Shown piece by piece: positions 1-64,000 of a stretch of 64,000 nt of DNA. The notes under the pieces are model-generated. The model made no database searches. It saw only the letters and a program-made list of their open reading frames with translations, and was not told where the DNA came from. Both the position numbers and the translations under genes were made by a program. Each line of letters starts with the position of its first letter. Positions within the stretch are counted from its first letter, which is position 1. The DNA comes from Allorhizobium ampelinum S4 (GTDB taxonomy: Bacteria; Pseudomonadota; Alphaproteobacteria; Rhizobiales; Rhizobiaceae): contig NC_011989.1 in NCBI RefSeq assembly GCF_000016285.1, forward strand, positions 375,001 to 439,000, in the 5' to 3' direction.

Positions 1-97
1 GACCGAGGATGAGGCGGAGGAGATGGAGGGACTGGAGACTCGCATTTTGGCCGGTCTTGGCTTATCTGATCCTTATGCGGGTCAAGTCCCGGTTTGA
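1..97 (+). CDS. ybeY: Endoribonuclease YbeY, C-terminal end (partial)
   Basis: The reading frame is open from base 2 to the TGA at 95-97. The last 31 residues include the Glu-rich stretch and the L-x-x-R-I-L-x-x-L-G-L-x-D-P-Y ending typical of rhizobial YbeY. YbeY is a zinc-dependent RNase of 16S rRNA maturation and ribosome quality control. Its catalytic H-x-x-x-H-x-x-x-x-x-H motif lies upstream of this window. The corC-lnt genes that follow match the common ybeZ-ybeY-corC-lnt order, which supports the call despite the short fragment. Confidence 0.85.
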   Translation, partial: TEDEAEEMEGLETRILAGLGLSDPYAGQVPV

Positions 98-109
98 TAG
101 AACGGTAAA

Positions 110-1147
110 ATGAGCGATTTTTCGACACGATCGGCCAGTGAGGCCACGAAGGAGCAGGACGGCTCCTCCTCCGAAGAGGGGTCTAGTCCGCAGCGAAGTT
201 CCGCGGCCCACAAGCCGCAATCATCTTTCTGGGCGCGGGCCGCCCGGATCTTGAAACCCGCCGGCGGCAATCTGCGTGAGGATATCGCCGACGCGCTGAT
301 GTCCGACAGGGCCGCTGAGGAGGCCTTTTCCGCCGAAGAGCGGGCGATGTTGCACAATATCCTGCGCTTTCGCGAAGTGCGCGTCGAAGATGTCATGGTG
401 CCGCGCTCCGATATCCATGCTGTCGATGTCGAGACCAGCATTGGCGAATTGATGACCCTGTTCCAGCAAACCGGCCATTCGCGCATGCCGGTCTATTGCG
501 ACACGCTGGATGATCCACGCGGCATGGTGCATATCCGCGATCTTCTCTCCTATATCACCCTGAAGGCGCTGAACGGCAACGGCCTCGACCTCGCCTGCGT
601 CGATCTTGGCGTGACGCTGGAGGAGGCTGGCATCATCCGCTCCATCCTGTTCGTGCCACCGTCCATGCAAGCCTCCGACCTTCTGGCCCGTATGCAGGCT
701 GCCCGCACCCAGATGGCGCTGGTGATCGACGAATATGGCGGCACCGATGGCCTGGTTTCGCATGAAGATATCGTCGAAATGGTGGTTGGCGACATTGAAG
801 ACGAGCACGACAAGGAAGAGGCGCTGGTCACCCGCGTCTCACAGGATGTCTATCTGGCCGATGCCCGCATCGAACTTGAGGAAATCGCCGAGGTGATCGG
901 TCCTGATTTCGATATCAGTGCGGAAATCGATGAAGTCGATACTCTGGGCGGATTGCTCTCCACCGCGATTGGCCGGGTGCCGCAGCGTGGTGAAGTGGTG
1001 CAGGCGGTGGCGGGCTTCGAGCTACATATTCTCGATGCCGATCCGCGAAGAGTGAAGAAGGTCCGTATCACCCGCATGGCACCAATTGCCAAGCGCCTGC
1101 AGGAAGGCGCCGATTTGCAGACAGTCGGATCCGGGCAGGGTAAGTAG
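110..1147 (+). CDS. corC: HlyC/CorC family CBS-domain protein
   Basis: The protein has 345 residues. A Ser/Glu-rich N-terminus is followed by a tandem CBS pair at about residues 88-232, including V-x-D-V-M-V-P-R-S near 92-100 and the signature D-E-Y-G-G-T-x-G-L-V near 207-216. A CorC/HlyC C-terminal domain (about 245-330) follows. There is no DUF21 membrane domain, so it is the cytosolic CorC/YbeX type, linked in the family to magnesium/cobalt export and to ribosome assembly with YbeY. It starts 12 bp after ybeY and is probably cotranscribed. The older 'hemolysin' label for this family is not supported by anything seen here. Confidence 0.9.
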   Translation: MSDFSTRSASEATKEQDGSSSEEGSSPQRSSAAHKPQSSFWARAARILKPAGGNLREDIADALMSDRAAEEAFSAEERAMLHNILRFREVRVEDVMVPRSDIHAVDVETSIGELMTLFQQTGHSRMPVYCDTLDDPRGMVHIRDLLSYITLKALNGNGLDLACVDLGVTLEEAGIIRSILFVPPSMQASDLLARMQAARTQMALVIDEYGGTDGLVSHEDIVEMVVGDIEDEHDKEEALVTRVSQDVYLADARIELEEIAEVIGPDFDISAEIDEVDTLGGLLSTAIGRVPQRGEVVQAVAGFELHILDADPRRVKKVRITRMAPIAKRLQEGADLQTVGSGQGK

Positions 1148-1180
1148 CGGGCATGTAGCCCATCACCTATGGTTAAAGAC

Positions 1181-1223
1181 GAGGCGGCAGTTTGTAAAAA
1201 GAACTGCCGCCTCTTCGATTCTT
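1181..1223 (+). terminator. Hairpin terminator after corC
   Basis: Perfect 12-bp arms (GAGGCGGCAGTT at 1181-1192 and its complement at 1202-1213) enclose a 9-nt A-rich loop. They are followed by a moderately T-rich run. It lies 34 bp after the corC stop, so lnt probably has its own promoter in the next 160 bp. Confidence 0.6.
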
Positions 1224-1376
1224 GCAGGCAGGGTTGTGGCAGCGTCTTGCCCTTTGTCGTAAATTTGAAGTGCTATACGAACTGGCCTTGAAAAGGGCAG
1301 CCCGTATTCCGTTTTCAAGTATCTCAAGCATTTGAGGTCTTTGAAATTATGCAATAGCAAGGTCTTGGGGGCGAAG

Positions 1377-2963
1377 ATGGAACGGTTGGCGGCAAGGATC
1401 ATGCTTCTGGCGGGATGGCGGCGTGCCCTTCTTGCCATTGCCTCAGGCGCGGTCGGGGCGCTGGCGTTGCCGCCGGTAGGGTTCTTTGCGGCTCTGTTTT
1501 TCTCCTTCTCCATGCTTGTCTGGCTGCTCGATGGTGTGAGCGGCAATCCCGATAGGAGCTGGTCGCGGGGACTGCGGTCCGCCTTCTGGATCGGTTGGCT
1601 GTTCGGCTTCGGTTATTTCGTGGCCGGGCTCTGGTGGTTGGGCAATGCGCTGATGGTGGAGGCCGACGAATTTGCCTGGGCACTGCCGCTCGCGGTGCTC
1701 GGCCTGCCGGCGGTGTTGGCGGTGTTTTATGGCTTGGCCTGCCTTGCCGCCCGTCTGCTCTGGTCCGAAGGCCTTGGCCGGATTGCCGCGCTGGCGGCGA
1801 TGTTTGGCATCACCGAATGGCTGCGCAGCTTTATTGCCACGGGCTTTCCCTGGAATGCCATCGGCTATGGCGCCATGCCCATCCCATTGATGATGCAATC
1901 GGCTGCGGTGCTGGGTCTTTTCGGGGTTTCGGCCCTTGCCGTCTTCGTCTTTGCCGCCCCGGCTCTTCTGGGAACCCGCCGTGGGGCAAAGCTCGGGCTG
2001 GCGTTGGCCGGAATATTGTTCTGCGGCCATCTCGGCTATGGCGCTTACCGGCTGTCTCTGCCGGAGCCGGACGGACGGAAGGTGACAGTGCGTCTGGTCC
2101 AGCCGAATATAGACCAGGCAGCGAAGATGGACGATACCGACCGCGTTGCGATTTTCGAGAAACATCTTCGCCTGACAGCGGTGCCGACACCGGCCGATCA
2201 GCCACGCCCGGATGTGATTGTCTGGCCGGAAACCACCATTCCCTTCATCCTCACCGAAAATCCAGACGCCTTGCGGCAGATTGCCGGGGCGTTGCAGGAG
2301 GGCCAAGTGCTGATCACCGGCACAGTCCGTTCGGAAGATCAGGGTGCCGGAATTGCCCCGCGCTATTATAATTCGATCTATGCAATCGACAGTCAGGGGC
2401 AGATCCTTGCCGCCGCCGACAAGGTCCATCTTGTGCCATTTGGGGAATATGTCCCATGGCAGGACATCCTGTCAAAGCTCGGTATTACCAACATTATCGA
2501 CCTGCCGGGAGGCTTTTCTCAGGGTGCATCACGGTCCCTGATGACCCTTCCGGGGGGACTGAAGCTCTATCCGTTGATCTGTTACGAGGTCATTTTTCCT
2601 GACGAAATGGTTAAGGGATTATCCGGGGCCAATGCCATAATCAATGTCACCAACGATGCCTGGTTTGGAGATACGCCAGGTCCATTTCAGCATTTTCAAC
2701 AGGCAAGATTACGCGCCGTCGAGACTGGGCTGCCAATTATTCGCGCCGCCAATAATGGCATTTCTGCCTTAATTGACGGACGGGGACGCGTGTTTTCGGG
2801 TTTGCGATTGAACGCTGAAGGCGTGGAAAATGCAACTTTTACGCTATCAGCTGCGCCTGAAACCAATGTAAATCATAATAAATGCAACTTTTGGGCGGTA
2901 ACTGCTTTGTTATTATCTGCGGCTGTAATTTCTCGTTTAGGTTTAATATCGAGAGTGAATTGA
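1377..2963 (+). CDS. lnt: Apolipoprotein N-acyltransferase Lnt
   Basis: This 528-residue inner-membrane enzyme transfers the third acyl chain from phospholipid to the N-terminal cysteine of lipoproteins. Multiple hydrophobic segments fill residues 1-220. A carbon-nitrogen hydrolase domain follows with the expected triad: Glu285 in V-W-P-E-T-T, Lys349 in D-K-V-H-L-V-P-F-G-E-Y and Cys402 in L-I-C-Y-E. The ATG at 1377 is chosen over one 45 bp upstream because it follows a G-rich stretch and matches where the family begins. The last ~45 codons are visibly AT-richer than the rest, but the C-terminal membrane helix is kept. Confidence 0.95.
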   Translation: MERLAARIMLLAGWRRALLAIASGAVGALALPPVGFFAALFFSFSMLVWLLDGVSGNPDRSWSRGLRSAFWIGWLFGFGYFVAGLWWLGNALMVEADEFAWALPLAVLGLPAVLAVFYGLACLAARLLWSEGLGRIAALAAMFGITEWLRSFIATGFPWNAIGYGAMPIPLMMQSAAVLGLFGVSALAVFVFAAPALLGTRRGAKLGLALAGILFCGHLGYGAYRLSLPEPDGRKVTVRLVQPNIDQAAKMDDTDRVAIFEKHLRLTAVPTPADQPRPDVIVWPETTIPFILTENPDALRQIAGALQEGQVLITGTVRSEDQGAGIAPRYYNSIYAIDSQGQILAAADKVHLVPFGEYVPWQDILSKLGITNIIDLPGGFSQGASRSLMTLPGGLKLYPLICYEVIFPDEMVKGLSGANAIINVTNDAWFGDTPGPFQHFQQARLRAVETGLPIIRAANNGISALIDGRGRVFSGLRLNAEGVENATFTLSAAPETNVNHNKCNFWAVTALLLSAAVISRLGLISRVN

Positions 2964-3013
2964 CGAAAAACCCCTAAAAATGCATAGTGCTGTAGCTTGG
3001 TAGTGCTTGTAAT

Positions 3014-3063
3014 CCAGCGCTTGAAGCGCTGGCGTGTGCAACGTAACGTTATATGAAGTTGCA
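3014..3063. promoter_or_regulatory. Two adjacent palindromes upstream of the XRE regulator
   Basis: CCAGCGCT/AGCGCTGG forms an 8-bp stem with a 3-nt loop at 3014-3032. TGCAAC at 3037-3042 and GTTGCA at 3058-3063 flank an internal perfect palindrome TAACGTTA at 3044-3051. The second structure ends 46 bp before the regulator's start, a plausible autoregulatory operator. Neither has a T-tract, so lnt termination is a weaker explanation. Confidence 0.4.
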
Positions 3064-3109
3064 AGCGCTACGGGTTAAGATCAATTTCAACTGTCTTCAG
3101 GATCGTCAC

Positions 3110-3532
3110 ATGCTCGAAAACAAAAAGAAGCCTAACCCCATCGACATTCATGTCGGTAGCCGGATTCGTCTTCGCCGCACCATGCTCGGAATGAGCCAGG
3201 AAAAGCTGGGCGAAAGCCTCGGCATTACGTTTCAACAAATTCAGAAGTACGAAAAAGGCACAAATCGTGTCGGCGCCAGCCGCTTGCAGAATATTTCAAG
3301 CATTCTGAATGTACCCGTCTCGTTCTTTTTCGAGGATGCACCGGGTGAGCAGGTTGTAGCAGGCGCCAATGGCTTTTCCGAGGCGGCCAGTTCCAACTAT
3401 GTCGTCGACTTCCTCTCGTCTTCCGAAGGCCTGCAGCTGAACCGCGCTTTCGTAAAGATCAACGATCCGAAAGTGCGCCGTAAAGTCGTCGATCTGGTCA
3501 AGGCGCTTGCCGCCGACGCAGACGCGGAATAA
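3110..3532 (+). CDS. XRE-family transcriptional regulator (PhrR-like)
   Basis: The 140-residue protein has a Cro/CI helix-turn-helix at about residues 12-68: I-R-L-R-R-T-x-x-G-M-S-Q-E-K-L-G-x-x-L-G-I-T-F-Q-Q-I, then K-Y-E-K-G-x-N-R. The length and this DNA-binding region match the short rhizobial regulators annotated as PhrR, named for an acid-inducible Sinorhizobium protein. A downstream partly acidic tail probably mediates oligomerisation. The ATG at 3110 follows AGGA at good spacing; a start 57 bp upstream would add unrelated sequence. It sits directly before metK but is separated from it by a terminator, so it is not in the metK operon. Confidence 0.85.
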   Translation: MLENKKKPNPIDIHVGSRIRLRRTMLGMSQEKLGESLGITFQQIQKYEKGTNRVGASRLQNISSILNVPVSFFFEDAPGEQVVAGANGFSEAASSNYVVDFLSSSEGLQLNRAFVKINDPKVRRKVVDLVKALAADADAE

Positions 3533-3552
3533 CCGGGACCCTTCAGGGCTCG

Positions 3553-3582
3553 AAAAAAAGCGGCGATTAAGCCGCTTTTTTT
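3553..3582 (+). terminator. Rho-independent terminator after the XRE gene
   Basis: AGCGGC and GCCGCT enclose a 6-nt loop. The stem is flanked by seven A's upstream and seven T's downstream, so it could work in both directions. It isolates the regulator gene from metK. Confidence 0.85.
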
Positions 3583-3613
3583 ATGTCTTGGTCACGTTTG
3601 AGAAAGGCTTGCT

Positions 3614-3635
3614 GACATAAAGATATATTTATGTC
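3614..3635. promoter_or_regulatory. 22-bp dyad operator candidate upstream of metK
   Basis: GACATAAA (3614-3621) and TTTATGTC (3628-3635) are perfect 8-bp inverted arms around GATATA. The dyad lies 70 bp before the metK ATG, in the likely promoter region. Symmetric AT-rich operators of this kind are used by ArsR-type regulators of S-adenosylmethionine metabolism in proteobacteria; assigning that regulator here is an inference. A small 6-bp hairpin (GAGGCT/AGCCTC, 3653-3667) lies between the dyad and the gene. Confidence 0.55.
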
Positions 3636-3705
3636 GTTGTGTCCTTGTTTTTGAGGCTTGGAGCCTCTATCACAGGAGCATCTGGTTCATTGAGGGGAAT
3701 CCCGC

Positions 3706-4944
3706 ATGCGCTCAAACTATCTGTTTACGAGTGAGTCCGTTTCGGAAGGTCATCCGGACAAAGTCTGCGACCGAATTTCGGACGAAATCGTCGATCTGGT
3801 CTATCGTGAAGCGGCACGGACCGGGGTGGATCCCTGGACGGTGCGCATCGCCTGCGAGACGCTGGCGACCACCAATCGTGTTGTCATCGCCGGTGAGGTT
3901 CGCCTGCCGCCGAGCCTGATGAAGACCGACAAGAACGGCAATGAGGTCATCAACCCTGCCAAGTTCAAGGCTGCGGCGCGCAAGGCAATCCGCGACATCG
4001 GCTATGAACAGGACGGCTTCCATTGGAAGACCGCCAAGATCGACGTTCTCCTGCATTCTCAGTCGGCTCATATCGCCCAAGGCGTCGACAAGGCTGCCGA
4101 CCACGAAGGCGGCGAAGGCGCGGGTGACCAGGGCATTATGTTCGGCTATGCCTGCGGCGAAACGCCGGACCTGATGCCTGCACCGATCTATTATTCCCAC
4201 AAGATCCTTCAGCTTCTCTCGGCAGCCCGTAAAAAGGGCGAGGGCGACGTGGGCAAACTTGGCCCTGATGCCAAGAGCCAGGTCACTGTCCGTTATGTTG
4301 ATGGCAAGCCTTCCGATGTCGCCTCCATCGTGCTTTCCACGCAGCATCTCGACGAAAGCTGGGATTCGGCCAAAGTCCGTTCGGTCGTTGAACCCTATAT
4401 TCTCGAAGCGTTTGGCGACCTGAAGGTTGCCGACGACTGCAAGTGGTATATCAACCCGACCGGCAAATTCGTGATCGGCGGTCCCGATGGCGATGCAGGC
4501 CTGACAGGTCGCAAGATCATCGTCGACACCTATGGTGGCGCGGCCCCGCATGGCGGTGGCGCATTTTCCGGCAAGGATACCACCAAGGTTGACCGCTCGG
4601 CTGCTTATGCAGCGCGTTATCTGGCCAAGAACGTGGTTGCAGCCGGCTTAGCGGAGCGCTGCACCATCCAGATCGCCTATGCGATCGGCATTGCTCAGCC
4701 TTTGTCGATCTATGTCGATCTGCATGGCACCGGCAAACACACCGAGGACCAGATCGAGGCGGCAATCCGCAGCGTGATGGATCTGTCGCCGACCGGCATT
4801 CGCCGCCATCTCGATCTCAACAAGCCAATCTATGCCAAGACGTCCGCTTATGGCCATTTTGGCCGCAAGGCTGGCCGTGACGGCTCCTTCGCATGGGAGA
4901 AGCTTGATCTGGTCAAGCCGCTCAAGGAAGCCTTGAAGGGCTGA
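3706..4944 (+). CDS. metK: S-adenosylmethionine synthetase
   Basis: The 412-residue enzyme condenses methionine and ATP to S-adenosylmethionine in the cytoplasm. The N-terminus carries G-H-P-D-K at residues 15-19 and the metal/ATP site C-D-R-I-S-D. The signature [12 protein letters not shown] is near residue 137, and the glycine-rich [16 protein letters not shown] loop is near 283-298. The length is slightly above the usual ~385-400, as is common in Rhizobiaceae. A purine-rich GAGGGG lies just before the ATG. trmB follows after 5 bp and must be cotranscribed. Confidence 0.97.
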
Positions 4945-4949
4945 ATACG

Positions 4950-5648
4950 ATGACCACAGATCGCCGTAGCCGGGCGACCGAAGCCTTTTTCGGTCGTCGC
5001 AAGGGAAAGCCGCTCCGCGACCAGCAAGTCGAGCGGATGACCCATCTCCTGCCCGAACGCAAGTTAGACTTGGGGTCGGCAGCGCCTGGCGATTTGAAGA
5101 CACTGTTTCCTGTGCCGGTGCAGCGCATCCGCCTGGAAATCGGCTTTGGTGGGGGCGAACATCTGGCCCACCGTGCCAGACATGATGCCACGACCGGCTT
5201 TATTGGCGTCGAGCCCTTCGTCAATTCCATGGCCAAGTTGCTGGCCGTGATTGAGGATGAGGGCCTTCCCAATATCCGGGTCTATGACGATGACGCGACG
5301 CAATTGCTGGATTGGCTGCCAGCGTCATCGATCGACCAGATTGATCTTCTCTACGCCGACCCTTGGCCAAAGCGCAAGCATTGGAAGCGCCGTTTCGTCT
5401 CGCAGGTCAACCTGGAGCGGTTTCACCGGGTGTTGAAACCAGGCGCAAATTTCTGCTTCGCCTCTGATATCGATACCTACGTGAACTGGACGCTGCTGCA
5501 TTGCCGCAACCATGGCGGTTTCGATTGGCTGGCCGAAAGCTCCGCCGATTGGTTGACGCCCTACGAGGGCTGGCCAGGCACGCGCTATGAGGCCAAAGCC
5601 CGTCGCGAGGGCCGTTCATCGGCTTATTTGACCTTCCGCAGGACCTAA
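4950..5648 (+). CDS. trmB: tRNA (guanine-N7-)-methyltransferase
   Basis: TrmB makes m7G46 in tRNA using S-adenosylmethionine, the product of the gene before it. The 232-residue protein has the SAM-binding [11 protein letters not shown] motif near residues 63-73. The family motif Y-A-D-P-W-P-K-x-K-H-x-K-R-R is near 134-147. The family's C-terminal T-x-Y-E-x-K-A-x-x-x-G-x-x-x-Y-x-x-x-F motif appears here with R for the first T. The 5-bp gap to metK indicates one operon. Confidence 0.95.
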
Positions 5649-5818
5649 TCCAAGGCTCTTGAAGAGCCGCGAGTCTTCCTGACTGGAAAAGATTTCGAGT
5701 ATCTCAACTGCATAAAAGCTTTGAAATATTCAGGCTTGATTGAGGCGGGTCTTGCCGTGGCCTGTTACAGGCTCAAGCCTCCGCAGAGGCGCTCTCATTT
5801 TCACTCAGAGTGCGAATC

Positions 5819-5853
5819 AAAACACCCTGCGAATGCATGGCGCAGGGTGTTTT
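5819..5853. terminator. Bidirectional terminator between trmB and the DUF1150 gene
   Basis: ACACCCTGCG and CGCAGGGTGT form a 10-bp stem with a 9-nt loop. It is flanked by A's on the left and T's on the right, so it can end both converging transcripts. The rest of the 5649-5877 gap holds a weak hairpin (GGCTCT/AGAGCC, 5654-5668) and no gene that I can support. Confidence 0.85.
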
Positions 5854-5877
5854 CTGTCAATCATTATCGATGAAAGC

Positions 5878-6135
5878 TCAGTGCAGGCTGACGGTTTTCA
5901 ACTCGTCTTCTGCGGCCTTGAAGAAGGTGGAGGAGCGGTTATCGGTAAGCAGGATGGGTGTGCCGTCAGCGGCAAATAGCGCCCAGAGATCCGTGCGCGG
6001 GTCGATTTCTGGGGCATCGGGAAAGCAGCGGGACACTTCGTCGTAACGGATCTTGCGGATATAGCCCACTTCGCCGGAGCCAAGATGTGCCAGCTCATTT
6101 TTCGAGAGCTTCGAGGTGGCTTCTTTAATCAACAT
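5878..6135 (-). CDS. DUF1150 family small protein
   Basis: This 85-residue protein carries the family pattern L-A-x-L-G-x-G-E-V-x-Y-I-R near residues 15-27 and a central D-L-W-A-L-F-A-A-D-G-T-P segment. It ends with a short helix. Function is unknown. In alphaproteobacteria DUF1150 genes are commonly found directly downstream of a small heat-shock gene, as here (143 bp after hsp20), which suggests joint heat induction. GGAG precedes the ATG at a suitable distance. No signal peptide or membrane segment is visible. Confidence 0.85.
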   Translation of the reverse strand: MLIKEATSKLSKNELAHLGSGEVGYIRKIRYDEVSRCFPDAPEIDPRTDLWALFAADGTPILLTDNRSSTFFKAAEDELKTVSLH

Positions 6136-6278
6136 TCCGGATCTCCGTCATTGAGGGAGGGGCGGCACAACAGCCTTCACCAGGACGCGCGAAATCTGCT
6201 GTAACACCCTATATCTTTTGCAGGATGTGGTCCTCCAACCGACCCGGTCCAAGGAACTTGTGCAAAAGCGCCATGATC

Positions 6279-6707
6279 CTAGTCTGAGGCGGAAATATTA
6301 ATTTTCCTTACCATTTGCTGCGTATCAGGACGAATTAGTTCGACCACCAGTAGGCCGTTTCGCATCCGTGCGCGCGAAACGTCCATTCCGTCCGTTAACA
6401 GGAAACTGCGCTGAAAGTTCCGTGCAGCTATGCCGCGAAACAAATAATCGGCATCCGGGCGTTCCGTCTGGGAGCCTCGAATGATCAGCTGGTTTCCCTC
6501 GACCAGAACCTCCAGATCGCTCTCGGAAAAGCCCGCCACGGCAAGGGTAATCCGCAACCGGTCCCCTTCATGGTCGCTCGTGCGGCGAACAAGCTCGATA
6601 TTATAGGGCGGATAGCCGTCGCTGGTCCGGGCCAACTGACTCAACACGGCATCGGTAATGTCGAAACCCAGCAGCAGGGGTGTGGTGATGGATTTTGTCC
6701 GTCGCAT
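6279..6707 (-). CDS. Hsp20/IbpA-type small heat-shock protein
   Basis: The 142-residue ATP-independent holdase binds unfolding proteins. An alpha-crystallin domain covers about residues 33-128. It includes the Y-P-P-Y-N-I-E segment, the L-x-I-T-L-A-V-A-G-F motif and the F-R-G-I-A-A-R-N-F-Q-R-S-F segment typical of class A rhizobial IbpA-like proteins. The family's terminal I-x-I motif is represented by I-N-I in the last six residues. The ATG at 6707 follows AGGA by four bases; an in-frame ATG 33 bp upstream lies inside the leader hairpin and is less likely. Expression probably depends on sigma-32 and on the leader RNA described separately. Confidence 0.93.
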   Translation of the reverse strand: MRRTKSITTPLLLGFDITDAVLSQLARTSDGYPPYNIELVRRTSDHEGDRLRITLAVAGFSESDLEVLVEGNQLIIRGSQTERPDADYLFRGIAARNFQRSFLLTDGMDVSRARMRNGLLVVELIRPDTQQMVRKINISASD

Positions 6708-6804
6708 TCTGTCCTCGTCTGGCCCCCCGCCAGACGACAAGTCGGTCCTTGCGGGCCAGTCGTTGCGGGATTGTGTTTCCGGTGGTCGGCATGTCTGTAC
6801 TTTG
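6708..6804 (-). ncRNA. ROSE-like RNA thermometer in the hsp20 leader
   Basis: The predicted ~97-nt leader ends in a stem of CGUCUGGC (complement of 6729-6736) and GCCAGACG (complement of 6716-6723), closed by a five-G loop. Extending the stem outward pairs UUGU (6740-6737) with the ribosome-binding AGGA (6715-6712) through U-A, U-G, a G-G mismatch and U-A. This weak pairing of UUG-type bases with the Shine-Dalgarno sequence is the hallmark of ROSE elements, which block translation of rhizobial small heat-shock genes at normal temperature. Classical ROSE elements carry an extra bulged C (UUGCU) that is absent here. The fold was done by eye. Confidence 0.55.
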
Positions 6805-6810
6805 GTTAAG

Positions 6811-6839
6811 ATATGGGAGCCCCGAGGGCGGGAAACAAG
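6811..6839 (-). promoter_or_regulatory. Sigma-32 (RpoH)-type promoter for hsp20
   Basis: On the minus strand CTTGTT (6839-6834) and CCATAT (6816-6811) are separated by 17 bp. This is close to the alphaproteobacterial RpoH consensus of CTTG at -35 and a C-C-x-A-T-x-T type -10. Transcription would start near 6804, leaving a leader of about 97 nt. Confidence 0.65.
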
Positions 6840-6918
6840 CGTTTGACCGGCACGATAGATCTTGACAATAGCCCGGCTGCCCGTCCATCAAACCCTATCA
6901 ATCCAAGGATAGGCCCGC

Positions 6919-7863
6919 ATGGAAAAGCCCAGAAAAATCATCATCGATACCGATCCCGGTCAGGACGATGCCGCAGCCATCATGCTGGCGCTTGCCAGTC
7001 CCGATCAGTTGGACGTCCTCGGCCTGACGGTGGTTGCAGGAAATGTTCCCCTGTCGATGACCAGCCGCAATGCCCGTATCGTCTGCGAACTGTCGGGCCG
7101 GCCCGACCTGCCGGTCTATGAAGGTGCGTTAAAGCCTCTGGAGCGGCCCCAGGTGACGGCGGAACATGTGCATGGCAAGACCGGGCTGGACGGGGCCGAG
7201 GTCGATGAGCCGGTCATGCCGGTTCAAGACCAGCATGCGGTCGATTTTATTATCGACACCATTCGCCGCGAACCAGCGGGCACCATTACGCTCTGCACGC
7301 TCGGACCGCAGACCAATATTGCCCTGGCCCTGCAAAAGGCCCCGGATATTGCACCGCGCATTCGCGAACTTGTGATGATGGGCGGTGGCTTTTTCGAGGG
7401 TGGCAATATTACCCCTGCGGCGGAGTTCAATGTCTATGTCGATCCGCAGGCATCCCGGATTGTGTTTGGTTCAGGCATCCCGATCGTGATGATGCCGCTG
7501 GACGTCACCCACCAGCTTTTGACCACCAAGGCCCGGGTTGCCCGCATTGGCGCCATCGGTACACGGGTGGCCAAGGTCATGGTGGACTGGCTGGAGTTTT
7601 TCGAGCGTTTCGATATCGAGAAATACGGTTCGGATGGTGGACCGCTGCATGATCCCAGCGTGATTGCCTATCTTCTCCAGCCGGAGCTGTTTTCCGGGCG
7701 TGATTGCAACGTGGAAATCGAAACTGAATCTGAACTGACGGTCGGCATGACGGTGGTGGACTGGTGGCGCGTGACCGGTCGTACGCCCAATGCCAAGGTG
7801 ATGCGCGATGTCGATGCTGACGGCTTCTTTGCCTTGCTGACGGAACGGTTGGCGCGCCTTTAA
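6919..7863 (+). CDS. Inosine-uridine type nucleoside hydrolase
   Basis: This 314-residue protein hydrolyses the N-glycosidic bond of ribonucleosides for purine/pyrimidine salvage. The calcium- and ribose-binding N-terminus reads I-I-I-D-T-D-P-G-Q-D-D-A (residues 7-18). Further family motifs are a central N-x-Y-x-D-P-x-A-S segment and H-D-P near residue 244. No signal peptide is visible, so it is cytoplasmic. Base specificity (RihA, RihB or RihC type) cannot be fixed from the sequence. It is transcribed away from hsp20, and a HAD nucleotidase follows after 82 bp, a plausible nucleotide-salvage pair. Confidence 0.92.
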   Translation: MEKPRKIIIDTDPGQDDAAAIMLALASPDQLDVLGLTVVAGNVPLSMTSRNARIVCELSGRPDLPVYEGALKPLERPQVTAEHVHGKTGLDGAEVDEPVMPVQDQHAVDFIIDTIRREPAGTITLCTLGPQTNIALALQKAPDIAPRIRELVMMGGGFFEGGNITPAAEFNVYVDPQASRIVFGSGIPIVMMPLDVTHQLLTTKARVARIGAIGTRVAKVMVDWLEFFERFDIEKYGSDGGPLHDPSVIAYLLQPELFSGRDCNVEIETESELTVGMTVVDWWRVTGRTPNAKVMRDVDADGFFALLTERLARL

Positions 7864-7945
7864 ACCTGGTGCAAATCCTCTTTATCCTTTTTGGTGTCTT
7901 GGTCCGGCCATTTTCTTTTGGCCGGGCCTGTGGCACATCTGAGAG

Positions 7946-8698
7946 ATGAGCACACCGAAAACGTCACCAGAGCCCGCCGATTTTACCCATATCCGTGATT
8001 GGGTCTTCGACCTCGACAACACGCTTTATCCGCATCACATCAATCTGTTTGCCCAGATTGATCGCAACATGACCGCCTATGTTGCGGATCTGTTGCAGAT
8101 GGAGCCGGATGACGCGCGCATCCTGCAAAAGCGCTACTATCATGAGCATGGTACGACATTGGCAGGACTGATGGCCCATCATGGCGTCGATCCGAACGAT
8201 TTCCTGGAAAAGGCCCATGCCATCGATTATTCCGCCCTGTTGCCGGATGTGGCTCTGGGCGAGGCGATCAAGGCTCTGCCGGGGCGAAAGTTTATTTTCA
8301 CCAATGGCACGGTGGAACATGCCGAGGCAGCGGCGAGGGCGCTCGGCATTCTCGATCATTTCGACGACATTTTCGATATCGTTGCTGCTGCCTATCTGCC
8401 GAAACCGGCCAGCCAGACCTATGACATATTCACCCGGCTGAAGCAGATCGATGCCGGGCAGGCAGCGATGTTCGAGGATCTGCCGCGCAATCTCGTCGTG
8501 CCGAAGGCCTTGGGCATGAAAACCGTACTGCTCGTGCCGCGCAATCTGGAAGCCGTGGTGCTGGAAAGCTGGGAGCGGATGGATAGCGACGAAGGCCATG
8601 CGCATGTCGATTACGCCACCGACGATCTGGCTGGCTTTCTTGCCTCTCTTTTGGCAGCTGGAGAGTTTCAGGTTCAGAGTGAGCCAGACAGGTCATAG
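7946..8698 (+). CDS. Pyrimidine 5'-nucleotidase, HAD superfamily
   Basis: The 250-residue HAD hydrolase has motif I D-W-V-F-D-L-D-N-T-L-Y-P (residues 18-29), motif II F-T-N-G near 115-118, a K-P lysine near 153 and motif III F-E-D-L near 173-176. The D-L-D-N-T-L-Y-P form is characteristic of the SDT1/pyrimidine 5'-nucleotidase subfamily, which dephosphorylates UMP and CMP. It is cytoplasmic. GAGAG lies just before the ATG. The preceding nucleoside hydrolase fits a shared role in nucleotide turnover. Confidence 0.9.
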   Translation: MSTPKTSPEPADFTHIRDWVFDLDNTLYPHHINLFAQIDRNMTAYVADLLQMEPDDARILQKRYYHEHGTTLAGLMAHHGVDPNDFLEKAHAIDYSALLPDVALGEAIKALPGRKFIFTNGTVEHAEAAARALGILDHFDDIFDIVAAAYLPKPASQTYDIFTRLKQIDAGQAAMFEDLPRNLVVPKALGMKTVLLVPRNLEAVVLESWERMDSDEGHAHVDYATDDLAGFLASLLAAGEFQVQSEPDRS

Positions 8699-8788
8699 AT
8701 AGTTATTAAGTACAACATTACGAAAAAGTAACTAGCATTACAGAACCTTAAGTGGCCGCCGCAGGGGCGAGTGCCTATCCTCTCGATA

Positions 8789-8829
8789 TTGCAGAACACA
8801 GCCTGCCTTAGGCTGGCGGTGTTCTGCAA
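8789..8829. repeat. 41-bp inverted repeat upstream of the EF-hand gene
   Basis: TTGCAGAACAC (8789-8799) and its exact complement GTGTTCTGCAA (8819-8829) can pair, with an inner AGCC/GGCT pair and an asymmetric loop. No T-tract follows. It is 80 bp before the EF-hand gene and could be a leader structure, an operator or the end of the upstream transcript. Confidence 0.55.
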
Positions 8830-8908
8830 CGTTGATACGGCTGCATCGTTCGATCACAGAACCGATTTCCGGTCTTGAAACGATGTGGCACCGAGGAAAG
8901 GAAACTTC

Positions 8909-9709
8909 ATGAGTGCGAAGAAAACGACCATTGCGGCCCTGGCGGCTACCCTGCTGGTCAGCGCGTCATCCGGTGCCGTATTTGCAAAAGACGGTAAGGC
9001 TCCACCTCCACCTCCACCGCCGCCACGGCCTGAAGAGATGCGCGACGCCTGCGGTCCACGGCCGATGATGATGCGTGGACCGGCAGCGATGTTCATCTTT
9101 GCCCTCCAGCAATTCGACACCAACAAGGACGGTAAGATTTCGAAGGAAGAGGCCAAGGCTGCTGAAGACAAGCTGTTTACGGCCATCGATACCGACAAGG
9201 ACGGCGTTCTGACGCCAGGTGAACTGCGCAAGTTCCATGAAGCACGCATGGAGGCCATGCGTGCCGACATGCCGAAGGCTCCGGGGCCTGAGGGTGCCGC
9301 GCCAGCCGATCCTAATGGGCCAAAGCCTGACGAGGCGACGGATCAGCCACCACCGCCGCCGCCAGGTGGCCTGGGTGCTGAAGACGACGCCATGGGACCG
9401 CCTGATGACGGCATGGCCGGTTGTGGTCCGCATCGTCCAGGGCCTGAACGTTGGGCGAAGGAACGCGGTCCTGAGGGCGAGCGAATGGGTGGTCCTCATG
9501 GCCATCGCCCGATGATGGCGATGGGGCCAATGGGTGGTCCAATGGGTGCGATGCGCCTGCTGGAGAAGGTCGACACCGATGAAAACGGCCAGATCAGTAA
9601 GGCCGAAGCCGATGCGGCGCTCGATAAGCTGTTCACCCGTCTGGATACCAATAAGGATGGGTTCATTTCGGCCGATGACTTCCCGAAGGGCCCGTCGCTG
9701 CTGCCATGA
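8909..9709 (+). CDS. Secreted EF-hand calcium-binding protein
   Basis: The protein has 266 residues. Residues 1-27 look like a Sec signal peptide ending near V-F-A. Next come a poly-proline run and two EF-hands (D-T-N-K-D-G-K-I and D-T-D-K-D-G-V-L, about 75-115). A long Pro/Gly/Met/His-rich linker follows, then a second pair (D-T-D-E-N-G-Q-I and D-T-N-K-D-G-F-I, about 218-258). All four loops keep the acidic positions 1, 3 and 5 and the central glycine, so calcium binding in the periplasm or outside the cell is likely. Ligand and role are unknown. The ATG at 8909 is preceded by GAGGAAAGGA. Confidence 0.85.
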   Translation: MSAKKTTIAALAATLLVSASSGAVFAKDGKAPPPPPPPPRPEEMRDACGPRPMMMRGPAAMFIFALQQFDTNKDGKISKEEAKAAEDKLFTAIDTDKDGVLTPGELRKFHEARMEAMRADMPKAPGPEGAAPADPNGPKPDEATDQPPPPPPGGLGAEDDAMGPPDDGMAGCGPHRPGPERWAKERGPEGERMGGPHGHRPMMAMGPMGGPMGAMRLLEKVDTDENGQISKAEADAALDKLFTRLDTNKDGFISADDFPKGPSLLP

Positions 9710-9758
9710 TTGCTTGCGATCGGGTAACCGATTGCGGGTATGCAACCAGGCCTCAATG

Positions 9759-9796
9759 AAAATCGCCGTGCGTCAGAGACGCACGGCGATTTTTTG
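9759..9796. terminator. Bidirectional terminator between EF-hand and MCP genes
   Basis: ATCGCCGTGCGT and ACGCACGGCGAT form a 12-bp stem with a 5-nt loop. The stem is bordered by A's on one side and six T's on the other, so it serves both convergent genes. Confidence 0.9.
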
Positions 9797-9841
9797 GTTT
9801 AATTGACCAGGCATAAGACAGCCTGCCATCATTGCCGGAAA

Positions 9842-11761
9842 TCAGAATTCCTCCCAATTGTCGCGGCTGACGGCGGCATTGCCATGGCTGACCGGAACAG
9901 ACTGCTGGGCTCTGCGCGGGGCCTGCGCTCTGGGCGCAGGCGCAGGCGAGGCAGGAGCCGAGCGCACTGGCTGGGCGATATCGTTTCCGGTTCTAAATTG
10001 CGCGAGCAGATCCGAAAGGCGACGGCTTTCCTGATTGAGACCAGCCCCGGCGGCATTCATTTCTTCCACCATGGCGGCATTCTGCTGAGTCGCCTGATCC
10101 ATATGGTTGACGGCGGTATTGACCTCCGCCAAACCGCTGGCCTGTTCCTGGGCTGCCGTCGCAATGGCATCCATATGCTGGTTCATGTCCTCGACCACCT
10201 TGGAAATGGTCGTCAGGCCTTCGCCAGTATCGTTGACCAGCTTAACGCCTTCGCTGACAGCCGCTTCCGAATTGCCGATCAGCGACTTGATTTCCTTGGC
10301 GGCATTGGCGGAACGTTGCGCCAGTTCGCGCACTTCCTGGGCAACGACCGCAAAGCCCTTGCCTGCTTCACCAGCGCGGGCAGCCTCGACCCCCGCATTC
10401 AAGGCCAGAAGGTTAGTCTGGAAGGCGATCTCGTCGATCACGCTGATGATCTGGGTGATCTTGCGCGAAGCATCCTCGATCCGCTCCATGGCGGAGACGG
10501 CATTGTTGACCACGGTCGCCGAATGTTCGGCATGCTGGCGGGCATTGCGCACCAGATTGCGGGCTTCGCCAGTCCGCTTGGACGTTGCTTGGACGTTGGA
10601 AGTGATCTGCTCCAGCGCGGCCGCGGTTTCCTCTAGCGAGGCGGCCTGCTGTTCAGTGCGCTTGGCCAGCGTGTCGGAAGCCTGCGAAATTTCACCGCTG
10701 CCATTGGTGACACCCTTGCCAACCTGGCCCACAGCCACGAGTGCTGAGCGCAACTGGTTGACGGAGGCATTGAAGTCGTGGCGAAGTGGTTCGAACTGGG
10801 CGGCAAACTGCTGATCGATTTCGCAGAGAAGGTCGCAGGAGGCCAGCCGCTTCAGGCCAGCGGCCAGTGCGCCCGTTGCTTCGTTCAGGCGGCGTTCCGC
10901 ATCTTCCTCGGCGCGGCGCTGGACATCCTTGCGTTCCTGCTCCGCATTGAGCCGGTTCTGTTCGGTCTGTGCTTCCAGCTGAACTTTCGCCAGGGCCGAC
11001 TGGCGCATGACTTCGACGGCGCCAGCCATTTCCCCGATTTCGTCCTTGCGGTCGGCGTCGGGTACCGTGACATCCAGCTTGCCATCGGCAATATGCAGCA
11101 TCACCTTTGCCATGCGGGTCACAGGGCGTGACACGCCCAGGATGATCCAGACGGTCAGGATGCTCATCAACAGCACGCCGAACAGAATGACGCCAATGGT
11201 GACATAGGAGGACTGCGTATAGGCAGCCTCGGCAGCCGTGCTTGACGCTGCCGCACCGCTATCGTTGAGCTTGATGATTTCGCCAAGCGCAATGAAGCTG
11301 TCGACCAGCGGCTGACGGGCTGGGGCGATTGCGGCGGTTGCTGCAACCTGATCCTTGGCGGCGACGGCGTTGATGATCTTCTTTTGAAATTCGAGATAGC
11401 GGGTCCACTTGGCTTCGAAATCGCCCCACAATTTCTTCTCAGCATCGTTGCGCAGGGTTGCGCGGAAATCCGCATAGGATTTCGGAATGGATGCGTCCAT
11501 TTCCACGAATTCGTCATCCAACCCTTTGATTTCGGAGGGATCGACAGCAATGGTTTTGCGGATCGTCGTCGTGTGATAGCGCAACATGGTAAACTGAATG
11601 CCATCCAGTTTCGCCATCCGTGGCATCCACACCTGCCGCGTATCGGAGGCTGCCGAAAAGACCACGGACGTCTGCTTGTAGCTGAAAAGGCCGAGGAGGA
11701 TGACAAGCATCAGCGCCGCCCCTGCCATGACCATTAATCGCGTTGAAATCCTCAAACTCAT
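9842..11761 (-). CDS. Methyl-accepting chemotaxis protein with CheR-docking tail
   Basis: The 639-residue receptor has a first membrane helix (about 10-28), a periplasmic four-helix-bundle-type sensor and a second membrane helix (about 187-210). A HAMP domain and a long cytoplasmic signalling domain follow. The conserved hairpin tip [16 protein letters not shown] is present. The protein ends in the pentapeptide N-W-E-E-F after a flexible Pro/Ala/Arg linker, equivalent to the enterobacterial NWETF sequence that tethers CheR and CheB. The ligand cannot be told from the sequence. ATG at 11761 is preferred over the GTG immediately before it. It stands alone, away from any che cluster. Confidence 0.93.
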
Positions 11762-12088
11762 CACTATGCCCCCCAGGCTGGCATCCCAATATTTGGCTGC
11801 CTGAGGATTGACCCAAATTGATAAATTAAAAATGAAGTTATCGGTAATATAAGGAATATGAAGGCAAATTTTACGCCCTATGATTGTGCCGCGGCGAGAG
11901 ACATATTGTCACTGAAAGCAAAAATTCGATGGGCTGATTTTAAAGCCTCATCGATCCCATTAGCAGACTGAGTAAAAGCTTCGGAGAGCCCGTTCACCTG
12001 TGCTCCAGATGAGCGAGCATCTAGAGACGCGCTTACAGTGCTCATAAACACACGAGCGTTCAAGCAACTAATCATTTTAAGAGGAAAA
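11762..12088. other. Gene-poor gap between the MCP and tRNA-Arg
   Basis: This 327-bp stretch is AT-richer than its surroundings, especially near 11815-11885. It must contain the promoter of the chemoreceptor. A 54-codon minus-strand frame starting at 12045 has no ribosome-binding site and no recognisable product, so I do not call it a gene. Confidence 0.4.
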
Positions 12089-12165
12089 TGGCGCACCCGA
12101 AGAGATTCGAACTCCTGACCCCCAGATTCGTAGTCTGGTGCTCTATCCAGCTGAGCTACGGGTGC
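12089..12165 (-). tRNA. tRNA-Arg (anticodon ACG)
   Basis: The 77-nt gene on the minus strand has a 7-bp acceptor stem GCACCCG/CGGGTGC, discriminator G and an encoded CCA. The anticodon stem-loop C-T-A-C-G-A-A gives ACG, whose first base is converted to inosine to read CGU/CGC/CGA. The T-arm GTTCGAATC is intact. Confidence 0.97.
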
Positions 12166-12322
12166 GTCTGACGCCGTCGTTTCCGTTGGCGTGCCGATCC
12201 TCTAAAGCGAGACGTGTTTGATTGCAAGCAGAATCGGTAAAAAAATCCGGTTTGATTTCCAGTTTGTCTCTAACGGCCTGAAGAAATTTGTCTTTTCGCC
12301 GTCATTCTTGAAGCCGGCTTCA

Positions 12323-13795
12323 TTATGCTCGAAGCCGGAAGGTGTCGAGCGCCACCGGCCTGTCTGGAATTTCGATCCGGAACTGTGTGCCGGAGGAGGG
12401 TTTTTCCATAAGCGCGATCGTTCCCCCATGCGCCAGCACGATTTCGCGGGCGATGGCCAGGCCAAGGCCCGTGCCGCCCGATCTGGCTGAGCCGCGAAAC
12501 GGTGTGAACAGGTTTTCGCGGGCCTTGCGCGGCAGGCCAGGGCCGTTGTCGTCAACGGTGATTGCAACAACGCTGCCGATGCGGTGAGCCGATAGCAAGA
12601 TGCGGGGTGTTGCGGTGGTCATTTCCGTCATGGCGGATGAAAGCGCCTGGGCAGCATTGCGGCAGAGATTATGAATGACACGGAACAATTGTTCGCTGTC
12701 GGCGTCGATTTCGATGTCGGGTGAAATCTGATCGACAAAGTCGATGCCCTTGTCCAGGGCAAGGATATCCTGAACTTCCTGGCTGAGCGTGGAAAGCACA
12801 AATCGGCGCCGGCGGGGTTCGGCTTCCGAAGCCTGTCCATAGGCAAGCACTTCACTCGTATAGCCCACGGCTCGGTCGATCGTGCGGACCAGTTTAGGCG
12901 CAAAGCTCTTCACCATGGGATCGTCGACATCCACCAACCGATCGGACATCAACTGGGCAGAGGCAAGGATATTGCGCATGTCATGATTGATCTTGGAAAC
13001 GGCAAGGCCGAGATCGGCCAGGCTTTTCTGCTGCCTCAGGGTCTTTTGCAGATCCTCCTGCATCGTGGCCAGATGGCGGGCGACAAAGGCCAATTCGTCG
13101 CGACCACTGATCACCTCCATGACCCTATCAGGATTTTCCGGGTCGCTGGCAAACGCCTGTATATTGCGGCTCAGTCGCCGAATCGGATTGATGAGCATCC
13201 GATTCAGCGTCACGAACAGCAGGAGGCCGGTGATCACCGAAATGATCAACGACACGACGGCAATGCGCGTTGCATAAGCCAATAGTCCGCGATGCAGAGG
13301 CGCATCGGACATCACCACTTCCACTCGCATCGACGTGTCGCCGATCGGGCCGGAAACGCTGATCAGTCTATTGCCGCCGAATAGCAGGGTGTCGACTGCG
13401 TCCTTGATGGCGGTCAATGTTCCCACATCGGAAATGTCATATTGACCATCCACTTCTTGTGGCATGTCCGCCATGGCCAGCAGCCGCGTCGTGCCATCCT
13501 TGGTGAGCGCAATCGCCTTGGTTCCGGTAGCAAGCAGGGTGTCGGCCTGGACATCCTTGGGAAGTTCAGGCGGCTGTAGCCCATCAATCACCACTGCGGC
13601 GGCCGCGGCCTTGTTGATGTGGTTTTTCAGCCAATTGAGGCGCATCGTGGCAATCGACGGAGCAAAAATCAGCACCTGCGCCGCAAGGACGAAAATGACG
13701 GTCAACACCAGCAGCTTGCCGGAAAGCCCGCGCAACCGGCTGGGCATCGACGCTGCCTGCGCCTGCTTTGCGTCCTGTGCCTTTCGCCTGCCCAT
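12323..13795 (-). CDS. Membrane sensor histidine kinase (orphan)
   Basis: From the chosen start the protein has about 490 residues. It has an N-terminal membrane helix, a periplasmic sensor region, a second helix (about residues 185-207), a HAMP-like linker, an H-box (I-N-H-D-M-R-N-I-L-A-S) and an ATPase domain with N (N-L-C-R-N-A-A), G1 (D-N-G-P-G-L-P) and G2 (G-T-G-L-G-L-A-I) boxes. The H-box with N-H-D-M-R-N differs from the common S-H-E-L-R-T form. No response regulator is adjacent. The start is uncertain: ATG 13795 follows GAGGCAG, but the frame is open as far as 14023 with other ATGs, e.g. 13807 and 13861. Confidence 0.85.
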   Translation of the reverse strand: MGRRKAQDAKQAQAASMPSRLRGLSGKLLVLTVIFVLAAQVLIFAPSIATMRLNWLKNHINKAAAAAVVIDGLQPPELPKDVQADTLLATGTKAIALTKDGTTRLLAMADMPQEVDGQYDISDVGTLTAIKDAVDTLLFGGNRLISVSGPIGDTSMRVEVVMSDAPLHRGLLAYATRIAVVSLIISVITGLLLFVTLNRMLINPIRRLSRNIQAFASDPENPDRVMEVISGRDELAFVARHLATMQEDLQKTLRQQKSLADLGLAVSKINHDMRNILASAQLMSDRLVDVDDPMVKSFAPKLVRTIDRAVGYTSEVLAYGQASEAEPRRRRFVLSTLSQEVQDILALDKGIDFVDQISPDIEIDADSEQLFRVIHNLCRNAAQALSSAMTEMTTATPRILLSAHRIGSVVAITVDDNGPGLPRKARENLFTPFRGSARSGGTGLGLAIAREIVLAHGGTIALMEKPSSGTQFRIEIPDRPVALDTFRLRA

Positions 13796-14088
13796 CGACT
13801 GCCTCATTTTGCCGGGTGGTACTTTGGTTTTCTGTACCGTTTGCCAGCTGTGCCGCATCATGTCGACCACAGCATACCATGCCTCATGCATCCGGTAAAA
13901 TGCGGTGCAACAAAGATTTCGGTTCCGGCGCGATACATCAAATATGGTGAGTAAGGCTCGGTCTAGCATGTTAGGCGAGGGATAATTGATGGGTCTGGCA
14001 GGCGTATGCTTGAATGGCGACAAGCGAAAAAACGCCCGGTTCCGGTGGATTTTGGCGTGGTTCTAAACCCGGGAAAGCCCTGGCGAGA

Positions 14089-14117
14089 TTGACTCTCGCC
14101 TCTATCCTCCGTATAAG
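14089..14117 (+). promoter_or_regulatory. Sigma-70-type promoter for rpmH-rnpA-yidC
   Basis: TTGACT (14089-14094) and TATAAG (14112-14117) are separated by exactly 17 bp. This is a near-consensus housekeeping promoter 117 bp upstream of rpmH, suiting a strongly expressed ribosomal-protein operon. Confidence 0.75.
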
Positions 14118-14233
14118 CCGCGCGGCTTGCATAGGTTTCCCGTTCTGCGGGCCCGTAATGCTTGCCTTAATCCTAACGCTCTTGCAATTCGTTGCAAACC
14201 CAAGAAGGGCCGCACACCGCGGTATTTAAAAAA

Positions 14234-14368
14234 ATGAAGCGTACCTATCAACCGTCCAAGCTCGTTCGCGCACGTCGTCACGGCTTTCGCGCTCGCATGG
14301 CAACCAAGGGTGGCCGTAAGGTTCTGTGTGCTCGTCGCGCTCGCGGCCGCGCACGTCTTTCGGCTTAA
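14234..14368 (+). CDS. rpmH: 50S ribosomal protein L34
   Basis: The 44-residue, highly basic protein begins M-K-R-T-Y-Q-P-S-K and carries the invariant [15 protein letters not shown] segment, ending R-A-R-L-S-A. It matches L34 over its entire length. No clear Shine-Dalgarno precedes it (an A-rich stretch is present). rnpA begins 32 bp later. Confidence 0.98.
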
Positions 14369-14400
14369 GGCCGGGTTGGCCCGATGAAAGCGCCGGGCTT

Positions 14401-14790
14401 ATGACGTCACTCAAGACATCCAAAACTGTCGGGCGGCTGAAAAGCCGCCCGCAGTTTCTTGCTGTTCGCGTCGGCGAAAAGCGCAAGGGGCGCTACATTC
14501 TCCTCGAAGTGCTGGATCGGGCCGAACCCGATACGCCGCCTCGCGTCGGTTTCACCGTCACGAAAAAGCATGGCAATGCTGTTGAGCGCAATCGTATGCG
14601 ACGCCGGTTAAAAGAAGCTGTACGGACTGGCGCGGGCTTTGCAATGCAGCCCGGACATGACTATGTGATCGTTGCGCGACGCGACGTGCTGTCGGCTCCT
14701 TTTGGCGAGCTTCGGGACGTGTTGCAGCGCCGTATTCAAGAAAAATCCAATGTTCGGCGTCAAGATACGGCCCGTTCCAGGAAAGTATGA
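14401..14790 (+). CDS. rnpA: Ribonuclease P protein component
   Basis: The 129-residue basic protein assists the RNase P RNA in tRNA 5'-end maturation. It has the [26 protein letters not shown] motif (about residues 49-74). The ATG at 14401 is chosen because the family begins at this point. The stop overlaps the yidC start (ATGA). The position between rpmH and yidC is the universal arrangement. No yidD is found between them, unlike in many other bacteria. Confidence 0.96.
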
Positions 14791-16649
14791 TGGAAAACAA
14801 CCGCAATTATCTCATCGCGATTGCACTGTCGGTGATGGTCGTCCTGGGCTGGCAGTTCTTCTACATGAACCCGCGGATCGAGGCGCAAAGACAGGCTGAA
14901 CAGGCCCAGCAGGCCCAACAGGCAAAGACCCCGGCCACTCAGGCAACGCCGGGTGCTGCCGTCAATGGCGCGCTGCCGGGTCAGACCCAGGCCAGCGCCA
15001 CGACAAGCCGCGAAGACGCTGTCGCCAAGTCGGCTCGGGTTGAAATCAATACCGAAGCGCTGTCCGGCTCCATCAATCTCACGGGTGCACGGCTCGACGA
15101 TCTTCGCCTGAAGGGCTATCACGAGACCGTCGACAAGACGAGCCCGATCATTACCCTGCTCAATCCGGCCGATACCAAGGACGGTTATTTCGCCGAAATC
15201 GGCTTTATCGGCGGCGAGAAATCCGGCAGCGTGCCAGGACCATCGACGGTCTGGACGGTCAAGGATGGCCAGACGCTGACCGAAACCACCCCGGTGACGC
15301 TGACCTATACCAATGAAACCGGCCTGACCTTCAGCCGGAAGATCTCGGTCGACAAGCATTATATGTTCACGATCGAAGACACGGTTGCCAATGCCGGGGG
15401 TGCTGACATCAGCCTTGCCCCCTATGGCCGTGTTACCCGCTACAACAAGCCCGCCGTTGCCTCCACCTATGTGCTGCATGAAGGCTTTATCGGCGTGATG
15501 GGCTCGGGCGATGGTAAGTTTGCCTCGGTCGAAGCAAAATATGCGGCTATCGAAAAAGAAAACGAGACCAACGCCAAGGCAACCGGTGGCTGGCTAGGGA
15601 TTACCGATAAATATTGGGCAGCGACCCTCGTGCCACCGCAATCGCTGGCTTATGATTCCCGCTTCTCGCATTTTACCGATGGTCAGGCTCGCTTCCAGGC
15701 GGATTACAAGAACGATCCGGTGACGATTGCACCGGGCCAATCGACCACGCTGAAGACGCTGCTGTTTGCCGGCGCCAAGGAAGTTCCTGTTGTTGATGGC
15801 TATGCGCTCGACAAGTCCTGGTTCGGACAGGCGTTTACCAATCTGTTTGCCGGTGCCAAAGACACGGTACAACAATATGACATTCCTCGTTTCGATCTTC
15901 TGATCGATTGGGGCTGGTTCTATTTCCTCACCAAGCCGATGTTTAAGCTGATGGACTTCTTCTTCCGTCAGGTTGGCAATTTTGGCGTGGCTATCCTGCT
16001 GACCACAATTGCCGTCAAACTGTTGTTCTTCCCGCTGGCCAGCAAGCAATATGCGTCCATGGCCAATATGAAGCGCATGCAGCCAAAGATGGAAGAGTTG
16101 AAGGCCAAGCACGGCGATGACCGTATGGCCCTGCAACAGGCGATGATGGAGCTCTACAAGACCGAGAAGATCAATCCGGTCGCCGGCTGCTGGCCGCTGC
16201 TGTTGCAGATCCCGGTGTTTTTCGCGCTCTACAAAGTGATTTATATCACTATTGAAATGCGCCACGCGCCGTTCTTTGGCTGGATTCATGACTTGTCGGC
16301 TCCAGATCCAACCAGCTTTGTCAACCTGTTCGGCCTGCTGCCGTTCGAGTCGCCCGCCATGTTGCATCTCGGCATCTGGCCGATCATCATGGGCATCACC
16401 ATGTTCGTGCAGATGCGTATGAACCCGACGCCGCCGGACCCGACCCAGGCCATGCTGTTCAACTGGATGCCGCTGGTCTTCACCTTCATGCTCGGGTCTT
16501 TCCCGGCTGGTCTGGTGATTTATTGGGCATGGAACAATACCCTGTCGGTGTTGCAGCAATCGATCATCATGAAACGTCACGGTGTGAAGATCGAACTGTT
16601 TGATAATCTCAAGGGGCTTTTCCAGCGAAAATCCGCTAAGACGAAGTAA
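14787..16649 (+). CDS. yidC: Membrane protein insertase YidC/Oxa1
   Basis: The 620-residue protein inserts proteins into the inner membrane with or without SecYEG. It has an N-terminal anchor (about 8-25), a Gln/Ala-rich linker, a large periplasmic beta domain (about 75-365) and a C-terminal five-helix core (about 370-600). The core includes the conserved [15 protein letters not shown] cytoplasmic loop and [15 protein letters not shown]. Length is typical of alphaproteobacteria. It overlaps rnpA by 4 nt. ATG codons at 14787 and 14790 are both possible. Confidence 0.97.
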
Positions 16650-16665
16650 TCAGGCCAGATGACAG

Positions 16666-16695
16666 CAAAGCCCCGGCCTCGCGCCGGGGTTTTTG
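16666..16695 (+). terminator. Terminator after yidC
   Basis: AGCCCCGGC and GCCGGGGT pair around a 5-nt loop and are followed by T5-G-T3. It lies only 17-46 bp after the yidC stop. engB therefore probably has its own promoter or depends on read-through. Confidence 0.8.
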
Positions 16696-16735
16696 TTTGA
16701 TCGGTGGATCAGGATCTGCCGCAGGAGAGAAGACG

Positions 16736-17395
16736 ATGACTGCAACAAAGGCAACGAGCGACCAGCCGCTGTTCGGCCGGCCATGGATTTTTATCCGAGG
16801 CGTGCCATCGATGAAATTTCTGCCGCCGGAAGGCCCGCTGGAGATTGCCTTTGCGGGGCGCTCCAATGTGGGGAAATCATCGCTGATCAACGCCCTCGTC
16901 GGCCAGAAGGGTCTGGCGCGCACATCCAATACGCCGGGCCGGACCCAGGAGCTGAACTATTTCGTTCCCGAGGGCTATAGCGGCGAGGGCGACGACCTGC
17001 CGCCGATGGCGCTGGTCGATATGCCGGGCTATGGTTATGCCAAGGCGCCCAAAGACCATGTGGACGCGTGGACCAAGCTGGTCTTCGACTATCTGCGCGG
17101 AAGGGCGACGTTGAAGCGGGTTTATCTGCTGATCGACAGCCGCCATGGTATCAAGGCCAATGATGAAGATGTGCTGACGCTGCTGGACAAGGCGGCGATG
17201 TCCTACCAGATCGTGCTGACCAAGACCGACAAGATCAAGGAGGCGGGCGTGCCGCGTCTGATCGAGGAAACCCTCGAGAAAATCCGCAAGCGTCCGGCGG
17301 CCTATCCCTTTGTGCTTTCGACGTCCTCGGAAAAGGACAAGGGACTGAAAGAATTGCGTGCGGCGATTTGCGAAACCGTCGGGCATTTCGGCTGA
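16736..17395 (+). CDS. engB: Ribosome-biogenesis GTP-binding protein EngB/YsxC
   Basis: This 219-residue GTPase is needed for 50S subunit assembly. G1 is G-R-S-N-V-G-K-S-S (about residues 43-51), G3 D-M-P-G-Y-G (near 98), G4 T-K-T-D (near 164) and G5 S-T-S-S-E (near 199). The ATG at 16736 follows GGAG at a good distance and an upstream in-frame ATG has none. In many rhizobia argB follows directly. Here about 2.4 kb with three minus-strand genes lies between. Confidence 0.95.
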
Positions 17396-17471
17396 TGTCA
17401 TGAGGCTCCCGGCTTTGGCGTGACCGCTGGGCCTGCCGGTTAAGGCACTTATTTTGATGTGCCTGACGAGA

Positions 17472-17514
17472 TTATAAAAAAAGCCCGGCGGTAGGTGGCA
17501 CTCTACCGCCGGGC
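17472..17514 (-). terminator. Terminator after the fasciclin gene
   Basis: GCCCGGCGGTAG (17483-17494) and its complement (17503-17514) make a 12-bp stem. On the minus strand it is followed by seven T's and further T-rich sequence, in the right orientation for the fasciclin gene. Confidence 0.85.
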
Positions 17515-17586
17515 ACTGCCGAAACTGCCAGTCTTTACCGGATTAGCGGCCCGCCAGCCGCTCTTCCAGATCAGACTGTGAGGGGG

Positions 17587-18144
17587 TTACATCTTCGGCA
17601 GCAAGACCTTGTCGATGACGTGGATAACGCCATTCGACTGTTTCACATCGGCGATGGTCACATGGGCAACGCCGCCGGTCTCATCCGTCAGGGTGATTTT
17701 TCCCTTGGATTCCTTGGCCTTCAGCACGCAGCCGCCAACCGTCTTGACGTCATGCTCACCGCCATCGTCCTTGATCATCTTTTCGATGGCCGTGGACATG
17801 GCATCGGCGGCAACCACGTGGCAGGTCAACACCTTGGTCAGTTTTTCCTTGTTTTCCGGCTTCAGCAGGGTTTCCACGGTGCCTTTTGGCAATTTATCGA
17901 AGGCTTCGTTGGTGGGTGCAAAGACCGTGAACGGCCCTTTGCCCTCCAGTGTTTCGACCAGGCCAGCCGCCTTGACTGCGGCGACAAGGGTCGTGTGATC
18001 CTTGGAATTAACGGCGTTTTCAACGATATTCTTGTTTTCATACATGGCGGCGCCACCGACCATCGGGTTCTTGGCAAAGGCCACGGCGCTTCCGGCCGCG
18101 ATGATGGAAACGGCGGCCAGCAGGCGAAGGGTGGTCTTGGTCAT
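17587..18144 (-). CDS. Fasciclin (FAS1) domain secreted protein
   Basis: The 185-residue protein has an N-terminal signal peptide (about 1-24, ending near A-F-A) and one FAS1 domain (about 45-183). The domain shows both family hallmarks, the F-T-V-F-A-P-T-N-E-A-F H1-type motif and the Y/H-V-V-A-x-D-A region, and ends with V-I-H-V-I-D-K-V-L-L-P. FAS1 proteins act in adhesion and cell-surface interactions. GAGGA precedes the start. The gene lies next to an ECF sigma/RskA-type anti-sigma pair on the same strand, and in mycobacteria SigK/RskA controls fasciclin proteins; I infer a similar link here. Confidence 0.9.
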   Translation of the reverse strand: MTKTTLRLLAAVSIIAAGSAVAFAKNPMVGGAAMYENKNIVENAVNSKDHTTLVAAVKAAGLVETLEGKGPFTVFAPTNEAFDKLPKGTVETLLKPENKEKLTKVLTCHVVAADAMSTAIEKMIKDDGGEHDVKTVGGCVLKAKESKGKITLTDETGGVAHVTIADVKQSNGVIHVIDKVLLPKM

Positions 18145-18398
18145 GGGTCTAGGTCCTCTTCCCGGTTGATTATGTCTTTGGCTCGCATGGCCGCAGGCCG
18201 GATCGGCCAGAAACCATGCAGCAGATTGAAAACCGATACAGCAGCCTTGGATGGTGTTGCCAGATGCAGGCCGTTGTAACGTCCCCGCGCAAAGGCGGGG
18301 ACAATGGTAAAGACGGAGATTTGGGAAAAAGAGTTTCAGGGTCTGAGCAGAAAAGTGAAAATGACTTTTAATATTTTGATTTTAAAGCACTATTTCTC

Positions 18399-19121
18399 TT
18401 AAGGGATATGGGTTTTGCCGGAAGCGATCACCGGTCCAGTGGCAATCCCCGTCGGCGAGCCGCCAAAAGGCTCGATGCTGACGGCGAGCGTGACGCCATC
18501 CTTCAGACGTGGGCGCATGCTGTCGGGAACCAGGAATTCACCCTCACCCGATTGCGGGAGCACGCCAAGCGAGCGCGGTGGCTTATTCGCCTCGACCATC
18601 CATAATTCCAGCGACTTCTGACCTTCGGCACGCGACGCGACCGGCGTGACGCGCAACCGTCCACTTTGCCTGTCATAGCTGGCAACCAGCGACAAATCTG
18701 CATTTTGAGTTTGCAGATCTGCCACCAGCGGACGAACCGCGTAACGGCTTTCCCACATGCCAAGCTCGACGCCGACCAGGCTGGCGACCGCGATCAGACT
18801 GGTCAACGACAGGCCGCGCCAGAAGGGGACGGAATGCCAAAGCCTCGCCCAGGGACCAGCCGGGCCGTTGCTCCGGTCGATAAACAACCGCGCTTCCAGC
18901 TTCTGGAAACTTTCCGGCCGCGGCAATTCCACGCCATAGTCGTCATTGAACTGTGAAAGGTTTTCCTCCCAGCGCTGGACAATGGCGGCGAAGGGTCTAT
19001 CCCGCTTCAGCCGGGCCTCCACCTCAACGCGGCCTTGGGCCGAAAGCACGCCGAGCACATATTCCCCCGCCAGAACCTCGTCCCTGGAGCGGTCCCCCTT
19101 GCTCTGATCCGGTGTCGTCAT
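18399..19121 (-). CDS. RskA-type anti-sigma factor
   Basis: The 240-residue protein has a cytoplasmic sigma-binding part (about 1-85: D-E-V-L-A-G-E-Y-V-L-G-V-L, R-W-E-E-N-L-S). One membrane helix follows (about 117-135) and then an extracytoplasmic domain of the anti-sigma-K/RskA type with a W-x-V/M segment and G-E-F-x-V-P-D. No zinc-binding H-x-x-x-C-x-x-C is present. Its ATG overlaps the stop of the sigma gene by 4 nt, so the two are translationally coupled. It would hold the sigma factor inactive until its periplasmic part is cleaved. Confidence 0.88.
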   Translation of the reverse strand: MTTPDQSKGDRSRDEVLAGEYVLGVLSAQGRVEVEARLKRDRPFAAIVQRWEENLSQFNDDYGVELPRPESFQKLEARLFIDRSNGPAGPWARLWHSVPFWRGLSLTSLIAVASLVGVELGMWESRYAVRPLVADLQTQNADLSLVASYDRQSGRLRVTPVASRAEGQKSLELWMVEANKPPRSLGVLPQSGEGEFLVPDSMRPRLKDGVTLAVSIEPFGGSPTGIATGPVIASGKTHIP

Positions 19122-19699
19122 CTTTCCAAGCACTCTCTCAATGCCAAAAGGCTGCGTCGCAGCCATGTCCTCATCGTGTTCAACGGTACATTGAACTGCT
19201 CCGCTAACTCCTGATAGCTAAGCCCCTCCACATAGGCCTGCCGCACGGCGGCGGCACGATCAGCTTCCAACGCTTCCATGCAGCTGTCAATGCGCTTTCC
19301 TTCACTGCGTATGCTGGCGGTCTGTTCCGGGTCTGGCGCGCTGTCGGCAACATGCCAAGCCTCGTCGAGTTCTATAGAAACTGGCGTCCGCGTGCGCAGG
19401 CGGTCGATGCAATGGTAACGGGCAATCGTTCCAAGCCAGCCCATGGCGTTATGGCCTGTCGCGGCAAAGCTTTGAGCCCTCTGCCAGATTTTGACGAAGA
19501 TTTCCTGCATTGCGTCTTCCGCCTCGCTCCTGTCTTTCAGCAGACGGAGGCAGATGCCAAAAAGTTTCGGGCTGGTGCGCCGATAGAGCTCCGACAGGGC
19601 CATACGGTCCTTGAGCGCAATTTTCCCCAGCAATATCCCGATCTCATCGCTCATCCATGCATCCACTTCGCGTAATGGTCCAGGGATAGCTGCGTTCAT
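19118..19699 (-). CDS. ECF-family RNA polymerase sigma factor
   Basis: The 193-residue sigma factor has region 2 (about 30-100: L-Y-R-R-T-S-P-K-L-F-G, E-D-A-M-Q-E-I-F-V-K-I-W, G-W-L-G-T-I-A-R-Y-H-C-I-D-R-L-R) and region 4 (about 135-185: A-Y-V-E-G-L-S-Y-Q-E-L-A-E). Pairing with an RskA-type anti-sigma fits the SigK-like (ECF19-type) group. A possible own promoter is GGAAT (19748-19744), 15 bp, GTT (19728-19726). I did not find a clear copy before the fasciclin gene. An internal ATG at 19654 is an alternative start. Confidence 0.92.
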   Translation of the reverse strand: MNAAIPGPLREVDAWMSDEIGILLGKIALKDRMALSELYRRTSPKLFGICLRLLKDRSEAEDAMQEIFVKIWQRAQSFAATGHNAMGWLGTIARYHCIDRLRTRTPVSIELDEAWHVADSAPDPEQTASIRSEGKRIDSCMEALEADRAAAVRQAYVEGLSYQELAEQFNVPLNTMRTWLRRSLLALRECLER

Positions 19700-19800
19700 T
19701 GCAGTTTCCCCATATCATTTCGATCAACAGTGCCGTCTGGATTATTCCATCTGCCGTATTCTTGAGGTAAAAGGCGCCGAACCAACCGAAGGGATCCTCA

Positions 19801-20688
19801 ATGAGCGCCTCCGAAAGCCAAACCCAGGCCCGCCTTCTTGCGCAGGCGTTGCCCTTCATGCAGCGCTATGAAAACAAGACGATTGTCGTGAAATATGGTG
19901 GCCATGCCATGGGCGACGCAGAATTGGGCCGGGCCTTTGCCGCCGATATCGCGCTGCTGAAACAGTCCGGCGTCAATCCGATTGTCGTGCATGGCGGTGG
20001 CCCGCAGATCGGCGCAATGCTGACCAAGATGGGGATCGAATCGAAATTCGAAGGTGGCTTGCGCGTCACCGACCAGAAAACCGTCGAAATCGTTGAAATG
20101 GTGCTGGCCGGATCGATCAACAAGGAAATCGTCGCGCTGATCAACCAGACCGGCGAATGGGCGATCGGACTCTGTGGCAAGGACGGCAACATGGTATTTG
20201 CCGAAAAGGCCAAGAAAACCGTGATTGATCCGGATTCCCATATCGAGCGGGTTCTGGACCTTGGCTTTGTCGGTGAAGTGGTCGAGGTCGATCGCACGCT
20301 GCTCGATCTCCTGGCGAAATCCGAAATGATCCCGGTCATCGCCCCCGTCGCCCCCGGTCGGGACGGGCATACCTATAATATCAATGCCGATACCTTTGCC
20401 GGTGCCATTGCCGGTGCGCTCAGGGCCGACCGCCTGCTGTTTCTGACCGATGTCCCTGGTGTACTGGACAAGAATGGCGAGCTATTCAAGGAATTGTCGG
20501 TCGCCCAGGCCCGCGCCTTGATCAAGGATGGCACGATTTCCGGTGGCATGATCCCCAAAGTGGAAACCTGCATCGACGCGATCAATGCCGGCGTGCATGG
20601 CGTTGTCATCCTGAACGGCAAGACGGCGCATTCCGTGCTGCTAGAAATCTTCACGGAACATGGCGCGGGTACGCTGATCGTGCCTTGA
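19801..20688 (+). CDS. argB: Acetylglutamate kinase
   Basis: ArgB phosphorylates N-acetylglutamate in arginine synthesis. The 295-residue protein has the nucleotide-binding V-V-K-Y-G-G-H-A-M (residues 25-33) and the acetylglutamate-binding [10 protein letters not shown] (about 62-71). It also has a C-terminal G-G-M-I-P-K segment near 247-252. The N-terminal extension before the kinase core is the type seen in arginine-feedback-inhibited hexameric enzymes. Two other arginine genes, argF and argD, lie 12 kb away in this window. Confidence 0.97.
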
Positions 20689-20745
20689 AGCTATGCAGTC
20701 AGGCCTTCGGCGCCGCGCTGAATCAAGCACGGCGCCGATCCGGCA

Positions 20746-21645
20746 TCAGAGTCTTTCCGTGACGGCTTCTGCTAGCGGAATAGCGGGTTGCGCACCAGCT
20801 TTCAGGCAGGCCAGGGACCCGGCGACGGCAGCGCGGTGCAGCGCCTCCTCGAAGGCAAAGCCCGCGTCGAGACCAGCGGCCAGATAACCGCAGAAGGTGT
20901 CCCCGGCACCGACAGTATCGACCGGCTCGATGGTCAAGCCGGATGCACGCTCAATCTTACCGTCGCGTATGGCGATGACGCCTTCGGCGCCCAGCGTCAC
21001 GATTAGGATTTGGCCGGTTTCGCCATGTAGGCGGACAAGCGCGGCTTCGCGTTCCGCAGCCCCCATGTTGGTCTCACCAGCCAGCCGCTCGAATTCGGTT
21101 TCATTGGCAATGACGATATCGGCCATTCGTCCGAGGCGCGCGGCCTCCTCGGTTAGTGGGGCGATATTGAGGATGCTGCGGATCCCGGCAGCCTTTGCTT
21201 CATGCAGGGCGGTTTCGACGGCTGCGGCTGGAATTTCCAATTGCAGCACCAGACTGTCATTGCGAGTCATGGTCTTGATGGCGGCGCTGGCATCGGCGCT
21301 GGTCAGGCTGCCATTGGCGCCTGGAACGACGGCAATCATGTTCTCGCCGTCACCGCCGACGAGAATGAGTGCGGTTCCGGTTGCCTCCGCTACGGTCTTG
21401 ACGCTGTCTAGATCCGTTCCGCTTTCCTCCAGAAGCGCCAGTGCAGGGGCGGCGAACCCGTCCTTGCCGACCGCACCGGCCATCCGCACCTGGGCGCCTG
21501 CGCGGCGTGCAGCAAGCGCCTGATTGGCGCCCTTGCCGCCGGCTGCCGTGGCAAAGCCGTTGCCGGCCACTGTCTCACCTGGCTTGGGCAGACGGCTGGT
21601 GGTCGCGATGAGATCCATGTTGATGGAGCCGAAAACGGTAATCAT
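20746..21645 (-). CDS. rbsK: Ribokinase (PfkB family)
   Basis: The 299-residue sugar kinase has the PfkB signature 1 region with G-G-K-G-A-N-Q-A (about residues 37-44). Signature 2 is D-T-V-G-A-G-D-T-F-C-G (about 243-253), containing the catalytic aspartate. The Asn-rich substrate start G-S-I-N-M-D-L is typical of ribokinase, which makes ribose 5-phosphate. No ribose transporter is adjacent. It converges with argB, from which it is separated by an imperfect GC-rich inverted repeat (20707-20738). Confidence 0.9.
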   Translation of the reverse strand: MITVFGSINMDLIATTSRLPKPGETVAGNGFATAAGGKGANQALAARRAGAQVRMAGAVGKDGFAAPALALLEESGTDLDSVKTVAEATGTALILVGGDGENMIAVVPGANGSLTSADASAAIKTMTRNDSLVLQLEIPAAAVETALHEAKAAGIRSILNIAPLTEEAARLGRMADIVIANETEFERLAGETNMGAAEREAALVRLHGETGQILIVTLGAEGVIAIRDGKIERASGLTIEPVDTVGAGDTFCGYLAAGLDAGFAFEEALHRAAVAGSLACLKAGAQPAIPLAEAVTERL

Positions 21646-21731
21646 GGGCGCACTCCTGACGATGCTGCTTGAACGATGCGGGCCTGAAGGAAACCGGTCC
21701 GACTGATTCGGGCTCTGTTTTGCGGCAGGGA

Positions 21732-22970
21732 TCAGTCTTCGTCAACAAGGCGCAGCTTGAGAAGACCGGTCCGGCTCTCGACGCTAGCATCTGTTTGTGG
21801 TGCTGGCTTTGCCGTCGGATCGGGCGCGCTGGCAAAATCCATCGCCTCTATTCTGGCACTGCGCCGATTGAGCTTGTCGGTCGAGGTCAGGATCATCTCG
21901 ACATCTTTCTGGGCGGCCAGGAAATGGCTTTGCAGCTTGCGGGTCCGCTCGTCGAGCCGCCCGAGATCCTCCATCAGATGGATGACCTCGCCCTGGATCA
22001 GGTGGGCCTGTTCGCGCATCCGCTGATCCTTCAGCACGGCCTGGATGACCTGGATCGACAGCATCAGCAGGGAGGGCGAAACGATCACCACCCGCAGCTT
22101 ATGGGCGCGCTGGACGATCCCCTCGAAATTCTCGTGGATCTCCGCAAAGATCGATTCGGATGGGACAAACAGGAAGGCGGTGTCCTGTGTCTCACCGTGC
22201 ATCAGGTATTTCTCGGCAATATCCTTGAGATGCACCTCCATATCGCGCCGAAACTGCTGGCCAGCGAGTTTTTTCTGTTCTGGCGTCGTCCCGTCACGGA
22301 TGGCGTTCCAGGCTTCGAGTGGAAATTTGGCGTCGATCACCAGCGGCGGCTGACCGTTCGGCATCCGGATGGTGCAATCGGGCCTTGATCCGTTGGAGAG
22401 CGTGTCCTGGAAGGCGTAGGCGCCCATCGGCAGGCCATCGGCTATAATGGTTTCCATCCGTGCCTGACCGAAGGCGCCGCGCGTCTGCTTGTTGGACAGA
22501 ATGGCCTGCAACCCGACCACATCCTTTGCCAGGGACTGGATGTTGTTCTGCGCGGCATCGATAACCGCCAGCCGTTCCTGCAGGATACGCAGATTGTCAT
22601 GGGTGGATTTCGTCTGTTCGGTAATCGTGCTTCCCAAGCGATGGGTCATGCCGTCCAGTCGCTCGTTGATGCTGCGGTTGAACTCCGATTGCCGGGCGCC
22701 GAACAGGTCCGCCATGGTGGCAAGCCGGCCCTGCATTTCGGCTTGCGCCTGCATCAAGGCCTCGAGACGTCGATCCTCGCTTGCCTGCCGCTCGGCGGCA
22801 ATCGCGGCTCCGAGGTCGAAATCTTCCTTTTGTCGAAGTTTTAAACAGAGCCGCAGCCAGAGAGCAGCGAGCACGATCACGGCCAGGATCAGCGCCACGG
22901 CGCCGAAGCTGAACTGGTTTTCACCATAGGCCAGTGCGGGTCTGCTGAGGGCGGAAAGCATTTGGTTCAT
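21732..22970 (-). CDS. rmuC: DNA recombination protein RmuC homologue
   Basis: The 412-residue protein starts with a membrane helix (about 18-40) and a coiled coil (about 45-140). The RmuC nuclease-like core follows (about 150-370), with G-A-F-G-Q-A-R-M-E-T-I, the D-A-K-F-P-L-E-A-W motif and F-V-P-S-E-S-I-F-A-E. RmuC proteins limit inversions at short inverted repeats, and their biochemistry is little known. The gene ends 86 bp before rbsK begins on the same strand. Confidence 0.93.
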   Translation of the reverse strand: MNQMLSALSRPALAYGENQFSFGAVALILAVIVLAALWLRLCLKLRQKEDFDLGAAIAAERQASEDRRLEALMQAQAEMQGRLATMADLFGARQSEFNRSINERLDGMTHRLGSTITEQTKSTHDNLRILQERLAVIDAAQNNIQSLAKDVVGLQAILSNKQTRGAFGQARMETIIADGLPMGAYAFQDTLSNGSRPDCTIRMPNGQPPLVIDAKFPLEAWNAIRDGTTPEQKKLAGQQFRRDMEVHLKDIAEKYLMHGETQDTAFLFVPSESIFAEIHENFEGIVQRAHKLRVVIVSPSLLMLSIQVIQAVLKDQRMREQAHLIQGEVIHLMEDLGRLDERTRKLQSHFLAAQKDVEMILTSTDKLNRRSARIEAMDFASAPDPTAKPAPQTDASVESRTGLLKLRLVDED

Positions 22971-23421
22971 AGGCGCAATCTAGCAGGTTTGTTGATGAAG
23001 GCTAGATCAAATCGTGAACAAATTCTGTAGTGCCACCAGTTTTTCGGCAAGGACATCGCCAGGAATTCTATCAAATATTTCGAAAATCAAAATTGCTGGA
23101 GTTGTCAGGCCTGCGTTGAAGAGACCGAAAAGCCGTTATCGCGCCCGTTAACGCCAGCGGTTTCGCCTGTTTCAGATGCCCCCAAGCGAGGGCAGGGCTG
23201 CCAGCCATCGCCCATTTTGCCGTCTCCATTTCATTTCCCCGATTCGCAGGGCGTGCAGCTGCATGGCCAAGCATTCTCCAAGGTCGTTTCAACCCAGGTG
23301 AATCTGCGGCTGGATTTAAAATATGGAAATAAAATCAAATGAATAGAAAAGCCGTAAGCCTCACACAAGTTTTTATAGACATCAATTCGCTACGACAACA
23401 ATTATACAGAAAGACCGTTAT
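22971..23421. other. Intergenic region upstream of the flgE-type gene
   Basis: This 451-bp region separates two divergent genes and so must hold both promoters. The last ~90 bp before the hook gene are strongly AT-rich, with an A/T-rich stretch around 23320-23345. A 73-codon minus-strand frame at 23071-23292 has no good ribosome-binding site or family resemblance. Confidence 0.4.
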
Positions 23422-24657
23422 ATGTCTCTTGCATCTGCAATGAACTCATCGGTATCGGGGCTGACGGCGCAGTCCAATAAACTCACCTCCATCGGGGATA
23501 ATATTTCCAATACGAGCACGACCGGCTACAAAGGCACGGAGACTGCGTTTTCCAGTTTGGTGAATGGCGGAACGACTTCGACGACCACCCAAACAGTGTC
23601 CCAGTCGGGTGATCTCGAGTCGACCTCGTCGGAGACGGATCTGGCGATCGACGGTGACGGATATTTCGTTGTGCAGGATGATGAGGGTGATGTTTTCCTG
23701 ACCCGTCAGGGTGACTTCGAGATTGACGAGGATGGTTACCTTGTGAACTCATCCGGCTATACGCTGCTGGGCTACTCCTACGACAACGGCGAACCGGCTT
23801 CTGTCATCAATGGTTTCGACGGTCTTGAACCGGTGAAAATCGACACCAGCGAGGTCACGGCATCGGCCACGACCACCGGCGAAGTCAGCGGCAATCTGGA
23901 AAGCGATGAAGAGGTGGTTTCTGGCGATACACCGTCTTCGAACTCGGCGGATGCCACCTTCACGGCGAAGTCGTCGATCGTCACGTATGACGAACAAGGT
24001 GCCTCAACCCAATACGACATTTATTTTACCAAGACCGATGACGATGAGTGGGAAGTTTCGATCTACCGCAATGATGAGGCTAATGACGATGATGACGGAA
24101 CCAGCTTCCCCTATGATAATGGTGAGCTAGGCTCGACAACATTGACCTTCGATAGCGCAGGGGAGTTGGAAGACGGCAGCACGAGCACCCTGTCCTTCAC
24201 CGATTCCGAGACAGGCCTTACGATTGATCTCGATTTTTCGGATATCACCCAGACGGCCACCTCCACCAGCATAGAGGGTAGCGCAAACGGCAGTGCTGCC
24301 AGCAGCTCGTCCGACTACACGATCGGCAGTGATGGCGTTATCAGCACCGTATCTTCCGACGGAACCACGACAGATACCTACAAGATTGCGCTTGCCACCG
24401 TTGCCAGCCCTGACAACCTCGAGGAGGTTGGCGGCACTGCCTATAAGGTGGATGCCGATTCCGGTACCGTCGTCGTCGGCTTTGCTGGCACAGGCAGCTT
24501 CGGCACCATCGAATCCAGCACGCTGGAAAGTTCAAACGTCGACCTTGCGTCTGAACTGTCGGACATGATCGCTGCTCAGCGCGCCTATAGCGCTAACTCC
24601 AAGGTGTTCCAGACGGCGGCCGACATGCTCGACACCGTCATCAACATGGTCCGGTAA
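23422..24657 (+). CDS. flgE: Flagellar hook protein FlgE-like
   Basis: The 411-residue protein has the N-terminal rod/hook motif (S-V-S-G-L-T-A-Q-S-N-K-L and G-D-N-I-S-N-x-x-T-x-G-Y-K, residues 10-42). A FlgE-like middle domain is very rich in Asp, Ser and Thr. The C-terminal D0 helix contains E-L-S-D-M-I-A-A-Q-R-A-Y-x-A-N-S-K-V. FlgE forms the curved hook joining rod and filament and is exported by the flagellar type III system. No other flagellar gene is nearby, so this is either a second copy or a displaced single copy. The central acidic region is unusual and suggests fast divergence. Confidence 0.88.
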   Translation: MSLASAMNSSVSGLTAQSNKLTSIGDNISNTSTTGYKGTETAFSSLVNGGTTSTTTQTVSQSGDLESTSSETDLAIDGDGYFVVQDDEGDVFLTRQGDFEIDEDGYLVNSSGYTLLGYSYDNGEPASVINGFDGLEPVKIDTSEVTASATTTGEVSGNLESDEEVVSGDTPSSNSADATFTAKSSIVTYDEQGASTQYDIYFTKTDDDEWEVSIYRNDEANDDDDGTSFPYDNGELGSTTLTFDSAGELEDGSTSTLSFTDSETGLTIDLDFSDITQTATSTSIEGSANGSAASSSSDYTIGSDGVISTVSSDGTTTDTYKIALATVASPDNLEEVGGTAYKVDADSGTVVVGFAGTGSFGTIESSTLESSNVDLASELSDMIAAQRAYSANSKVFQTAADMLDTVINMVR

Positions 24658-24843
24658 CGGATTGCAGATCTATCGGCTGTCATCTCTCTGAACGCATGGA
24701 AAGATTATGCAGCAGATATAAAGCGTTACAGCGTCATCGCCCTATATGGCGCATGGCGCTGCAATGGGAGCAAAGGGAAGGCCCATTCCTTTACCAGCGC
24801 GCCACGCTTGATCGCCGTCGCTCATTCCGATGGCGATTCCCGG

Positions 24844-24880
24844 AAAACCTGCCGTGTGCCCGCACGGCAGGTTTTTCCTT
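24844..24880. terminator. Terminator between flgE and the LOG-family gene
   Basis: ACCTGCCGTG and CACGGCAGGT form a 10-bp stem with a 6-nt loop. A's border it on the left and a long T-rich run on the right, which suits the convergent genes on both sides. Confidence 0.88.
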
Positions 24881-24906
24881 TTTTCCGCATAGGTCGTCCC
24901 ATACAA

Positions 24907-25785
24907 TCACGCGGTTTCAGCCGTTTCTATTTCATACCGCCGGGCGATGATATCCCAGGCCTCGTCAGCGGTTTCGACAAAGCTCAACAGCTTGACATCG
25001 TCGGGTGCAATGGTTCCAAACTCCGCCAGGCTGTCGAAATCAATGATCCTGTGCCAGAATTCCCGACCGAACAGGATGAGCGGAATCGGTGCCATACGCT
25101 TGGTCTGGATCAGCGTCACCGCCTCGAACATCTCGTCCAGCGTGCCGAAACCGCCGGGAAAGACGACGATTGCCTTGGCCCGCATCAGGAAATGCATCTT
25201 GCGGATGGCAAAATAGTGGAAGTTGAAGGACAGGTCCGGCGTCACGAACGCATTGGGCGCCTGTTCATGCGGCAGCACGATATTCAAGCCGATCGATGGC
25301 GCACCGACGTCGGCGGCGCCGCGATTTCCGGCTTCCATCACGCCTGGCCCGCCGCCGGTGACGATCACATATTCCTGATAGTCGAACCGTGCCGCGTATT
25401 GGCTGCATTGCCGGGCAAATGCGCGGGCCTCGTCATAAAATACCGATGCGGCTTCGAGATTGCGCCGCTGTATGTCGTTGCGCGCCGCCCAGGCGGATTG
25501 GCCGGGTGCCGGAATGCGCGCGCCGCCAAACATCACCACGGTGGATTTGATACCCCGTTCGGAAAGCACCATTTCGGTTTTCAGCAATTCCAGTTGCAGG
25601 CGCACCGGGCGCAATTCTTCCCGGCACAAAAAATCGTCATCGGCATAGGCGAGGCGATAGGACGGCGACAGCGTTTGCGGCGTCTGGGGAACGATCCTGG
25701 CATTTCGCCGATCCGTCTGGTTGTCCTTCAGCGGCGCCCAGCTGCCATCCGTCTTTCGCCGTTTTCCATTGCGCATCTTCGCCAT
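24907..25785 (-). CDS. LOG/TIGR00730-family Rossmann-fold protein
   Basis: The 292-residue protein has the lysine-decarboxylase-like (LOG) fold. It shows G-G-G-P-G-V-M-E-A-x-N-R-G-A (about residues 153-166) and the signature P-G-G-F-G-T-L-D-E-x-x-E (about 222-233). LOG enzymes remove ribose 5-phosphate from cytokinin nucleotides or other nucleoside monophosphates; older 'lysine decarboxylase' labels are wrong for this family. The basic N-terminal extension of about 80 residues is typical of the longer bacterial subgroup. The start at 25785 is chosen for AAGG upstream; an ATG nine codons earlier also exists. Confidence 0.85.
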   Translation of the reverse strand: MAKMRNGKRRKTDGSWAPLKDNQTDRRNARIVPQTPQTLSPSYRLAYADDDFLCREELRPVRLQLELLKTEMVLSERGIKSTVVMFGGARIPAPGQSAWAARNDIQRRNLEAASVFYDEARAFARQCSQYAARFDYQEYVIVTGGGPGVMEAGNRGAADVGAPSIGLNIVLPHEQAPNAFVTPDLSFNFHYFAIRKMHFLMRAKAIVVFPGGFGTLDEMFEAVTLIQTKRMAPIPLILFGREFWHRIIDFDSLAEFGTIAPDDVKLLSFVETADEAWDIIARRYEIETAETA

Positions 25786-26051
25786 CTTCGAACCTTTCAT
25801 CTCTTGCCGCACTGCTGCATGATCCCGTCAATCGAGTGGGATTTATGACGGCGGCGGCGCTTTCTGCCGACGGACGTCTCGCATCCATGTGGTGATCAAA
25901 GCTGCGGCACCGCCTTGGAAAACATCCGTCCGAAAGGACGCTGAGCGGTTCCCAAGGGCAAGCCAATGCGTTAGAGGAAATCACCAGTTTATCAACGCAG
26001 GACCGATGGCATCGGGACTTGACGTTAGCCAATGAAGTTTAAGGAATCCTC

Positions 26052-26909
26052 ATGAGCGCTATGGACCTCTCCTCTTTACAGACCGTCATCGATACCGCTT
26101 TCGACAATCGCGACACCATTACCCTGTCGACCAAGGGCGAAGTGCGCGATGCTGTCGAGCAATCGCTTGCCCTGCTCGACCAGGGTAAGGTACGGGTTGC
26201 CACCCGTGGAGAGGATGGCCAATGGACCGTGCATCAATGGCTGAAAAAGGCTGTGCTGCTCTCCTTCCGTCTCAATGACATGGAGGTCGTCAAGGGCGGG
26301 CCGGGGGCTTCGACCTGGTGGGACAAGGTGCCGTCCAAATTCGAAGGCTGGGGTGAAAACCAGTTCCGCGCCGCCGGTTTCCGCGCCGTGCCCAATGCGG
26401 TGGTGCGTCACTCGGCTTTCATTGCCCCCAATGCCATTCTGATGCCGTCCTTTGTCAATCTCGGCGCTTATGTCGGCGAGGGCACCATGGTCGATACCTG
26501 GGCGACGGTAGGCTCCTGCGCCCAGATCGGCCGCCATGTGCATCTGTCGGGCGGCGTCGGCATTGGTGGGGTGCTGGAGCCGATGCAGGCCGGGCCGACC
26601 ATTATCGAGGACAATTGCTTCATCGGCGCGCGCTCCGAAGTCGTGGAAGGCTGCATCATTCGTGAAGGCGCCGTGCTCGGCATGGGTGTCTATATCGGCA
26701 AATCCACCAAGATCATCGACCGCGCCACCGGCGAGGTAATGTATGGTGAAGTGCCGCCGTATTCCGTGGTTGTCGCAGGCTCCATGCCATCGCCCAACAC
26801 CATGCCGAACGGCTTGCCGGCGCCCAGCCTCTATTGCGCCGTGATCGTCAAACGCGTCGATGCCCAGACCCGCTCCAAGACCGGTATCAACGAGCTGCTA
26901 CGCGACTGA
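26052..26909 (+). CDS. dapD: Tetrahydrodipicolinate N-succinyltransferase
   Basis: DapD transfers succinyl from succinyl-CoA to tetrahydrodipicolinate in lysine and diaminopimelate synthesis. The 285-residue protein has an N-terminal helical part and a left-handed beta-helix of hexapeptide repeats (about 110-230). The [18 protein letters not shown] segment and [10 protein letters not shown] are conserved. AAGGA lies before the ATG. dapE follows 104 bp later, consistent with one operon for consecutive or near-consecutive steps. Confidence 0.97.
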
Positions 26910-27013
26910 TCTGCGGCTTTTCTGGGCAGGAACACGGCGTCCTTGGCTGGCTCCTGCCCCTTTCAGCCTTGATGGCGTCCATCCTTTTCCCTTGTCTCGT
27001 TCTCAAGATCGAT

Positions 27014-28228
27014 ATGTCAAAGCATCCAGCCAATTCATCTGCCACCGATCCCGTCGACAATCTTCAGACCCTGATCCGCTGCCCCTCCGTGACGCCTGCC
27101 GAGGGCGGGGCGCTGTCGGCGCTGGCCGCCATGCTGGAACCGTTGGGCTTTACCGTGGAACGGATGGTGGCGCGCGAAGAGGGCACGCCGGATGTCGAGA
27201 ACCTCTATGCCCGGCTGGGCACGGAGGGGCCGCATCTGATGTTTGCCGGGCATACAGATGTGGTGCCTGTAGGCAATGAGGCGGACTGGACCTATCCGCC
27301 GTTTTCCGCCGAGATCGCTGGAGGCGAACTTTACGGACGTGGCGCGGTCGATATGAAGGGCGGCATCGCCTGCTTTGTCGCCGCCATTGCCCGCCATATC
27401 GAAAGCCAAGGCGCGCCGAAGGGGTCTATTTCCTTCCTGATAACCGGTGATGAGGAAGGCCCCTCGATCAACGGCACCACCAAACTGCTAGAATGGGCCG
27501 CCGCCAAAGGCGAGCGCTGGGATGCCTGCCTGGTGGGCGAACCGACCAATCCCGACCAGCTTGGCGACATGATCAAGATCGGGCGGCGCGGCTCGCTGTC
27601 AGGCGAGATCATCGTAAAGGGCGTCCAGGGCCATGCCGCCTATCCGCATCTGGCCGACAATCCGGTGCGGGGCATGATCAAGCTTGCGGAAGCGCTGATG
27701 CATCCGGCCTTCGATGCGGGAACGGAAAATTTTCAGCCTTCCAATCTGGAAGTCACGACGATTGATGTCGGTAACGCCGCCACCAATGTCATTCCGGCCC
27801 GTGCCAGCGCCAAATTCAATATCCGCTTTAACGATACCTGGACCGCCGAGACGCTGCGGACCGAAATCATTGCCCGGCTCGATACGGCCAGCGCCGATCC
27901 GCTGCTGCGACCAGGCCGCCCGCCGATTGCCTATGAGCTGGTCTGGGCCGACCGGCCAAGCCAGGTGTTCCTGACCCGCAACAACGCGCTGATCTCCTCC
28001 TTGAGTGCTGCCATCGAAAAAATGACCGGTAAAACGCCAGCCCTGTCGACAACAGGGGGTACGTCCGACGCCCGCTTCATCAAGGATTACTGCCCGGTGG
28101 TGGAATTCGGCCTTGTCGGCCAGACCATGCATATGGTCGATGAGCGGGTTGCCGTCTCCGATCTGGAGGCGTTGACCGGCATATATGGCGCCTTCATCAG
28201 CAGCTGGTTTACTCATGCCGGGGCTTAA
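27014..28228 (+). CDS. dapE: Succinyl-diaminopimelate desuccinylase
   Basis: The 404-residue M20 metallopeptidase releases L,L-diaminopimelate from its N-succinyl form. Zinc-site motifs are G-H-T-D-V-V-P (about 76-82), [11 protein letters not shown] (about 107-117), G-D-E-E-G (about 143) and G-E-P-T (about 172). The C-terminal G-G-T-S-D-A-R-F-I motif completes the site. The ATG at 27014 is chosen because the [14 protein letters not shown] start of the family follows directly; longer frames upstream overlap dapD. Its end overlaps the next gene by 14 nt. Confidence 0.95.
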
Positions 28229-28811
28229 AGAGGTCGAAATCTACCTGACCGGGATCTGGCTGTTGCTGAAAGGCGACCGCCAGGGGTTCAGCTATCTCGA
28301 TCTGTCCGACCGGGGCGTCAACCGCTCCTTCTGGTCCATCGCATGGTCTTTGCCGGCTATGATGTTTTCATGGGTGTTCTGGTATCAGGCCTTGCTGGAG
28401 GATATTCCGGTCTATGCACAGATGCGGACCCTGTTTTTCCTGCGCATGACGATGATCGATCTGGCCAGCTGGATGCTGCCGCTGATCTTGGTTGGTTTCA
28501 TCTGCCGCTTCTTCTCGATTGACGACCGCTTCAACGCCCTTGTGGTGACATCCAACTGGCTGGCGCTGCCGATTGCCTATGCCAATGCACTGCTGATCGC
28601 CATATCCGTGCTGATGCCGGGGTTAGGGCAGGTGGTGATCTTGCTCTGGCTGTTGCTTCTGCTTGGCCTGGTCGGTGGCGTATTCCGGCTGACATCGGCA
28701 GTATTGGATGGTCAGACCCTGCTGGTCTCGACCATCACCGTGGTCATGCTGGTGCCGACAACGCTACTGTCGGAATTTCTGGAACGCTATCTGGACGTCG
28801 CGCCACTATAG
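28215..28811 (+). CDS. Hypothetical multi-pass membrane protein
   Basis: The 198-residue protein has a short cytoplasmic start ([10 protein letters not shown]) and about four to five hydrophobic helices (near 30-50, 72-92, 105-130, 130-155 and 165-185). I do not recognise a catalytic motif. Overlap with dapE by 14 nt suggests translational coupling, as in other rhizobia where an uncharacterised membrane protein follows dapE. A role in cell-envelope metabolism is possible but not shown. Confidence 0.75.
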
Positions 28812-28944
28812 ACATCAGATTTGACCGCCACGGCACTTGCTTGCGTTTTTCAGCGATCACCTGATCGCTCTGCGCCGGACACGAAAATTTTTATTCCGAC
28901 CTGCAAGACCCATGATAGTTTGCACTCACAATGGGGATTCCATC

Positions 28945-29541
28945 ATGATCAAACGCCGGACACTGGTTGCTGCTGCCGCTTGCCTTGCTACGCCCGGTTT
29001 GCTGAGGGCCAAGGAGCTCGGTCCGCAGGAGATTTTCTTCGATAAGGATATTCCTGTGCTGGGCAATCCAAAGGGTGATGTCACCATTGCCGAATTCTTC
29101 GATTATCAATGCGGCTACTGCAAAACCTATCACCCTATTGTCAGCAAAGTGGTGAAGGACGACGGCCATGTGCGGCTGGTGATGAAGGATTGGCCGGTCT
29201 TTGGTCCGGCCTCCGTCGTCGCGGCCCAAGCTGTTCTTTCCATTCCCGACCTTGGCCAGTACAAAGCGGCCCAAGATGCCCTGCTGGATATGAAGGGCGG
29301 ATTGACGCCCGATAGCGTTTCCCAGGCGCTTGAAAGTGTTGGTGTCAACATGACCGTCGTCAAGGCTGCCGCCAACAAGAACAGCGACAAGATTTCTCGC
29401 CTGCTCGACCGCAACTGGCTCCAGGCGCAAGCGCTGAATTTTCGCGGCACGCCATCCTTCGTGATCGGAACGACACTCTATCCCGGCGCGCTGGATGAAA
29501 AAGCCCTGAAGGAGGCAATTGCCAAGGCGAGGGCTGCATAA
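28945..29541 (+). CDS. DsbA-family thiol oxidoreductase
   Basis: The 198-residue exported protein has a signal peptide starting M-I-K-R-R-T-L-V-A-A-A-A and ending near residue 22. The twin arginine is not a full Tat motif. The thioredoxin-fold domain has the active site F-D-Y-Q-C-G-Y-C (about 54-61) and a cis-proline region F-R-G-T-P-S-F-V-I-G near 165-174. CGYC places it with DsbA-like or BdbD/Com1-type periplasmic disulfide oxidoreductases or isomerases. GGGGA precedes the ATG. It is followed after 8 bp by the glycerate-kinase gene, an odd operon partner. Confidence 0.88.
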   Translation: MIKRRTLVAAAACLATPGLLRAKELGPQEIFFDKDIPVLGNPKGDVTIAEFFDYQCGYCKTYHPIVSKVVKDDGHVRLVMKDWPVFGPASVVAAQAVLSIPDLGQYKAAQDALLDMKGGLTPDSVSQALESVGVNMTVVKAAANKNSDKISRLLDRNWLQAQALNFRGTPSFVIGTTLYPGALDEKALKEAIAKARAA

Positions 29542-29549
29542 GTTTGGTG

Positions 29550-30830
29550 ATGGCTCCTCTGACGCTTGCCCCCCGTTCCTTTCTGGCCTCCCTGTTTGCT
29601 GCTGCCGTTGCTGCGGCCGATCCACTGAATGGAATCCGAACCCATTTGCCTGCCAGACCAAAGGGCCGCACGGTGGTTGTGGGTGCTGGCAAAGGGGCCG
29701 CCCAGATGGCAGCGGCCTTGGAGACGCTGTGGGACGGCCCGCTGGAAGGTGTTGTCGTTACTCGATACGGCTATGGCTGCCCGCTCGCCCGTTTGGAATT
29801 GCTCGAAGCGGCGCATCCGGTGCCCGATGCCAATGGTCTCGCCGCGGCTGAACGGCTGAAACACCTCGTTGCCCCGCTTGGTCCCGATGATCTGGTGATT
29901 GCCTTGATCTGCGGCGGCGGCTCGGCGCTGCTGCCCGCTCCGCCCGCCGGGATGACGCTGGAAGACGAGATCGACCTCAACAGGCAATTGCTGGCCTGCG
30001 GTGCGCCGATCAGCGCGATGAACGTGGTGCGCAAACACCTGTCCACGATCAAGGGCGGAAGGCTAGCCGCCTTGACCAAAGCGCCCGTCGTCAGTCTGAT
30101 CGTTTCCGATATTCCCGGCGACAATCCGGCGCATGTTGCTTCCGGCCCGACCGTGCCGGATGCCTCGACCCGTCACCAGGCGCTAGAGATTGTTCGCGCC
30201 TATGGTTTGCGACTGCCACAGGCGGCATTGGACCACCTGAATTCTCCAGGCTCCGATGCGCCCCGGCCAGACGATCCAGCCTTTGCGCGCAACCGGCATC
30301 ATGTCATCGCGTCAGCCAGCGTCTCGCTGGAGGCCGCAGCGCTGGCCGCTGAAGCGGCTGGCGTGCGCGCTGCAATCCTGTCCGACAGTATCGAGGGGGA
30401 GGCGCGTGATGTGGCTGGCGTTCATGCCGCGCTGGCCCGTGAAATCGCGGCTAAGGATCGGCCATTTCCCAAGCCGGTCGTCTTGCTGTCCGGCGGCGAA
30501 ACCACGGTCACCATCAAAAACCAAGGAACGCAGGCCACAGGACGCGGTGGGCGCAACAGCGCTTTCGCGCTGGCCATGGCGCTGGGCATTGCTGGTCACG
30601 ATATCGAGGTGCTTGCCGCCGATACCGATGGCATTGATGGCACGGAAAACAATGCCGGTGCCTTTGCCGATGGCACCAGCATTGTCAGGTTAAAACAACA
30701 GGGTCTGGATGGCGCGGCCCTGCTTGATGCCCATGACAGCTATAGCGCCTTTGAAGCGCTGGGCGACCTGTTTGAAACCGGCCCGACTGGCACCAATGTC
30801 AATGATTTCAGGGCAATCCTGATCCGTTGA
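29550..30830 (+). CDS. ttuD: Glycerate 2-kinase (MOFRL family)
   Basis: The 426-residue protein belongs to the type-2 glycerate kinase (MOFRL) family, older name 'hydroxypyruvate reductase TtuD'. It phosphorylates glycerate in tartrate, glyoxylate and related routes. The N-terminal domain has V-V-G-A-G-K-G-A-A-Q-M-A (about 37-48) and I-C-G-G-G-S-A-L-L-P. The C-terminal MOFRL domain has L-S-G-G-E-T-T-V-T, G-R-G-G-R-N-S-x-F-A-L and A-D-T-D-G-I-D-G-T. ATG 29550 is preferred over in-frame TTG and GTG codons just before it. It is 8 bp from the DsbA-like gene. Confidence 0.92.
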   Translation: MAPLTLAPRSFLASLFAAAVAAADPLNGIRTHLPARPKGRTVVVGAGKGAAQMAAALETLWDGPLEGVVVTRYGYGCPLARLELLEAAHPVPDANGLAAAERLKHLVAPLGPDDLVIALICGGGSALLPAPPAGMTLEDEIDLNRQLLACGAPISAMNVVRKHLSTIKGGRLAALTKAPVVSLIVSDIPGDNPAHVASGPTVPDASTRHQALEIVRAYGLRLPQAALDHLNSPGSDAPRPDDPAFARNRHHVIASASVSLEAAALAAEAAGVRAAILSDSIEGEARDVAGVHAALAREIAAKDRPFPKPVVLLSGGETTVTIKNQGTQATGRGGRNSAFALAMALGIAGHDIEVLAADTDGIDGTENNAGAFADGTSIVRLKQQGLDGAALLDAHDSYSAFEALGDLFETGPTGTNVNDFRAILIR

Positions 30831-30841
30831 GCGCTGGCAAA

Positions 30842-31831
30842 TTATGCGGGCGTCACTTCATCGGCCTCGTATTTATACGTGGTCGAGCAGAATTCGCAGG
30901 TCACGGAAATCTCGCCCTCTTCTTCGCTGGCAGCGATTTCCTCGGCGGTAAAACCCTTCAGCACGCCCTTGATCTTGTCGCGGGAACAGCTGCACCGATC
31001 ATGGACTGCTTGTGGTTCGTAAACGCGGACGCCGCGCTCGTGGAAAAGCCGGAACAGTAGCCGTTCGGTGCCGATCTGCGGATCGGTCAACTCGTCCCCA
31101 TCGATGGTTTCCACCAGCATCCGGGCTTCCGCCCAATTGTCATCATCGGGACCGTCATACGCATTGTCGTCACCATCGCCGCCCGGCAGGTCGCCCTGAT
31201 GCATACGCTCAGGGGCCTCCGGCAGGAATTGTGCGATCAACCCGCCAGCGCGCCAGCTGTGGCGCGGCTTGCCGGAACTGTCTCGATCAAACAGCTCGGC
31301 CACGGCCAGACGCACCCGCGTCGGGATCTGCTCCGACTGGCGAAAATAAAAACCGGCAATGTCTTCCAGCGAGGAACCATCCAGCGGCACGATGCCCTGA
31401 TAGGGCTGCATGTAATTGCCCTGATCGATGGTGAAGGCCAGGATGCCCGCGCCAAGCAGGTCGGTCGGTGTCGATTTGCCGTCCGCCAGCGCCTGCGCCA
31501 ACCGCTCTTCGTCAAAGCGGGCATAGGCACGGACATTTTCCGGCGTGGCGAAGTCGCAGACCAGCAAATCCACAGGACCATCGCTTTTGGTCTGGACGAT
31601 GAACTTGCCCTCGAATTTCAGCGAGGTGCCGATAAGCACCGTCAGTGCAATCGCTTCGGCCAGCAGGCGGGCAACAGCCGGGGGATAGTCATGCCGATCC
31701 AGGATCGTGTTGAGCAAAGGCCCGAGTTGGACCGCACGGCCACGCACATCCAGACCATCGACCTGGAAGGGTACGACCCGGTCGTCACCGGCAAAGCCGA
31801 ACTCGCCCAACGCGCTCAATTTGTCTGTCAT
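30842..31831 (-). CDS. hslO: Redox-regulated chaperone Hsp33
   Basis: The 329-residue cytoplasmic holdase is activated by oxidation. The C-terminal zinc-type redox switch is complete: C-S-C followed by about 27 residues and C-E-F-C. The N-terminal domain holds the family's L-L-A-E-A-I-A-L-T and a central Q-G-N-Y-M-Q-P-Y-Q-G-I-V-P-L segment. The start at 31831 has AGGAG upstream; the frame extends 25 codons further without support. It is the last of three minus-strand genes, argD-argF-hslO, an order conserved in Rhizobiaceae, but a 291-bp gap separates it from argF. Confidence 0.96.
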   Translation of the reverse strand: MTDKLSALGEFGFAGDDRVVPFQVDGLDVRGRAVQLGPLLNTILDRHDYPPAVARLLAEAIALTVLIGTSLKFEGKFIVQTKSDGPVDLLVCDFATPENVRAYARFDEERLAQALADGKSTPTDLLGAGILAFTIDQGNYMQPYQGIVPLDGSSLEDIAGFYFRQSEQIPTRVRLAVAELFDRDSSGKPRHSWRAGGLIAQFLPEAPERMHQGDLPGGDGDDNAYDGPDDDNWAEARMLVETIDGDELTDPQIGTERLLFRLFHERGVRVYEPQAVHDRCSCSRDKIKGVLKGFTAEEIAASEEEGEISVTCEFCSTTYKYEADEVTPA

Positions 31832-32122
31832 GGCACAACTCCTGGCACGAATGCATCCCTGGATGAATGCAGGGCAACGCCATGCATCTACCGCACGGCG
31901 CTGCAATCTAAAATGACTGCATGACGATTATTTGGTCAAGGTAGGTTCACAGCGACCTGTCCGAACCGAGGAAAAGCCCATGCCTCGAAACAAGACGGAC
32001 AAATGGTATCTTCCCGCCTCAAGATCAAGCGGTAAAATTGCGCATCAGCCATGCTCTCGCAATCTCAAAGCGCAGCACACCCTGTAACCCCGCTCTGCAA
32101 GGCTTTCAGTAGACTGAAACCA

Positions 32123-33040
32123 TCATACTGCGCCAAGGCACCAGGCGAGAATGGACTTCTGGGCATGTAGCCGGTTTTCCGCCTCGTCGAACACAACTGA
32201 TTGCGGCCCGTCGATCACTTCATCGGTCACTTCCTCACCGCGATGAGCGGGCAAGCAGTGCATGAACAGCGCATCGGGTTTTGCCTGTTTCATCAGGGCG
32301 GGATTGACCTGGAAAGGCTGGAATACGTTATGGCCGCGTGCCTTGTGCTCCAGGTTCATCGACACCCAGGTATCGGTGATGACGGCATCGGCACCGGTCA
32401 CGGCGCGGTCGGCATCATGGCACAGCATGATCTCGCCGCCATTGTTGCGCGCCCAGTTGAGGATCTGGTCTTCCGGCTCAGAGCCCATTGGCACAGCCAT
32501 GTTCATCCGGTAGCCGAAGCGGGCCGCCCCTTCGACCAGCGAATGCAGCACATTGTTGCCGTCGCCCGTCCAGGCCAGCGTCTTGCCCCGGATCGGACCG
32601 CGATGTTCCTCGATGGTCATGATATCAGCCATGATCTGGCAGGGATGGGTCAGGTCGGTCAACGCATTGATCACCGGAACGGTGGCGTGTTCGGCCAGTT
32701 CCAGCAGGCGGTTGTGATCAGTGGTGCGGATCATGATCGCATCGACATAGCGCGACAGAACCTTGGCCGTATCGCCAATCGTCTCGGCGCGGCCAAGCTG
32801 CATTTCCGTGCCGGACAAAAACAGCGTCTCGCCGCCCAGTTGACGCATGCCGACATCGAAGGAAACACGGGTGCGGGTCGATGGCTTTTCGAAGATCATC
32901 GCCAGCATCTTGCCGGCCAGCGGCTTGTCCGCTGTTCCGGCCCGGGTTCTGGTCTTGCGCTGATGGGCGTCGGACAGAATAGAGTGAAGGTCCTCGGACG
33001 TCATGGCCGAGAGATCGAGGAAGTGTTTCGGGGATGCCAT
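32123..33040 (-). CDS. argF: Ornithine carbamoyltransferase
   Basis: The 305-residue enzyme makes citrulline from ornithine and carbamoyl phosphate. The carbamoyl-phosphate motif [12 protein letters not shown] (about residues 50-61) and H-P-C-Q near 133 are present. The ornithine-binding D-T-W-V-S-M (about 223-228) and [11 protein letters not shown] motifs are intact. It follows argD by 15 bp on the same strand and is surely cotranscribed. Confidence 0.97.
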
Positions 33041-33055
33041 GGTGTTACCTGTCGT

Positions 33056-34264
33056 TCATGCCTGAGCGATTTTGAGGGCGGCCTGCGCGGACAAAGCCTC
33101 GGCGGCCTGTTCGATGCGCTTGAGGCCTTCTCGGGCCTGTTCGGCAGTCAGCGTCAGAGGCGGAAGCAGGCGGATGACGTTATCGCCTGCCGGAACGCCC
33201 AGAATATGCTCGTGGCGCATCGCATGCAGCAGTTCGGAGGATGGCACTGCGGCCTTGATGCCGAGCATCAGGCCTTCGCCGCGCACGTCTTCGATCACGC
33301 CTGGAAAACGGTCTTTCAGACCAGCCAGACCCTGCCGGAAGATCAGCGCCACATCCCGGACATTTTGCAGGAAGTCATCGGCGAGAACCAGATCGAGAAC
33401 GGCATTGCCGACCGCCATGGCCAGCGGGTTGCCGCCATAGGTCGTACCATGCACGCCAGCCGTCATGCCGGACGCAGCCTCTTCTGTGGCAAGGCAGGCA
33501 CCGAACGGGAAGCCGCCGCCAATACCCTTGGCCACCGCCATGATGTCGGGGGTGAGGCCAGCCCATTCATGGGCAAAGAACTTGCCCGTCCGGCCCACGC
33601 CCGACTGTACTTCGTCGAGAATGAGCAGCAGGCCCTTCTCGTCGCAGATTGCCCGCAATTCGCGCAGGAACTCGCTCCCCACGACGCGAATACCGCCTTC
33701 GCCCTGGATAGGTTCGATCAGCAACGCAGCCGTGCTGTCGGTGATCGCCGCCTTCAATGCGTCGAGATCGCCGAACGGCACCTGGTCGAAGCCGGGCGCC
33801 TTGGGGCCGAAGCCTTCAAGATATTTCTCCTGGCCGCCAGCAGCGATGGTGGCGATGGTGCGGCCATGAAAGGCACCCTCGAAAGTGATGATGTGGAACT
33901 TCTCCGGATGGCCCTTGCTATAGTGATAGCGGCGAGCCGTCTTGATGGCGCATTCGAGCGCTTCGGCTCCGGAATTGGTGAAGAACACCTTGTCGGCAAA
34001 TGTTGCCTCGACCAGCCTTGCGGCCAGGCGTTCCTGGCCGGGAACTTCATAGAGGTTCGAAAGATGCCAGACTTTTTCCGCCTGGCTTTTCAATGCCTCG
34101 ACGAGATGCGGATGCGAGTGGCCGCAGGACGTCACGGCGACGCCGCCGGCAAAGTCGAGATATTGCTCACCTGTTTCAGTGTAAAGCCACGGGCCCTCGC
34201 CTCGCTCGAAACGCAGCGGCGCACGTGAAAACGTGTTGAACAGCGGCGTTGATGTCTGAGCCAT
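33056..34264 (-). CDS. argD: Acetylornithine aminotransferase
   Basis: The 402-residue class III PLP transaminase acts in arginine synthesis and may also serve as succinyl-diaminopimelate aminotransferase for lysine. [15 protein letters not shown] binds the cofactor phosphate (about 97-111), [12 protein letters not shown] (about 217-228) holds the pyridine-binding Asp, and the PLP lysine is in [12 protein letters not shown]. The start gives the normal N-terminus. Upstream on the same strand are two small hairpins and a possible short leader ORF. Confidence 0.96.
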
Positions 34265-34314
34265 GGCGGAAAATCCTTTCGAGCGGCTTTTTGAAGTCTC
34301 AATGAGTTTATAGG

Positions 34315-34434
34315 CTAACCACCGAAAAACCGGTGGAAAAAATCAAAAATGCCGCCTTTCGGCGGCATTTGCACTATTCCGGCTTCCGCCAGCGTTGTCA
34401 ACAAAACATCGGGGCAAAGGCATTGCTCCGACAT
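34315..34434 (-). other. argD leader: hairpins with T-tract and possible 39-codon ORF
   Basis: About 80 bp upstream of argD, on its strand, a stem of AAATGCCGCC/GGCGGCATTT (34347-34370, 4-nt loop) is followed by a T-rich run. A second stem CCACCG/CGGTGG (34319-34336) follows. The first resembles an intrinsic terminator inside the argD leader, suggesting attenuation or a short RNA ending there. A 39-codon frame runs through both stems from an ATG at 34434 that follows AAGGA. It contains only one Arg codon, so a classical arginine leader peptide is unlikely. Its second half encodes [14 protein letters not shown]. Confidence 0.35.
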
Positions 34435-34511
34435 GTCCTTGCAAGCGCTGTTGAACAAACCGCCTCGATAAAAAATCGGTGGATAGCAAGTTGGGGAAAA
34501 GCCTGAAATTC

Positions 34512-34547
34512 GATTCACGATGATTCGGCGACTCTTGTCACGGAGTC
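34512..34547. promoter_or_regulatory. Cluster of four CcrM (GANTC) methylation sites upstream of gcrA
   Basis: GATTC at 34512 and 34522, GACTC at 34530 and GAGTC at 34543 fall within 36 bp. A further GATTC is at 34654. GANTC is the target of the cell-cycle methyltransferase CcrM, and GcrA is known in Caulobacter to act at methylated GANTC promoters. Clustering here suggests methylation-dependent control of gcrA or of the divergent argD side. Confidence 0.6.
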
Positions 34548-34561
34548 AGGCTCACACTAGG

Positions 34562-34576
34562 TTAATAACGAATTAC
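34562..34576. promoter_or_regulatory. Possible CtrA-binding site upstream of gcrA
   Basis: TTAA, seven bases, then TTAC is one mismatch from the CtrA box TTAA-N7-TTAA. It lies about 118 bp before gcrA. CtrA represses gcrA in Caulobacter; use of the site here is inferred. Confidence 0.4.
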
Positions 34577-34693
34577 TACACTGCATGCGGCGGAAAAGTC
34601 ACCAACAACACGAGGAAAGTTGGGTTCCGGAACCTTCCGGGACATGGATGATGGATTCCGCGTCAAGCGCGTGCACCAGGCGGAGATTGCGGC

Positions 34694-35245
34694 ATGAACT
34701 GGACGGACGAGCGAGTTGAAAGACTCACGAAATTATGGGCCGAAGGCCTGAGCGCAAGTCAGATTGCGACGCAGCTTGGCGGCGTCAGCCGGAATGCCGT
34801 GATTGGCAAGGTGCATCGGTTGTGCCTTCCCGGACGCGCCAAGGCAGGCGGTCCCGCCGCGACACCAGCGCGCACACCCAAGCGGCCAGCGCCGTCCACG
34901 CCTCGTGCACCGAGTTTTGCCGCACGCACGCCTTCAAGCGCGCCGCGTCCTGCCGCGCGCACTGCTGCGGCGACCGCGCTGAACGAAGATCTCGACATGG
35001 ATGTCACCGAGAACATGGCTGCTTTGCCGGTTCTCAACACCACCATTCTGCCAGCCTCGCGCCGTCTGTCGCTGACGGACCTGACCGAGCGGACCTGCAA
35101 ATGGCCGGTTGGCGACCCGATGACCGACGAGTTTCACTTCTGTGGCTGCGACAGCCAGGACAATTCTCCCTATTGCAAATATCACGCGAAGCTCGCCTAC
35201 CAGCCGGTAAACGAGCGGCGCCGGGCTGCTGCGAACGCGCGCTGA
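34694..35245 (+). CDS. gcrA: Cell-cycle regulator GcrA
   Basis: The 183-residue protein has the GcrA N-terminal DNA-binding domain M-N-W-T-D-E-R-V-E-x-L-x-x-L-W-x-E-G-L-S-A-S-Q-I-A (residues 1-25) and N-A-V-I-G-K-V-H-R-L near 34-43. A Pro/Ala-rich linker follows. The C-terminal sigma-70-binding region has R-T-C-K-W-P-V-G-D-P, F-C-G-C and Y-C-K-Y-H. GcrA is a sigma-70 cofactor that activates transcription at CcrM-methylated promoters. The upstream region contains clustered GANTC sites and a CtrA-like box. Confidence 0.97.
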   Translation: MNWTDERVERLTKLWAEGLSASQIATQLGGVSRNAVIGKVHRLCLPGRAKAGGPAATPARTPKRPAPSTPRAPSFAARTPSSAPRPAARTAAATALNEDLDMDVTENMAALPVLNTTILPASRRLSLTDLTERTCKWPVGDPMTDEFHFCGCDSQDNSPYCKYHAKLAYQPVNERRRAAANAR

Positions 35246-35276
35246 TCTCTGCCCGTGATCTCCGATCGCATGTCAT

Positions 35277-35307
35277 AAAAAAAGCGAGCCGCCCGGCTCG
35301 CTTTTTT
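35277..35307. terminator. Bidirectional terminator between gcrA and phoB
   Basis: GCGAGCC and GGCTCGC enclose a 4-nt loop, flanked by seven A's on the left and six T's on the right. It serves both converging genes. Confidence 0.92.
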
Positions 35308-35349
35308 CGTTCCACTGGGGTTTCGGTCCATAAAAACAGAGCAGCGATC

Positions 35350-36030
35350 TTATGCTTCCATCGAATAGCCGGCGCCGCGCACCGTGCGGATCACGTCCTG
35401 CATATTGGAAAAGTTGAGCGCCTTGCGCAGCCGTCCGACATGGACATCGACTGTGCGCTCGTCCACATAAATGTCATGGCCCCAGACGCCGTCCAGCAGT
35501 TGAGAGCGGGAAAACACCCGGCCGGGTGAGGTCATCAGGAACTCCAGCAGCCGGAATTCGGTGGGCCCGAGGCGCACTTCGCGGCTCTTGCGATGGACAC
35601 GATGGGTTTCGCGATCAAGCTCGATATCGCCGCAACGCAGCAGGCTGGACAGAACTTCCGGCTTGGCGCGGCGCAGCATCGCCTTGACGCGGGCCATCAG
35701 TTCCGGCGTCGAGAACGGTTTGACGACATAATCGTCGGCACCGGTGGCAAGTCCGCGCACCCGTTCGCTCTCTTCGCCACGCGCGGTCAGCATGATGATC
35801 GGCAGGCGCTCGGTATCGGGCCGCATCCGCAGGCGACGACATAGCTCAATGCCGGAAACACCCGGCAACATCCAATCGAGGATCAGCAGATCCGGCACCC
35901 GCTCCTGCAGGCGAAGCTCGGCTTCGTCTCCCCGCAGAATGGTTTCGACCTCATAGCCTTCCGATTCCAGATTATAACGCAAAAGGACGCTCAGGGCTTC
36001 TTCGTCTTCAACGACGGCAATTTTCGGCAG
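35350..36030 (-). CDS. phoB: Phosphate response regulator PhoB
   Basis: The 226-residue OmpR-type regulator has a receiver domain (about 1-118) with the acidic pocket V-E-D-E-E, the phosphorylated Asp in L-L-I-L-D-W-M-L-P-G and the Lys of V-V-K-P-F-S. A winged-helix domain (about 130-224) follows with R-V-F-S-R-x-Q-L-L-D and D-V-H-V-G-R-L-R-K. Phosphorylated by PhoR, it activates PHO-box promoters. The start M-L-P-K-I-A-V-V-E-D-E-E matches rhizobial PhoB; a longer frame of seven codons is not needed. It ends the phoR-pst-phoU-phoB group after a 363-bp gap. Confidence 0.95.
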   Translation of the reverse strand: MPKIAVVEDEEALSVLLRYNLESEGYEVETILRGDEAELRLQERVPDLLILDWMLPGVSGIELCRRLRMRPDTERLPIIMLTARGEESERVRGLATGADDYVVKPFSTPELMARVKAMLRRAKPEVLSSLLRCGDIELDRETHRVHRKSREVRLGPTEFRLLEFLMTSPGRVFSRSQLLDGVWGHDIYVDERTVDVHVGRLRKALNFSNMQDVIRTVRGAGYSMEA

Positions 36031-36393
36031 CATTCGATCCCATACCTTCAATGAGAGAGTCTTCCCGCAAGCCTTTCCTTGTCCGCTCTGGCGAAAAAGA
36101 ACACGGCAATACGAGAATTTCGATGTTTACAGCATGTTTGCGCTTCATGATGGCGCTCTACTGTGACTGGAAGGCTGGCCTGTCGCCACAGGTCGAACCT
36201 TCGGGTGAAGCCCCCACCCCATTTGGCGTCAGACGCTGAGCTGTCCGATGCCAATCTCCGTCATGGTTTCATACCGGCAGCCACAGATCATGGCTCTTGG
36301 TATGCTTTTCTTTGATATCTCAAGGTCTTGATGCCTTGAGATATCAACACGTCATGCAATGCGGGGATGGGTCAACATCCTCGCATTGTCATC
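36031..36393. other. Gap between phoU and phoB with a strong inverted repeat
   Basis: TTGATATCTCAAGG (36312-36325) and its exact complement (36334-36347) flank an 8-nt spacer. A second imperfect stem (GCGAGGATG/CATCCCCGC on the minus strand, about 36362-36385) lies between it and the phoU stop. No T-tract follows either, so they may be a Rho-aided end of the pst-phoU message or a regulatory site. The remaining ~280 bp should hold a phoB promoter. I found no convincing PHO box or gene in it. Confidence 0.5.
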
Positions 36394-37101
36394 TCAATCG
36401 GCGACCCCGAAAGCGGTCGTCGTGTCGTCCTTCGGGCGCTCACCCTCGGGCTGTGCGCCAGTGGCCATGTAATAGATGGTCTCGGCGATATTGGTGGCAT
36501 GGTCGCCGATGCGCTCGATATTCTTGGCGCAGAACAGAAGGTGCGTGCAGGTGGTGATGTTGCGCGGATCTTCCATCATATAGGTCAGCAATTCGCGAAA
36601 CAGCGAGGTGTAGATTGCATCGATCTCCTCATCGCGGTCGCGGATCGACTTGGCCTTTTCCGCCGAGCGGGTGGTGTAGACATCCAGCACTTCCTTGAGC
36701 TGGGTCATCGCCAGTTCCGAAAGATGCTCGATGCCGCGGGCCAGCTTGCGCGGCACGCCGGTGCCTTGCACGGCCATGACCCGCTTGGCATTGTTCTTAC
36801 CGAGATCGCCGACGCGCTCCAGATCCGAGGCAATCCTGAGCGCACCGATGATTTCGCGCAGATCGGCGGCCATGGGCTGACGTTTTGCGATGGTGACGAT
36901 CGCTTTGTCACCCACTTCGCGCTCGGCATTGTCCATGATCACGTCGTCGGAGATCACCTTCTGGGCGAGGGCGGCATCGGAATTGACCAGCGCGCGAACG
37001 GATTCACCCACCATCTGCTCGGCCAGACCGCCCATTTCCGAAATGCGGCGCATTAGATATTTCAGTTCCTCGTCAAAGGCGGTGTAGATATGCGCTGTCA
37101 T
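36394..37101 (-). CDS. phoU: Phosphate transport accessory protein PhoU
   Basis: The 235-residue all-helical protein contains two PhoU repeats with the metal-binding E/D-x-x-x-D pattern: D-x-x-I-D-x-x-E in the first and R-I-G-D-H-A-T-N-I-A-E in the second. PhoU links the PstSCAB transporter to the PhoR kinase, keeping it off when phosphate is plentiful. It starts 43 bp after pstB on the same strand, consistent with the pstSCAB-phoU operon. Confidence 0.96.
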   Translation of the reverse strand: MTAHIYTAFDEELKYLMRRISEMGGLAEQMVGESVRALVNSDAALAQKVISDDVIMDNAEREVGDKAIVTIAKRQPMAADLREIIGALRIASDLERVGDLGKNNAKRVMAVQGTGVPRKLARGIEHLSELAMTQLKEVLDVYTTRSAEKAKSIRDRDEEIDAIYTSLFRELLTYMMEDPRNITTCTHLLFCAKNIERIGDHATNIAETIYYMATGAQPEGERPKDDTTTAFGVAD

Positions 37102-37144
37102 GTTCTGATCCTTTAAAAAGATGCATTTTCAATCAACCGTCGGA

Positions 37145-37960
37145 TCAGCCGAACCGGCCCATGATATAGTCCTGGGTCCGCTGGTCGTCCGGGTTGGTGA
37201 ACATCTTGTCGGTATCGTTTTCCTCGACCAACTGGCCGAGATGGAACATTGCCGTGCGCTGGGACACACGAGCGGCCTGCTGCATCGAATGCGTGACGAT
37301 GACGATGGTGAAATTGGCCCGCAATTCGTGGATCAGTTCTTCCACCTTGGCCGTCGCAATCGGGTCCAGGGCCGAGCAGGGCTCGTCCATCAGGATGACT
37401 TCCGGGCTGACGGCAATGGCGCGGGCAATGCACAGACGCTGCTGCTGTCCGCCGGAAAGGCCCGTTCCCGGCTCCTGTAGGCGATCCTTTGCTTCGTTCC
37501 AAAGACCGGCGCGCTGAAGGCTCTTTTCGACGATCTGGTCCATGTCTGCCTTGTTGCGGGCGAGACCATGGATGCGCGGGCCGTAGGCAATGTTTTCGTA
37601 GATCGACTTGGGGAACGGGTTCGGCTTCTGGAATACCATGCCGACGCGGGCGCGAAGCTCGACAACGTCGATAGATGGATCGTAGATATCCATGCCGTCG
37701 AGGGTGATAAGGCCGGTGACCCGGCAATGATCGATGGTGTCGTTCATGCGGTTCAGCGTCCGCAAGAACGTAGACTTGCCGCAACCCGAAGGACCGATCA
37801 GCGCCGTGACGGTATTTTCGCGGACATTCAGGTTCACGTCGAACAGGGCGCGCTTTTCACCGTAGTAAACGGACACATCCTTGCCGACCATCTTGGTGTT
37901 CACTTCGGTCATCTTCTGATCCAAGGCCTTTTCAACTGCTGATTCAGACATCATGTTCAT
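37145..37960 (-). CDS. pstB: Phosphate ABC transporter ATP-binding protein
   Basis: The 271-residue ATPase has Walker [10 protein letters not shown] (about 56-64), signature L-S-G-G-Q-Q-Q-R (about 168-175) and Walker [13 protein letters not shown] (about 187-198). The H-loop histidine is in V-T-H-S-M-Q-Q-A. It powers high-affinity phosphate uptake through PstA and PstC. The first ~20 residues are a non-conserved acidic extension. Confidence 0.97.
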
Positions 37961-38058
37961 ATTCTTACTCCTCCGGCCTTTCTTTTCGCAATTGCTTGGC
38001 GAAAGCCGCGACGAACTTTCCTGGACGTTATCGCCCAGGACCGTGGTTCAGCTGGTTT

Positions 38059-39396
38059 CTACCACCGCCGCTCAAACCGCCTGCGCAGCAGGATGGCACC
38101 AACATTCATGATCAGCAGGAAAATCAGCAGAATGATGATGGCACCGGACGTCCGCTCCACGAAAGCGCGCTCGGCTTCATTGGCCCACATATAGATCTGT
38201 ACCGGCAGGGCTGTCGACGGATCGAGCGGCGTACCCGGATAATCCGCCACGAAAGCCACCATGCCAATCAGCAACAGCGGTGCGGTCTCGCCCAGTGCAT
38301 GGGCAAGTCCGATAATCGTGCCGGTCAACACGCCGGGCATGGCGAGCGGCAGGACGTGATGGAACACGGTCTGCATCTTGGACGCACCAAGACCCAGTGC
38401 CGCAGCGCGGATCGACGGCGGCACGGCCTTCAAGGCTGCGCGGGTGGCAATGATGATCGTCGGCAGGGTCATCAGGGTGAGCACCAGTCCGCCGACCAGC
38501 GAGGCCGAGCGCGGCAGACCGGCGAAGTTGATGAACACCGCCAGGCCCAGCAGGCCGAAGACGATAGAGGGAACGGCTGCGAGATTGTTGATATTGACCT
38601 CGATCAGGTCGGTCCAACGGTTCTTCGGGGCAAATTCCTCAAGATAGATCGAGGTTGCCACGCCGATGGGCAGAGCCAGGATCAACACGGTCAGCATCAT
38701 ATAGGCAGTACCGATCAAGGCCACGCCAACGCCTGCGGCTTCCGGGCGGCTGGATGCGCCGTTGACGAAAATACCGGTATTGAAGGACTTGGCCAGCGCG
38801 CCGCTTTCAGCCAGCGTATTCATCCAGCCGATCTGCTGGTCGGAAATTTTCCGGCTGCTCTCATCGACCGTCAGGTCGAATTGCCCCTTGAAGGCCGTAT
38901 CGATTGTGGCACTGGCCAGGACCGAGACCGGAACCGTCTTGCCGACAAGCAACGGATCGGCAACGACCATATTGCGCAATTGGACGCGGACATTGTCGGA
39001 CACCATCTCGGTCAATTGCTTCATTGCCGGACGATTGGATGTATCGATCTTCAGTTTTGCCGCCAGCGCATTGCGCACCAGAACCGGATAATTGGCCGCA
39101 ACCAAAACATCGGGATTGGTGGCGCGCTGGTTGCTGGGATCGATCAGCTTCTCGCTAAACTCAACCGGAACGGTGATCGTTGTCTGCAAGAAGGCTGTGT
39201 AGCCTTTGGAAACCACCGACGTGAGCAGCAGCAGCAGGAACAACAAACCGAAGCTGATGGCGACAATGCCATAGGCCCGGAAACGGCGCTCAGCGGCGTA
39301 GCGACGCTTGATGCCGATATCCCGGCGAGGACGCGATACAGGGGCAAGGGCGCCAGCGCCGTGGCCTGCCGCAGCGGGGGAGAGGGTCTCGCTCAT
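38059..39396 (-). CDS. pstA: Phosphate ABC transporter permease PstA
   Basis: The 445-residue membrane protein has one N-terminal helix (about 42-62), a large extracytoplasmic insertion (about 65-220) and five core helices (about 230-440). The permease loop is A-A-L-x-L-G-A-S-K-x-Q-T-x-x-x-x-x-L-P-x-A-x-P-G. The long insertion is typical of rhizobial and other alphaproteobacterial PstA, whereas the E. coli protein is much shorter. It overlaps pstC by 4 nt. Confidence 0.95.
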   Translation of the reverse strand: MSETLSPAAAGHGAGALAPVSRPRRDIGIKRRYAAERRFRAYGIVAISFGLLFLLLLLTSVVSKGYTAFLQTTITVPVEFSEKLIDPSNQRATNPDVLVAANYPVLVRNALAAKLKIDTSNRPAMKQLTEMVSDNVRVQLRNMVVADPLLVGKTVPVSVLASATIDTAFKGQFDLTVDESSRKISDQQIGWMNTLAESGALAKSFNTGIFVNGASSRPEAAGVGVALIGTAYMMLTVLILALPIGVATSIYLEEFAPKNRWTDLIEVNINNLAAVPSIVFGLLGLAVFINFAGLPRSASLVGGLVLTLMTLPTIIIATRAALKAVPPSIRAAALGLGASKMQTVFHHVLPLAMPGVLTGTIIGLAHALGETAPLLLIGMVAFVADYPGTPLDPSTALPVQIYMWANEAERAFVERTSGAIIILLIFLLIMNVGAILLRRRFERRW

Positions 39397-40880
39397 TCGT
39401 ACTGCTCCCGGTATTTGCGCACGATGTAAAGCGCATAGATATTAAGGCAAAGCGTGATGGCAAAAAGGGTAATACCCAGTGCGAAGGCCACCAGCGTTTG
39501 CGGAGAGGTAAATTCAAGGTCGCCGGTCAGCTGGTTGACGATCTTAACGGTGACTGTTGTCATCGGCTCGAAAGGATTGAGCTGAATACGTGCCGCAACG
39601 CCTGCGGCCAGCACCACGATCATGGTTTCGCCGATAGCACGCGATGCCGTCATCAGCAGCGCGCCGACAATACCCGGAAGTGCTGCCGGCAGGATCACCC
39701 GCTTGACGGTTTCAGACCGTGTGGCACCCAGGCCAAGCGAACCATCCCGAAGCGAGCGCGGCACGGCAGTGATGATGTCGTCCGACAGGGAGGAGACATA
39801 GGGGATCAGCATGATCCCCATCACGAAGCCTGCCGTCAGCACGCTCTGTGCCTGGATGAAGCTGACGAAATCGCCGGTGGCGATGCCGTTGATCTTGGCG
39901 GAGATATCCCGCAGGAACGGACCGACCGAGGTCAGCGCGAAGAAGCCGTAGACGATGGTCGGAATACCGGCCAGCACTTCCAGCAGTGGCTTGGTGATCG
40001 AGCGCAGCCGTGGCGAGGCATATTCGGCCATGTAGATGGCAGCAAACAGACCGACGGGCACGGCAAACAGCATGGCGACCACGCCGATATAGAGTGTGCC
40101 GAGCAGAAGCGGGATCAATCCGAACTGGCCGCCGGTATCGGTGGCGCCAGCAGCGGCAAAGCGAGGATCCCAGACCGTGCCGAAGAAGAACCGCCAGGCC
40201 GGAACCTCCCGGAAGAAGTGGGTGGCTTCCGTCAGCATCGACATGATGATGCCGACTGTCGTCAAGATGGCGATGGAAGAGCAGATGACCAAGGCTGCCT
40301 GAATGGCTTGCTCCACCCGATTGCGGGCGCGAAAGCGTGGCGCGATCAACCGAAGCCCGAACAGGGCGCCTGCGAGCGAGGTGGCGATTACCACGATGGT
40401 CAGCGCCAGATCGTTGATGGCGCGCATGCCGTTCAAGGCCTCCGCCGCCACGATCATGTAGGGCTCAGGCTCGCCGGCCAGCGGTACGCCTTGTTCGGCC
40501 AGCATTGTGCGGGCAGTCGTGGCATCTGCGCTTTTCAACTTGGCCAATTGGTCGTCGTCAAGGCTTTTCAAGCCACGAGCGATTGCACCGATGGTGCCGT
40601 AATTGAGGTTCTGGGTGGCTCCTGCCTGCGCCTTGACCGCATCGGGCATCGCATCGCGTACACGCGTTTCGATCAGCGATGGCGCAATCGCCATCCAGAG
40701 GCCCAGCACCAGGAAGGCGGGTACAACTGCCAGAATAGAAACAAAACTGCCATGATAGCCATAGCGGGAATGCAGGGCAGACGCGCGGCCTTGCGCGAGC
40801 GACTGTGCCCGTGACGAGCCCAGCAGATAGCCGATGATCCCGATAGCTATGACGATAAAAATTAGGATTGACGTACTCAT
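39393..40880 (-). CDS. pstC: Phosphate ABC transporter permease PstC
   Basis: The 495-residue membrane protein has about eight hydrophobic helices, two of them before a large loop at about 70-140. The permease motif S-L-G-L-G-A-T-R-S-E-T-V-K-R-V-I-L-P-A-A-L-P-G-I lies near residues 388-411. Like PstA it is longer than enterobacterial homologues. The start at 40880 is chosen to begin with the first membrane helix; the frame is open 12 codons further. It overlaps pstA by 4 nt and begins 127 bp after pstS ends. Confidence 0.94.
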   Translation of the reverse strand: MSTSILIFIVIAIGIIGYLLGSSRAQSLAQGRASALHSRYGYHGSFVSILAVVPAFLVLGLWMAIAPSLIETRVRDAMPDAVKAQAGATQNLNYGTIGAIARGLKSLDDDQLAKLKSADATTARTMLAEQGVPLAGEPEPYMIVAAEALNGMRAINDLALTIVVIATSLAGALFGLRLIAPRFRARNRVEQAIQAALVICSSIAILTTVGIIMSMLTEATHFFREVPAWRFFFGTVWDPRFAAAGATDTGGQFGLIPLLLGTLYIGVVAMLFAVPVGLFAAIYMAEYASPRLRSITKPLLEVLAGIPTIVYGFFALTSVGPFLRDISAKINGIATGDFVSFIQAQSVLTAGFVMGIMLIPYVSSLSDDIITAVPRSLRDGSLGLGATRSETVKRVILPAALPGIVGALLMTASRAIGETMIVVLAAGVAARIQLNPFEPMTTVTVKIVNQLTGDLEFTSPQTLVAFALGITLFAITLCLNIYALYIVRKYREQYE

Positions 40881-41007
40881 TCTACCATCCCCGGCCTCTC
40901 CACGCCCTGCCGCCAAGGGCTGGGCCGCATGTTACGTCATCAATAAACATCAACCGCAACATCATGATGAGGCTGGCGCGGACAGTGTTCGCGCCAGCCT
41001 CAAAGTC

Positions 41008-42033
41008 TTACTTGCCAGCGGTGAACTTGGCGCGGAACTCTTCGCGCTCCTTGTCGGGAGCCGGAACCAGGCCGTAATTGGCCAGCGGGCCGTCAGTGCC
41101 GATCATCTGCTCGGACAGGAAGAAGTCGACATATTCCTTCATGCCAGGGATAACGCCGAGATGGGCCTTCTTGACGTAGAAGAACAACGGACGCGAAACC
41201 GGGTATTTGCCAGTGGCAACGGTCTCAACCGAAGGCTTGACGCCGGAAACGGTGGCAACCTTCAGCTTGTCTGCATTGTTTTCATAGAAGGACAGGCCAA
41301 ATACGCCAATGGCGGTCTTGTTGGCAGCGATGCGGGCCAGCGTTTCGCTGTAATCGCCGTCGATATCGACAGCCTTGCCATCCTTACGCACGGCGATGCA
41401 CTTCTTAGGCGCATCCTTTTCGCCAACGGCAGCCTTGATGACGTCAAGAGCACCGGCGTCCTTGCAGCCCTGCTGGAGGACGTTGACTTCGAACACTTCG
41501 CGCGTGCCGTGCTTTTCGCCCGGAATGAACGCCATGATATCGGTGTCCGGCAGGCTCTTGTTGACTTCCGACCACTTCTTGTAGGGGTTGGCAACAAGCT
41601 TGCCGTCAACCACGACTTCAGCAGCCAGACCCTTGTAAAGGTCGGTCGGCACCAGGGCGAGGTCCTTGTTGGAGCTGTCGACGGCGAAAACGATGCCGTC
41701 ATAGCCGAACTTGACTTCCTGGATGTCGGTCACGCCAGCAGCCTTACAGGCTTCGGCTTCGGACTTGTTGATCGGACGCGATGCATTGGCGATATCGATG
41801 GTTTCCGGACCAACGCCCTTGCAGAATTCCTTCAGGCCAGCGCCGGTGCCGCCGGATTCGACGACCGGGGTCTTGAACTTGGTAAAGGTCTCGCCAAAGG
41901 TTTCAGCAACGATCTTGGCATAGGGAAGAACGGTGGAGGAACCAGCGATCTGGACCTGATCACGCGCAGCGGCGGCGCCAGCAAAGGCGACTGAGGCGAC
42001 CAGAGCCGCTACGGACAGTTTCAGCATATTCAT
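41008..42033 (-). CDS. pstS: Periplasmic phosphate-binding protein PstS
   Basis: The 341-residue protein has a signal peptide (about 1-22, ending A-A-A-R). Its phosphate-binding residues are in G-S-S-T-V-L-P-Y (about 31-38), S-G-G-T-G-A-G (about 60-66) and A-S-R-P-I (about 82-86). It is the first gene of the pst operon and its upstream region contains PHO-box repeats. A GGGAGA lies just before the ATG. Confidence 0.96.
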   Translation of the reverse strand: MNMLKLSVAALVASVAFAGAAAARDQVQIAGSSTVLPYAKIVAETFGETFTKFKTPVVESGGTGAGLKEFCKGVGPETIDIANASRPINKSEAEACKAAGVTDIQEVKFGYDGIVFAVDSSNKDLALVPTDLYKGLAAEVVVDGKLVANPYKKWSEVNKSLPDTDIMAFIPGEKHGTREVFEVNVLQQGCKDAGALDVIKAAVGEKDAPKKCIAVRKDGKAVDIDGDYSETLARIAANKTAIGVFGLSFYENNADKLKVATVSGVKPSVETVATGKYPVSRPLFFYVKKAHLGVIPGMKEYVDFFLSEQMIGTDGPLANYGLVPAPDKEREEFRAKFTAGK

Positions 42034-42137
42034 TTATCTCTCCCGAGAATGAGCTTTCGTGTGGGATGCAAGCGTCTGTCGCTTACAATCGCCGTGCTCC
42101 GGCGGCTTGTTCTTAAGCCCCGACAGGCTTTGCTTTT

Positions 42138-42166
42138 ATGTCAGTTAGGTGAAACATTTGTGACAG
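42138..42166 (-). promoter_or_regulatory. PHO box (PhoB-binding repeats) upstream of pstS
   Basis: On the minus strand CTGTCAC, 4 bp, GTTTCAC, 4 bp, CTGACAT form three direct repeats with an 11-bp period. The rhizobial consensus is two CTGTCAT units spaced by four A/T-rich bases. The site lies about 105-133 bp upstream of pstS and would allow PhoB activation of the operon. Confidence 0.75.
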
Positions 42167-42226
42167 TTCAACCATTTGATATATCTATATAAATATTCCA
42201 AGAGTTAAAAAGAGACACGAAATCTG

Positions 42227-43486
42227 TCAAAATCGGACGGTAAAGTCGGTCCCCTGGCCAAGTTCCGAGCGGATGATCAGCCGCGCGCGGTGGCGGGTCA
42301 GGATATGCTTGACGATGGCAAGCCCCAGGCCGGTTCCTTTCTTGGAGCGGCTATCGGCAACACTGACACGGTAAAAGCGTTCCGTCAGGCGCGGCACATC
42401 CTCGGCAGGCACGCCCGGCCCCTTGTCCACCACGCTGACTTCCACGCCGCTTGTTTTCTGGCGTAGAAAGACGTCCACCTGCTTGCCTTCCTGGCCATAT
42501 TTACAGGCATTTTCGATCAGGTTTTCGAAAACCTGGATCAGTTCGTCGCGGTCGCCCGTGACCTCGATGCTATCCTGTGGCAGATGCAGGCGCAGATCCA
42601 CATCCAGCTCTGCGGCGAGTGGGGTCAGGCTGTCCCGCACATGGCTTAGAACGGGCTGGAGCGACACTTTCTGGTCAGGCGCCAGATGGGCTTTCAACTC
42701 CAGCCGCGATAGGGACAGCAGATCGTCCACCAGCCGGCTCATCCGGTTGGCCTGATCCAGCATGATGCCCAGAAAGCGCTCTTGCGCCTTCAGGTCGTTG
42801 CGGGCGGGGCCGAGCAGGGTCTCGATGAAACCGCGCAAGGAGGCAAGCGGCGTGCGCAGTTCGTGGCTGGCATTGGCGACGAAATCCGAACGCATTCTGT
42901 CGATCCGGCGCAGTTCCGAAATATCGCGAAACGTCATGACGAAAAGGGCAGAATCCCGCTTCAGTTGCGGTAGGGACAAGGGCGCGACCCGCACCGCGAA
43001 GACCCGCTCGGAGGGCAGCACCTCGGAATGTTCGATCTGGTTGGGCAAGCCATTGCCGACGGTCTCGCGCACCATATCGAGAATGCCGGGTGACCGCCAA
43101 CGGGCGGAAATATGCATGCCGGTTTCCAGCTTGCCAAACGCCTTTTCGGCGGCGCCGTTCTGGAAGACCACGCCTCCATCCGAGCCGAAGACCACGCAGG
43201 GCAGGTCGATGGCCGTGATTGTCGCCTGCACAAGCCCCTCAACTTCCTCGCCGTGCGGCAAGACAGGCGAGGCTGCCACAGGGAAATGCACCGGCGGATC
43301 TTTGTCTTCTGCGCCCTTATAGAGCAGGATGACCATCAGCGAAAAGAGCAGCAAGACGACGCCGAACTCGCTATCGGCACCGGCCAACACCGACGAGCCG
43401 GAGACCAGGATCGCCAGGAGGATAAAATCCCAGCGGTCGCGCAATCGCTCGCCAAAGCGCCGCCAGGATGGAAATAACTGCTTCAA
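42227..43486 (-). CDS. phoR: Phosphate regulon sensor kinase PhoR
   Basis: The 419-residue kinase has two N-terminal hydrophobic segments (about 18-55), a PAS domain (about 88-190) and a dimerisation H-box N-A-S-H-E-L-R-T-P-L (about 212-221). An ATPase domain follows with N (E-N-A-C-K-Y), D-K-G-P-G-V-P and G-T-G-L-G-L-A-I-V-K boxes. It phosphorylates PhoB under phosphate limitation. A CTGTCAT half-site lies 56-62 bp upstream (43548-43542, minus strand) but its partner repeat is poor. Confidence 0.95.
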   Translation of the reverse strand: MKQLFPSWRRFGERLRDRWDFILLAILVSGSSVLAGADSEFGVVLLLFSLMVILLYKGAEDKDPPVHFPVAASPVLPHGEEVEGLVQATITAIDLPCVVFGSDGGVVFQNGAAEKAFGKLETGMHISARWRSPGILDMVRETVGNGLPNQIEHSEVLPSERVFAVRVAPLSLPQLKRDSALFVMTFRDISELRRIDRMRSDFVANASHELRTPLASLRGFIETLLGPARNDLKAQERFLGIMLDQANRMSRLVDDLLSLSRLELKAHLAPDQKVSLQPVLSHVRDSLTPLAAELDVDLRLHLPQDSIEVTGDRDELIQVFENLIENACKYGQEGKQVDVFLRQKTSGVEVSVVDKGPGVPAEDVPRLTERFYRVSVADSRSKKGTGLGLAIVKHILTRHRARLIIRSELGQGTDFTVRF

Positions 43487-43696
43487 TGAAAACCTCCGGC
43501 GGCGGTATGGGTGGGCTGGAGAGATACCCTATTCCTGTTGCATGACAGGTTTTTACCGCCTACGCACGAATGAATGTCAACGCACGGACGGGAACGAAGC
43601 GTCGCACTCCCACGTTTCAAACAGGTTGTTGAAGATTTTGACAGTTTCATGGTCAATATACTCAAATCAGACGGTCTTGGTGACAGGGAGAATGGA

Positions 43697-44581
43697 ATGG
43701 ATGACGAGCAGCAGGCAGGCAGTCGCGGCGTAACTTTGCGGATCAGGGGTGAATTGCGCGCCTTTGATATCGACGATCCGGTTCTGCCGGACTGGGTTGA
43801 AAAGGAAGCGCTGAGCTCTGGCGGTCATCCCTATGACAAGAAGTTGAAAAGAGAGGTCTATGAGGAGGAGTTGAAAAAACTCCAGATCGAACTGGTTAAG
43901 GTGCAGTATTGGCTGCAATCGACCCGCAAACGTGTGATGGCCCTGTTCGAGGGGCGAGATGCGGCTGGCAAAGGCGGCACGATCCACTCCATTCTCGAAT
44001 ATATGAATCCTCGATCGGTCCACAATGTCGCCTTGACCAAGCCATCAGAAACGGAACTCGGTCAATGGTATTTTCAGCGCTATATCACCCATTTTCCGGG
44101 CGGCGGCGACATGTCGTTGTTCGACCGTTCATGGTACAATCGAGCAGTTGTGGAGCCGGTCATGGGTTTTTGCACGCCCGACCAATACGAGCATTTCCTG
44201 GAACAGGCGCCACGGTTTGAAAAGCTGATCGGGCAGGAGGGCATTTACTTCTTCAAATTCTGGCTCGATATCGGCCAGGAAATGCAGATCAAGCGATTTC
44301 ATGACCGCCGTCACGATCCGCTGAAGGTCTGGAAACTATCGCCCATGGACATTGCCGCCCTGGATAAATGGGGCGATTATACCGAAAAACGCGACCGGAT
44401 GCTGAAGGAAACCCATACCAAGCACGCCCCATGGATTGTAGCCAAGGCCAATGACAAGCGCCGGGCTCACCTCAATGTCATAAGGCATATGCTGCTTTCC
44501 CTTGACTATGAAGGGCGCGACATAAAGGCGATCGGCGAGATTGACAAAAAGATCGTCGCAGAGGCGCCGGATATTCTCTGA
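43697..44581 (+). CDS. ppk2: Polyphosphate kinase 2 (PPK2 family)
   Basis: The 294-residue enzyme transfers phosphate between polyphosphate and nucleoside diphosphates. The Walker A-like [12 protein letters not shown] (about 82-93), the Walker B/lid [11 protein letters not shown] and the F-K-F-W-L-D-I motif are all present, defining a single-domain class I PPK2. A homologue next to phoR in Sinorhizobium meliloti is a characterised PPK2. The ATG at 43697 follows AGGGAG. It is divergent from phoR, which suits a link to phosphate storage. Confidence 0.92.
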
Positions 44582-44583
44582 CG

Positions 44584-44609
44584 GCGGACGTTGTCCGCAG
44601 GGTGTTTTT
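44584..44609 (+). terminator. Weak terminator after ppk2
   Basis: GCGGAC and GTCCGC form a 6-bp stem with a 3-nt loop, followed after a few bases by five T's. It starts just after the ppk2 stop. Confidence 0.4.
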
Positions 44610-44687
44610 CAAGTGGACATTCAGCAGTTTTGGCGTGCGGCAGTATCTTTTCGGGTTTCGTTCGAGATAACGATACTGCCACCGCCA

Positions 44688-45977
44688 TCACTTGCCGGGA
44701 AGAACACGCACCGCGTAAAGATTGATGCCATTGCCCTGACCGCTGATATCGGCGTTGATCAGAAGCTGCCCAGGCGCGTTGGGAGCGATGCCGTTCGGCA
44801 GGGTCACTCGAAACAACAGGTCGGCTTTTTCCGGATTGGCTGTGAATCTGTGACGGGCGCAGTCGCCCAGACGATCGAATGCGCAACTCAGCGAGAACTG
44901 AACCGGTTTTTCACCAAAAGACTGTACAGTCAGGGCAATGGTCGAGGTTCCTCCAGCCATTTGCCGCAACAGGTCAGGCGCGATTTCGATGGCGGCCGTC
45001 CCATCCATGTCGGTGCTGCGTGAAACGATATGAACAGCCTGGCCATCGCTGGCGCCGACTACATCCGCCGTGGCATTTGGCCTTGCCTTGATTTTCGAGG
45101 CGTCGCCGGGCTGGAAGGCCTCTATCCAATCATTGGAAAAACCGCGTTGCGGATCGATTGTCTTTGGCTCGTTTGCCGCTTCGCCGCCGGATTGATCGGT
45201 GGGCTGGTCGCCATTGAAGTCTTCCGACGACACAGTCGGCGTCGGTGAGGGCGCGCCCGTCTGCCGCTGGTCAGGAGACAGCAACAGGCCGGTGGAATAG
45301 ACCCACCAGGCCGCAATGCCGATGGAAGACAGAAGGGTGACGGAAATCAGCAAGCGCGACAGGACGCCCCGGCGACGGCGTGGCTTTGCAACGGGCTCCG
45401 CCCGCATGCCACGGACAGGCTCCTCGTCATACTCGTCTTCCGCGCTCTCTGGCTCTGCACTCTTTGGCCGGGCCGAAAACGAAGCAAAACTCGACATGCC
45501 TGCCGGATCCGCCCGGTCATGCCGTTCGGCCCGGACATCATCAAGGTCGAGGCTTGGTTCGGCAGGCCGCCCGTGATCCCGATCGACGCCGAAGGACAGC
45601 GAGGCTGAATCGTCGCCGGGAGCGTTCGCATCGGCTGAGACCGATGGCGCGGGACCTCTTGGCGGCGTTGATGTCGAGAGAGGTGGCGACGTGGGCGGCG
45701 GAACCGGAGCGCGTGACACAGGCTCAACGGCGGCTTCAGCTTTCAGCCGTGCCCGCTCCTGCTGCTCGATCGCATGAATGGTCGCTTCCAGCCGATGGCG
45801 CTGCTCGGCCACGGTCTCCGGATCATTGACATTCTGCTTCTTGAGGCCTGCTTCCAGAGCCTGGCGCGCAGACTGGTAAATTCTGGCCCGAACTTCAGCC
45901 CGCGATCGCTCCGACCGGTCGAGGGCGCTTCTGATGGCCGTTTCCAATCCGCTCACGCGAGACCTTTCCACATTCAT
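44688..45977 (-). CDS. Hypothetical Pro/Ser-rich single-pass membrane protein
   Basis: From the ATG at 45977 the protein has 429 residues. A charged helical N-terminus (about 1-85, likely coiled coil) is followed by a disordered Pro/Ser/Asp-rich stretch (about 90-190) and one membrane helix (about 203-225) preceded by R-R-R-R. A C-terminal extracytoplasmic region (about 260-429) has the look of a beta domain with S-L-S-C-A-F-D-R-L-G-D-C-A-R. I do not recognise a family function. The cytoplasmic head, linker and periplasmic tail suggest an envelope tether or sensor. Confidence 0.75.
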   Translation of the reverse strand: MNVERSRVSGLETAIRSALDRSERSRAEVRARIYQSARQALEAGLKKQNVNDPETVAEQRHRLEATIHAIEQQERARLKAEAAVEPVSRAPVPPPTSPPLSTSTPPRGPAPSVSADANAPGDDSASLSFGVDRDHGRPAEPSLDLDDVRAERHDRADPAGMSSFASFSARPKSAEPESAEDEYDEEPVRGMRAEPVAKPRRRRGVLSRLLISVTLLSSIGIAAWWVYSTGLLLSPDQRQTGAPSPTPTVSSEDFNGDQPTDQSGGEAANEPKTIDPQRGFSNDWIEAFQPGDASKIKARPNATADVVGASDGQAVHIVSRSTDMDGTAAIEIAPDLLRQMAGGTSTIALTVQSFGEKPVQFSLSCAFDRLGDCARHRFTANPEKADLLFRVTLPNGIAPNAPGQLLINADISGQGNGINLYAVRVLPGK

Positions 45978-46268
45978 GGCCCGCGACGAAATGTATCGGG
46001 CATTCTTCTTCCCTTGAATCGGTAATCGGAGACTAGGCAAACCGCAAGCCCGCAGCCCATCCCCCGACAGATCGATAGTGGAAAAACATCATTATAAAGC
46101 CTGGCGAGCGGCTTGCGATGGTTCTGGAGCCAGTGCGGCTGCCGCTGTTAGCCGGATCAACATCTAGGTCTTCTCAGCTTGGGGGACAAACTGCTCTGCT
46201 CTTTTCAACCGGCGACAGGTCTGCTAATCTTTTGACGTTTACGCGAACGTCAATTTTTCGAGGCCCAA

Positions 46269-47234
46269 ATGGCTCTTCCAGATATCTTGTCTCGTCACCT
46301 CAGACTTCCGGTGATTGCATCGCCTTTGTTCATTATTTCGCATCCGCGTCTGACATTGGCGCAGTGCAAGGCGGGTGTGGTTGGCGCCTTTCCGGCGTTG
46401 AACGCCCGGCCGGAAGCGCAGTTGGACGAGTGGCTGGATGAGATTACCCAGGAGCTTGCCGCCCATGACCGCGCCCATCCCGAGCGTCCGGCTGCGCCGT
46501 TCGCCGTCAACCAGATCGTCCACGGCTCCAACAAACGGCTGGAGCACGACCTGGGCATGTGCGTCAAATACAAAGTGCCGATCGTCATCTCTTCGCTGGG
46601 CGCCGTGCCGGAGGTGAATGCTGCTATCCATTCTTACGGCGGTATCGTGTTGCATGACGTGATCAACAACCGCCATGCCCATTCGGCGATCCGCAAGGGC
46701 GCCGATGGCCTGATCGCGGTTGCCGCAGGGGCTGGTGGCCATGCGGGAACGCTGTCACCCTTTGCGCTCCTGCAGGAAATCCGGGAATGGTTCGATGGGC
46801 CGCTGCTGCTTGCCGGTTCGATCTCGACCGGCGGCGCCATTCTTGCCGCTCAAGCAGCCGGTGCCGACATGGCCTATATCGGTTCGCCCTTCATTGCCAC
46901 GCAAGAGGCGCGGGCGCCGGATGCCTACAAGCAGGCTCTCGTTGAGGCCAGCGCCACCGATATCGTCTACTCTAACTATTTTACCGGTATTCACGGCAAT
47001 TACCTGCGCTCATCCATTGTTGCCTCGGGCCTGGACCCGGACAAATTGCCGGAAGCCGATCCCAGCAAGATGGATTTCGGCAGCGCCGTCACCGGCGCCA
47101 AAGCGTGGAAAGACATCTGGGGCTGCGGGCAAGGCATCGGTGCCATCAAGGCCGTGGAACCCGTTGCCGCGCTGGTCGATCGATTGGACACGGAATATCG
47201 CGCCGCCCGAGACAGGATCTGCGGAAAAGTGTAA
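46269..47234 (+). CDS. Nitronate monooxygenase (FMN-dependent)
   Basis: The 321-residue TIM-barrel flavoprotein begins P-V-I-A-S-P-L-F-I-I-S and has the FMN-phosphate motifs G-A-G-G-H-A-G (about 156-162) and A-G-S-I-S-T-G-G-A-I (about 179-188). It also has G-A-D-M-A-Y-I-G-S-P-F. Nitronate monooxygenases oxidise propionate 3-nitronate and other alkyl nitronates, giving protection from plant nitro toxins. The family also includes enoyl reductase-like members (FabK), but the length and motifs fit NMO. It appears monocistronic. Confidence 0.88.
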   Translation: MALPDILSRHLRLPVIASPLFIISHPRLTLAQCKAGVVGAFPALNARPEAQLDEWLDEITQELAAHDRAHPERPAAPFAVNQIVHGSNKRLEHDLGMCVKYKVPIVISSLGAVPEVNAAIHSYGGIVLHDVINNRHAHSAIRKGADGLIAVAAGAGGHAGTLSPFALLQEIREWFDGPLLLAGSISTGGAILAAQAAGADMAYIGSPFIATQEARAPDAYKQALVEASATDIVYSNYFTGIHGNYLRSSIVASGLDPDKLPEADPSKMDFGSAVTGAKAWKDIWGCGQGIGAIKAVEPVAALVDRLDTEYRAARDRICGKV

Positions 47235-47317
47235 CGGATACCAAAAGGCATCTTGAAATCTGCAATGTTTGCCTGTATCCACCCGCACACATCGCAGGCT
47301 GGTCTTCGGCCTCGCGT

Positions 47318-47393
47318 GCCGCTTTAGCTCAGGTGGTAGAGCACATCATTCGTAATGATGGGGTCGCAGGTTCGAGTCCTGCAAGCGGCACCA
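47318..47393 (+). tRNA. tRNA-Thr (anticodon CGT)
   Basis: The 76-nt gene has acceptor stem GCCGCTT/AAGCGGC, discriminator A and an encoded CCA. The anticodon loop T-T-C-G-T-A-A gives CGT. The T-arm GGTTCGAGTCC is intact. Accessory transport genes begin right after it, but I saw no repeat of its 3' end elsewhere in the window. Confidence 0.97.
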
Positions 47394-47778
47394 CTTAAAT
47401 CCCTTAAGTTTGCAGTCGAAAACGATAGATCATAAAGGTCTCCCAGAGTTTATGTCTGCTTGAATGTCTCTCGATTTCAATTGATTGAGGAGATTTCGAC
47501 AGGCGGCGTTACCTCGGCAGTGTCTGCACCGAACCTGGGCGTCGGCACCATGACTCCAGGCGTGCTGGTCTACGCTACGCTCAGAAAAAGATTGCCGGGT
47601 GGAGGCGATTGGAGCTCAAGATCCTCTGATCTATGTCAGCAATCGCTACCTTAACGGTGTCCTAATAATATATTTTAGCCATCTTGTGAAAGTGATTTCC
47701 CCATGATTGTATAGACAACTTCATGACTGACCGCTTACGTCAGATGTGAATGCGCAGCCACTGACCGCAGGGGATTGC
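47394..47778. other. Gap between tRNA-Thr and the betaine-transport operon
   Basis: The 385 bp hold no gene I can support. A 64-codon frame at 47460-47654 has no ribosome-binding site or recognisable product. The 3' part is AT-rich (around 47655-47720) and includes a HutC-like operator, so the operon promoter is expected there. Confidence 0.5.
47707..47718. promoter_or_regulatory. HutC-type operator upstream of the ABC operon
   Basis: TTGTATAGACAA is a 12-bp near-perfect palindrome (TTGT/ACAA arms), 61 bp before the ATPase start. HutC-subfamily GntR repressors bind related TTGTAT-ATACAA-type sites. The operon encodes such a repressor as its fifth gene, so autoregulation is likely. Confidence 0.55.
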
Positions 47779-48891
47779 ATGATAACATTCGATCAAGTCA
47801 GCAAGCATTACGGCGACGCAACAGCTGCCGTTAACAGTCTTTCGCTGGTGGCTCCCACTGGCAAGCTGACCATCCTGGTTGGCCCTTCCGGCTGCGGCAA
47901 GACAACGTCTTTGCGGATGATCAACAGGCTGATTACGCCGTCGTCCGGATCTATTCTGCTGGATGGCGAACAAACCGGTCGGATGGATGTTGCTTTGTTG
48001 CGGCGCCGAATTGGTTATGTCATCCAGCATGCCGGTCTCTTCCCCCATCGCACCGTTGTACAGAACATCGCGACCACCGCGCGTCTGAACGGTGCGCCGA
48101 AACAGCAGGCGCTTCGGACTGCACATGAGCTGTTGGAGCGCGTTGGCTTGACCAGCGCTTTTGCAGATCGCTATCCCTGGCAGCTTTCGGGCGGACAGCA
48201 GCAGCGTGTCGGCGTGGCTCGGGCGCTGGCCTCCGATCCCAAGTTCATGTTGATGGACGAACCGTTCAGCGCCGTCGATCCGGTCGTGCGCGGCCAGTTG
48301 CAGGATGAGTTTCTCCGTCTTCAGCGTGACATCGGCAAAACGATTATCATGGTCACCCATGACATCGACGAGGCCCTGAAGCTCGGGGATCAAGTGGCGG
48401 TGCTGCGCTCCGGGGGGACGCTTGCGCAGATCGCAACACCGCAGGAACTTCTGGCGCGACCGGCGGATGCCTTCGTGGCAGACTTCATTGGTCGGGACCG
48501 AGGCTACCGCTTCCTGAGTTTCGCCGAATTCGGCAGCACGGTCCCTCTTGGGGTTGAACCGACGGCCACATTTGGTGCGACGCCGGAAGCCCTTCGCCAT
48601 GCTGCCACGGACCGTTGGGTTCTTGTGACCGATGCCGCGAACCGACCCATCGGCTGGGCCGATGCGCCGGGGCTTCAACAGCCTTTGCGCGAGGGTGATC
48701 TCAATCTCAGCGGGACGCTGGCACCCGAAGGCAGCAGTCTTCGCCATTTGCTCGATGCTGCGCTCAGTTCGCCTTCAGGCCGCGGCGTTGTTGTGAGTGC
48801 ATCGGGCGAACTCGTCGGTACGGTCACGCTGTCTAATGTGGTTGCGGCCATTGAGGGGGCGCGTGCCGGCCAGTTTGGAATGCAGCCATGA
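47779..48891 (+). CDS. Quaternary-amine ABC transporter ATPase (OpuCA/EgtV-like part)
   Basis: The 370-residue ATPase has Walker A V-G-P-S-G-C-G-K-T-T (about 34-43), signature [14 protein letters not shown] and Walker B F-M-L-M-D-E-P-F-S-A-V-D-P. A C-terminal extension (about 260-370) resembles a degenerate CBS pair, as in osmoprotectant transporters. It energises import of a betaine-type compound with the two permeases and the binding protein that follow. ATG 47779 is preferred because AGGGGA precedes it; a GTG 33 bp earlier is in frame. It overlaps the next gene by 4 nt. Confidence 0.93.
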   Translation: MITFDQVSKHYGDATAAVNSLSLVAPTGKLTILVGPSGCGKTTSLRMINRLITPSSGSILLDGEQTGRMDVALLRRRIGYVIQHAGLFPHRTVVQNIATTARLNGAPKQQALRTAHELLERVGLTSAFADRYPWQLSGGQQQRVGVARALASDPKFMLMDEPFSAVDPVVRGQLQDEFLRLQRDIGKTIIMVTHDIDEALKLGDQVAVLRSGGTLAQIATPQELLARPADAFVADFIGRDRGYRFLSFAEFGSTVPLGVEPTATFGATPEALRHAATDRWVLVTDAANRPIGWADAPGLQQPLREGDLNLSGTLAPEGSSLRHLLDAALSSPSGRGVVVSASGELVGTVTLSNVVAAIEGARAGQFGMQP

Positions 48892-49538
48892 GGTTCGATT
48901 GGCTCTATAATGAGTCCGGGCGGATCGCCGAGCTGTTCATCTGGCATCTCTCGCTTTCCGTCATCCCGGTTTTGATCGGCCTGCTTCTGGCTCTGCCGCT
49001 CGGCTGGTTTGCCCAGCGTGCCGGTGTGTTTCGCTCCACTCTGCTGGGTGCCGCCGGACTTCTCTATACAATTCCGTCGCTGGCGCTGTTCGTTCTGTTG
49101 CCGCTCGTGCTTGGCACGCGGATCCTCGATCCCCTGAATGTCGTCGTTGCGTTGACGGTGTATGCCTTGGCGCTTCTGGTGCGTACGGTCAGCGACGGCC
49201 TGGATTCAATTTCTCCTGATGTCCTTCAGGCCGCCAATGCCATGGGCTACCGCCGCGCGGCACGCCTTCTGACGGTGGAATTGCCGCTGGCCGTTCCTGT
49301 CATCGCGGCCGGATTGCGGGTTGCCGTGGTGTCGAATGTCAGCATCGTTTCCGTCGCCGCTCTGGTCGGCACGCCACAGCTGGGCCTTCTCTTTACGCAA
49401 GGCCTCCAGCTGCAATTCCTAACCCCGATTATCGCGGGCATCGTGCTTTGCGTGCTTTTGGCAGTGCTTCTGGATGGGCTTGTGCTGTTCATCGCGCATC
49501 GCCTGACGCCATGGCAGCCGGGGAGGATGCCGCGATGA
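48888..49538 (+). CDS. Quaternary-amine ABC transporter permease 1
   Basis: The 216-residue protein has about five to six helices and the permease loop S-P-D-V-L-Q-A-A-N-A-M-G-Y-R-R-A-x-x-L-x-x-V-E-L-P-L-A-V-P-V-I (about 103-133). This is the OpuCB/ProW-like BPD_transp_1 fold with the L-Y-T-I-P-S-L-A-L-F motif. It overlaps both neighbours by 4 nt, so the three genes are translationally coupled. Confidence 0.92.
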   Translation: MRFDWLYNESGRIAELFIWHLSLSVIPVLIGLLLALPLGWFAQRAGVFRSTLLGAAGLLYTIPSLALFVLLPLVLGTRILDPLNVVVALTVYALALLVRTVSDGLDSISPDVLQAANAMGYRRAARLLTVELPLAVPVIAAGLRVAVVSNVSIVSVAALVGTPQLGLLFTQGLQLQFLTPIIAGIVLCVLLAVLLDGLVLFIAHRLTPWQPGRMPR

Positions 49539-50212
49539 TCGACTGGTTTTCAAATCCCGCCCATTGGACCGGAGACGGTGGCGTTATTGCTCTGGTCATC
49601 CAGCATCTGGCCTATAGCGGCGCCGCACTTTTGCTGGCCTGCCTGATCGGCTTGCCCGTCGGGCTTTATGTCGGACATACCGGGCGCGGCGTGGTGTTCA
49701 TCGCCGGTCTCGCCAATGCGTTGCGATCCCTTCCGAGCCTTGGCCTTATTGTTCTCCTGGTGATCCTGTTCGGCCCCGTCTTCTCGTCCGACATGGCGTT
49801 TATCGTGCCGAGCCTCATCGTGCTGGTGCTTCTGGCTGTACCGCCGATCATGACCGGCAGCTATGCCGGTATCGCGGCGGTGGACCCGGCGGCGGTCGAT
49901 GCGGCGCGCGGCATGGGTAAGTGCCCGCTTGATATCCTGTTTGATGTCGAACTGCCTTGCGCGCTGCCGTTGATTTTTTCCGGCCTGCGCAGTGCAACGC
50001 TTCAGATCATCTCAACTGCAACGATTGCCGCTTATGTCTCCCTTGGCGGCTTGGGGCGTCTTATTATCGATGGCCGGGCGCAACACGATTATTACCAGAT
50101 GGCGGCAGGCGCTGTTCTTGTCGGTGCGCTTGCGCTGACGGTCGATCTTTTGATCGGCGTCATATCGAGGTTCACGGTCTCGCCCGGACTGACGCGCCGC
50201 CTGAAACGGTAG
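49535..50212 (+). CDS. Quaternary-amine ABC transporter permease 2
   Basis: The 225-residue protein is a second OpuCD-like permease, with L-R-S-L-P-S-L-G-L-I near residues 65-74. The coupling loop is D-P-A-A-V-D-A-A-R-G-M-G (about 115-126), then V-E-L-P-C-A-L-P-L-I. The ATG at 49535 overlaps the previous stop (ATGA); the frame is open further upstream but would run within the first permease gene. Confidence 0.92.
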   Translation: MIDWFSNPAHWTGDGGVIALVIQHLAYSGAALLLACLIGLPVGLYVGHTGRGVVFIAGLANALRSLPSLGLIVLLVILFGPVFSSDMAFIVPSLIVLVLLAVPPIMTGSYAGIAAVDPAAVDAARGMGKCPLDILFDVELPCALPLIFSGLRSATLQIISTATIAAYVSLGGLGRLIIDGRAQHDYYQMAAGAVLVGALALTVDLLIGVISRFTVSPGLTRRLKR

Positions 50213-50275
50213 CGCTGACGATGCAATAACGACTTTTCACCCTATGTCTCGATAAGCAACACAGGAGAAGCTCGC

Positions 50276-51190
50276 ATGGCATTCAGGATCATCACCGCCG
50301 TCAGCGCTTTCGCGCTCATGACCCTTTCAGCCGCATCAGCGCTTGCTGCAGGCGATCCGCTGGCGGCTCCGCCTACTGAGAGATCCGATACCAAGACGAT
50401 TATCATCGGTTCTGCGGATTTCCCCGAGAGCCAGCTTCTGGCGACACTCTACGCCAAGGCCTTGACCGCTAAGGGAGTTGCGGTTGAAACAAAATTGAAT
50501 ATCGGAAGCCGCGAGGTCTATATGCCAGCCTTGCTCGACGGATCAATCGATCTCCTGCCGGAATATGCGGGCGCGGCATTGAGCTATCTCGACAAGAAAG
50601 CCACAGCCCATACGCCAGACGATGTGGCGGCGGCCCTCAAGGCGGCCTTGCCGAAGGGCGTGTCGATGCTGACACCGTCAGCGGCGCAGGATTCGGACGG
50701 CGTTGCGGTGACACGCGCGACGGCCGAGAAATACAAACTGAAGACGATTGCCGATCTCGCCCCGGTTGCTTCCGAATTCGTGCTTGGCGGTCCCCCGGAA
50801 TGGAAGACGCGCAAGGAAGGCATTATCGGCCTGAAGGAGGTCTATGGGCTGGAGTTCAAGTCGTTGAAGGCGCTTGATGTCGGTGGCCCGCTGACGTTGT
50901 CGGCACTCGTCAATGGTCAGATACAGGCCGCAAACCTGTTTTCGACCGATCCTGCCATCGCGACGAACGATCTGGTCATGCTGGAAGATGTCAAAAACCT
51001 CTTTCCTGCCCAGAATGTGGTTCCTGTGATCGCCACTGCGAAAGTCAGTGAGACCGTGGCAAAGACGCTCGATGCAGTATCAGCCGCCCTGACCACAAAG
51101 GATCTCGTTGTTATGAACGGCCGTCTGGGCAATCATGACAGTTTCGATGTGGTCGCCGGCGACTGGCTTGCGCAACACAAGCTGAACTGA
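50276..51190 (+). CDS. Betaine-type substrate-binding protein (OpuBC/EgtU-like)
   Basis: The 304-residue exported protein has a signal peptide (about 1-24, A-S-A-L-A-A) and an OpuAC-type binding domain: I-I-I-G-S-A-D-F-P-E-S-Q (about 42-53), D-L-L-P-E-Y-A-G-A-A-L (about 93-103) and P-P-E-W-K-T-R-K-E-G-I-I-G-L near 175-188. These positions form the quaternary-ammonium pocket in the family, which includes binding proteins for choline, glycine betaine, carnitine and ergothioneine (EgtU). The adjacent lyase suggests a histidine betaine rather than an osmoprotectant. Confidence 0.88.
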   Translation: MAFRIITAVSAFALMTLSAASALAAGDPLAAPPTERSDTKTIIIGSADFPESQLLATLYAKALTAKGVAVETKLNIGSREVYMPALLDGSIDLLPEYAGAALSYLDKKATAHTPDDVAAALKAALPKGVSMLTPSAAQDSDGVAVTRATAEKYKLKTIADLAPVASEFVLGGPPEWKTRKEGIIGLKEVYGLEFKSLKALDVGGPLTLSALVNGQIQAANLFSTDPAIATNDLVMLEDVKNLFPAQNVVPVIATAKVSETVAKTLDAVSAALTTKDLVVMNGRLGNHDSFDVVAGDWLAQHKLN

Positions 51191-51336
51191 TGTGGGGTTG
51201 GCAGGCGAGCTGCATCCGCTGTTCGCCTGCCAACGCCCGGGGCCTACCAGCGACCGGGCGCCTGATATCCAGATATGTATGCCTATCGACGACTTCATGG
51301 TTATGGATCGTGACACAGAATTTTTCCGGGAACGTG

Positions 51337-52095
51337 ATGCCTCTGGTCCAGAAAGATGCGGAGATCGGGCAGGAGGGCCACCCTCCTGCCACGTTGCTCT
51401 CCGCCACGCCGCTTTATGTCAAATTGAAAGACTATGTTCGCAGCCGTGTCGAAACCGGTGAGTGGAAGATCGGCCAGCGCGTTCCATCGGAAAACGAGTT
51501 GGTCGGCATTCTCGGGGTGAGCCGGATGACGGCCAATCGCGCCCTGCGGGAACTGGCGGACGAAGGGCTTGTGGTGCGTCTGCGCGGCAAAGGTTCCTTT
51601 GTGGCGACCAGGAAACGAACTTCGCAGTTTCAGAGCGTGCCCAACATTGCTGATGAGATCCGTCGCAACGGTGGCATTCATAGCGCAAGGGTGATCCTGC
51701 TTCAGATGGAAGCCTGTGGCGAGGAACTTGCCGAAGCTCTGGGCGTATCACCCGCAGACCCGGTGGCGCATTCGATTATCATGCATGCCGAAGATGGACT
51801 TCCGATGCAGATCGAGGATCGTTTCGTCAATCCCGGCTGCGCGCCTGATTATCTGTATCAGGATTTCAATGCCGTCACGCCAAATGGCTACCTGACGGAG
51901 GTCGCGCCGATCGTCAAGGCGGAGCAGCATATCGAATCGGTCAATGCGCAGGCCTGGGAATGCAAGCTTTTGGCGATCCCGAAATCCGAACCATGCCTGC
52001 TTGTGCGCCGCCGTACATGGTCGGTTGATGGCATCGTCTCTTCTGTCCGCTTGCTCTATCCCGGCAGCCGCTATCGTCTTTACAGCAGCACGTGA
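51337..52095 (+). CDS. GntR-family repressor, HutC subfamily
   Basis: The 252-residue regulator has a winged helix (about 28-95: P-L-Y-V-K-L-K-D-Y-V, V-P-S-E-N-E-L, S-R-M-T-A-N-R-A-L-R-E-L, G-L-V-x-R-x-x-G-K-G-S-F-V-A). A UTRA ligand-binding domain follows (about 115-250). HutC itself senses urocanate. Here the ligand may be the related product of the following lyase, such as thiourocanate. ATG 51337 is chosen at the point where the family begins; the frame is open for 49 codons more without homology. A matching operator lies before the ABC genes. Confidence 0.85.
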   Translation: MPLVQKDAEIGQEGHPPATLLSATPLYVKLKDYVRSRVETGEWKIGQRVPSENELVGILGVSRMTANRALRELADEGLVVRLRGKGSFVATRKRTSQFQSVPNIADEIRRNGGIHSARVILLQMEACGEELAEALGVSPADPVAHSIIMHAEDGLPMQIEDRFVNPGCAPDYLYQDFNAVTPNGYLTEVAPIVKAEQHIESVNAQAWECKLLAIPKSEPCLLVRRRTWSVDGIVSSVRLLYPGSRYRLYSST

Positions 52096-52223
52096 GGCCC
52101 TGCCTAAATGCTGAGCTCTGACTGATTTCAAGGCATCTTGGTTTCAAGGCCAGACGGTTCCAAGAATGGAGAAACGCCTTTGTCCATCGTTGCATCACGG
52201 CCCATGCCCTTCAGGAGAATTTC

Positions 52224-53711
52224 ATGAGCGTTTTTCTTGATGACGGGCTGGATTGGCGCGCTGTTGCGCGTGTCGGCGAGGGGGAGGTACTTTCCCTCTC
52301 CGACAATGCCTATCGACGCATCGATCGGGCAAGCCAGATCCTGGATCGTATCGTGGAGAGCGGTGTCCGCGCCTATGGCATCACGACCGGTATCGGCGCC
52401 CTTTCGGATACGGTTGTCGATCGCGCAACGCAGGGCCGGCTGTCACGCGGGATTGTCCTCAGCCATGCCTGCGGCATCGGTCCGTTGCTGGATGCGCGTG
52501 AGGTGCGGGCTATCATGGCGGCTCAGATCGCCAATTTCGCCCACGGCCATTCCGGTGTCCGGCGCGATATCGTCTCGCATCTGTTGACGTTTTTAGAGCG
52601 GGATTGCATTCCCGATGTTCCGTCGCGGGGGTCTGCCGGTTATCTGACCCACAACGCCCATACCGGGCTTGTGCTGATCGGTGAGGGGCAAGCGCGCGTC
52701 GGTGGTCATCCTTTCAACGGGCGGGAGGCGTTGGCTCAGATCGGTCTTCAACCGCTGGTGCTGGGCGCCAAGGAAGGGTTGAGCCTCGTCAACGGCACAG
52801 CATGTGCAACCGGCCTGTCGAGTGTGGCGCTGGCCCGCGCCGCGCACCTGCTCGACTGGGCGGATGCTATCGCGGCGCTGACGCTTGAAGCGGCTGGGTG
52901 CCAGATGGATGCCTTCAATGAAGCCGTTCTCGCCCTGCGTCCTTCAAAGGGTATTGCGGCTGTCGGGGCAGCGCTTCGGGCCAGGCTCCAGGGCAGCGGA
53001 CTGATTGCTGCCGCGCTCGGCAGGCGGACCCAGGATGCCCTAAGCTTGCGGGCCGTGCCACATGCCCACGGTGCCGCGCGTGACGTCTTCGATGCTTGCG
53101 CGGGGATCGTTGATCGTGAACTTGCCTCTGCCACGGATAATCCGGCGATCCTTGGCACGCCAGAACAGCCCATCGTTTCATCACAGGCCCATGCTGTCGC
53201 CTCGGCGCAGGGTCAGGCAGCCGATAGTCTGGCGATTGCCATTGCGCAGATCGCAGCCATGAGTGAACGTCGGATCGACCGGCTCGTCAATCCGTTGGTG
53301 AGTGGCTTACCGCCCTTCCTCGCCACCGATGCCGGAAGCCATTCCGGCTTGATGATCGCTCAATATACGGCGGCGGCTCTTGTCGGCGACAATCGCCGCC
53401 TTGCGGCCCCAGCTTCTACCGATGGCGGTTTGACCTCCGGTCTGCAGGAGGATTTCCTGGCCCATCCCACGGCAGCCGCCAACAAGCTGCTCGCGGTCCT
53501 CGACAATGCCGAGTATATTCTGGCGATTGAATGGATGGCGGGAGCGCAGGCCCATGATTTCCTCGCAGGTGCCGGGCAGCGAGCAGCGGGAACCAATGCG
53601 CTTTACAGTATGGTTCGCGAGCACCTCCCGCCCTATTCAGACGACCGGCCACTTTCGGGAGACATTGAAAAGGTTCGCGCCCTCTTGAGAGAGCAGGCTC
53701 CACCACATTGA
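52224..53711 (+). CDS. Histidine-ammonia-lyase homologue lacking the MIO triad (predicted ergothionase)
   Basis: The 495-residue protein keeps the fold and many motifs of aromatic ammonia-lyases: Y-G-I-T-T-G-I-G (about 51-58), L-V-N-G-T, Q-D-x-x-S-L-R, T-D-N-P and L-Q-E-D. The normal G-S-V-G-A-S-G-D-L-A-P-L-A-H segment is shortened to G-S-A-G-Y-L-T-H-N-A-H, so the Ala-Ser-Gly that cyclises to the MIO cofactor is missing. The usual Tyr in Q-D-P-Y-S-L-R is Leu. Ergothionases, which eliminate trimethylamine from ergothioneine, are MIO-free members of this superfamily. With the betaine transporter beside it, ergothioneine or hercynine is the best substrate guess. A non-enzymatic paralogue is the alternative. 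Confidence 0.75.
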   Translation: MSVFLDDGLDWRAVARVGEGEVLSLSDNAYRRIDRASQILDRIVESGVRAYGITTGIGALSDTVVDRATQGRLSRGIVLSHACGIGPLLDAREVRAIMAAQIANFAHGHSGVRRDIVSHLLTFLERDCIPDVPSRGSAGYLTHNAHTGLVLIGEGQARVGGHPFNGREALAQIGLQPLVLGAKEGLSLVNGTACATGLSSVALARAAHLLDWADAIAALTLEAAGCQMDAFNEAVLALRPSKGIAAVGAALRARLQGSGLIAAALGRRTQDALSLRAVPHAHGAARDVFDACAGIVDRELASATDNPAILGTPEQPIVSSQAHAVASAQGQAADSLAIAIAQIAAMSERRIDRLVNPLVSGLPPFLATDAGSHSGLMIAQYTAAALVGDNRRLAAPASTDGGLTSGLQEDFLAHPTAAANKLLAVLDNAEYILAIEWMAGAQAHDFLAGAGQRAAGTNALYSMVREHLPPYSDDRPLSGDIEKVRALLREQAPPH

Positions 53712-53940
53712 GGCAAATGGCTTTTGCATTGCCGGATTTGTCCTGTGCTTGAAATCGGCAGTGAGTTTGAAAGACATAGCCATCCTTCCTCTGTTGCCAC
53801 TCGGCCCGCCTGGTCTGCGACCAGTCCGCTCCAATCGCTCCGACGGGGATTTTGGCTGTTTGCGCTCATGTCGACATCATTTCGGAACTTTACGACCTCC
53901 AGCGCGGTTATTTTTTCAAATCAGCAAAAGGAGATGTTTC

Positions 53941-54258
53941 ATGCCCCGTGGTGACAAATCCGCTTACACCGACAAGCAAAAACGCAAGGCCGAACATATC
54001 GAAGAAAGTTACGAAAATCGTGGCGTACCCGAAAAGGAAGCGCAAAGCCGCGCTTGGGCGACGGTGAACAAAGAAAGCGGTGGCGGCAACAAGTCAGGTT
54101 CAGGTCGGGGCCACCCCGAAAGCCATGCATCCTCGGAAAAGGGTGGACGTAAAGGCGGCAAGGCTTCTGCTGCAAGAAGCAAGGAGGAACGATCTGCCTC
54201 CGCAAAGAAGGCCGCAGCGACCCGTAAACATAATGAGCAGCATGCCCATTCTCATTGA
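53941..54258 (+). CDS. Small basic, glycine- and lysine-rich protein
   Basis: The 105-residue hydrophilic protein begins M-P-R-G-D-K-S-A-Y-T-D-K-Q-K-R-K-A-E-H-I and contains G-V-P-E-K-E-A-x-x-R-A-W-A-T-V-N-K-E-S-G-G-G. The C-terminus is a Ser/Ala/Lys/His-rich, probably disordered tail. Such proteins occur widely in Rhizobiales, often labelled 'plasmid stabilization protein' without evidence. The tail resembles KGG-type stress proteins or histone-like tails. AAGGAGA lies before the ATG. It appears to be transcribed alone. Confidence 0.8.
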   Translation: MPRGDKSAYTDKQKRKAEHIEESYENRGVPEKEAQSRAWATVNKESGGGNKSGSGRGHPESHASSEKGGRKGGKASAARSKEERSASAKKAAATRKHNEQHAHSH

Positions 54259-54370
54259 CCGTTACAGCGCCATGCGTTTCATGAGACGAACGGCGCTGCT
54301 ACCATTTATATGTGTTGTCTAATTTATCCTTGAATCGAGTCTGATTTAAGGAGTTCTGCAACAGGGCCCG

Positions 54371-55606
54371 TCAGGCTGCGACCGATCTGGCGGCTTTTTC
54401 AAAAGCCTCGGCCCAGAGACCAAGTGCTTCCTCCTCATGCCGGGCGGAAAGATAATACCGTCCGAACTGGTTATACATCGACATCACGCCGTTGCGCCGC
54501 AGTTCGGTATGAAGTTTGGCGGTAAAATCCTTGTCAGCGAGCTGTGCCGCTTCCTGGTAGGTCGAGGGCGGTTTTTTGCCACGCCACAGTGTGAAGACAG
54601 TGCCATAGCCGCTCGCACAGATGTCGATGCCTGCTTTGCTGAAGACATGGATCGCATGCGTCTGCAGGTCGGTTCCCGCTTTTTCGAGTGCGCCGTAATC
54701 GACGGTATCGATAACGCTCATCGCCGCTTTCACGGCCGCGCAGGCGACCGGGTTGCCGTTATAGGTGCCAGCGCGGCTGACGCGGCGGTCCTCGAAGGCT
54801 GCCATGACCTCAGGCGTGCCCAGCAAAGCTGCAACAGCCACGCCGTTGCCAATTGCCTTGCCGACCGTGGCAAGATCCGGACGGATACCCATCAGATGAC
54901 TTGCCAGGCCACCGTAGAGCCGAAAGCCCATCAGCACTTCGTCCATGATCACCAGCGCGCCATGCTGGTGCGCGATCGAGGCGACGTGTTGCAGATATCC
55001 TGGATCGGCGAGAATACATCCTGCATTGGCCATCATCGGCTCCAAGACGATGGCGGCGATATCATCGCATTCTTCAAACAGCAATTCGACATCCTGCCGG
55101 TCGTTGAAGCGCAGGAGTAACGTATTGCCGTTCGATGGCCGATCATTCGCGGCCATCGTCGCTTCGGGAGCACCAGCATTGCCGAAAGCCACGTCATCGA
55201 ACCAGCCGTCATAACCGGCCGCCATCTTGACGATTTTTTGCCGACCGGTCAGCGCACGCGCCGTCCGGCACGCCAGATGCACGGCCTCGCTGCCCGAATT
55301 GAGAAAGATGACCTTGGTCAGATCCTGGCTATGGGCAGCAAGGGCTGCTGCCGCTTCCTCTTCAAGGGCGTGAGCATAGGCGGGCATCGAGCCTTTGCTC
55401 AAGGCTTCGCGGATGGCTTCGGTGACGACGGGATCGGTATGTCCGAGAAACGTCGCGCCGAAACCAAGGGCCGTATCGACATATCGCCGACCGTCTGCGT
55501 CCCAGACATACGGCCCCTGTGCATTGGCGACGAGAAATCTCTTCCCGTCCAGATCGGGAACTTCACGTCCGCCGCTGGATATACCGCAAACCAGATGTTG
55601 CATCAT
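54371..55606 (-). CDS. Class III aminotransferase, glutamate-1-semialdehyde aminomutase-like
   Basis: The 411-residue PLP enzyme has F-L-N-S-G-S-E-A-V-H-L-A-C-R (about 100-113), V-I-M-D-E-V-L-M-G-F-R and the PLP-lysine motif T-V-G-K-A-I-G-N-G. Overall it resembles HemL-like aminotransferases, but the A-G-Y-D-G-W-F-D-D region differs from the G-x-Y-H-G-x-x-D of true aminomutases, so heme synthesis is unlikely. It overlaps the TRAP permease gene by 1 nt (TAATG), implying that the substrate enters through that transporter. ATG 55603 is an equally good start. Confidence 0.85.
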   Translation of the reverse strand: MMQHLVCGISSGGREVPDLDGKRFLVANAQGPYVWDADGRRYVDTALGFGATFLGHTDPVVTEAIREALSKGSMPAYAHALEEEAAAALAAHSQDLTKVIFLNSGSEAVHLACRTARALTGRQKIVKMAAGYDGWFDDVAFGNAGAPEATMAANDRPSNGNTLLLRFNDRQDVELLFEECDDIAAIVLEPMMANAGCILADPGYLQHVASIAHQHGALVIMDEVLMGFRLYGGLASHLMGIRPDLATVGKAIGNGVAVAALLGTPEVMAAFEDRRVSRAGTYNGNPVACAAVKAAMSVIDTVDYGALEKAGTDLQTHAIHVFSKAGIDICASGYGTVFTLWRGKKPPSTYQEAAQLADKDFTAKLHTELRRNGVMSMYNQFGRYYLSARHEEEALGLWAEAFEKAARSVAA

Positions 55607-56892
55607 TAAACTCCAAACAGGCTTGGAAGCCATTCGGTCAGGATGGGGAAAGCGACAAGTGCTGCAACACAAACCACGCTGGCAATCCAATAGGGAACCA
55701 GCCACTTCGAGACCGACCACATGTCGATTTTCGCGACATTGCAGACGACGAAGATGTTCGTGCCGATCGGCGGGGTAAACAGGCCGATGCCGAGCGTCAT
55801 GGTGAAGACAATACCGGTCTGATAAGGCGTCATGCCCGCTGCCAAGGCGATAGGAACCAGTATCGGCGCCAGAATGATCAGCGCTGGCCCAAGATCGAGC
55901 CAGAAGCCAACGACTTTCAACAACACCAGCACGAGGATGATGGTGACGAGCGGTGTCGTATGCAGCCCGGTAATCCAGGCGGCGGCATTGGCTGGCACCT
56001 GTTCGACCGTCAGAATCCATCCGAATGGTGTCGCGAGTGCCATGATCATCATGATCACGCCTGTCGTTGCCACGGCAGCCGACGCCGCCGAATAGAGCGA
56101 CCGCAGCGGAAGCTCACGATAGACGAAAATTCCGATCAGGAATGAATAGACAACGGCGAGCGCCGAGGCTTCCGTGGCTGTGGCGATACCGCCGATGATC
56201 GAGCCCAGCACCAGCACGGGCATCAGCAGGGCAGGGAGGGCGCCAAGCGCATCCCTGCCAATTTCACCCCATTGCGCGGGTGTTTCATTGCGCGGAAAAT
56301 TATGGCGTTTAGCGACGATGTAGGATGTGACCATGAATGTCACCGCGATGAACAGGCCTGGCAGCAGGGCTGCAACCAGCAGACCGCCGATGGAGGTGTT
56401 CGTCAGCACGCCATAGAGGATCAGAATGACACTCTGCGGACCGATAATGCCGAGGGTTCCCGACGCGGCGGTGACGGCGGCGGCAAAGGCTTTCGGATAG
56501 CCTCGCTCGGCCATGGCGGGGATCATGATCGATCCGACAGCGCCGGTATCGGCGGTCGCCGAGCCGCTGATGCCGCCATAGACGAGGGCCGTCGCAACAT
56601 TGACGAGGCCAAGGCCGCCAGTAATGCGACCGAAGACATGTTCAGCGACCCGCATGATCCGGGCCGTCAGGCCGCCACGGTTCATCAATTCCCCGGCAAA
56701 GAGAAACAGAGGAATGGCCGCCAGGGTAATGGCATCGGCACCGCGGATCGTCTGCTGTGCAAACCAGGCGAAGGGCAGGCCGAGATGGCCGACATAGATT
56801 GTCAGCAGGCTGGCCACGCCCATGCACCATGCAATGGGAACGCCGATCAGCAGCAGAAACGAAAAGCTGAGGATAAGGACGGCAACGGTCAT
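55606..56892 (-). CDS. dctM: TRAP transporter large permease (DctM)
   Basis: The 428-residue protein has 12-13 predicted helices with DctM family motifs: I-P-L-F-L-F-A-G-E-L-M-N-R-G-G (about 54-68) and G-G-I-S-G-S-A-T-A-D-T-G-A-V-G-S-I-M-I-P-A-M (about 97-118). Near the end is G-L-F-T-P-P-I-G-T-N. It is the sodium-coupled transport subunit. The start at 56892 overlaps the dctQ stop by 4 nt. Upstream open frame within dctQ is ignored. Confidence 0.94.
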   Translation of the reverse strand: MTVAVLILSFSFLLLIGVPIAWCMGVASLLTIYVGHLGLPFAWFAQQTIRGADAITLAAIPLFLFAGELMNRGGLTARIMRVAEHVFGRITGGLGLVNVATALVYGGISGSATADTGAVGSIMIPAMAERGYPKAFAAAVTAASGTLGIIGPQSVILILYGVLTNTSIGGLLVAALLPGLFIAVTFMVTSYIVAKRHNFPRNETPAQWGEIGRDALGALPALLMPVLVLGSIIGGIATATEASALAVVYSFLIGIFVYRELPLRSLYSAASAAVATTGVIMMIMALATPFGWILTVEQVPANAAAWITGLHTTPLVTIILVLVLLKVVGFWLDLGPALIILAPILVPIALAAGMTPYQTGIVFTMTLGIGLFTPPIGTNIFVVCNVAKIDMWSVSKWLVPYWIASVVCVAALVAFPILTEWLPSLFGV

Positions 56893-57407
56893 CGCAGTGA
56901 TCCTTCCTGTGGCTTTCCGGGTAGGGGACGAACCCTGTGGGAAAGGCGGTAGAGCGCAATGCAGACGGCTGCGACGCCAAGAATGAGGATGGTCGCCGTG
57001 ATCACGCCGGTCGGCATGCGCAAGACGGATGTCGGCACCTTCCAAGAACGCTGCCAGACCGCCCAGCCGCTGATGACGAAAGCCAGTCCCATGGTCAGCA
57101 GCGCCAGATTGGCGATGGCATCGAAGGCGGCCCGCAGACGGGGCGGGGCGCTGTGCTTGAAGGCTTCGAAAGCCACGTTTTCACCGCGCACTTCGGCATT
57201 GATCAACCCGATGAAGATGATCCAGATGAAAGCGATCCCTGCGACTTCGAAAGACCATTCGAACCCGCCCAAACCGAAATAGCGAGCAATCACGCCAAGC
57301 AGGGTTGATCCGAACATGATGATGAAGGCCAGCACACCCGCAAACTCGAAGATGCGCTTCAACCACCCCCACCCGCCGGGTGAGGGGTTTTCTGAAGAAT
57401 GATCCAT
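56889..57407 (-). CDS. dctQ: TRAP transporter small permease (DctQ)
   Basis: The 172-residue protein has four hydrophobic helices (about 20-42, 55-75, 95-115 and 135-155). The DctQ signature region with R-Y-F-G-L-G-G-F-E-W-S-F-E is followed by a helix. It pairs with DctM in the membrane. It begins 10 bp after dctP ends, on the same strand. Confidence 0.92.
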   Translation of the reverse strand: MDHSSENPSPGGWGWLKRIFEFAGVLAFIIMFGSTLLGVIARYFGLGGFEWSFEVAGIAFIWIIFIGLINAEVRGENVAFEAFKHSAPPRLRAAFDAIANLALLTMGLAFVISGWAVWQRSWKVPTSVLRMPTGVITATILILGVAAVCIALYRLSHRVRPLPGKPQEGSLR

Positions 57408-57417
57408 GGATGAAGCC

Positions 57418-58413
57418 TCAGTTCGCGCTGGCGGCTTGTTTCACTGCCGACACGAGATCACTGCCCCATTCTTTCGAGAACTGCTCGTAGACCGGCGAGA
57501 CCAGAGCGACAAACGGTGCGGTATCGACTTTCGTCACCTTCACACCCTTGCCCTCGAGCTTCTTCTGGGTGTCGGCATAGGCCTTGTCCAAGGCGCTACG
57601 ATACCAGACGACGGTGTCTGTCGCGGCCTTCTTCACGGCGGCCTGTTCGTCAGGTGTCAGCGAATCCAGCTTGTCCTTGTTCATGTACCACCAGTTGGCG
57701 GTCCAGATGTAATTGGAGATCGACAGGTCCTTGGCGACTTCATACCATTTGGAGTCCCAGTAATCGCGCATTTCAGGCTCGACGGCTGCAACGACATGCG
57801 ATTGCAGCGCTGTATAGACCTGACCGAAAGGAATGGATTCCGCCAAGGCGCCAAGCTGCTTCATGGTGGCGAGAATGACCGGATTGGGAGGCGTGCGAAT
57901 TTTTACGCCAGCCAGATCCGCAGGCTTTTCGATAGGTTTATTGGTCGCAAACTGGCGAAAGCCGGAGTCGAGCACGCCGAGCATCACATAGCCGCGTTCC
58001 TCGCCGAGGCGTTGGATCTTCTGGCCTTGTTCGCCATCGAGAAATGCGTGAACGTTTGATGCGTCCTTGAACAGGAACGGCAGCGACAGCACGTTGAGGC
58101 GCGGATCGATGGCATCGACCGCACCGCCAAGACCGATATCGATCGAACCCGCACCGACGCCATCGGCGATTGGGCCTTCGTCACCAAGCTGGGCATTCGG
58201 GAAGATCTGAACCTTGACCGAACCCTTGGTATTCTCCCCAACTTCTGTTGCGAATTTTTGAACTGCTTCGTTGATCAGGCTTTCAGGCGCCGAAGCATGC
58301 GCCAGCCGCAATGTTGTTTCCGCACTGGCGGTGCTGGACCAAAGGCTGGAAAGACCAAGTACGGTGCCGAGCATGATGGCCGGCAGCCGGCTGCTTTTGT
58401 TGAGAGTGAACAT
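57418..58413 (-). CDS. dctP: TRAP transporter substrate-binding protein (DctP)
   Basis: The 331-residue periplasmic protein has a signal peptide (about 1-31, S-T-A-S-A). The DctP domain carries the carboxylate-binding arginine in G-V-K-I-R-T-P-P-N-P (about 168-177) and F-P-N-A-Q-L-G-D-E. The substrate is an organic anion; with the coupled aminotransferase an amino or keto acid is probable. It is the first gene of the dctPQM-aminotransferase operon, divergent from lysR. Confidence 0.93.
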   Translation of the reverse strand: MFTLNKSSRLPAIMLGTVLGLSSLWSSTASAETTLRLAHASAPESLINEAVQKFATEVGENTKGSVKVQIFPNAQLGDEGPIADGVGAGSIDIGLGGAVDAIDPRLNVLSLPFLFKDASNVHAFLDGEQGQKIQRLGEERGYVMLGVLDSGFRQFATNKPIEKPADLAGVKIRTPPNPVILATMKQLGALAESIPFGQVYTALQSHVVAAVEPEMRDYWDSKWYEVAKDLSISNYIWTANWWYMNKDKLDSLTPDEQAAVKKAATDTVVWYRSALDKAYADTQKKLEGKGVKVTKVDTAPFVALVSPVYEQFSKEWGSDLVSAVKQAASAN

Positions 58414-58457
58414 GAATTCCCCTTTACGTTCTTCTTGTGTTGACGCAGCATGAGAAT

Positions 58458-58488
58458 AATTGTCATTGCGCGGCTGAAAATGACAATT
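58458..58488. promoter_or_regulatory. LysR-type operator (T-N11-A palindrome)
   Basis: AATTGTCATT (58458-58467) and AATGACAATT (58479-58488) are perfect 10-bp arms separated by 11 bp, giving the LysR-family T-N11-A core and a two-turn spacing. It sits between dctP and the divergent lysR, the usual position of an activator site. Confidence 0.7.
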
Positions 58489-58594
58489 TTATTATTGATG
58501 CATAAGCGCCGCTGATAGCAGCCGTTTTCTGAAACGGTTGCGCCTTGGGAGATAGGAAGCGTTTCGACGGTCGATTGGTCAATGGCGGAGCAGA

Positions 58595-59458
58595 ATGCGC
58601 AATCTCGATAGCGACGCACTGGCAAGCTTTGTAGCTGTTGCCGAGACGGGCAGTTTCACGGCGGCGGCAGAACGGCTGGGACGCACGCAGGCCGCGGTCA
58701 GCATGGCGATCGGCAAATGGGAGGAGCGTCTTGATCTGCGATTGTTTGATCGCGGGCATCGCCGGGTGACATTGACGCCGATCGGGGAAAGATTGCTTGG
58801 CTACGCGCGGCGCATACGGGCAATCGAGGATGAAGCCCTGGCCACGCTGCTTGAAGGTCGCAATGAAAGCCGCGTTCGGCTCGGCATGCCCGATGACTAC
58901 CTGACACTGTTCGGTACGGCGCTGATGCAGCGTTTTGCGCCACAGCATCCCAAGGTCAATCTGGACCTACAATATGATTTCTCTCACCATCTGGAAGGCA
59001 TGGTTGAAAGCCGGGAGCTGGATATTGCCATCATCACGCAAAGTCCGGCAGAGCCTAAGGGGGAGTTGATCCGCCTGGAACGGCAGGTTTGGTGCGCGGC
59101 GCCAAACCGTTACCCGGAACACAGCAGTACCATTCAACTGGCGCTTTTTCCGGACGGCTGCCGGTCCCGGCCACAGGTTCTGGCAGCGCTCGACCGTGCG
59201 GATCGCCGTTGGCGGATTGTCTATTCGTCATCGGACATTGCTGGAATTCAGCTGGCGGTTCATTCAGGAGACTTGTTGACGGTTCTGCCTGAGACGGCAG
59301 TGCCTGCGAACTGGCGCAAGCTGGGGATGGATGATGGCCTGCCGGAACTGCCGATCCTGCGGCTGGCAATGGTTCTGCCCCAACAGCCGCGCCTGCCGGT
59401 CAGGCAATTGGCGACGTTCCTGCGTGCAGAATTCCAGCATTCTCTTTCTACCGCATAA
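58595..59458 (+). CDS. LysR-family transcriptional regulator
   Basis: The 287-residue regulator has an N-terminal winged helix (about 3-62: L-A-S-F-V-A-V-A-E-T-G-S-F-T-A-A-A-E-R-L-G-R-T-Q-A-A-V-S). A periplasmic-binding-like effector domain follows (about 88-285). It is divergent from the TRAP/aminotransferase operon with a palindromic site between, and likely controls it. GGAGCAGA precedes the ATG. The MFS gene follows 33 bp later and may be cotranscribed. Confidence 0.93.
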   Translation: MRNLDSDALASFVAVAETGSFTAAAERLGRTQAAVSMAIGKWEERLDLRLFDRGHRRVTLTPIGERLLGYARRIRAIEDEALATLLEGRNESRVRLGMPDDYLTLFGTALMQRFAPQHPKVNLDLQYDFSHHLEGMVESRELDIAIITQSPAEPKGELIRLERQVWCAAPNRYPEHSSTIQLALFPDGCRSRPQVLAALDRADRRWRIVYSSSDIAGIQLAVHSGDLLTVLPETAVPANWRKLGMDDGLPELPILRLAMVLPQQPRLPVRQLATFLRAEFQHSLSTA

Positions 59459-59491
59459 TGCCTTGAACCGCTATCACCTTGGAACAGCCCC

Positions 59492-60784
59492 ATGATCTCC
59501 AATGCACTTGCCTCCATGCTGGCACGGCGTAACATCCATTATGGCTGGATCGTCGTCGCGGCAACCTTCCTCACCATGCTGGTCACGGCAGGTGCGATGG
59601 GCGCCCCAGGCGTACTCATCAAGCCGCTTCAGGATGAGTTTGGCTGGGAAACCTCGCAGATTTCTTCGGCACTTGCCGTGCGGCTGGTGCTGTTCGGCCT
59701 GATGGGGCCGTTCTCGGCGGCGTTCATGAATTATTTCGGCGTCCGGAAAGTCATCGTCTTCGCAATGATCCTGATTTCCAGCGGCTTCATTGGGTCCTTG
59801 TTCATGACGGAGATCTGGCAGCTTCTGGTGCTTTGGGGCGTGGTCGTCGGCCTCGGTACAGGCCTGACAGCCATGGTGCTCGCTGCCACCGTTTCGGCCC
59901 GCTGGTTTACCAGGCATCGCGGCCTTGTCGTCGGCATGCTCTCGGCAAGCTCGGCCACCGGTCAACTGGTTTTCCTGCCGCTGATGGCGCAACTGACGGA
60001 AAGTTACGGCTGGCGAATGACAGTGTTTTTCGTCTGTGGCATGATCCTGCTGGCTGCGCTCATCGTGCTTGCCGTTATGCGTGATCGCCCCTCCGATCTC
60101 AACCTTCCCTCTTTCGGCGAGGAACAGGTGATGCCGCCACCTCAGCAAGCCGGTGGCCTGCTGACAATGCTGGCAACACCCGTTTCCGTGCTCAGGGAGG
60201 TTTCAAAGACATCCACCTTCTGGATTCTCTTTGCGACATTCTTCATCTGCGGGCTTAGCACAAATGGCCTGATCCAGACGCATTTCGTCACGCTCTGCGG
60301 CGATTTCGGTATTCTTCCGGTGGCAGCCGCCAGCGTGCTTGCGGTGATGGGCATTTTCGACTTCTTTGGAACGATTGGCTCCGGCTGGCTCTCCGACCGC
60401 TTCGATAATCGCTGGCTGCTCTTCTGGTATTATGGCCTGCGCGGCTTGTCGCTGCTCTTCCTGCCGTTCAGCGATTTCAGCTTCTACGGGCTGTCGATCT
60501 TTGCTGTCTTCTACGGCCTGGACTGGATTGCCACCGTGCCCCCAACCGTGAAGATCGCCGCCGACCGCTTCGGTCGTGAAAAAGCAGGGATCGTTTTCGG
60601 CTGGGTCTTTACCGGTCACCAACTCGGCGCTGCGACCGCAGCCTATGGCGCCGGTCTGTCACGCACGCAGTTGCAGAGCTATTTACCCGCTTTCTTCATC
60701 GCCGGAGCTTTCTGCCTGCTGGCCTCTATCCTGGCGATTACCCTGGAGAAAACCGGACGCTCGGCGCTCTCGGCAGCCCGTTGA
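59492..60784 (+). CDS. MFS transporter (oxalate:formate antiporter-like group)
   Basis: The 430-residue protein has 12 predicted helices. Helix 1 begins N-I-H-Y-G-W-I-V-V-A. An A-like motif between helices 2 and 3 (N-Y-F-G-V-R-K-V) and G-S-G-W-L-S-D-R-F-D-N-R-W after the central loop are seen. It resembles carboxylate carriers of the OFA/monocarboxylate type, but the substrate is not determinable. Downstream of lysR, it may export a product or provide a second uptake route for the TRAP substrate. Confidence 0.88.
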   Translation: MISNALASMLARRNIHYGWIVVAATFLTMLVTAGAMGAPGVLIKPLQDEFGWETSQISSALAVRLVLFGLMGPFSAAFMNYFGVRKVIVFAMILISSGFIGSLFMTEIWQLLVLWGVVVGLGTGLTAMVLAATVSARWFTRHRGLVVGMLSASSATGQLVFLPLMAQLTESYGWRMTVFFVCGMILLAALIVLAVMRDRPSDLNLPSFGEEQVMPPPQQAGGLLTMLATPVSVLREVSKTSTFWILFATFFICGLSTNGLIQTHFVTLCGDFGILPVAAASVLAVMGIFDFFGTIGSGWLSDRFDNRWLLFWYYGLRGLSLLFLPFSDFSFYGLSIFAVFYGLDWIATVPPTVKIAADRFGREKAGIVFGWVFTGHQLGAATAAYGAGLSRTQLQSYLPAFFIAGAFCLLASILAITLEKTGRSALSAAR

Positions 60785-60921
60785 GACGAGGAGCCATTGT
60801 CAGGGAAAAGGAGAGGCTCTCCGTTTCAAATAGGTCGGTTGATAAAAATCGAATTATTGATTTAGCTGAATGCATACTTGGCCATGATAAATTCCTCCCG
60901 GATAGAGTGTGAGGATCAAGT

Positions 60922-61392
60922 ATGATTGTTCAACTTAACACCTCGGTTCCTTCTGCGGGTGCGGCAAAAGAAGATACGGCCAGCCCATTGCAGGAAGGAG
61001 CCGTTTTGCCGGAGACCTTAAGTCTTGCCGAACGGGAGACCTATAATCTGGCCTTGGATGCGCAAAATGGTGACAATGTTCTGGATAAGGTCATTCTGAA
61101 CGTTGTACGGCCTCCCGCTCTCGTGTTGTTTGCCCTTCTGGATGCGGGCCGGGTCTTCCCGGATGTGCCTCTGCCCCAGGCGCAGGATGCGTATGATCGC
61201 ATGGCTGATACCACGGAGATCGAGGTGCCTGATGTCGGCGAAAGCTCGAAAAACCAACCGGGAACCAAATCCGCCAAGACTGACAGCGGCTTCGCCGACA
61301 GTGGAAGCAATGCAATCTCTTCGCCCATTGCTGCCGGAACATCGTCCGCATCATCGACTATCTCCACCTCCGCACCGTCGATTACCGCCTGA
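60922..61392 (+). CDS. Hypothetical protein with Ser/Thr-rich tail
   Basis: The 156-residue protein has a GAGGA Shine-Dalgarno at good spacing. A central helical part (about 35-95) has D-N-V-L-D-K-V-I-L-N-V-V-R-P-P-A-L-V-L-F-like hydrophobic stretches. The last 45 residues are Ser/Thr/Ala-rich and probably disordered. No signal peptide, catalytic motif or family is recognised. Its codon use resembles that of its neighbours, which supports a real gene. Confidence 0.6.
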   Translation: MIVQLNTSVPSAGAAKEDTASPLQEGAVLPETLSLAERETYNLALDAQNGDNVLDKVILNVVRPPALVLFALLDAGRVFPDVPLPQAQDAYDRMADTTEIEVPDVGESSKNQPGTKSAKTDSGFADSGSNAISSPIAAGTSSASSTISTSAPSITA

Positions 61393-61774
61393 TCCCAGAG
61401 GTCCAACTTAAGGCCCGTGCGCCCTAACGTTAAAGTGTCCCTTAAGAGTGTTTTCAGGTCTTGAACCTGTACGCTAAACGTCCGTTTGGACGCTCTCCAA
61501 CTTGCATGGATGGCAGCGCTTGATAGCGCAAGCACCGCGCCGCGCGCAATTTACCGACTTGAGATATGTCAATGCCGACCATCCGGCAATCGCGTTTTAT
61601 CGCGCCGACGTTACCCCAGTATTCACCGGTGAGTTTGGTGCCATGGGGGTAAATTATGAAAATAACATAAGATGTTACAATTGACGTGTTTATGCCTGAC
61701 CGGGCGAAAAAGCGTTGGTGCGGGCCAAAGTATCCCTTCCGGGCAGGCCTGACGATAGAGGAGATGGATTTCCG
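61393..61774. other. Gap upstream of the CoA-transferase gene
   Basis: These 382 bp hold no gene I can support. There are small stems (CAGGT/ACCTG at about 61456-61470 and CGTCC/GGACG near 61480-61494) and an AT-rich stretch around 61650-61690 that could contain the promoter. Minus-strand frames here are shadows of the next gene. Confidence 0.4.
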
Positions 61775-63265
61775 ATGTTGCGTGATCGTATTCGCTACAG
61801 GCCTCTGATGGACAAGCTGGTCACGGCCGACGAAGCCGCCGCCATGATAGAAGACGGCATGACCATCGGCATGAGCGGCTTTACCCGCGCCGGTGAAGCC
61901 AAGGCGGTGCCGATGGCGCTGGCGGAGCGGGCTCGCAAGCATCCTTTGAAGATCACACTGATGACCGGCGCGTCGCTGGGCAATGATCTCGACAAGACGC
62001 TTGTCGAGGCCCATGTCGTGTCGCGGCGCATGCCGTTTCAGGCGGATCCGGCGCTGCGCAAGGCAATCAATGCCGGCGAAGTGATGTTCATCGATCAGCA
62101 TCTTTCGGAAACGGTGGAGCAATTGCGCACCGGTCAGATCGCGCCGGTCGATATTGCCATCATTGAGGCGGTGGCCATTACCGAGCATGGTGGCATTGTG
62201 CCGACCACATCGGTTGGCAATTCTGCCAGTTTTGCCATTCTCGCCAAGAAAGTGATCATCGAGCTGAACCTGTCGCAGCCGATCACGCTGGAAGGCCTGC
62301 ATGACATCTATATCCCGTCGCGGCGCCCGGCCCGCATGCCGATCCCCGTTGTGACGCCGGAAAGCCGTGTCGGGCTGCCCTATATTTCCATAGCTCCTGA
62401 AAAAATTGTCGCCATTGTCGTCTCTGAAAAACATGACAGCTCGGCCCCCATTCAGCCGCCGGACGACGATACCAAGGCCATTGCAGGTCACCTGATCGAG
62501 CTTTTGCTCAACGAAGTACGCCAAGGTCGGATGGGCTACGATCTCCAGCCGTTGCAGGCCGGGATCGGCACCATTGCCAATGCTGTCCTGCATGGCTTTA
62601 TCGATACACCGTTCCATGACTTGAAGATGTATTCGGAAGTTTTGCAGGATTCGACCTTTGAATTGATCGATGCTGGCAAGATGAGTTTTGCCTCCGCCTC
62701 GTCGATTACCCTGTCGGCGGAGATGTATCAGAAGGTCCTGCCAAAACTGGCTGAATACAAGCATCACCTCGTGCTACGCCCGCAGGAAATCAGCAATCAT
62801 CCGGAAGTCATTCGGCGGCTGGGGCTGATCTGCATTAATACGGCGCTTGAATTCGACCTCTACGGCAATGTGAATTCCACCCATGTCGGCGGCACACAGA
62901 TGATGAACGGCATCGGTGGTTCGGGCGATTTTGCCCGCAATGCCTATCTGTCGATTTTCGTCACCAAGTCGATTGCCAAGAATGGGGCGATTTCCTCTGT
63001 CGTTCCCATGGTCAGCCATGTCGATCACACCGAACACGACGTCGATATTCTCATCACTGAACAGGGGCTTGCCGATCTGCGGGGCCTGGCGCCGCGCGAA
63101 AGGGCGCAGCTGGTTCTCGACAATTGCGTGCATCCCGATTACCGCGACCAGCTTGCCGATTATTATCAGAGGGCGCTCGTGCGTGGCGGTCATACGCCTC
63201 ACATTCTCGAAGAGGCGTTTTCATGGCATCAATCGATGCGTGAGACAGGAACCATGCGCCGATAA
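61775..63265 (+). CDS. Acetyl-CoA hydrolase/succinyl-CoA:acetate CoA-transferase family protein
   Basis: The 496-residue protein matches the Ach1/Cat1/AarC family in length. The N-terminal domain has G-M-T-I-G-M-S-G-F-T-R-A-G (about 28-40). The C-terminal domain has G-I-G-T-I-A-N-A-V (about 268-276), G-G-S-G-D-F-A-R-N-A and H-V-D-H-T-E-H-D-V-D-I-L-I-T-E-Q-G-L-A-D-L-R-G. In acetic acid bacteria and other proteobacteria such enzymes move CoA from succinyl-CoA to acetate; hydrolase activity is a side reaction. GAGGAG lies about 10 bp before the ATG at 61775. Confidence 0.92.
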   Translation: MLRDRIRYRPLMDKLVTADEAAAMIEDGMTIGMSGFTRAGEAKAVPMALAERARKHPLKITLMTGASLGNDLDKTLVEAHVVSRRMPFQADPALRKAINAGEVMFIDQHLSETVEQLRTGQIAPVDIAIIEAVAITEHGGIVPTTSVGNSASFAILAKKVIIELNLSQPITLEGLHDIYIPSRRPARMPIPVVTPESRVGLPYISIAPEKIVAIVVSEKHDSSAPIQPPDDDTKAIAGHLIELLLNEVRQGRMGYDLQPLQAGIGTIANAVLHGFIDTPFHDLKMYSEVLQDSTFELIDAGKMSFASASSITLSAEMYQKVLPKLAEYKHHLVLRPQEISNHPEVIRRLGLICINTALEFDLYGNVNSTHVGGTQMMNGIGGSGDFARNAYLSIFVTKSIAKNGAISSVVPMVSHVDHTEHDVDILITEQGLADLRGLAPRERAQLVLDNCVHPDYRDQLADYYQRALVRGGHTPHILEEAFSWHQSMRETGTMRR

Positions 63266-63480
63266 AAATTGACTGGTATCAAGCGTCTAATGACGATAAA
63301 CCGGTTTCGACACCAGAGCCGGGCTGCATGATGCTGACCCGGGACGGATATAGACCGGACCCGACAATGATCAAGCCGCATGCCGACCGATCCGCCCCTT
63401 GTCTTTCTGAAAACCCGTCTCTTCCTGAAAAGCAGAACATCACAACTCTTCCCCGCCGCTCAAGGCGGCGTGGCCTCTCC

Positions 63481-64000
63481 ATGTCCATGCGCTTGGCGGC
63501 CCGGCCACTCGCTATTATCATGCTCGGCGTGCTGTTGGCGGGCTGCGCGTCGCGGGCGGTGGGCGTGATGAAGCCGGTCGGCGCGGTTAAGGCCGCCAAT
63601 GCCAGCGAGGTCAATCTCCTGGCTGCGACGACCCGCGCCCCCTCCGAAGATAAATCGATCCTGTTCAGCGGCGAGCGCGGAACGGGTCTGTTGATCGATG
63701 CCGTCACCATTTCGATTCCTCCCGCCGCAAACCGCAAGATCGGCGAGGTTCAATGGCCAAAGAAACTACCGCCCGATCCGCGCAAGGACTTCACGACCGT
63801 TGCCGTCCAGCCCATTCAGACCGACCAGCAGCGCCGGACCTGGCTGAACACTCACGCAAAGGGCAAGCACCGCGTGCTGCTATTCGTGCATGGGTTCAAT
63901 AATACCTACGAGGATTCCGTCTATCGCTTTGCCCAGATCGTTCACGATTCAGGGACGGATGTGGTGCCAATGGTGTTTACCTGGCCGTCTCGCGCCAGTA
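63481..64000 (+). CDS. DUF900 alpha/beta-hydrolase lipoprotein (partial)
   Basis: The first ~173 residues are present; the gene runs off the window. The N-terminus is a lipoprotein signal ending V-L-L-A-G-C (cysteine near 22). Later come R-G-T-G-L-L, a proline-rich W-P-K-K-L-P-P-D-P segment and the hydrolase strand-loop V-L-L-F-V-H-G-F-N-N-T-Y-E-D, followed by F-T-W-P-S-R. This pattern is the DUF900 family of predicted esterases/lipases. In-frame ATGs at 63328 and 63367 exist, but they would put 38 or more residues before the signal peptide. Confidence 0.85.
   Translation, partial: MSMRLAARPLAIIMLGVLLAGCASRAVGVMKPVGAVKAANASEVNLLAATTRAPSEDKSILFSGERGTGLLIDAVTISIPPAANRKIGEVQWPKKLPPDPRKDFTTVAVQPIQTDQQRRTWLNTHAKGKHRVLLFVHGFNNTYEDSVYRFAQIVHDSGTDVVPMVFTWPSRAS

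Follow-up and report, generated by a model that had tools for sequence, protein, structure and literature searches.

The window, a 64,000-nt stretch of the Allorhizobium ampelinum S4 genome, shows a six-gene operon which probably (at roughly 0.65) imports hercynine and cleaves it to urocanate for the hut pathway, under the control of a HutC-type repressor. The operon contains a lyase gene that has lost the MIO triad but retains histidase residues, it is preceded by an operator-like site, and related lyases share a conserved gene company; from these features we infer the substrate, the products, the inducer and the transporter ligand. Ergothioneine is made from hercynine (Nα,Nα,Nα-trimethyl-L-histidine), and searches of open-licence PubMed Central listings turned up no pathway by which bacteria degrade this trimethylhistidine. 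In the proposed pathway, hercynine would enter via the OpuBC-type ABC transporter and be split by the MIO-free lyase into trimethylamine and trans-urocanate; the MIO electrophile, which histidases use for ammonia, would be dispensable because trimethylamine departs from a quaternary nitrogen. The hut enzymes HutU, HutI, HutF and HutG, encoded on contig C5, would convert urocanate to glutamate, and urocanate would also induce the operon by freeing the repressor from TTGTATAGACAA.

In the ORF survey of the window, the six genes, encoding transporter, repressor and lyase, are all on the + strand from 47779 (or 47746, the ORF start) to 53711. The first encodes an ABC transporter ATPase of the ProV/OpuA type (47779..48891, +; PF00005; 291 bits against the ProV subfamily model, cut-off 327), whose ORF, 47746-48891, is open from a GTG at 47746 and has its likely ATG start at 47779. 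It is followed by the genes of permease 1 (48888..49538, +) and permease 2 (49535..50212, +), both PF00528, with ATGA overlaps of 4 nt each at 48888-48891 (ATPase and permease 1) and 49535-49538 (permease 1 and permease 2). Downstream are a gene encoding a periplasmic binding protein of the OpuBC type with an OpuAC domain (50276..51190, +; PF04069, 166 bits), a gene encoding a HutC-family repressor with GntR and UTRA domains (51337..52095, +; TIGR02018, PF00392, PF07702), with its stop at 52095 and its start at 51337 or further upstream, and a gene encoding an MIO-free aromatic amino acid lyase (52224..53711, +; PF00221, 457 bits, and model fold). The ORF survey and the family models bear out the gene set and order, the single strand and the 4-nt overlaps described in an earlier note on this DNA, and also its HutC-subfamily repressor, which scores 275 bits against TIGR02018, above the cut-off of 220. 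Scans for sigma-70 promoters and terminators gave results no better than shuffles, and no second copy of the 3' end of the upstream tRNA-Thr, which would be a sign of an island, was found within the window.

The predicted HutC-type operator, TTGTATAGACAA, is located at 47707..47718, 60 nt ahead of the ATPase gene's likely ATG, and is the sole exact match in the window; its first base is the operon start given in the earlier note (47707). The fragment TGTA-TA-GACA, at 47708-47717, is one base off the HutC consensus TGTA-N2-TACA, which comes from Pseudomonas (PMC12977541). The motif TTGTNTANACAA shows 25 occurrences in 2.15 Mb of compared loci, versus an average of 0.33 over three block shuffles, and the 12-mer of the window recurs unchanged next to hut genes in L084 and L156. 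The exact operator is present in only 19 of the 80 named loci, and none was found in R. etli (L004) and R. beringeri (L160) with one mismatch allowed.

Against the histidase model TIGR01225, whose cut-off is 539 bits, the lyase reaches only 456, and GSAGYLTHNAH occupies the site where histidases have GSVGASGDLAPLAH; the MIO triad Ala-Ser-Gly is missing, which agrees with the earlier description of a histidine-ammonia-lyase homologue without it. The triad is also missing from the best lyase in all 80 named loci. Active-site residues are numbered here by what we take to be PpHAL numbering. Gln277, Arg283 and Glu414 are retained in all 111 aligned MIO-free sequences, Tyr53 in 110 (with a gap in the other one), His83 in 108 and Asn195 in 105. 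Near the amine pocket, Leu replaces Tyr280 in 110 of the 111 sequences and Ala or Pro replaces Phe329 in 104, and Tyr140 and Tyr381 do not vary across an alignment of 20 sequences. Leu280, Ala/Pro329, Tyr140 and Tyr381 would fit the space and the aromatic box expected for a trimethylammonium group. The position of Tyr381 shows Tyr in the window clan, mostly Val in histidases and Lys in ergothionases; Lys is found in only four of the 111 MIO-free sequences, which are Treponema denticola ergothionase (6s7j) and three relatives. This position presumably corresponds to Lys384 of the T. denticola enzyme, where we take the Lys to be catalytic. From the 179-row alignment, the motif filter dropped five of 56 rows (L008, L009, L010, L132 and L133), whose lyases are all MIO-free and have the Tyr.

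Compared with its copy in Agrobacterium vitis CG118 (L047), to which it is 96% identical, the lyase gene has a dN/dS of 0.13, and compared with R. etli the value is 0.14. The transporter genes give similar values (0.04-0.12), so the lyase is not decayed; a decayed or inactive paralogue was rejected on dN/dS together with the residue conservation. An MIO-less histidase or a non-catalytic HutH paralogue would agree with plasmid records, where the lyase is annotated as histidine ammonia-lyase, and with HutC regulons in which HutH paralogues and transporters are assigned to histidine (PMC5343134). This explanation is very unlikely, since the triad is missing in 80 of 80 loci and the catalytic residues are largely kept, at a dN/dS of 0.13.

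The sequences place the lyase in a separate MIO-free clan, apart from ergothionase and its relatives. In Rhizobium, Burkholderia, Pseudomonas and Enterobacterales, members of this clan are encoded next to hut enzymes or to genes of the hutC type, and more distant members are found on Klebsiella and Priestia plasmids, with lyases 38% and 40% identical to that of the window, respectively; in the Klebsiella lyase Gly replaces Asn195. A 44-row tree without the row ownC1 shows three groups, with support of 99/88 for the window clan and 100/100 for MIO sequences versus the rest. The larger tree, with long branches for ergothionase, the Klebsiella and Priestia lyases and ownC1, requires two changes of the MIO label because of the single long row ownC1, and one and two losses of MIO are indistinguishable because the trees are unrooted.

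The closest solved relative of the lyase by sequence is a histidase (319 bits), and 6s7j is 14th of 39 distinct sequences (195 bits), whereas an ergothionase-like Rhizobium protein, used as a comparison case, ranks 6s7j first. Among the alignments listed from fragment and profile searches of solved structures, 6s7j is absent. The predicted model (mean pLDDT 88, with the loop 401-411 below 50 in the monomer) shows the lyase fold along its whole length. Among its matches, 6s7j ranks 16th by Foldseek E-value and 11th by Z; its Z of 42.1 compares with 44.5 for the top histidase and 42.8 for 1b8f, where gaps under 1 are ties. The fold comparison confirms the lyase fold and does not clearly separate histidase from ergothionase.

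The genome of the window contains one urocanase and one complete hut cluster, which is on a separate contig from the operon, and its lyase gene is unlinked to hutU. A hutU, hutI, hutG or hutF gene is present within the stretch compared in 48 of the 80 named loci. In a sample of 398 genomes of the phylum, where a window-type lyase was defined by at least 46% identity, a urocanase was found, tallying by eye, in all 23 genomes with such a lyase (Fisher p 1.3e-10, kinship among genomes ignored), and the lyase is less than 13 kb from the urocanase in 18 of them and unlinked in five. The count of 23 is weak alone, because relatedness is ignored and true histidases confound it: most of the clusters and genomes compared also have a true histidase, and a urocanase is therefore expected anyway. 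The Klebsiella-type lineage is invisible in it, because only lyases of at least 46% identity were counted. Four of the 23 genomes (G322, G380, G519 and G341) show two urocanase matches, so that a thiourocanate hydratase is possible there. Four of the 80 loci (L090, L098, L107 and L126) contain hutU, hutI and a clan lyase with no MIO histidase in the stretch, as do the Klebsiella (L155) and Priestia (L154) plasmids, and no hutH-type MIO lyase was found in the Salinicola genome of L126. In 11 of the 80 loci, the reference proteins used reveal no hut enzyme and no transporter next to the lyase; these include L047, with the same arrangement as the window, and four Mesorhizobium loci.

The earlier note had proposed uptake and degradation of ergothioneine or hercynine. 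The hercynine part is supported by the hut company and the clan, and the ergothioneine part is not, given Tyr381, the single urocanase and the nearness to histidase. Like the window lyase, ergothionase is an MIO-free member of the superfamily, and it releases trimethylamine (PMC13405746), the other product in that reading being thiourocanate. However, 6s7j has Lys at the Tyr381 position, as its three ergothionase-like relatives do, keeps Phe at the Phe329 position and forms with its relatives a clan of its own in the trees; moreover, the window lyase is nearer to histidase (319 against 195 bits), a second urocanase is missing from the genome, and window-type lyases in other genomes are linked to hutU. 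An ergothionase is thus quite unlikely, and ergothioneine was set aside as substrate on residues, nearest solved structure, tree and genome content. A lyase for ergothioneine sulfonate, a pathway reportedly described in Agrobacterium radiobacter by Yan et al. in 2022, is the least probable reading: a relative of the window lyase is found in Rhizobium rhizogenes (L050), but the window lyase lacks the ergothionase-clan Lys and the neighbours of the lyase relatives are ordinary hut genes.

The nearest solved structures to the binding protein are Lmo1422 (96 bits) and the ergothioneine-binding EgtUC (92 bits), and its domain is, by sequence, homologous to that of the EgtU ergothioneine transporter. 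This kinship leaves the ligand unsettled, because EgtUC binds hercynine about 10,000-fold more weakly than ergothioneine (PMC9732360). A betaine-type transporter (at least 40% identity; L057 was left out, its ATPase being just 30% identical) adjoins the lyase in 31 of the 80 loci, and a polar-amino-acid type transporter in another 31, as in R. etli, where the binding protein beside the lyase is PF00497. The polar-amino-acid transporters could suggest another N-substituted histidine, such as Nα,Nα-dimethylhistidine or another histidine conjugate, as the source of urocanate, and in eight of the 80 loci and in L007 a gene resembling, from a look at the sequence, monomeric sarcosine oxidase or N-methyltryptophan oxidase is directly 3' of the lyase gene, a hint of N-methylated amino acids. 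This substrate class is unlikely, because protonated secondary and tertiary amines depart less readily when MIO is lacking, and the betaine-type transporters of the other 31 loci also argue against it.

Among the closest known systems is the HutXWV-HutH1 module of Pseudomonas hut loci, which also shows a lyase of the same MIO-free clan and an OpuAC-domain ABC transporter in a HutC-controlled hut setting; hutH1 of SBW25 is taken, by its position, to encode the MIO-free lyase. That transporter belongs to another branch (ATPase 43-46% and permease 27-29% identical), and the module is inside the hut operon, whereas the window operon is separate from hut and carries a hutC of its own. S. meliloti 4H41 (L075) has an arrangement similar to that of Pseudomonas, and the binding protein encoded before the lyase in L077, a Pseudomonas hut locus, carries the same glycine-betaine-type OpuAC domain (212 bits) as that of the window. 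The window transporter type is beside an MIO-free lyase in A. vitis (L047) and in the Klebsiella (L155) and R. beringeri (L160) plasmids. The last two show the ATPase, permease, permease and binding protein ahead of a lyase of another lineage (38% and 36% identical to that of the window, respectively). In L155 the ATPase is 60%, permease 1 63%, permease 2 62% and the binding protein 58% identical, and the genes are within a hut cluster (U, I, G, F, C, D), unlike in the window; in L160 the four transporter proteins are 71-73% identical and the permease 1 frame is disrupted. Compared with HutH histidase, the window lyase shares the fold, PF00221 and most active-site residues and differs in the absence of the MIO triad and in the changes of Tyr280 to Leu and of Phe329 to Ala.

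With moderate confidence, these lyases may represent a third functional branch of the aromatic amino acid lyases, the hercynine trimethylamine-lyases, extending across Pseudomonadota and into Bacillota, with the residue at the Tyr381 position as diagnostic mark: Tyr in hercynine lyases as against Lys in ergothionases and, in most cases, Val in histidases. In many hut loci, the second HutH and the betaine or polar-amino-acid ABC transporter that goes with it would then form a module feeding histidine betaine into histidine catabolism, mobile on plasmids, including those of Klebsiella. If so, many genomes carry a gene type wrongly named histidase, the so far unexplained hutH1 and some of what hutXWV does in a model hut operon find an explanation, a methylated betaine can enter catabolism through hut, and trimethylamine has a source in many soil and plant bacteria. 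The binding-protein type is also found without the lyase in R. lusitanum (L161, 84% identical) and in A. tumefaciens (L162), where it is beside a flavin oxidoreductase.

Six same-strand genes are found between tRNA-Thr (47318-47393) and position 53711 of the window (contig C6, 375001-439000), in the order ATPase, two permeases, binding protein, HutC-family repressor and lyase, and 4-nt overlaps link the ATPase and both permeases. The gene content, single strand, overlaps and MIO-free lyase described in the earlier note are confirmed by gene calls, family matches and a triad check. The closest whole-operon relative found belongs to Agrobacterium vitis CG118 (L047), with 94-98% identity per gene, so that the window derives from an A. 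vitis-like rhizobium. The lyase matches PF00221 (457 bits), lacks the Ala-Ser-Gly triad, the source of the MIO group in histidases, and is under purifying selection (dN/dS 0.13). In the class and phylum searches (289 and 398 genomes, respectively), the fetched matches show an identity gap: 28 matches at 46-77% are all MIO-free, and those at 40% or below carry the triad. Among the best 80 of 591 stretches in named genomes, a selection by similarity that is no measure of frequency, the best lyase is MIO-free in 80/80.

The active site was compared in an alignment of 179 sequences, 111 without the MIO triad and 68 with it, in PpHAL numbering. Gln277, Arg283 and Glu414 are conserved in all 179 rows, Tyr53 is kept except for one gapped row in each set, and the MIO-free rows keep His83 in 108 and Asn195 in 105 cases. 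Position 280 is Tyr in 68/68 MIO rows and Leu in 110/111 MIO-free rows; position 329 is Phe in 68/68 and Ala or Pro in 104/111, respectively; and the position of ergothionase Lys384 shows Val in 65/68 MIO rows, and Tyr in 107 and Lys in four of the 111 MIO-free rows. Since histidase-like ring residues occur with an enlarged amine pocket containing two tyrosines invariant in a 20-sequence alignment (Tyr140 and Tyr381), the pocket residues suggest hercynine (Nα,Nα,Nα-trimethyl-L-histidine) as substrate, and the window operon probably serves this compound (probability about 0.65). Histidases require MIO for the departure of the amino group. In ergothionase, likewise MIO-free, the trimethylammonium group departs as neutral trimethylamine (PMC13405746), and that of hercynine would leave in the same way. 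No report of hercynine breakdown was found in the listed titles and abstract starts of open-licence PubMed Central papers.

Ergothioneine, proposed in the earlier note as substrate alongside hercynine, is disfavoured and seems improbable. Among solved structures (phmmer), the window lyase is nearer to histidases (7tqr, 319 bits; 6v6h, 258; 1b8f, 246) than to ergothionase 6s7j (195 bits, rank 14 of 39), and in trees its clan falls apart from the Lys group, which contains 6s7j, Martelella, Rhizobium NXC14 and one Salinicola protein. This group is regarded as ergothionase-like, and the window's is not, because the NXC14 protein has 6s7j as its best solved match (270 vs 240 bits). Thiourocanate hydratase is a urocanase homologue, and the window's genome shows one urocanase and no second homologue as candidate for this role. 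The affinity of EgtUC for hercynine is reported as about 10,000-fold weaker than for ergothioneine (PMC9732360).

The window's genome contains three lyase matches: that of the window, a histidase on contig C5 and an MIO lyase on contig C1. The C5 cluster contains HutD, HutU, HutG, HutH, HutI, HutF, HutC and a polar-amino-acid transporter; therefore, it could fully degrade any urocanate that the operon yields. The C1 lyase (L046:5493-9855) has an intact MIO triad and adjoins genes resembling, by a look at the sequence, an amidohydrolase and an M20 peptidase. In the 398-genome phylum sample, urocanase is present in 23/23 genomes with a window-type lyase (at least 46% identity) versus 132/375 without it; in 18 of the 23 it lies at most 13 kb from the lyase, the window's genome being among the other five, and four of the 23 show two urocanase matches. 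Among the matches listed, eight genomes show two urocanase matches (G322, G380, G519, G341, G571, G384, G554 and G590), and the first three belong to one genus of the window's family.

Rhizobium etli CFN 42, with a relative 77% identical to the window lyase, shows a polar-amino-acid type transporter followed by the lyase, beside hutU-G-H-I-F and two hutC genes. In Pseudomonas loci the segment from hutU to hutH-hutI-hutG mostly contains a ProU-like ATPase gene, a permease gene and then the lyase, and the one locus checked (L077) has a binding protein with an OpuAC domain (212 bits). PA5093 is probably the histidase paralogue. It is named hutG in PMC12772324; SBW25 is described as having hutTu, hutXWV and hutH1 between hutU and hutH (PMC8871633), and several HutH paralogues and transporters, frequent in HutC regulons, have been assigned to histidine (PMC5343134). 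Locus annotation rested on 19 reference proteins and some stretches end at contig ends, so that genes would be missed in the counts for the best 80 of 591: hutU in 36 loci, hutI in 41, hutG in 43, hutF in 35, at least one of these four in 48, a HutC-type gene in 57, an MIO histidase in 36, and a transporter gene adjoining the lyase (at least 40% identity) of the polar-amino-acid type in 31 and of the betaine type in 31. Eleven of the 80 show neither a hut enzyme nor an adjoining transporter; in one of them, L047, hutC stands between transporter and lyase.

The most telling clusters contain hutU and a lyase of the clan in a stretch without MIO histidase. On Klebsiella pneumoniae plasmid NZ_LR890649 (L155:1-13274), hutG-hutI-permease-hutU and ATPase-permease-permease-binding protein-lyase run divergently, and the lyase gene is followed by hutD, hutC and hutF; the plasmid lyase is MIO-free and 38% identical to that of the window, and the four window-type transporter proteins are 60, 63, 62 and 58% identical. 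The window binding protein is matched on 195 plasmid records (E <= 1e-40), 163 from Klebsiella, and by coordinates the lyase adjoins it in three further records, L155 alone being read in detail. Priestia plasmid L154 contains hutU, hutI, an agmatinase-family gene, two MFS genes and the lyase, and four of the best 80 of 591 (L090, L098, L107 and L126) contain hutU and hutI in a stretch without MIO lyase. Eight genomes without MIO histidase in the cluster were checked genome-wide: six have one elsewhere, that of Polaromonas is broken, and Salinicola shows no hutH-type MIO histidase, and the MIO lyase that it does have belongs to a different subfamily. In the Polaromonas genome (that of L083) the true histidase gene (G661:C1:3802204-3803683) is in pieces and the MIO-free lyase is intact. 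Salinicola corii (L126:2855-20612) has a Tyr-type lyase, as in the window's clan, within hutC-F-U-I-G, adjoined by a Lys-type lyase and a betaine-type transporter with a TTGTATATACAA site ahead.

The HutC target is TGTA-N2-TACA, and urocanate releases HutC (PMC12977541). The window has TTGTATAGACAA at 47707-47718, 60 nt upstream of the likely ATPase ATG. The 2.15 Mb of fetched loci contain 25 copies of the degenerate form TTGTNTANACAA, compared with a mean of 0.33 in three block shuffles. This form is found in 19 of the best 80 of 591 loci, with 20 sites: eight heading a transporter-lyase operon, four between hutC and hutH, two before hutU, one between hutI and hutF, one before a Lys-type lyase, one 354 nt away from a hutC-type gene, and three within predicted ORFs. 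Some lyase loci, such as L004 and L160, show no operator match with one mismatch allowed.

The window operon combines its transporter type with the lyase common in Rhizobium, and the same transporter type pairs with a different lyase lineage of the clan in Klebsiella L155 and Rhizobium beringeri L160. Because two lineages adjoin one transporter type, these pairings suggest one shared substrate; against this, the binding protein occurs with no lyase in Rhizobium lusitanum L161, and in A. tumefaciens L162 it adjoins a flavin oxidoreductase. LLM-class flavin oxidoreductases by or near the OpuBC-type binding protein are located at L162:8934-10262 and L161:5091-6437, and a 42% relative (L045:12459-13820) lies within the window genome's hut cluster. 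In the R. beringeri plasmid (L160:6518-7157) the frame of permease 1 is interrupted, the operon being otherwise window-like.

As a candidate ergothioneine operon of rhizobia, the Lys-type region of Rhizobium sp. NXC14 (plasmid, L159:6216-13700) and Martelella (L158:5977-13578) is preferable to that of the window; its ergothionase-like lyase neighbours HutC, an OpuAC-type binding protein, ornithine cyclodeaminase, a PhnD-type protein and ABC genes. This lyase is found on 70 plasmid records (E <= 1e-90), 67 from Rhizobium. A gene resembling monomeric sarcosine oxidase/N-methyltryptophan oxidase, whose product could demethylate N-methylhistidines, is directly 3' of the lyase in eight of the best 80 of 591 loci (L048, L050-L055 and L064) and in L007 (11507-12682).
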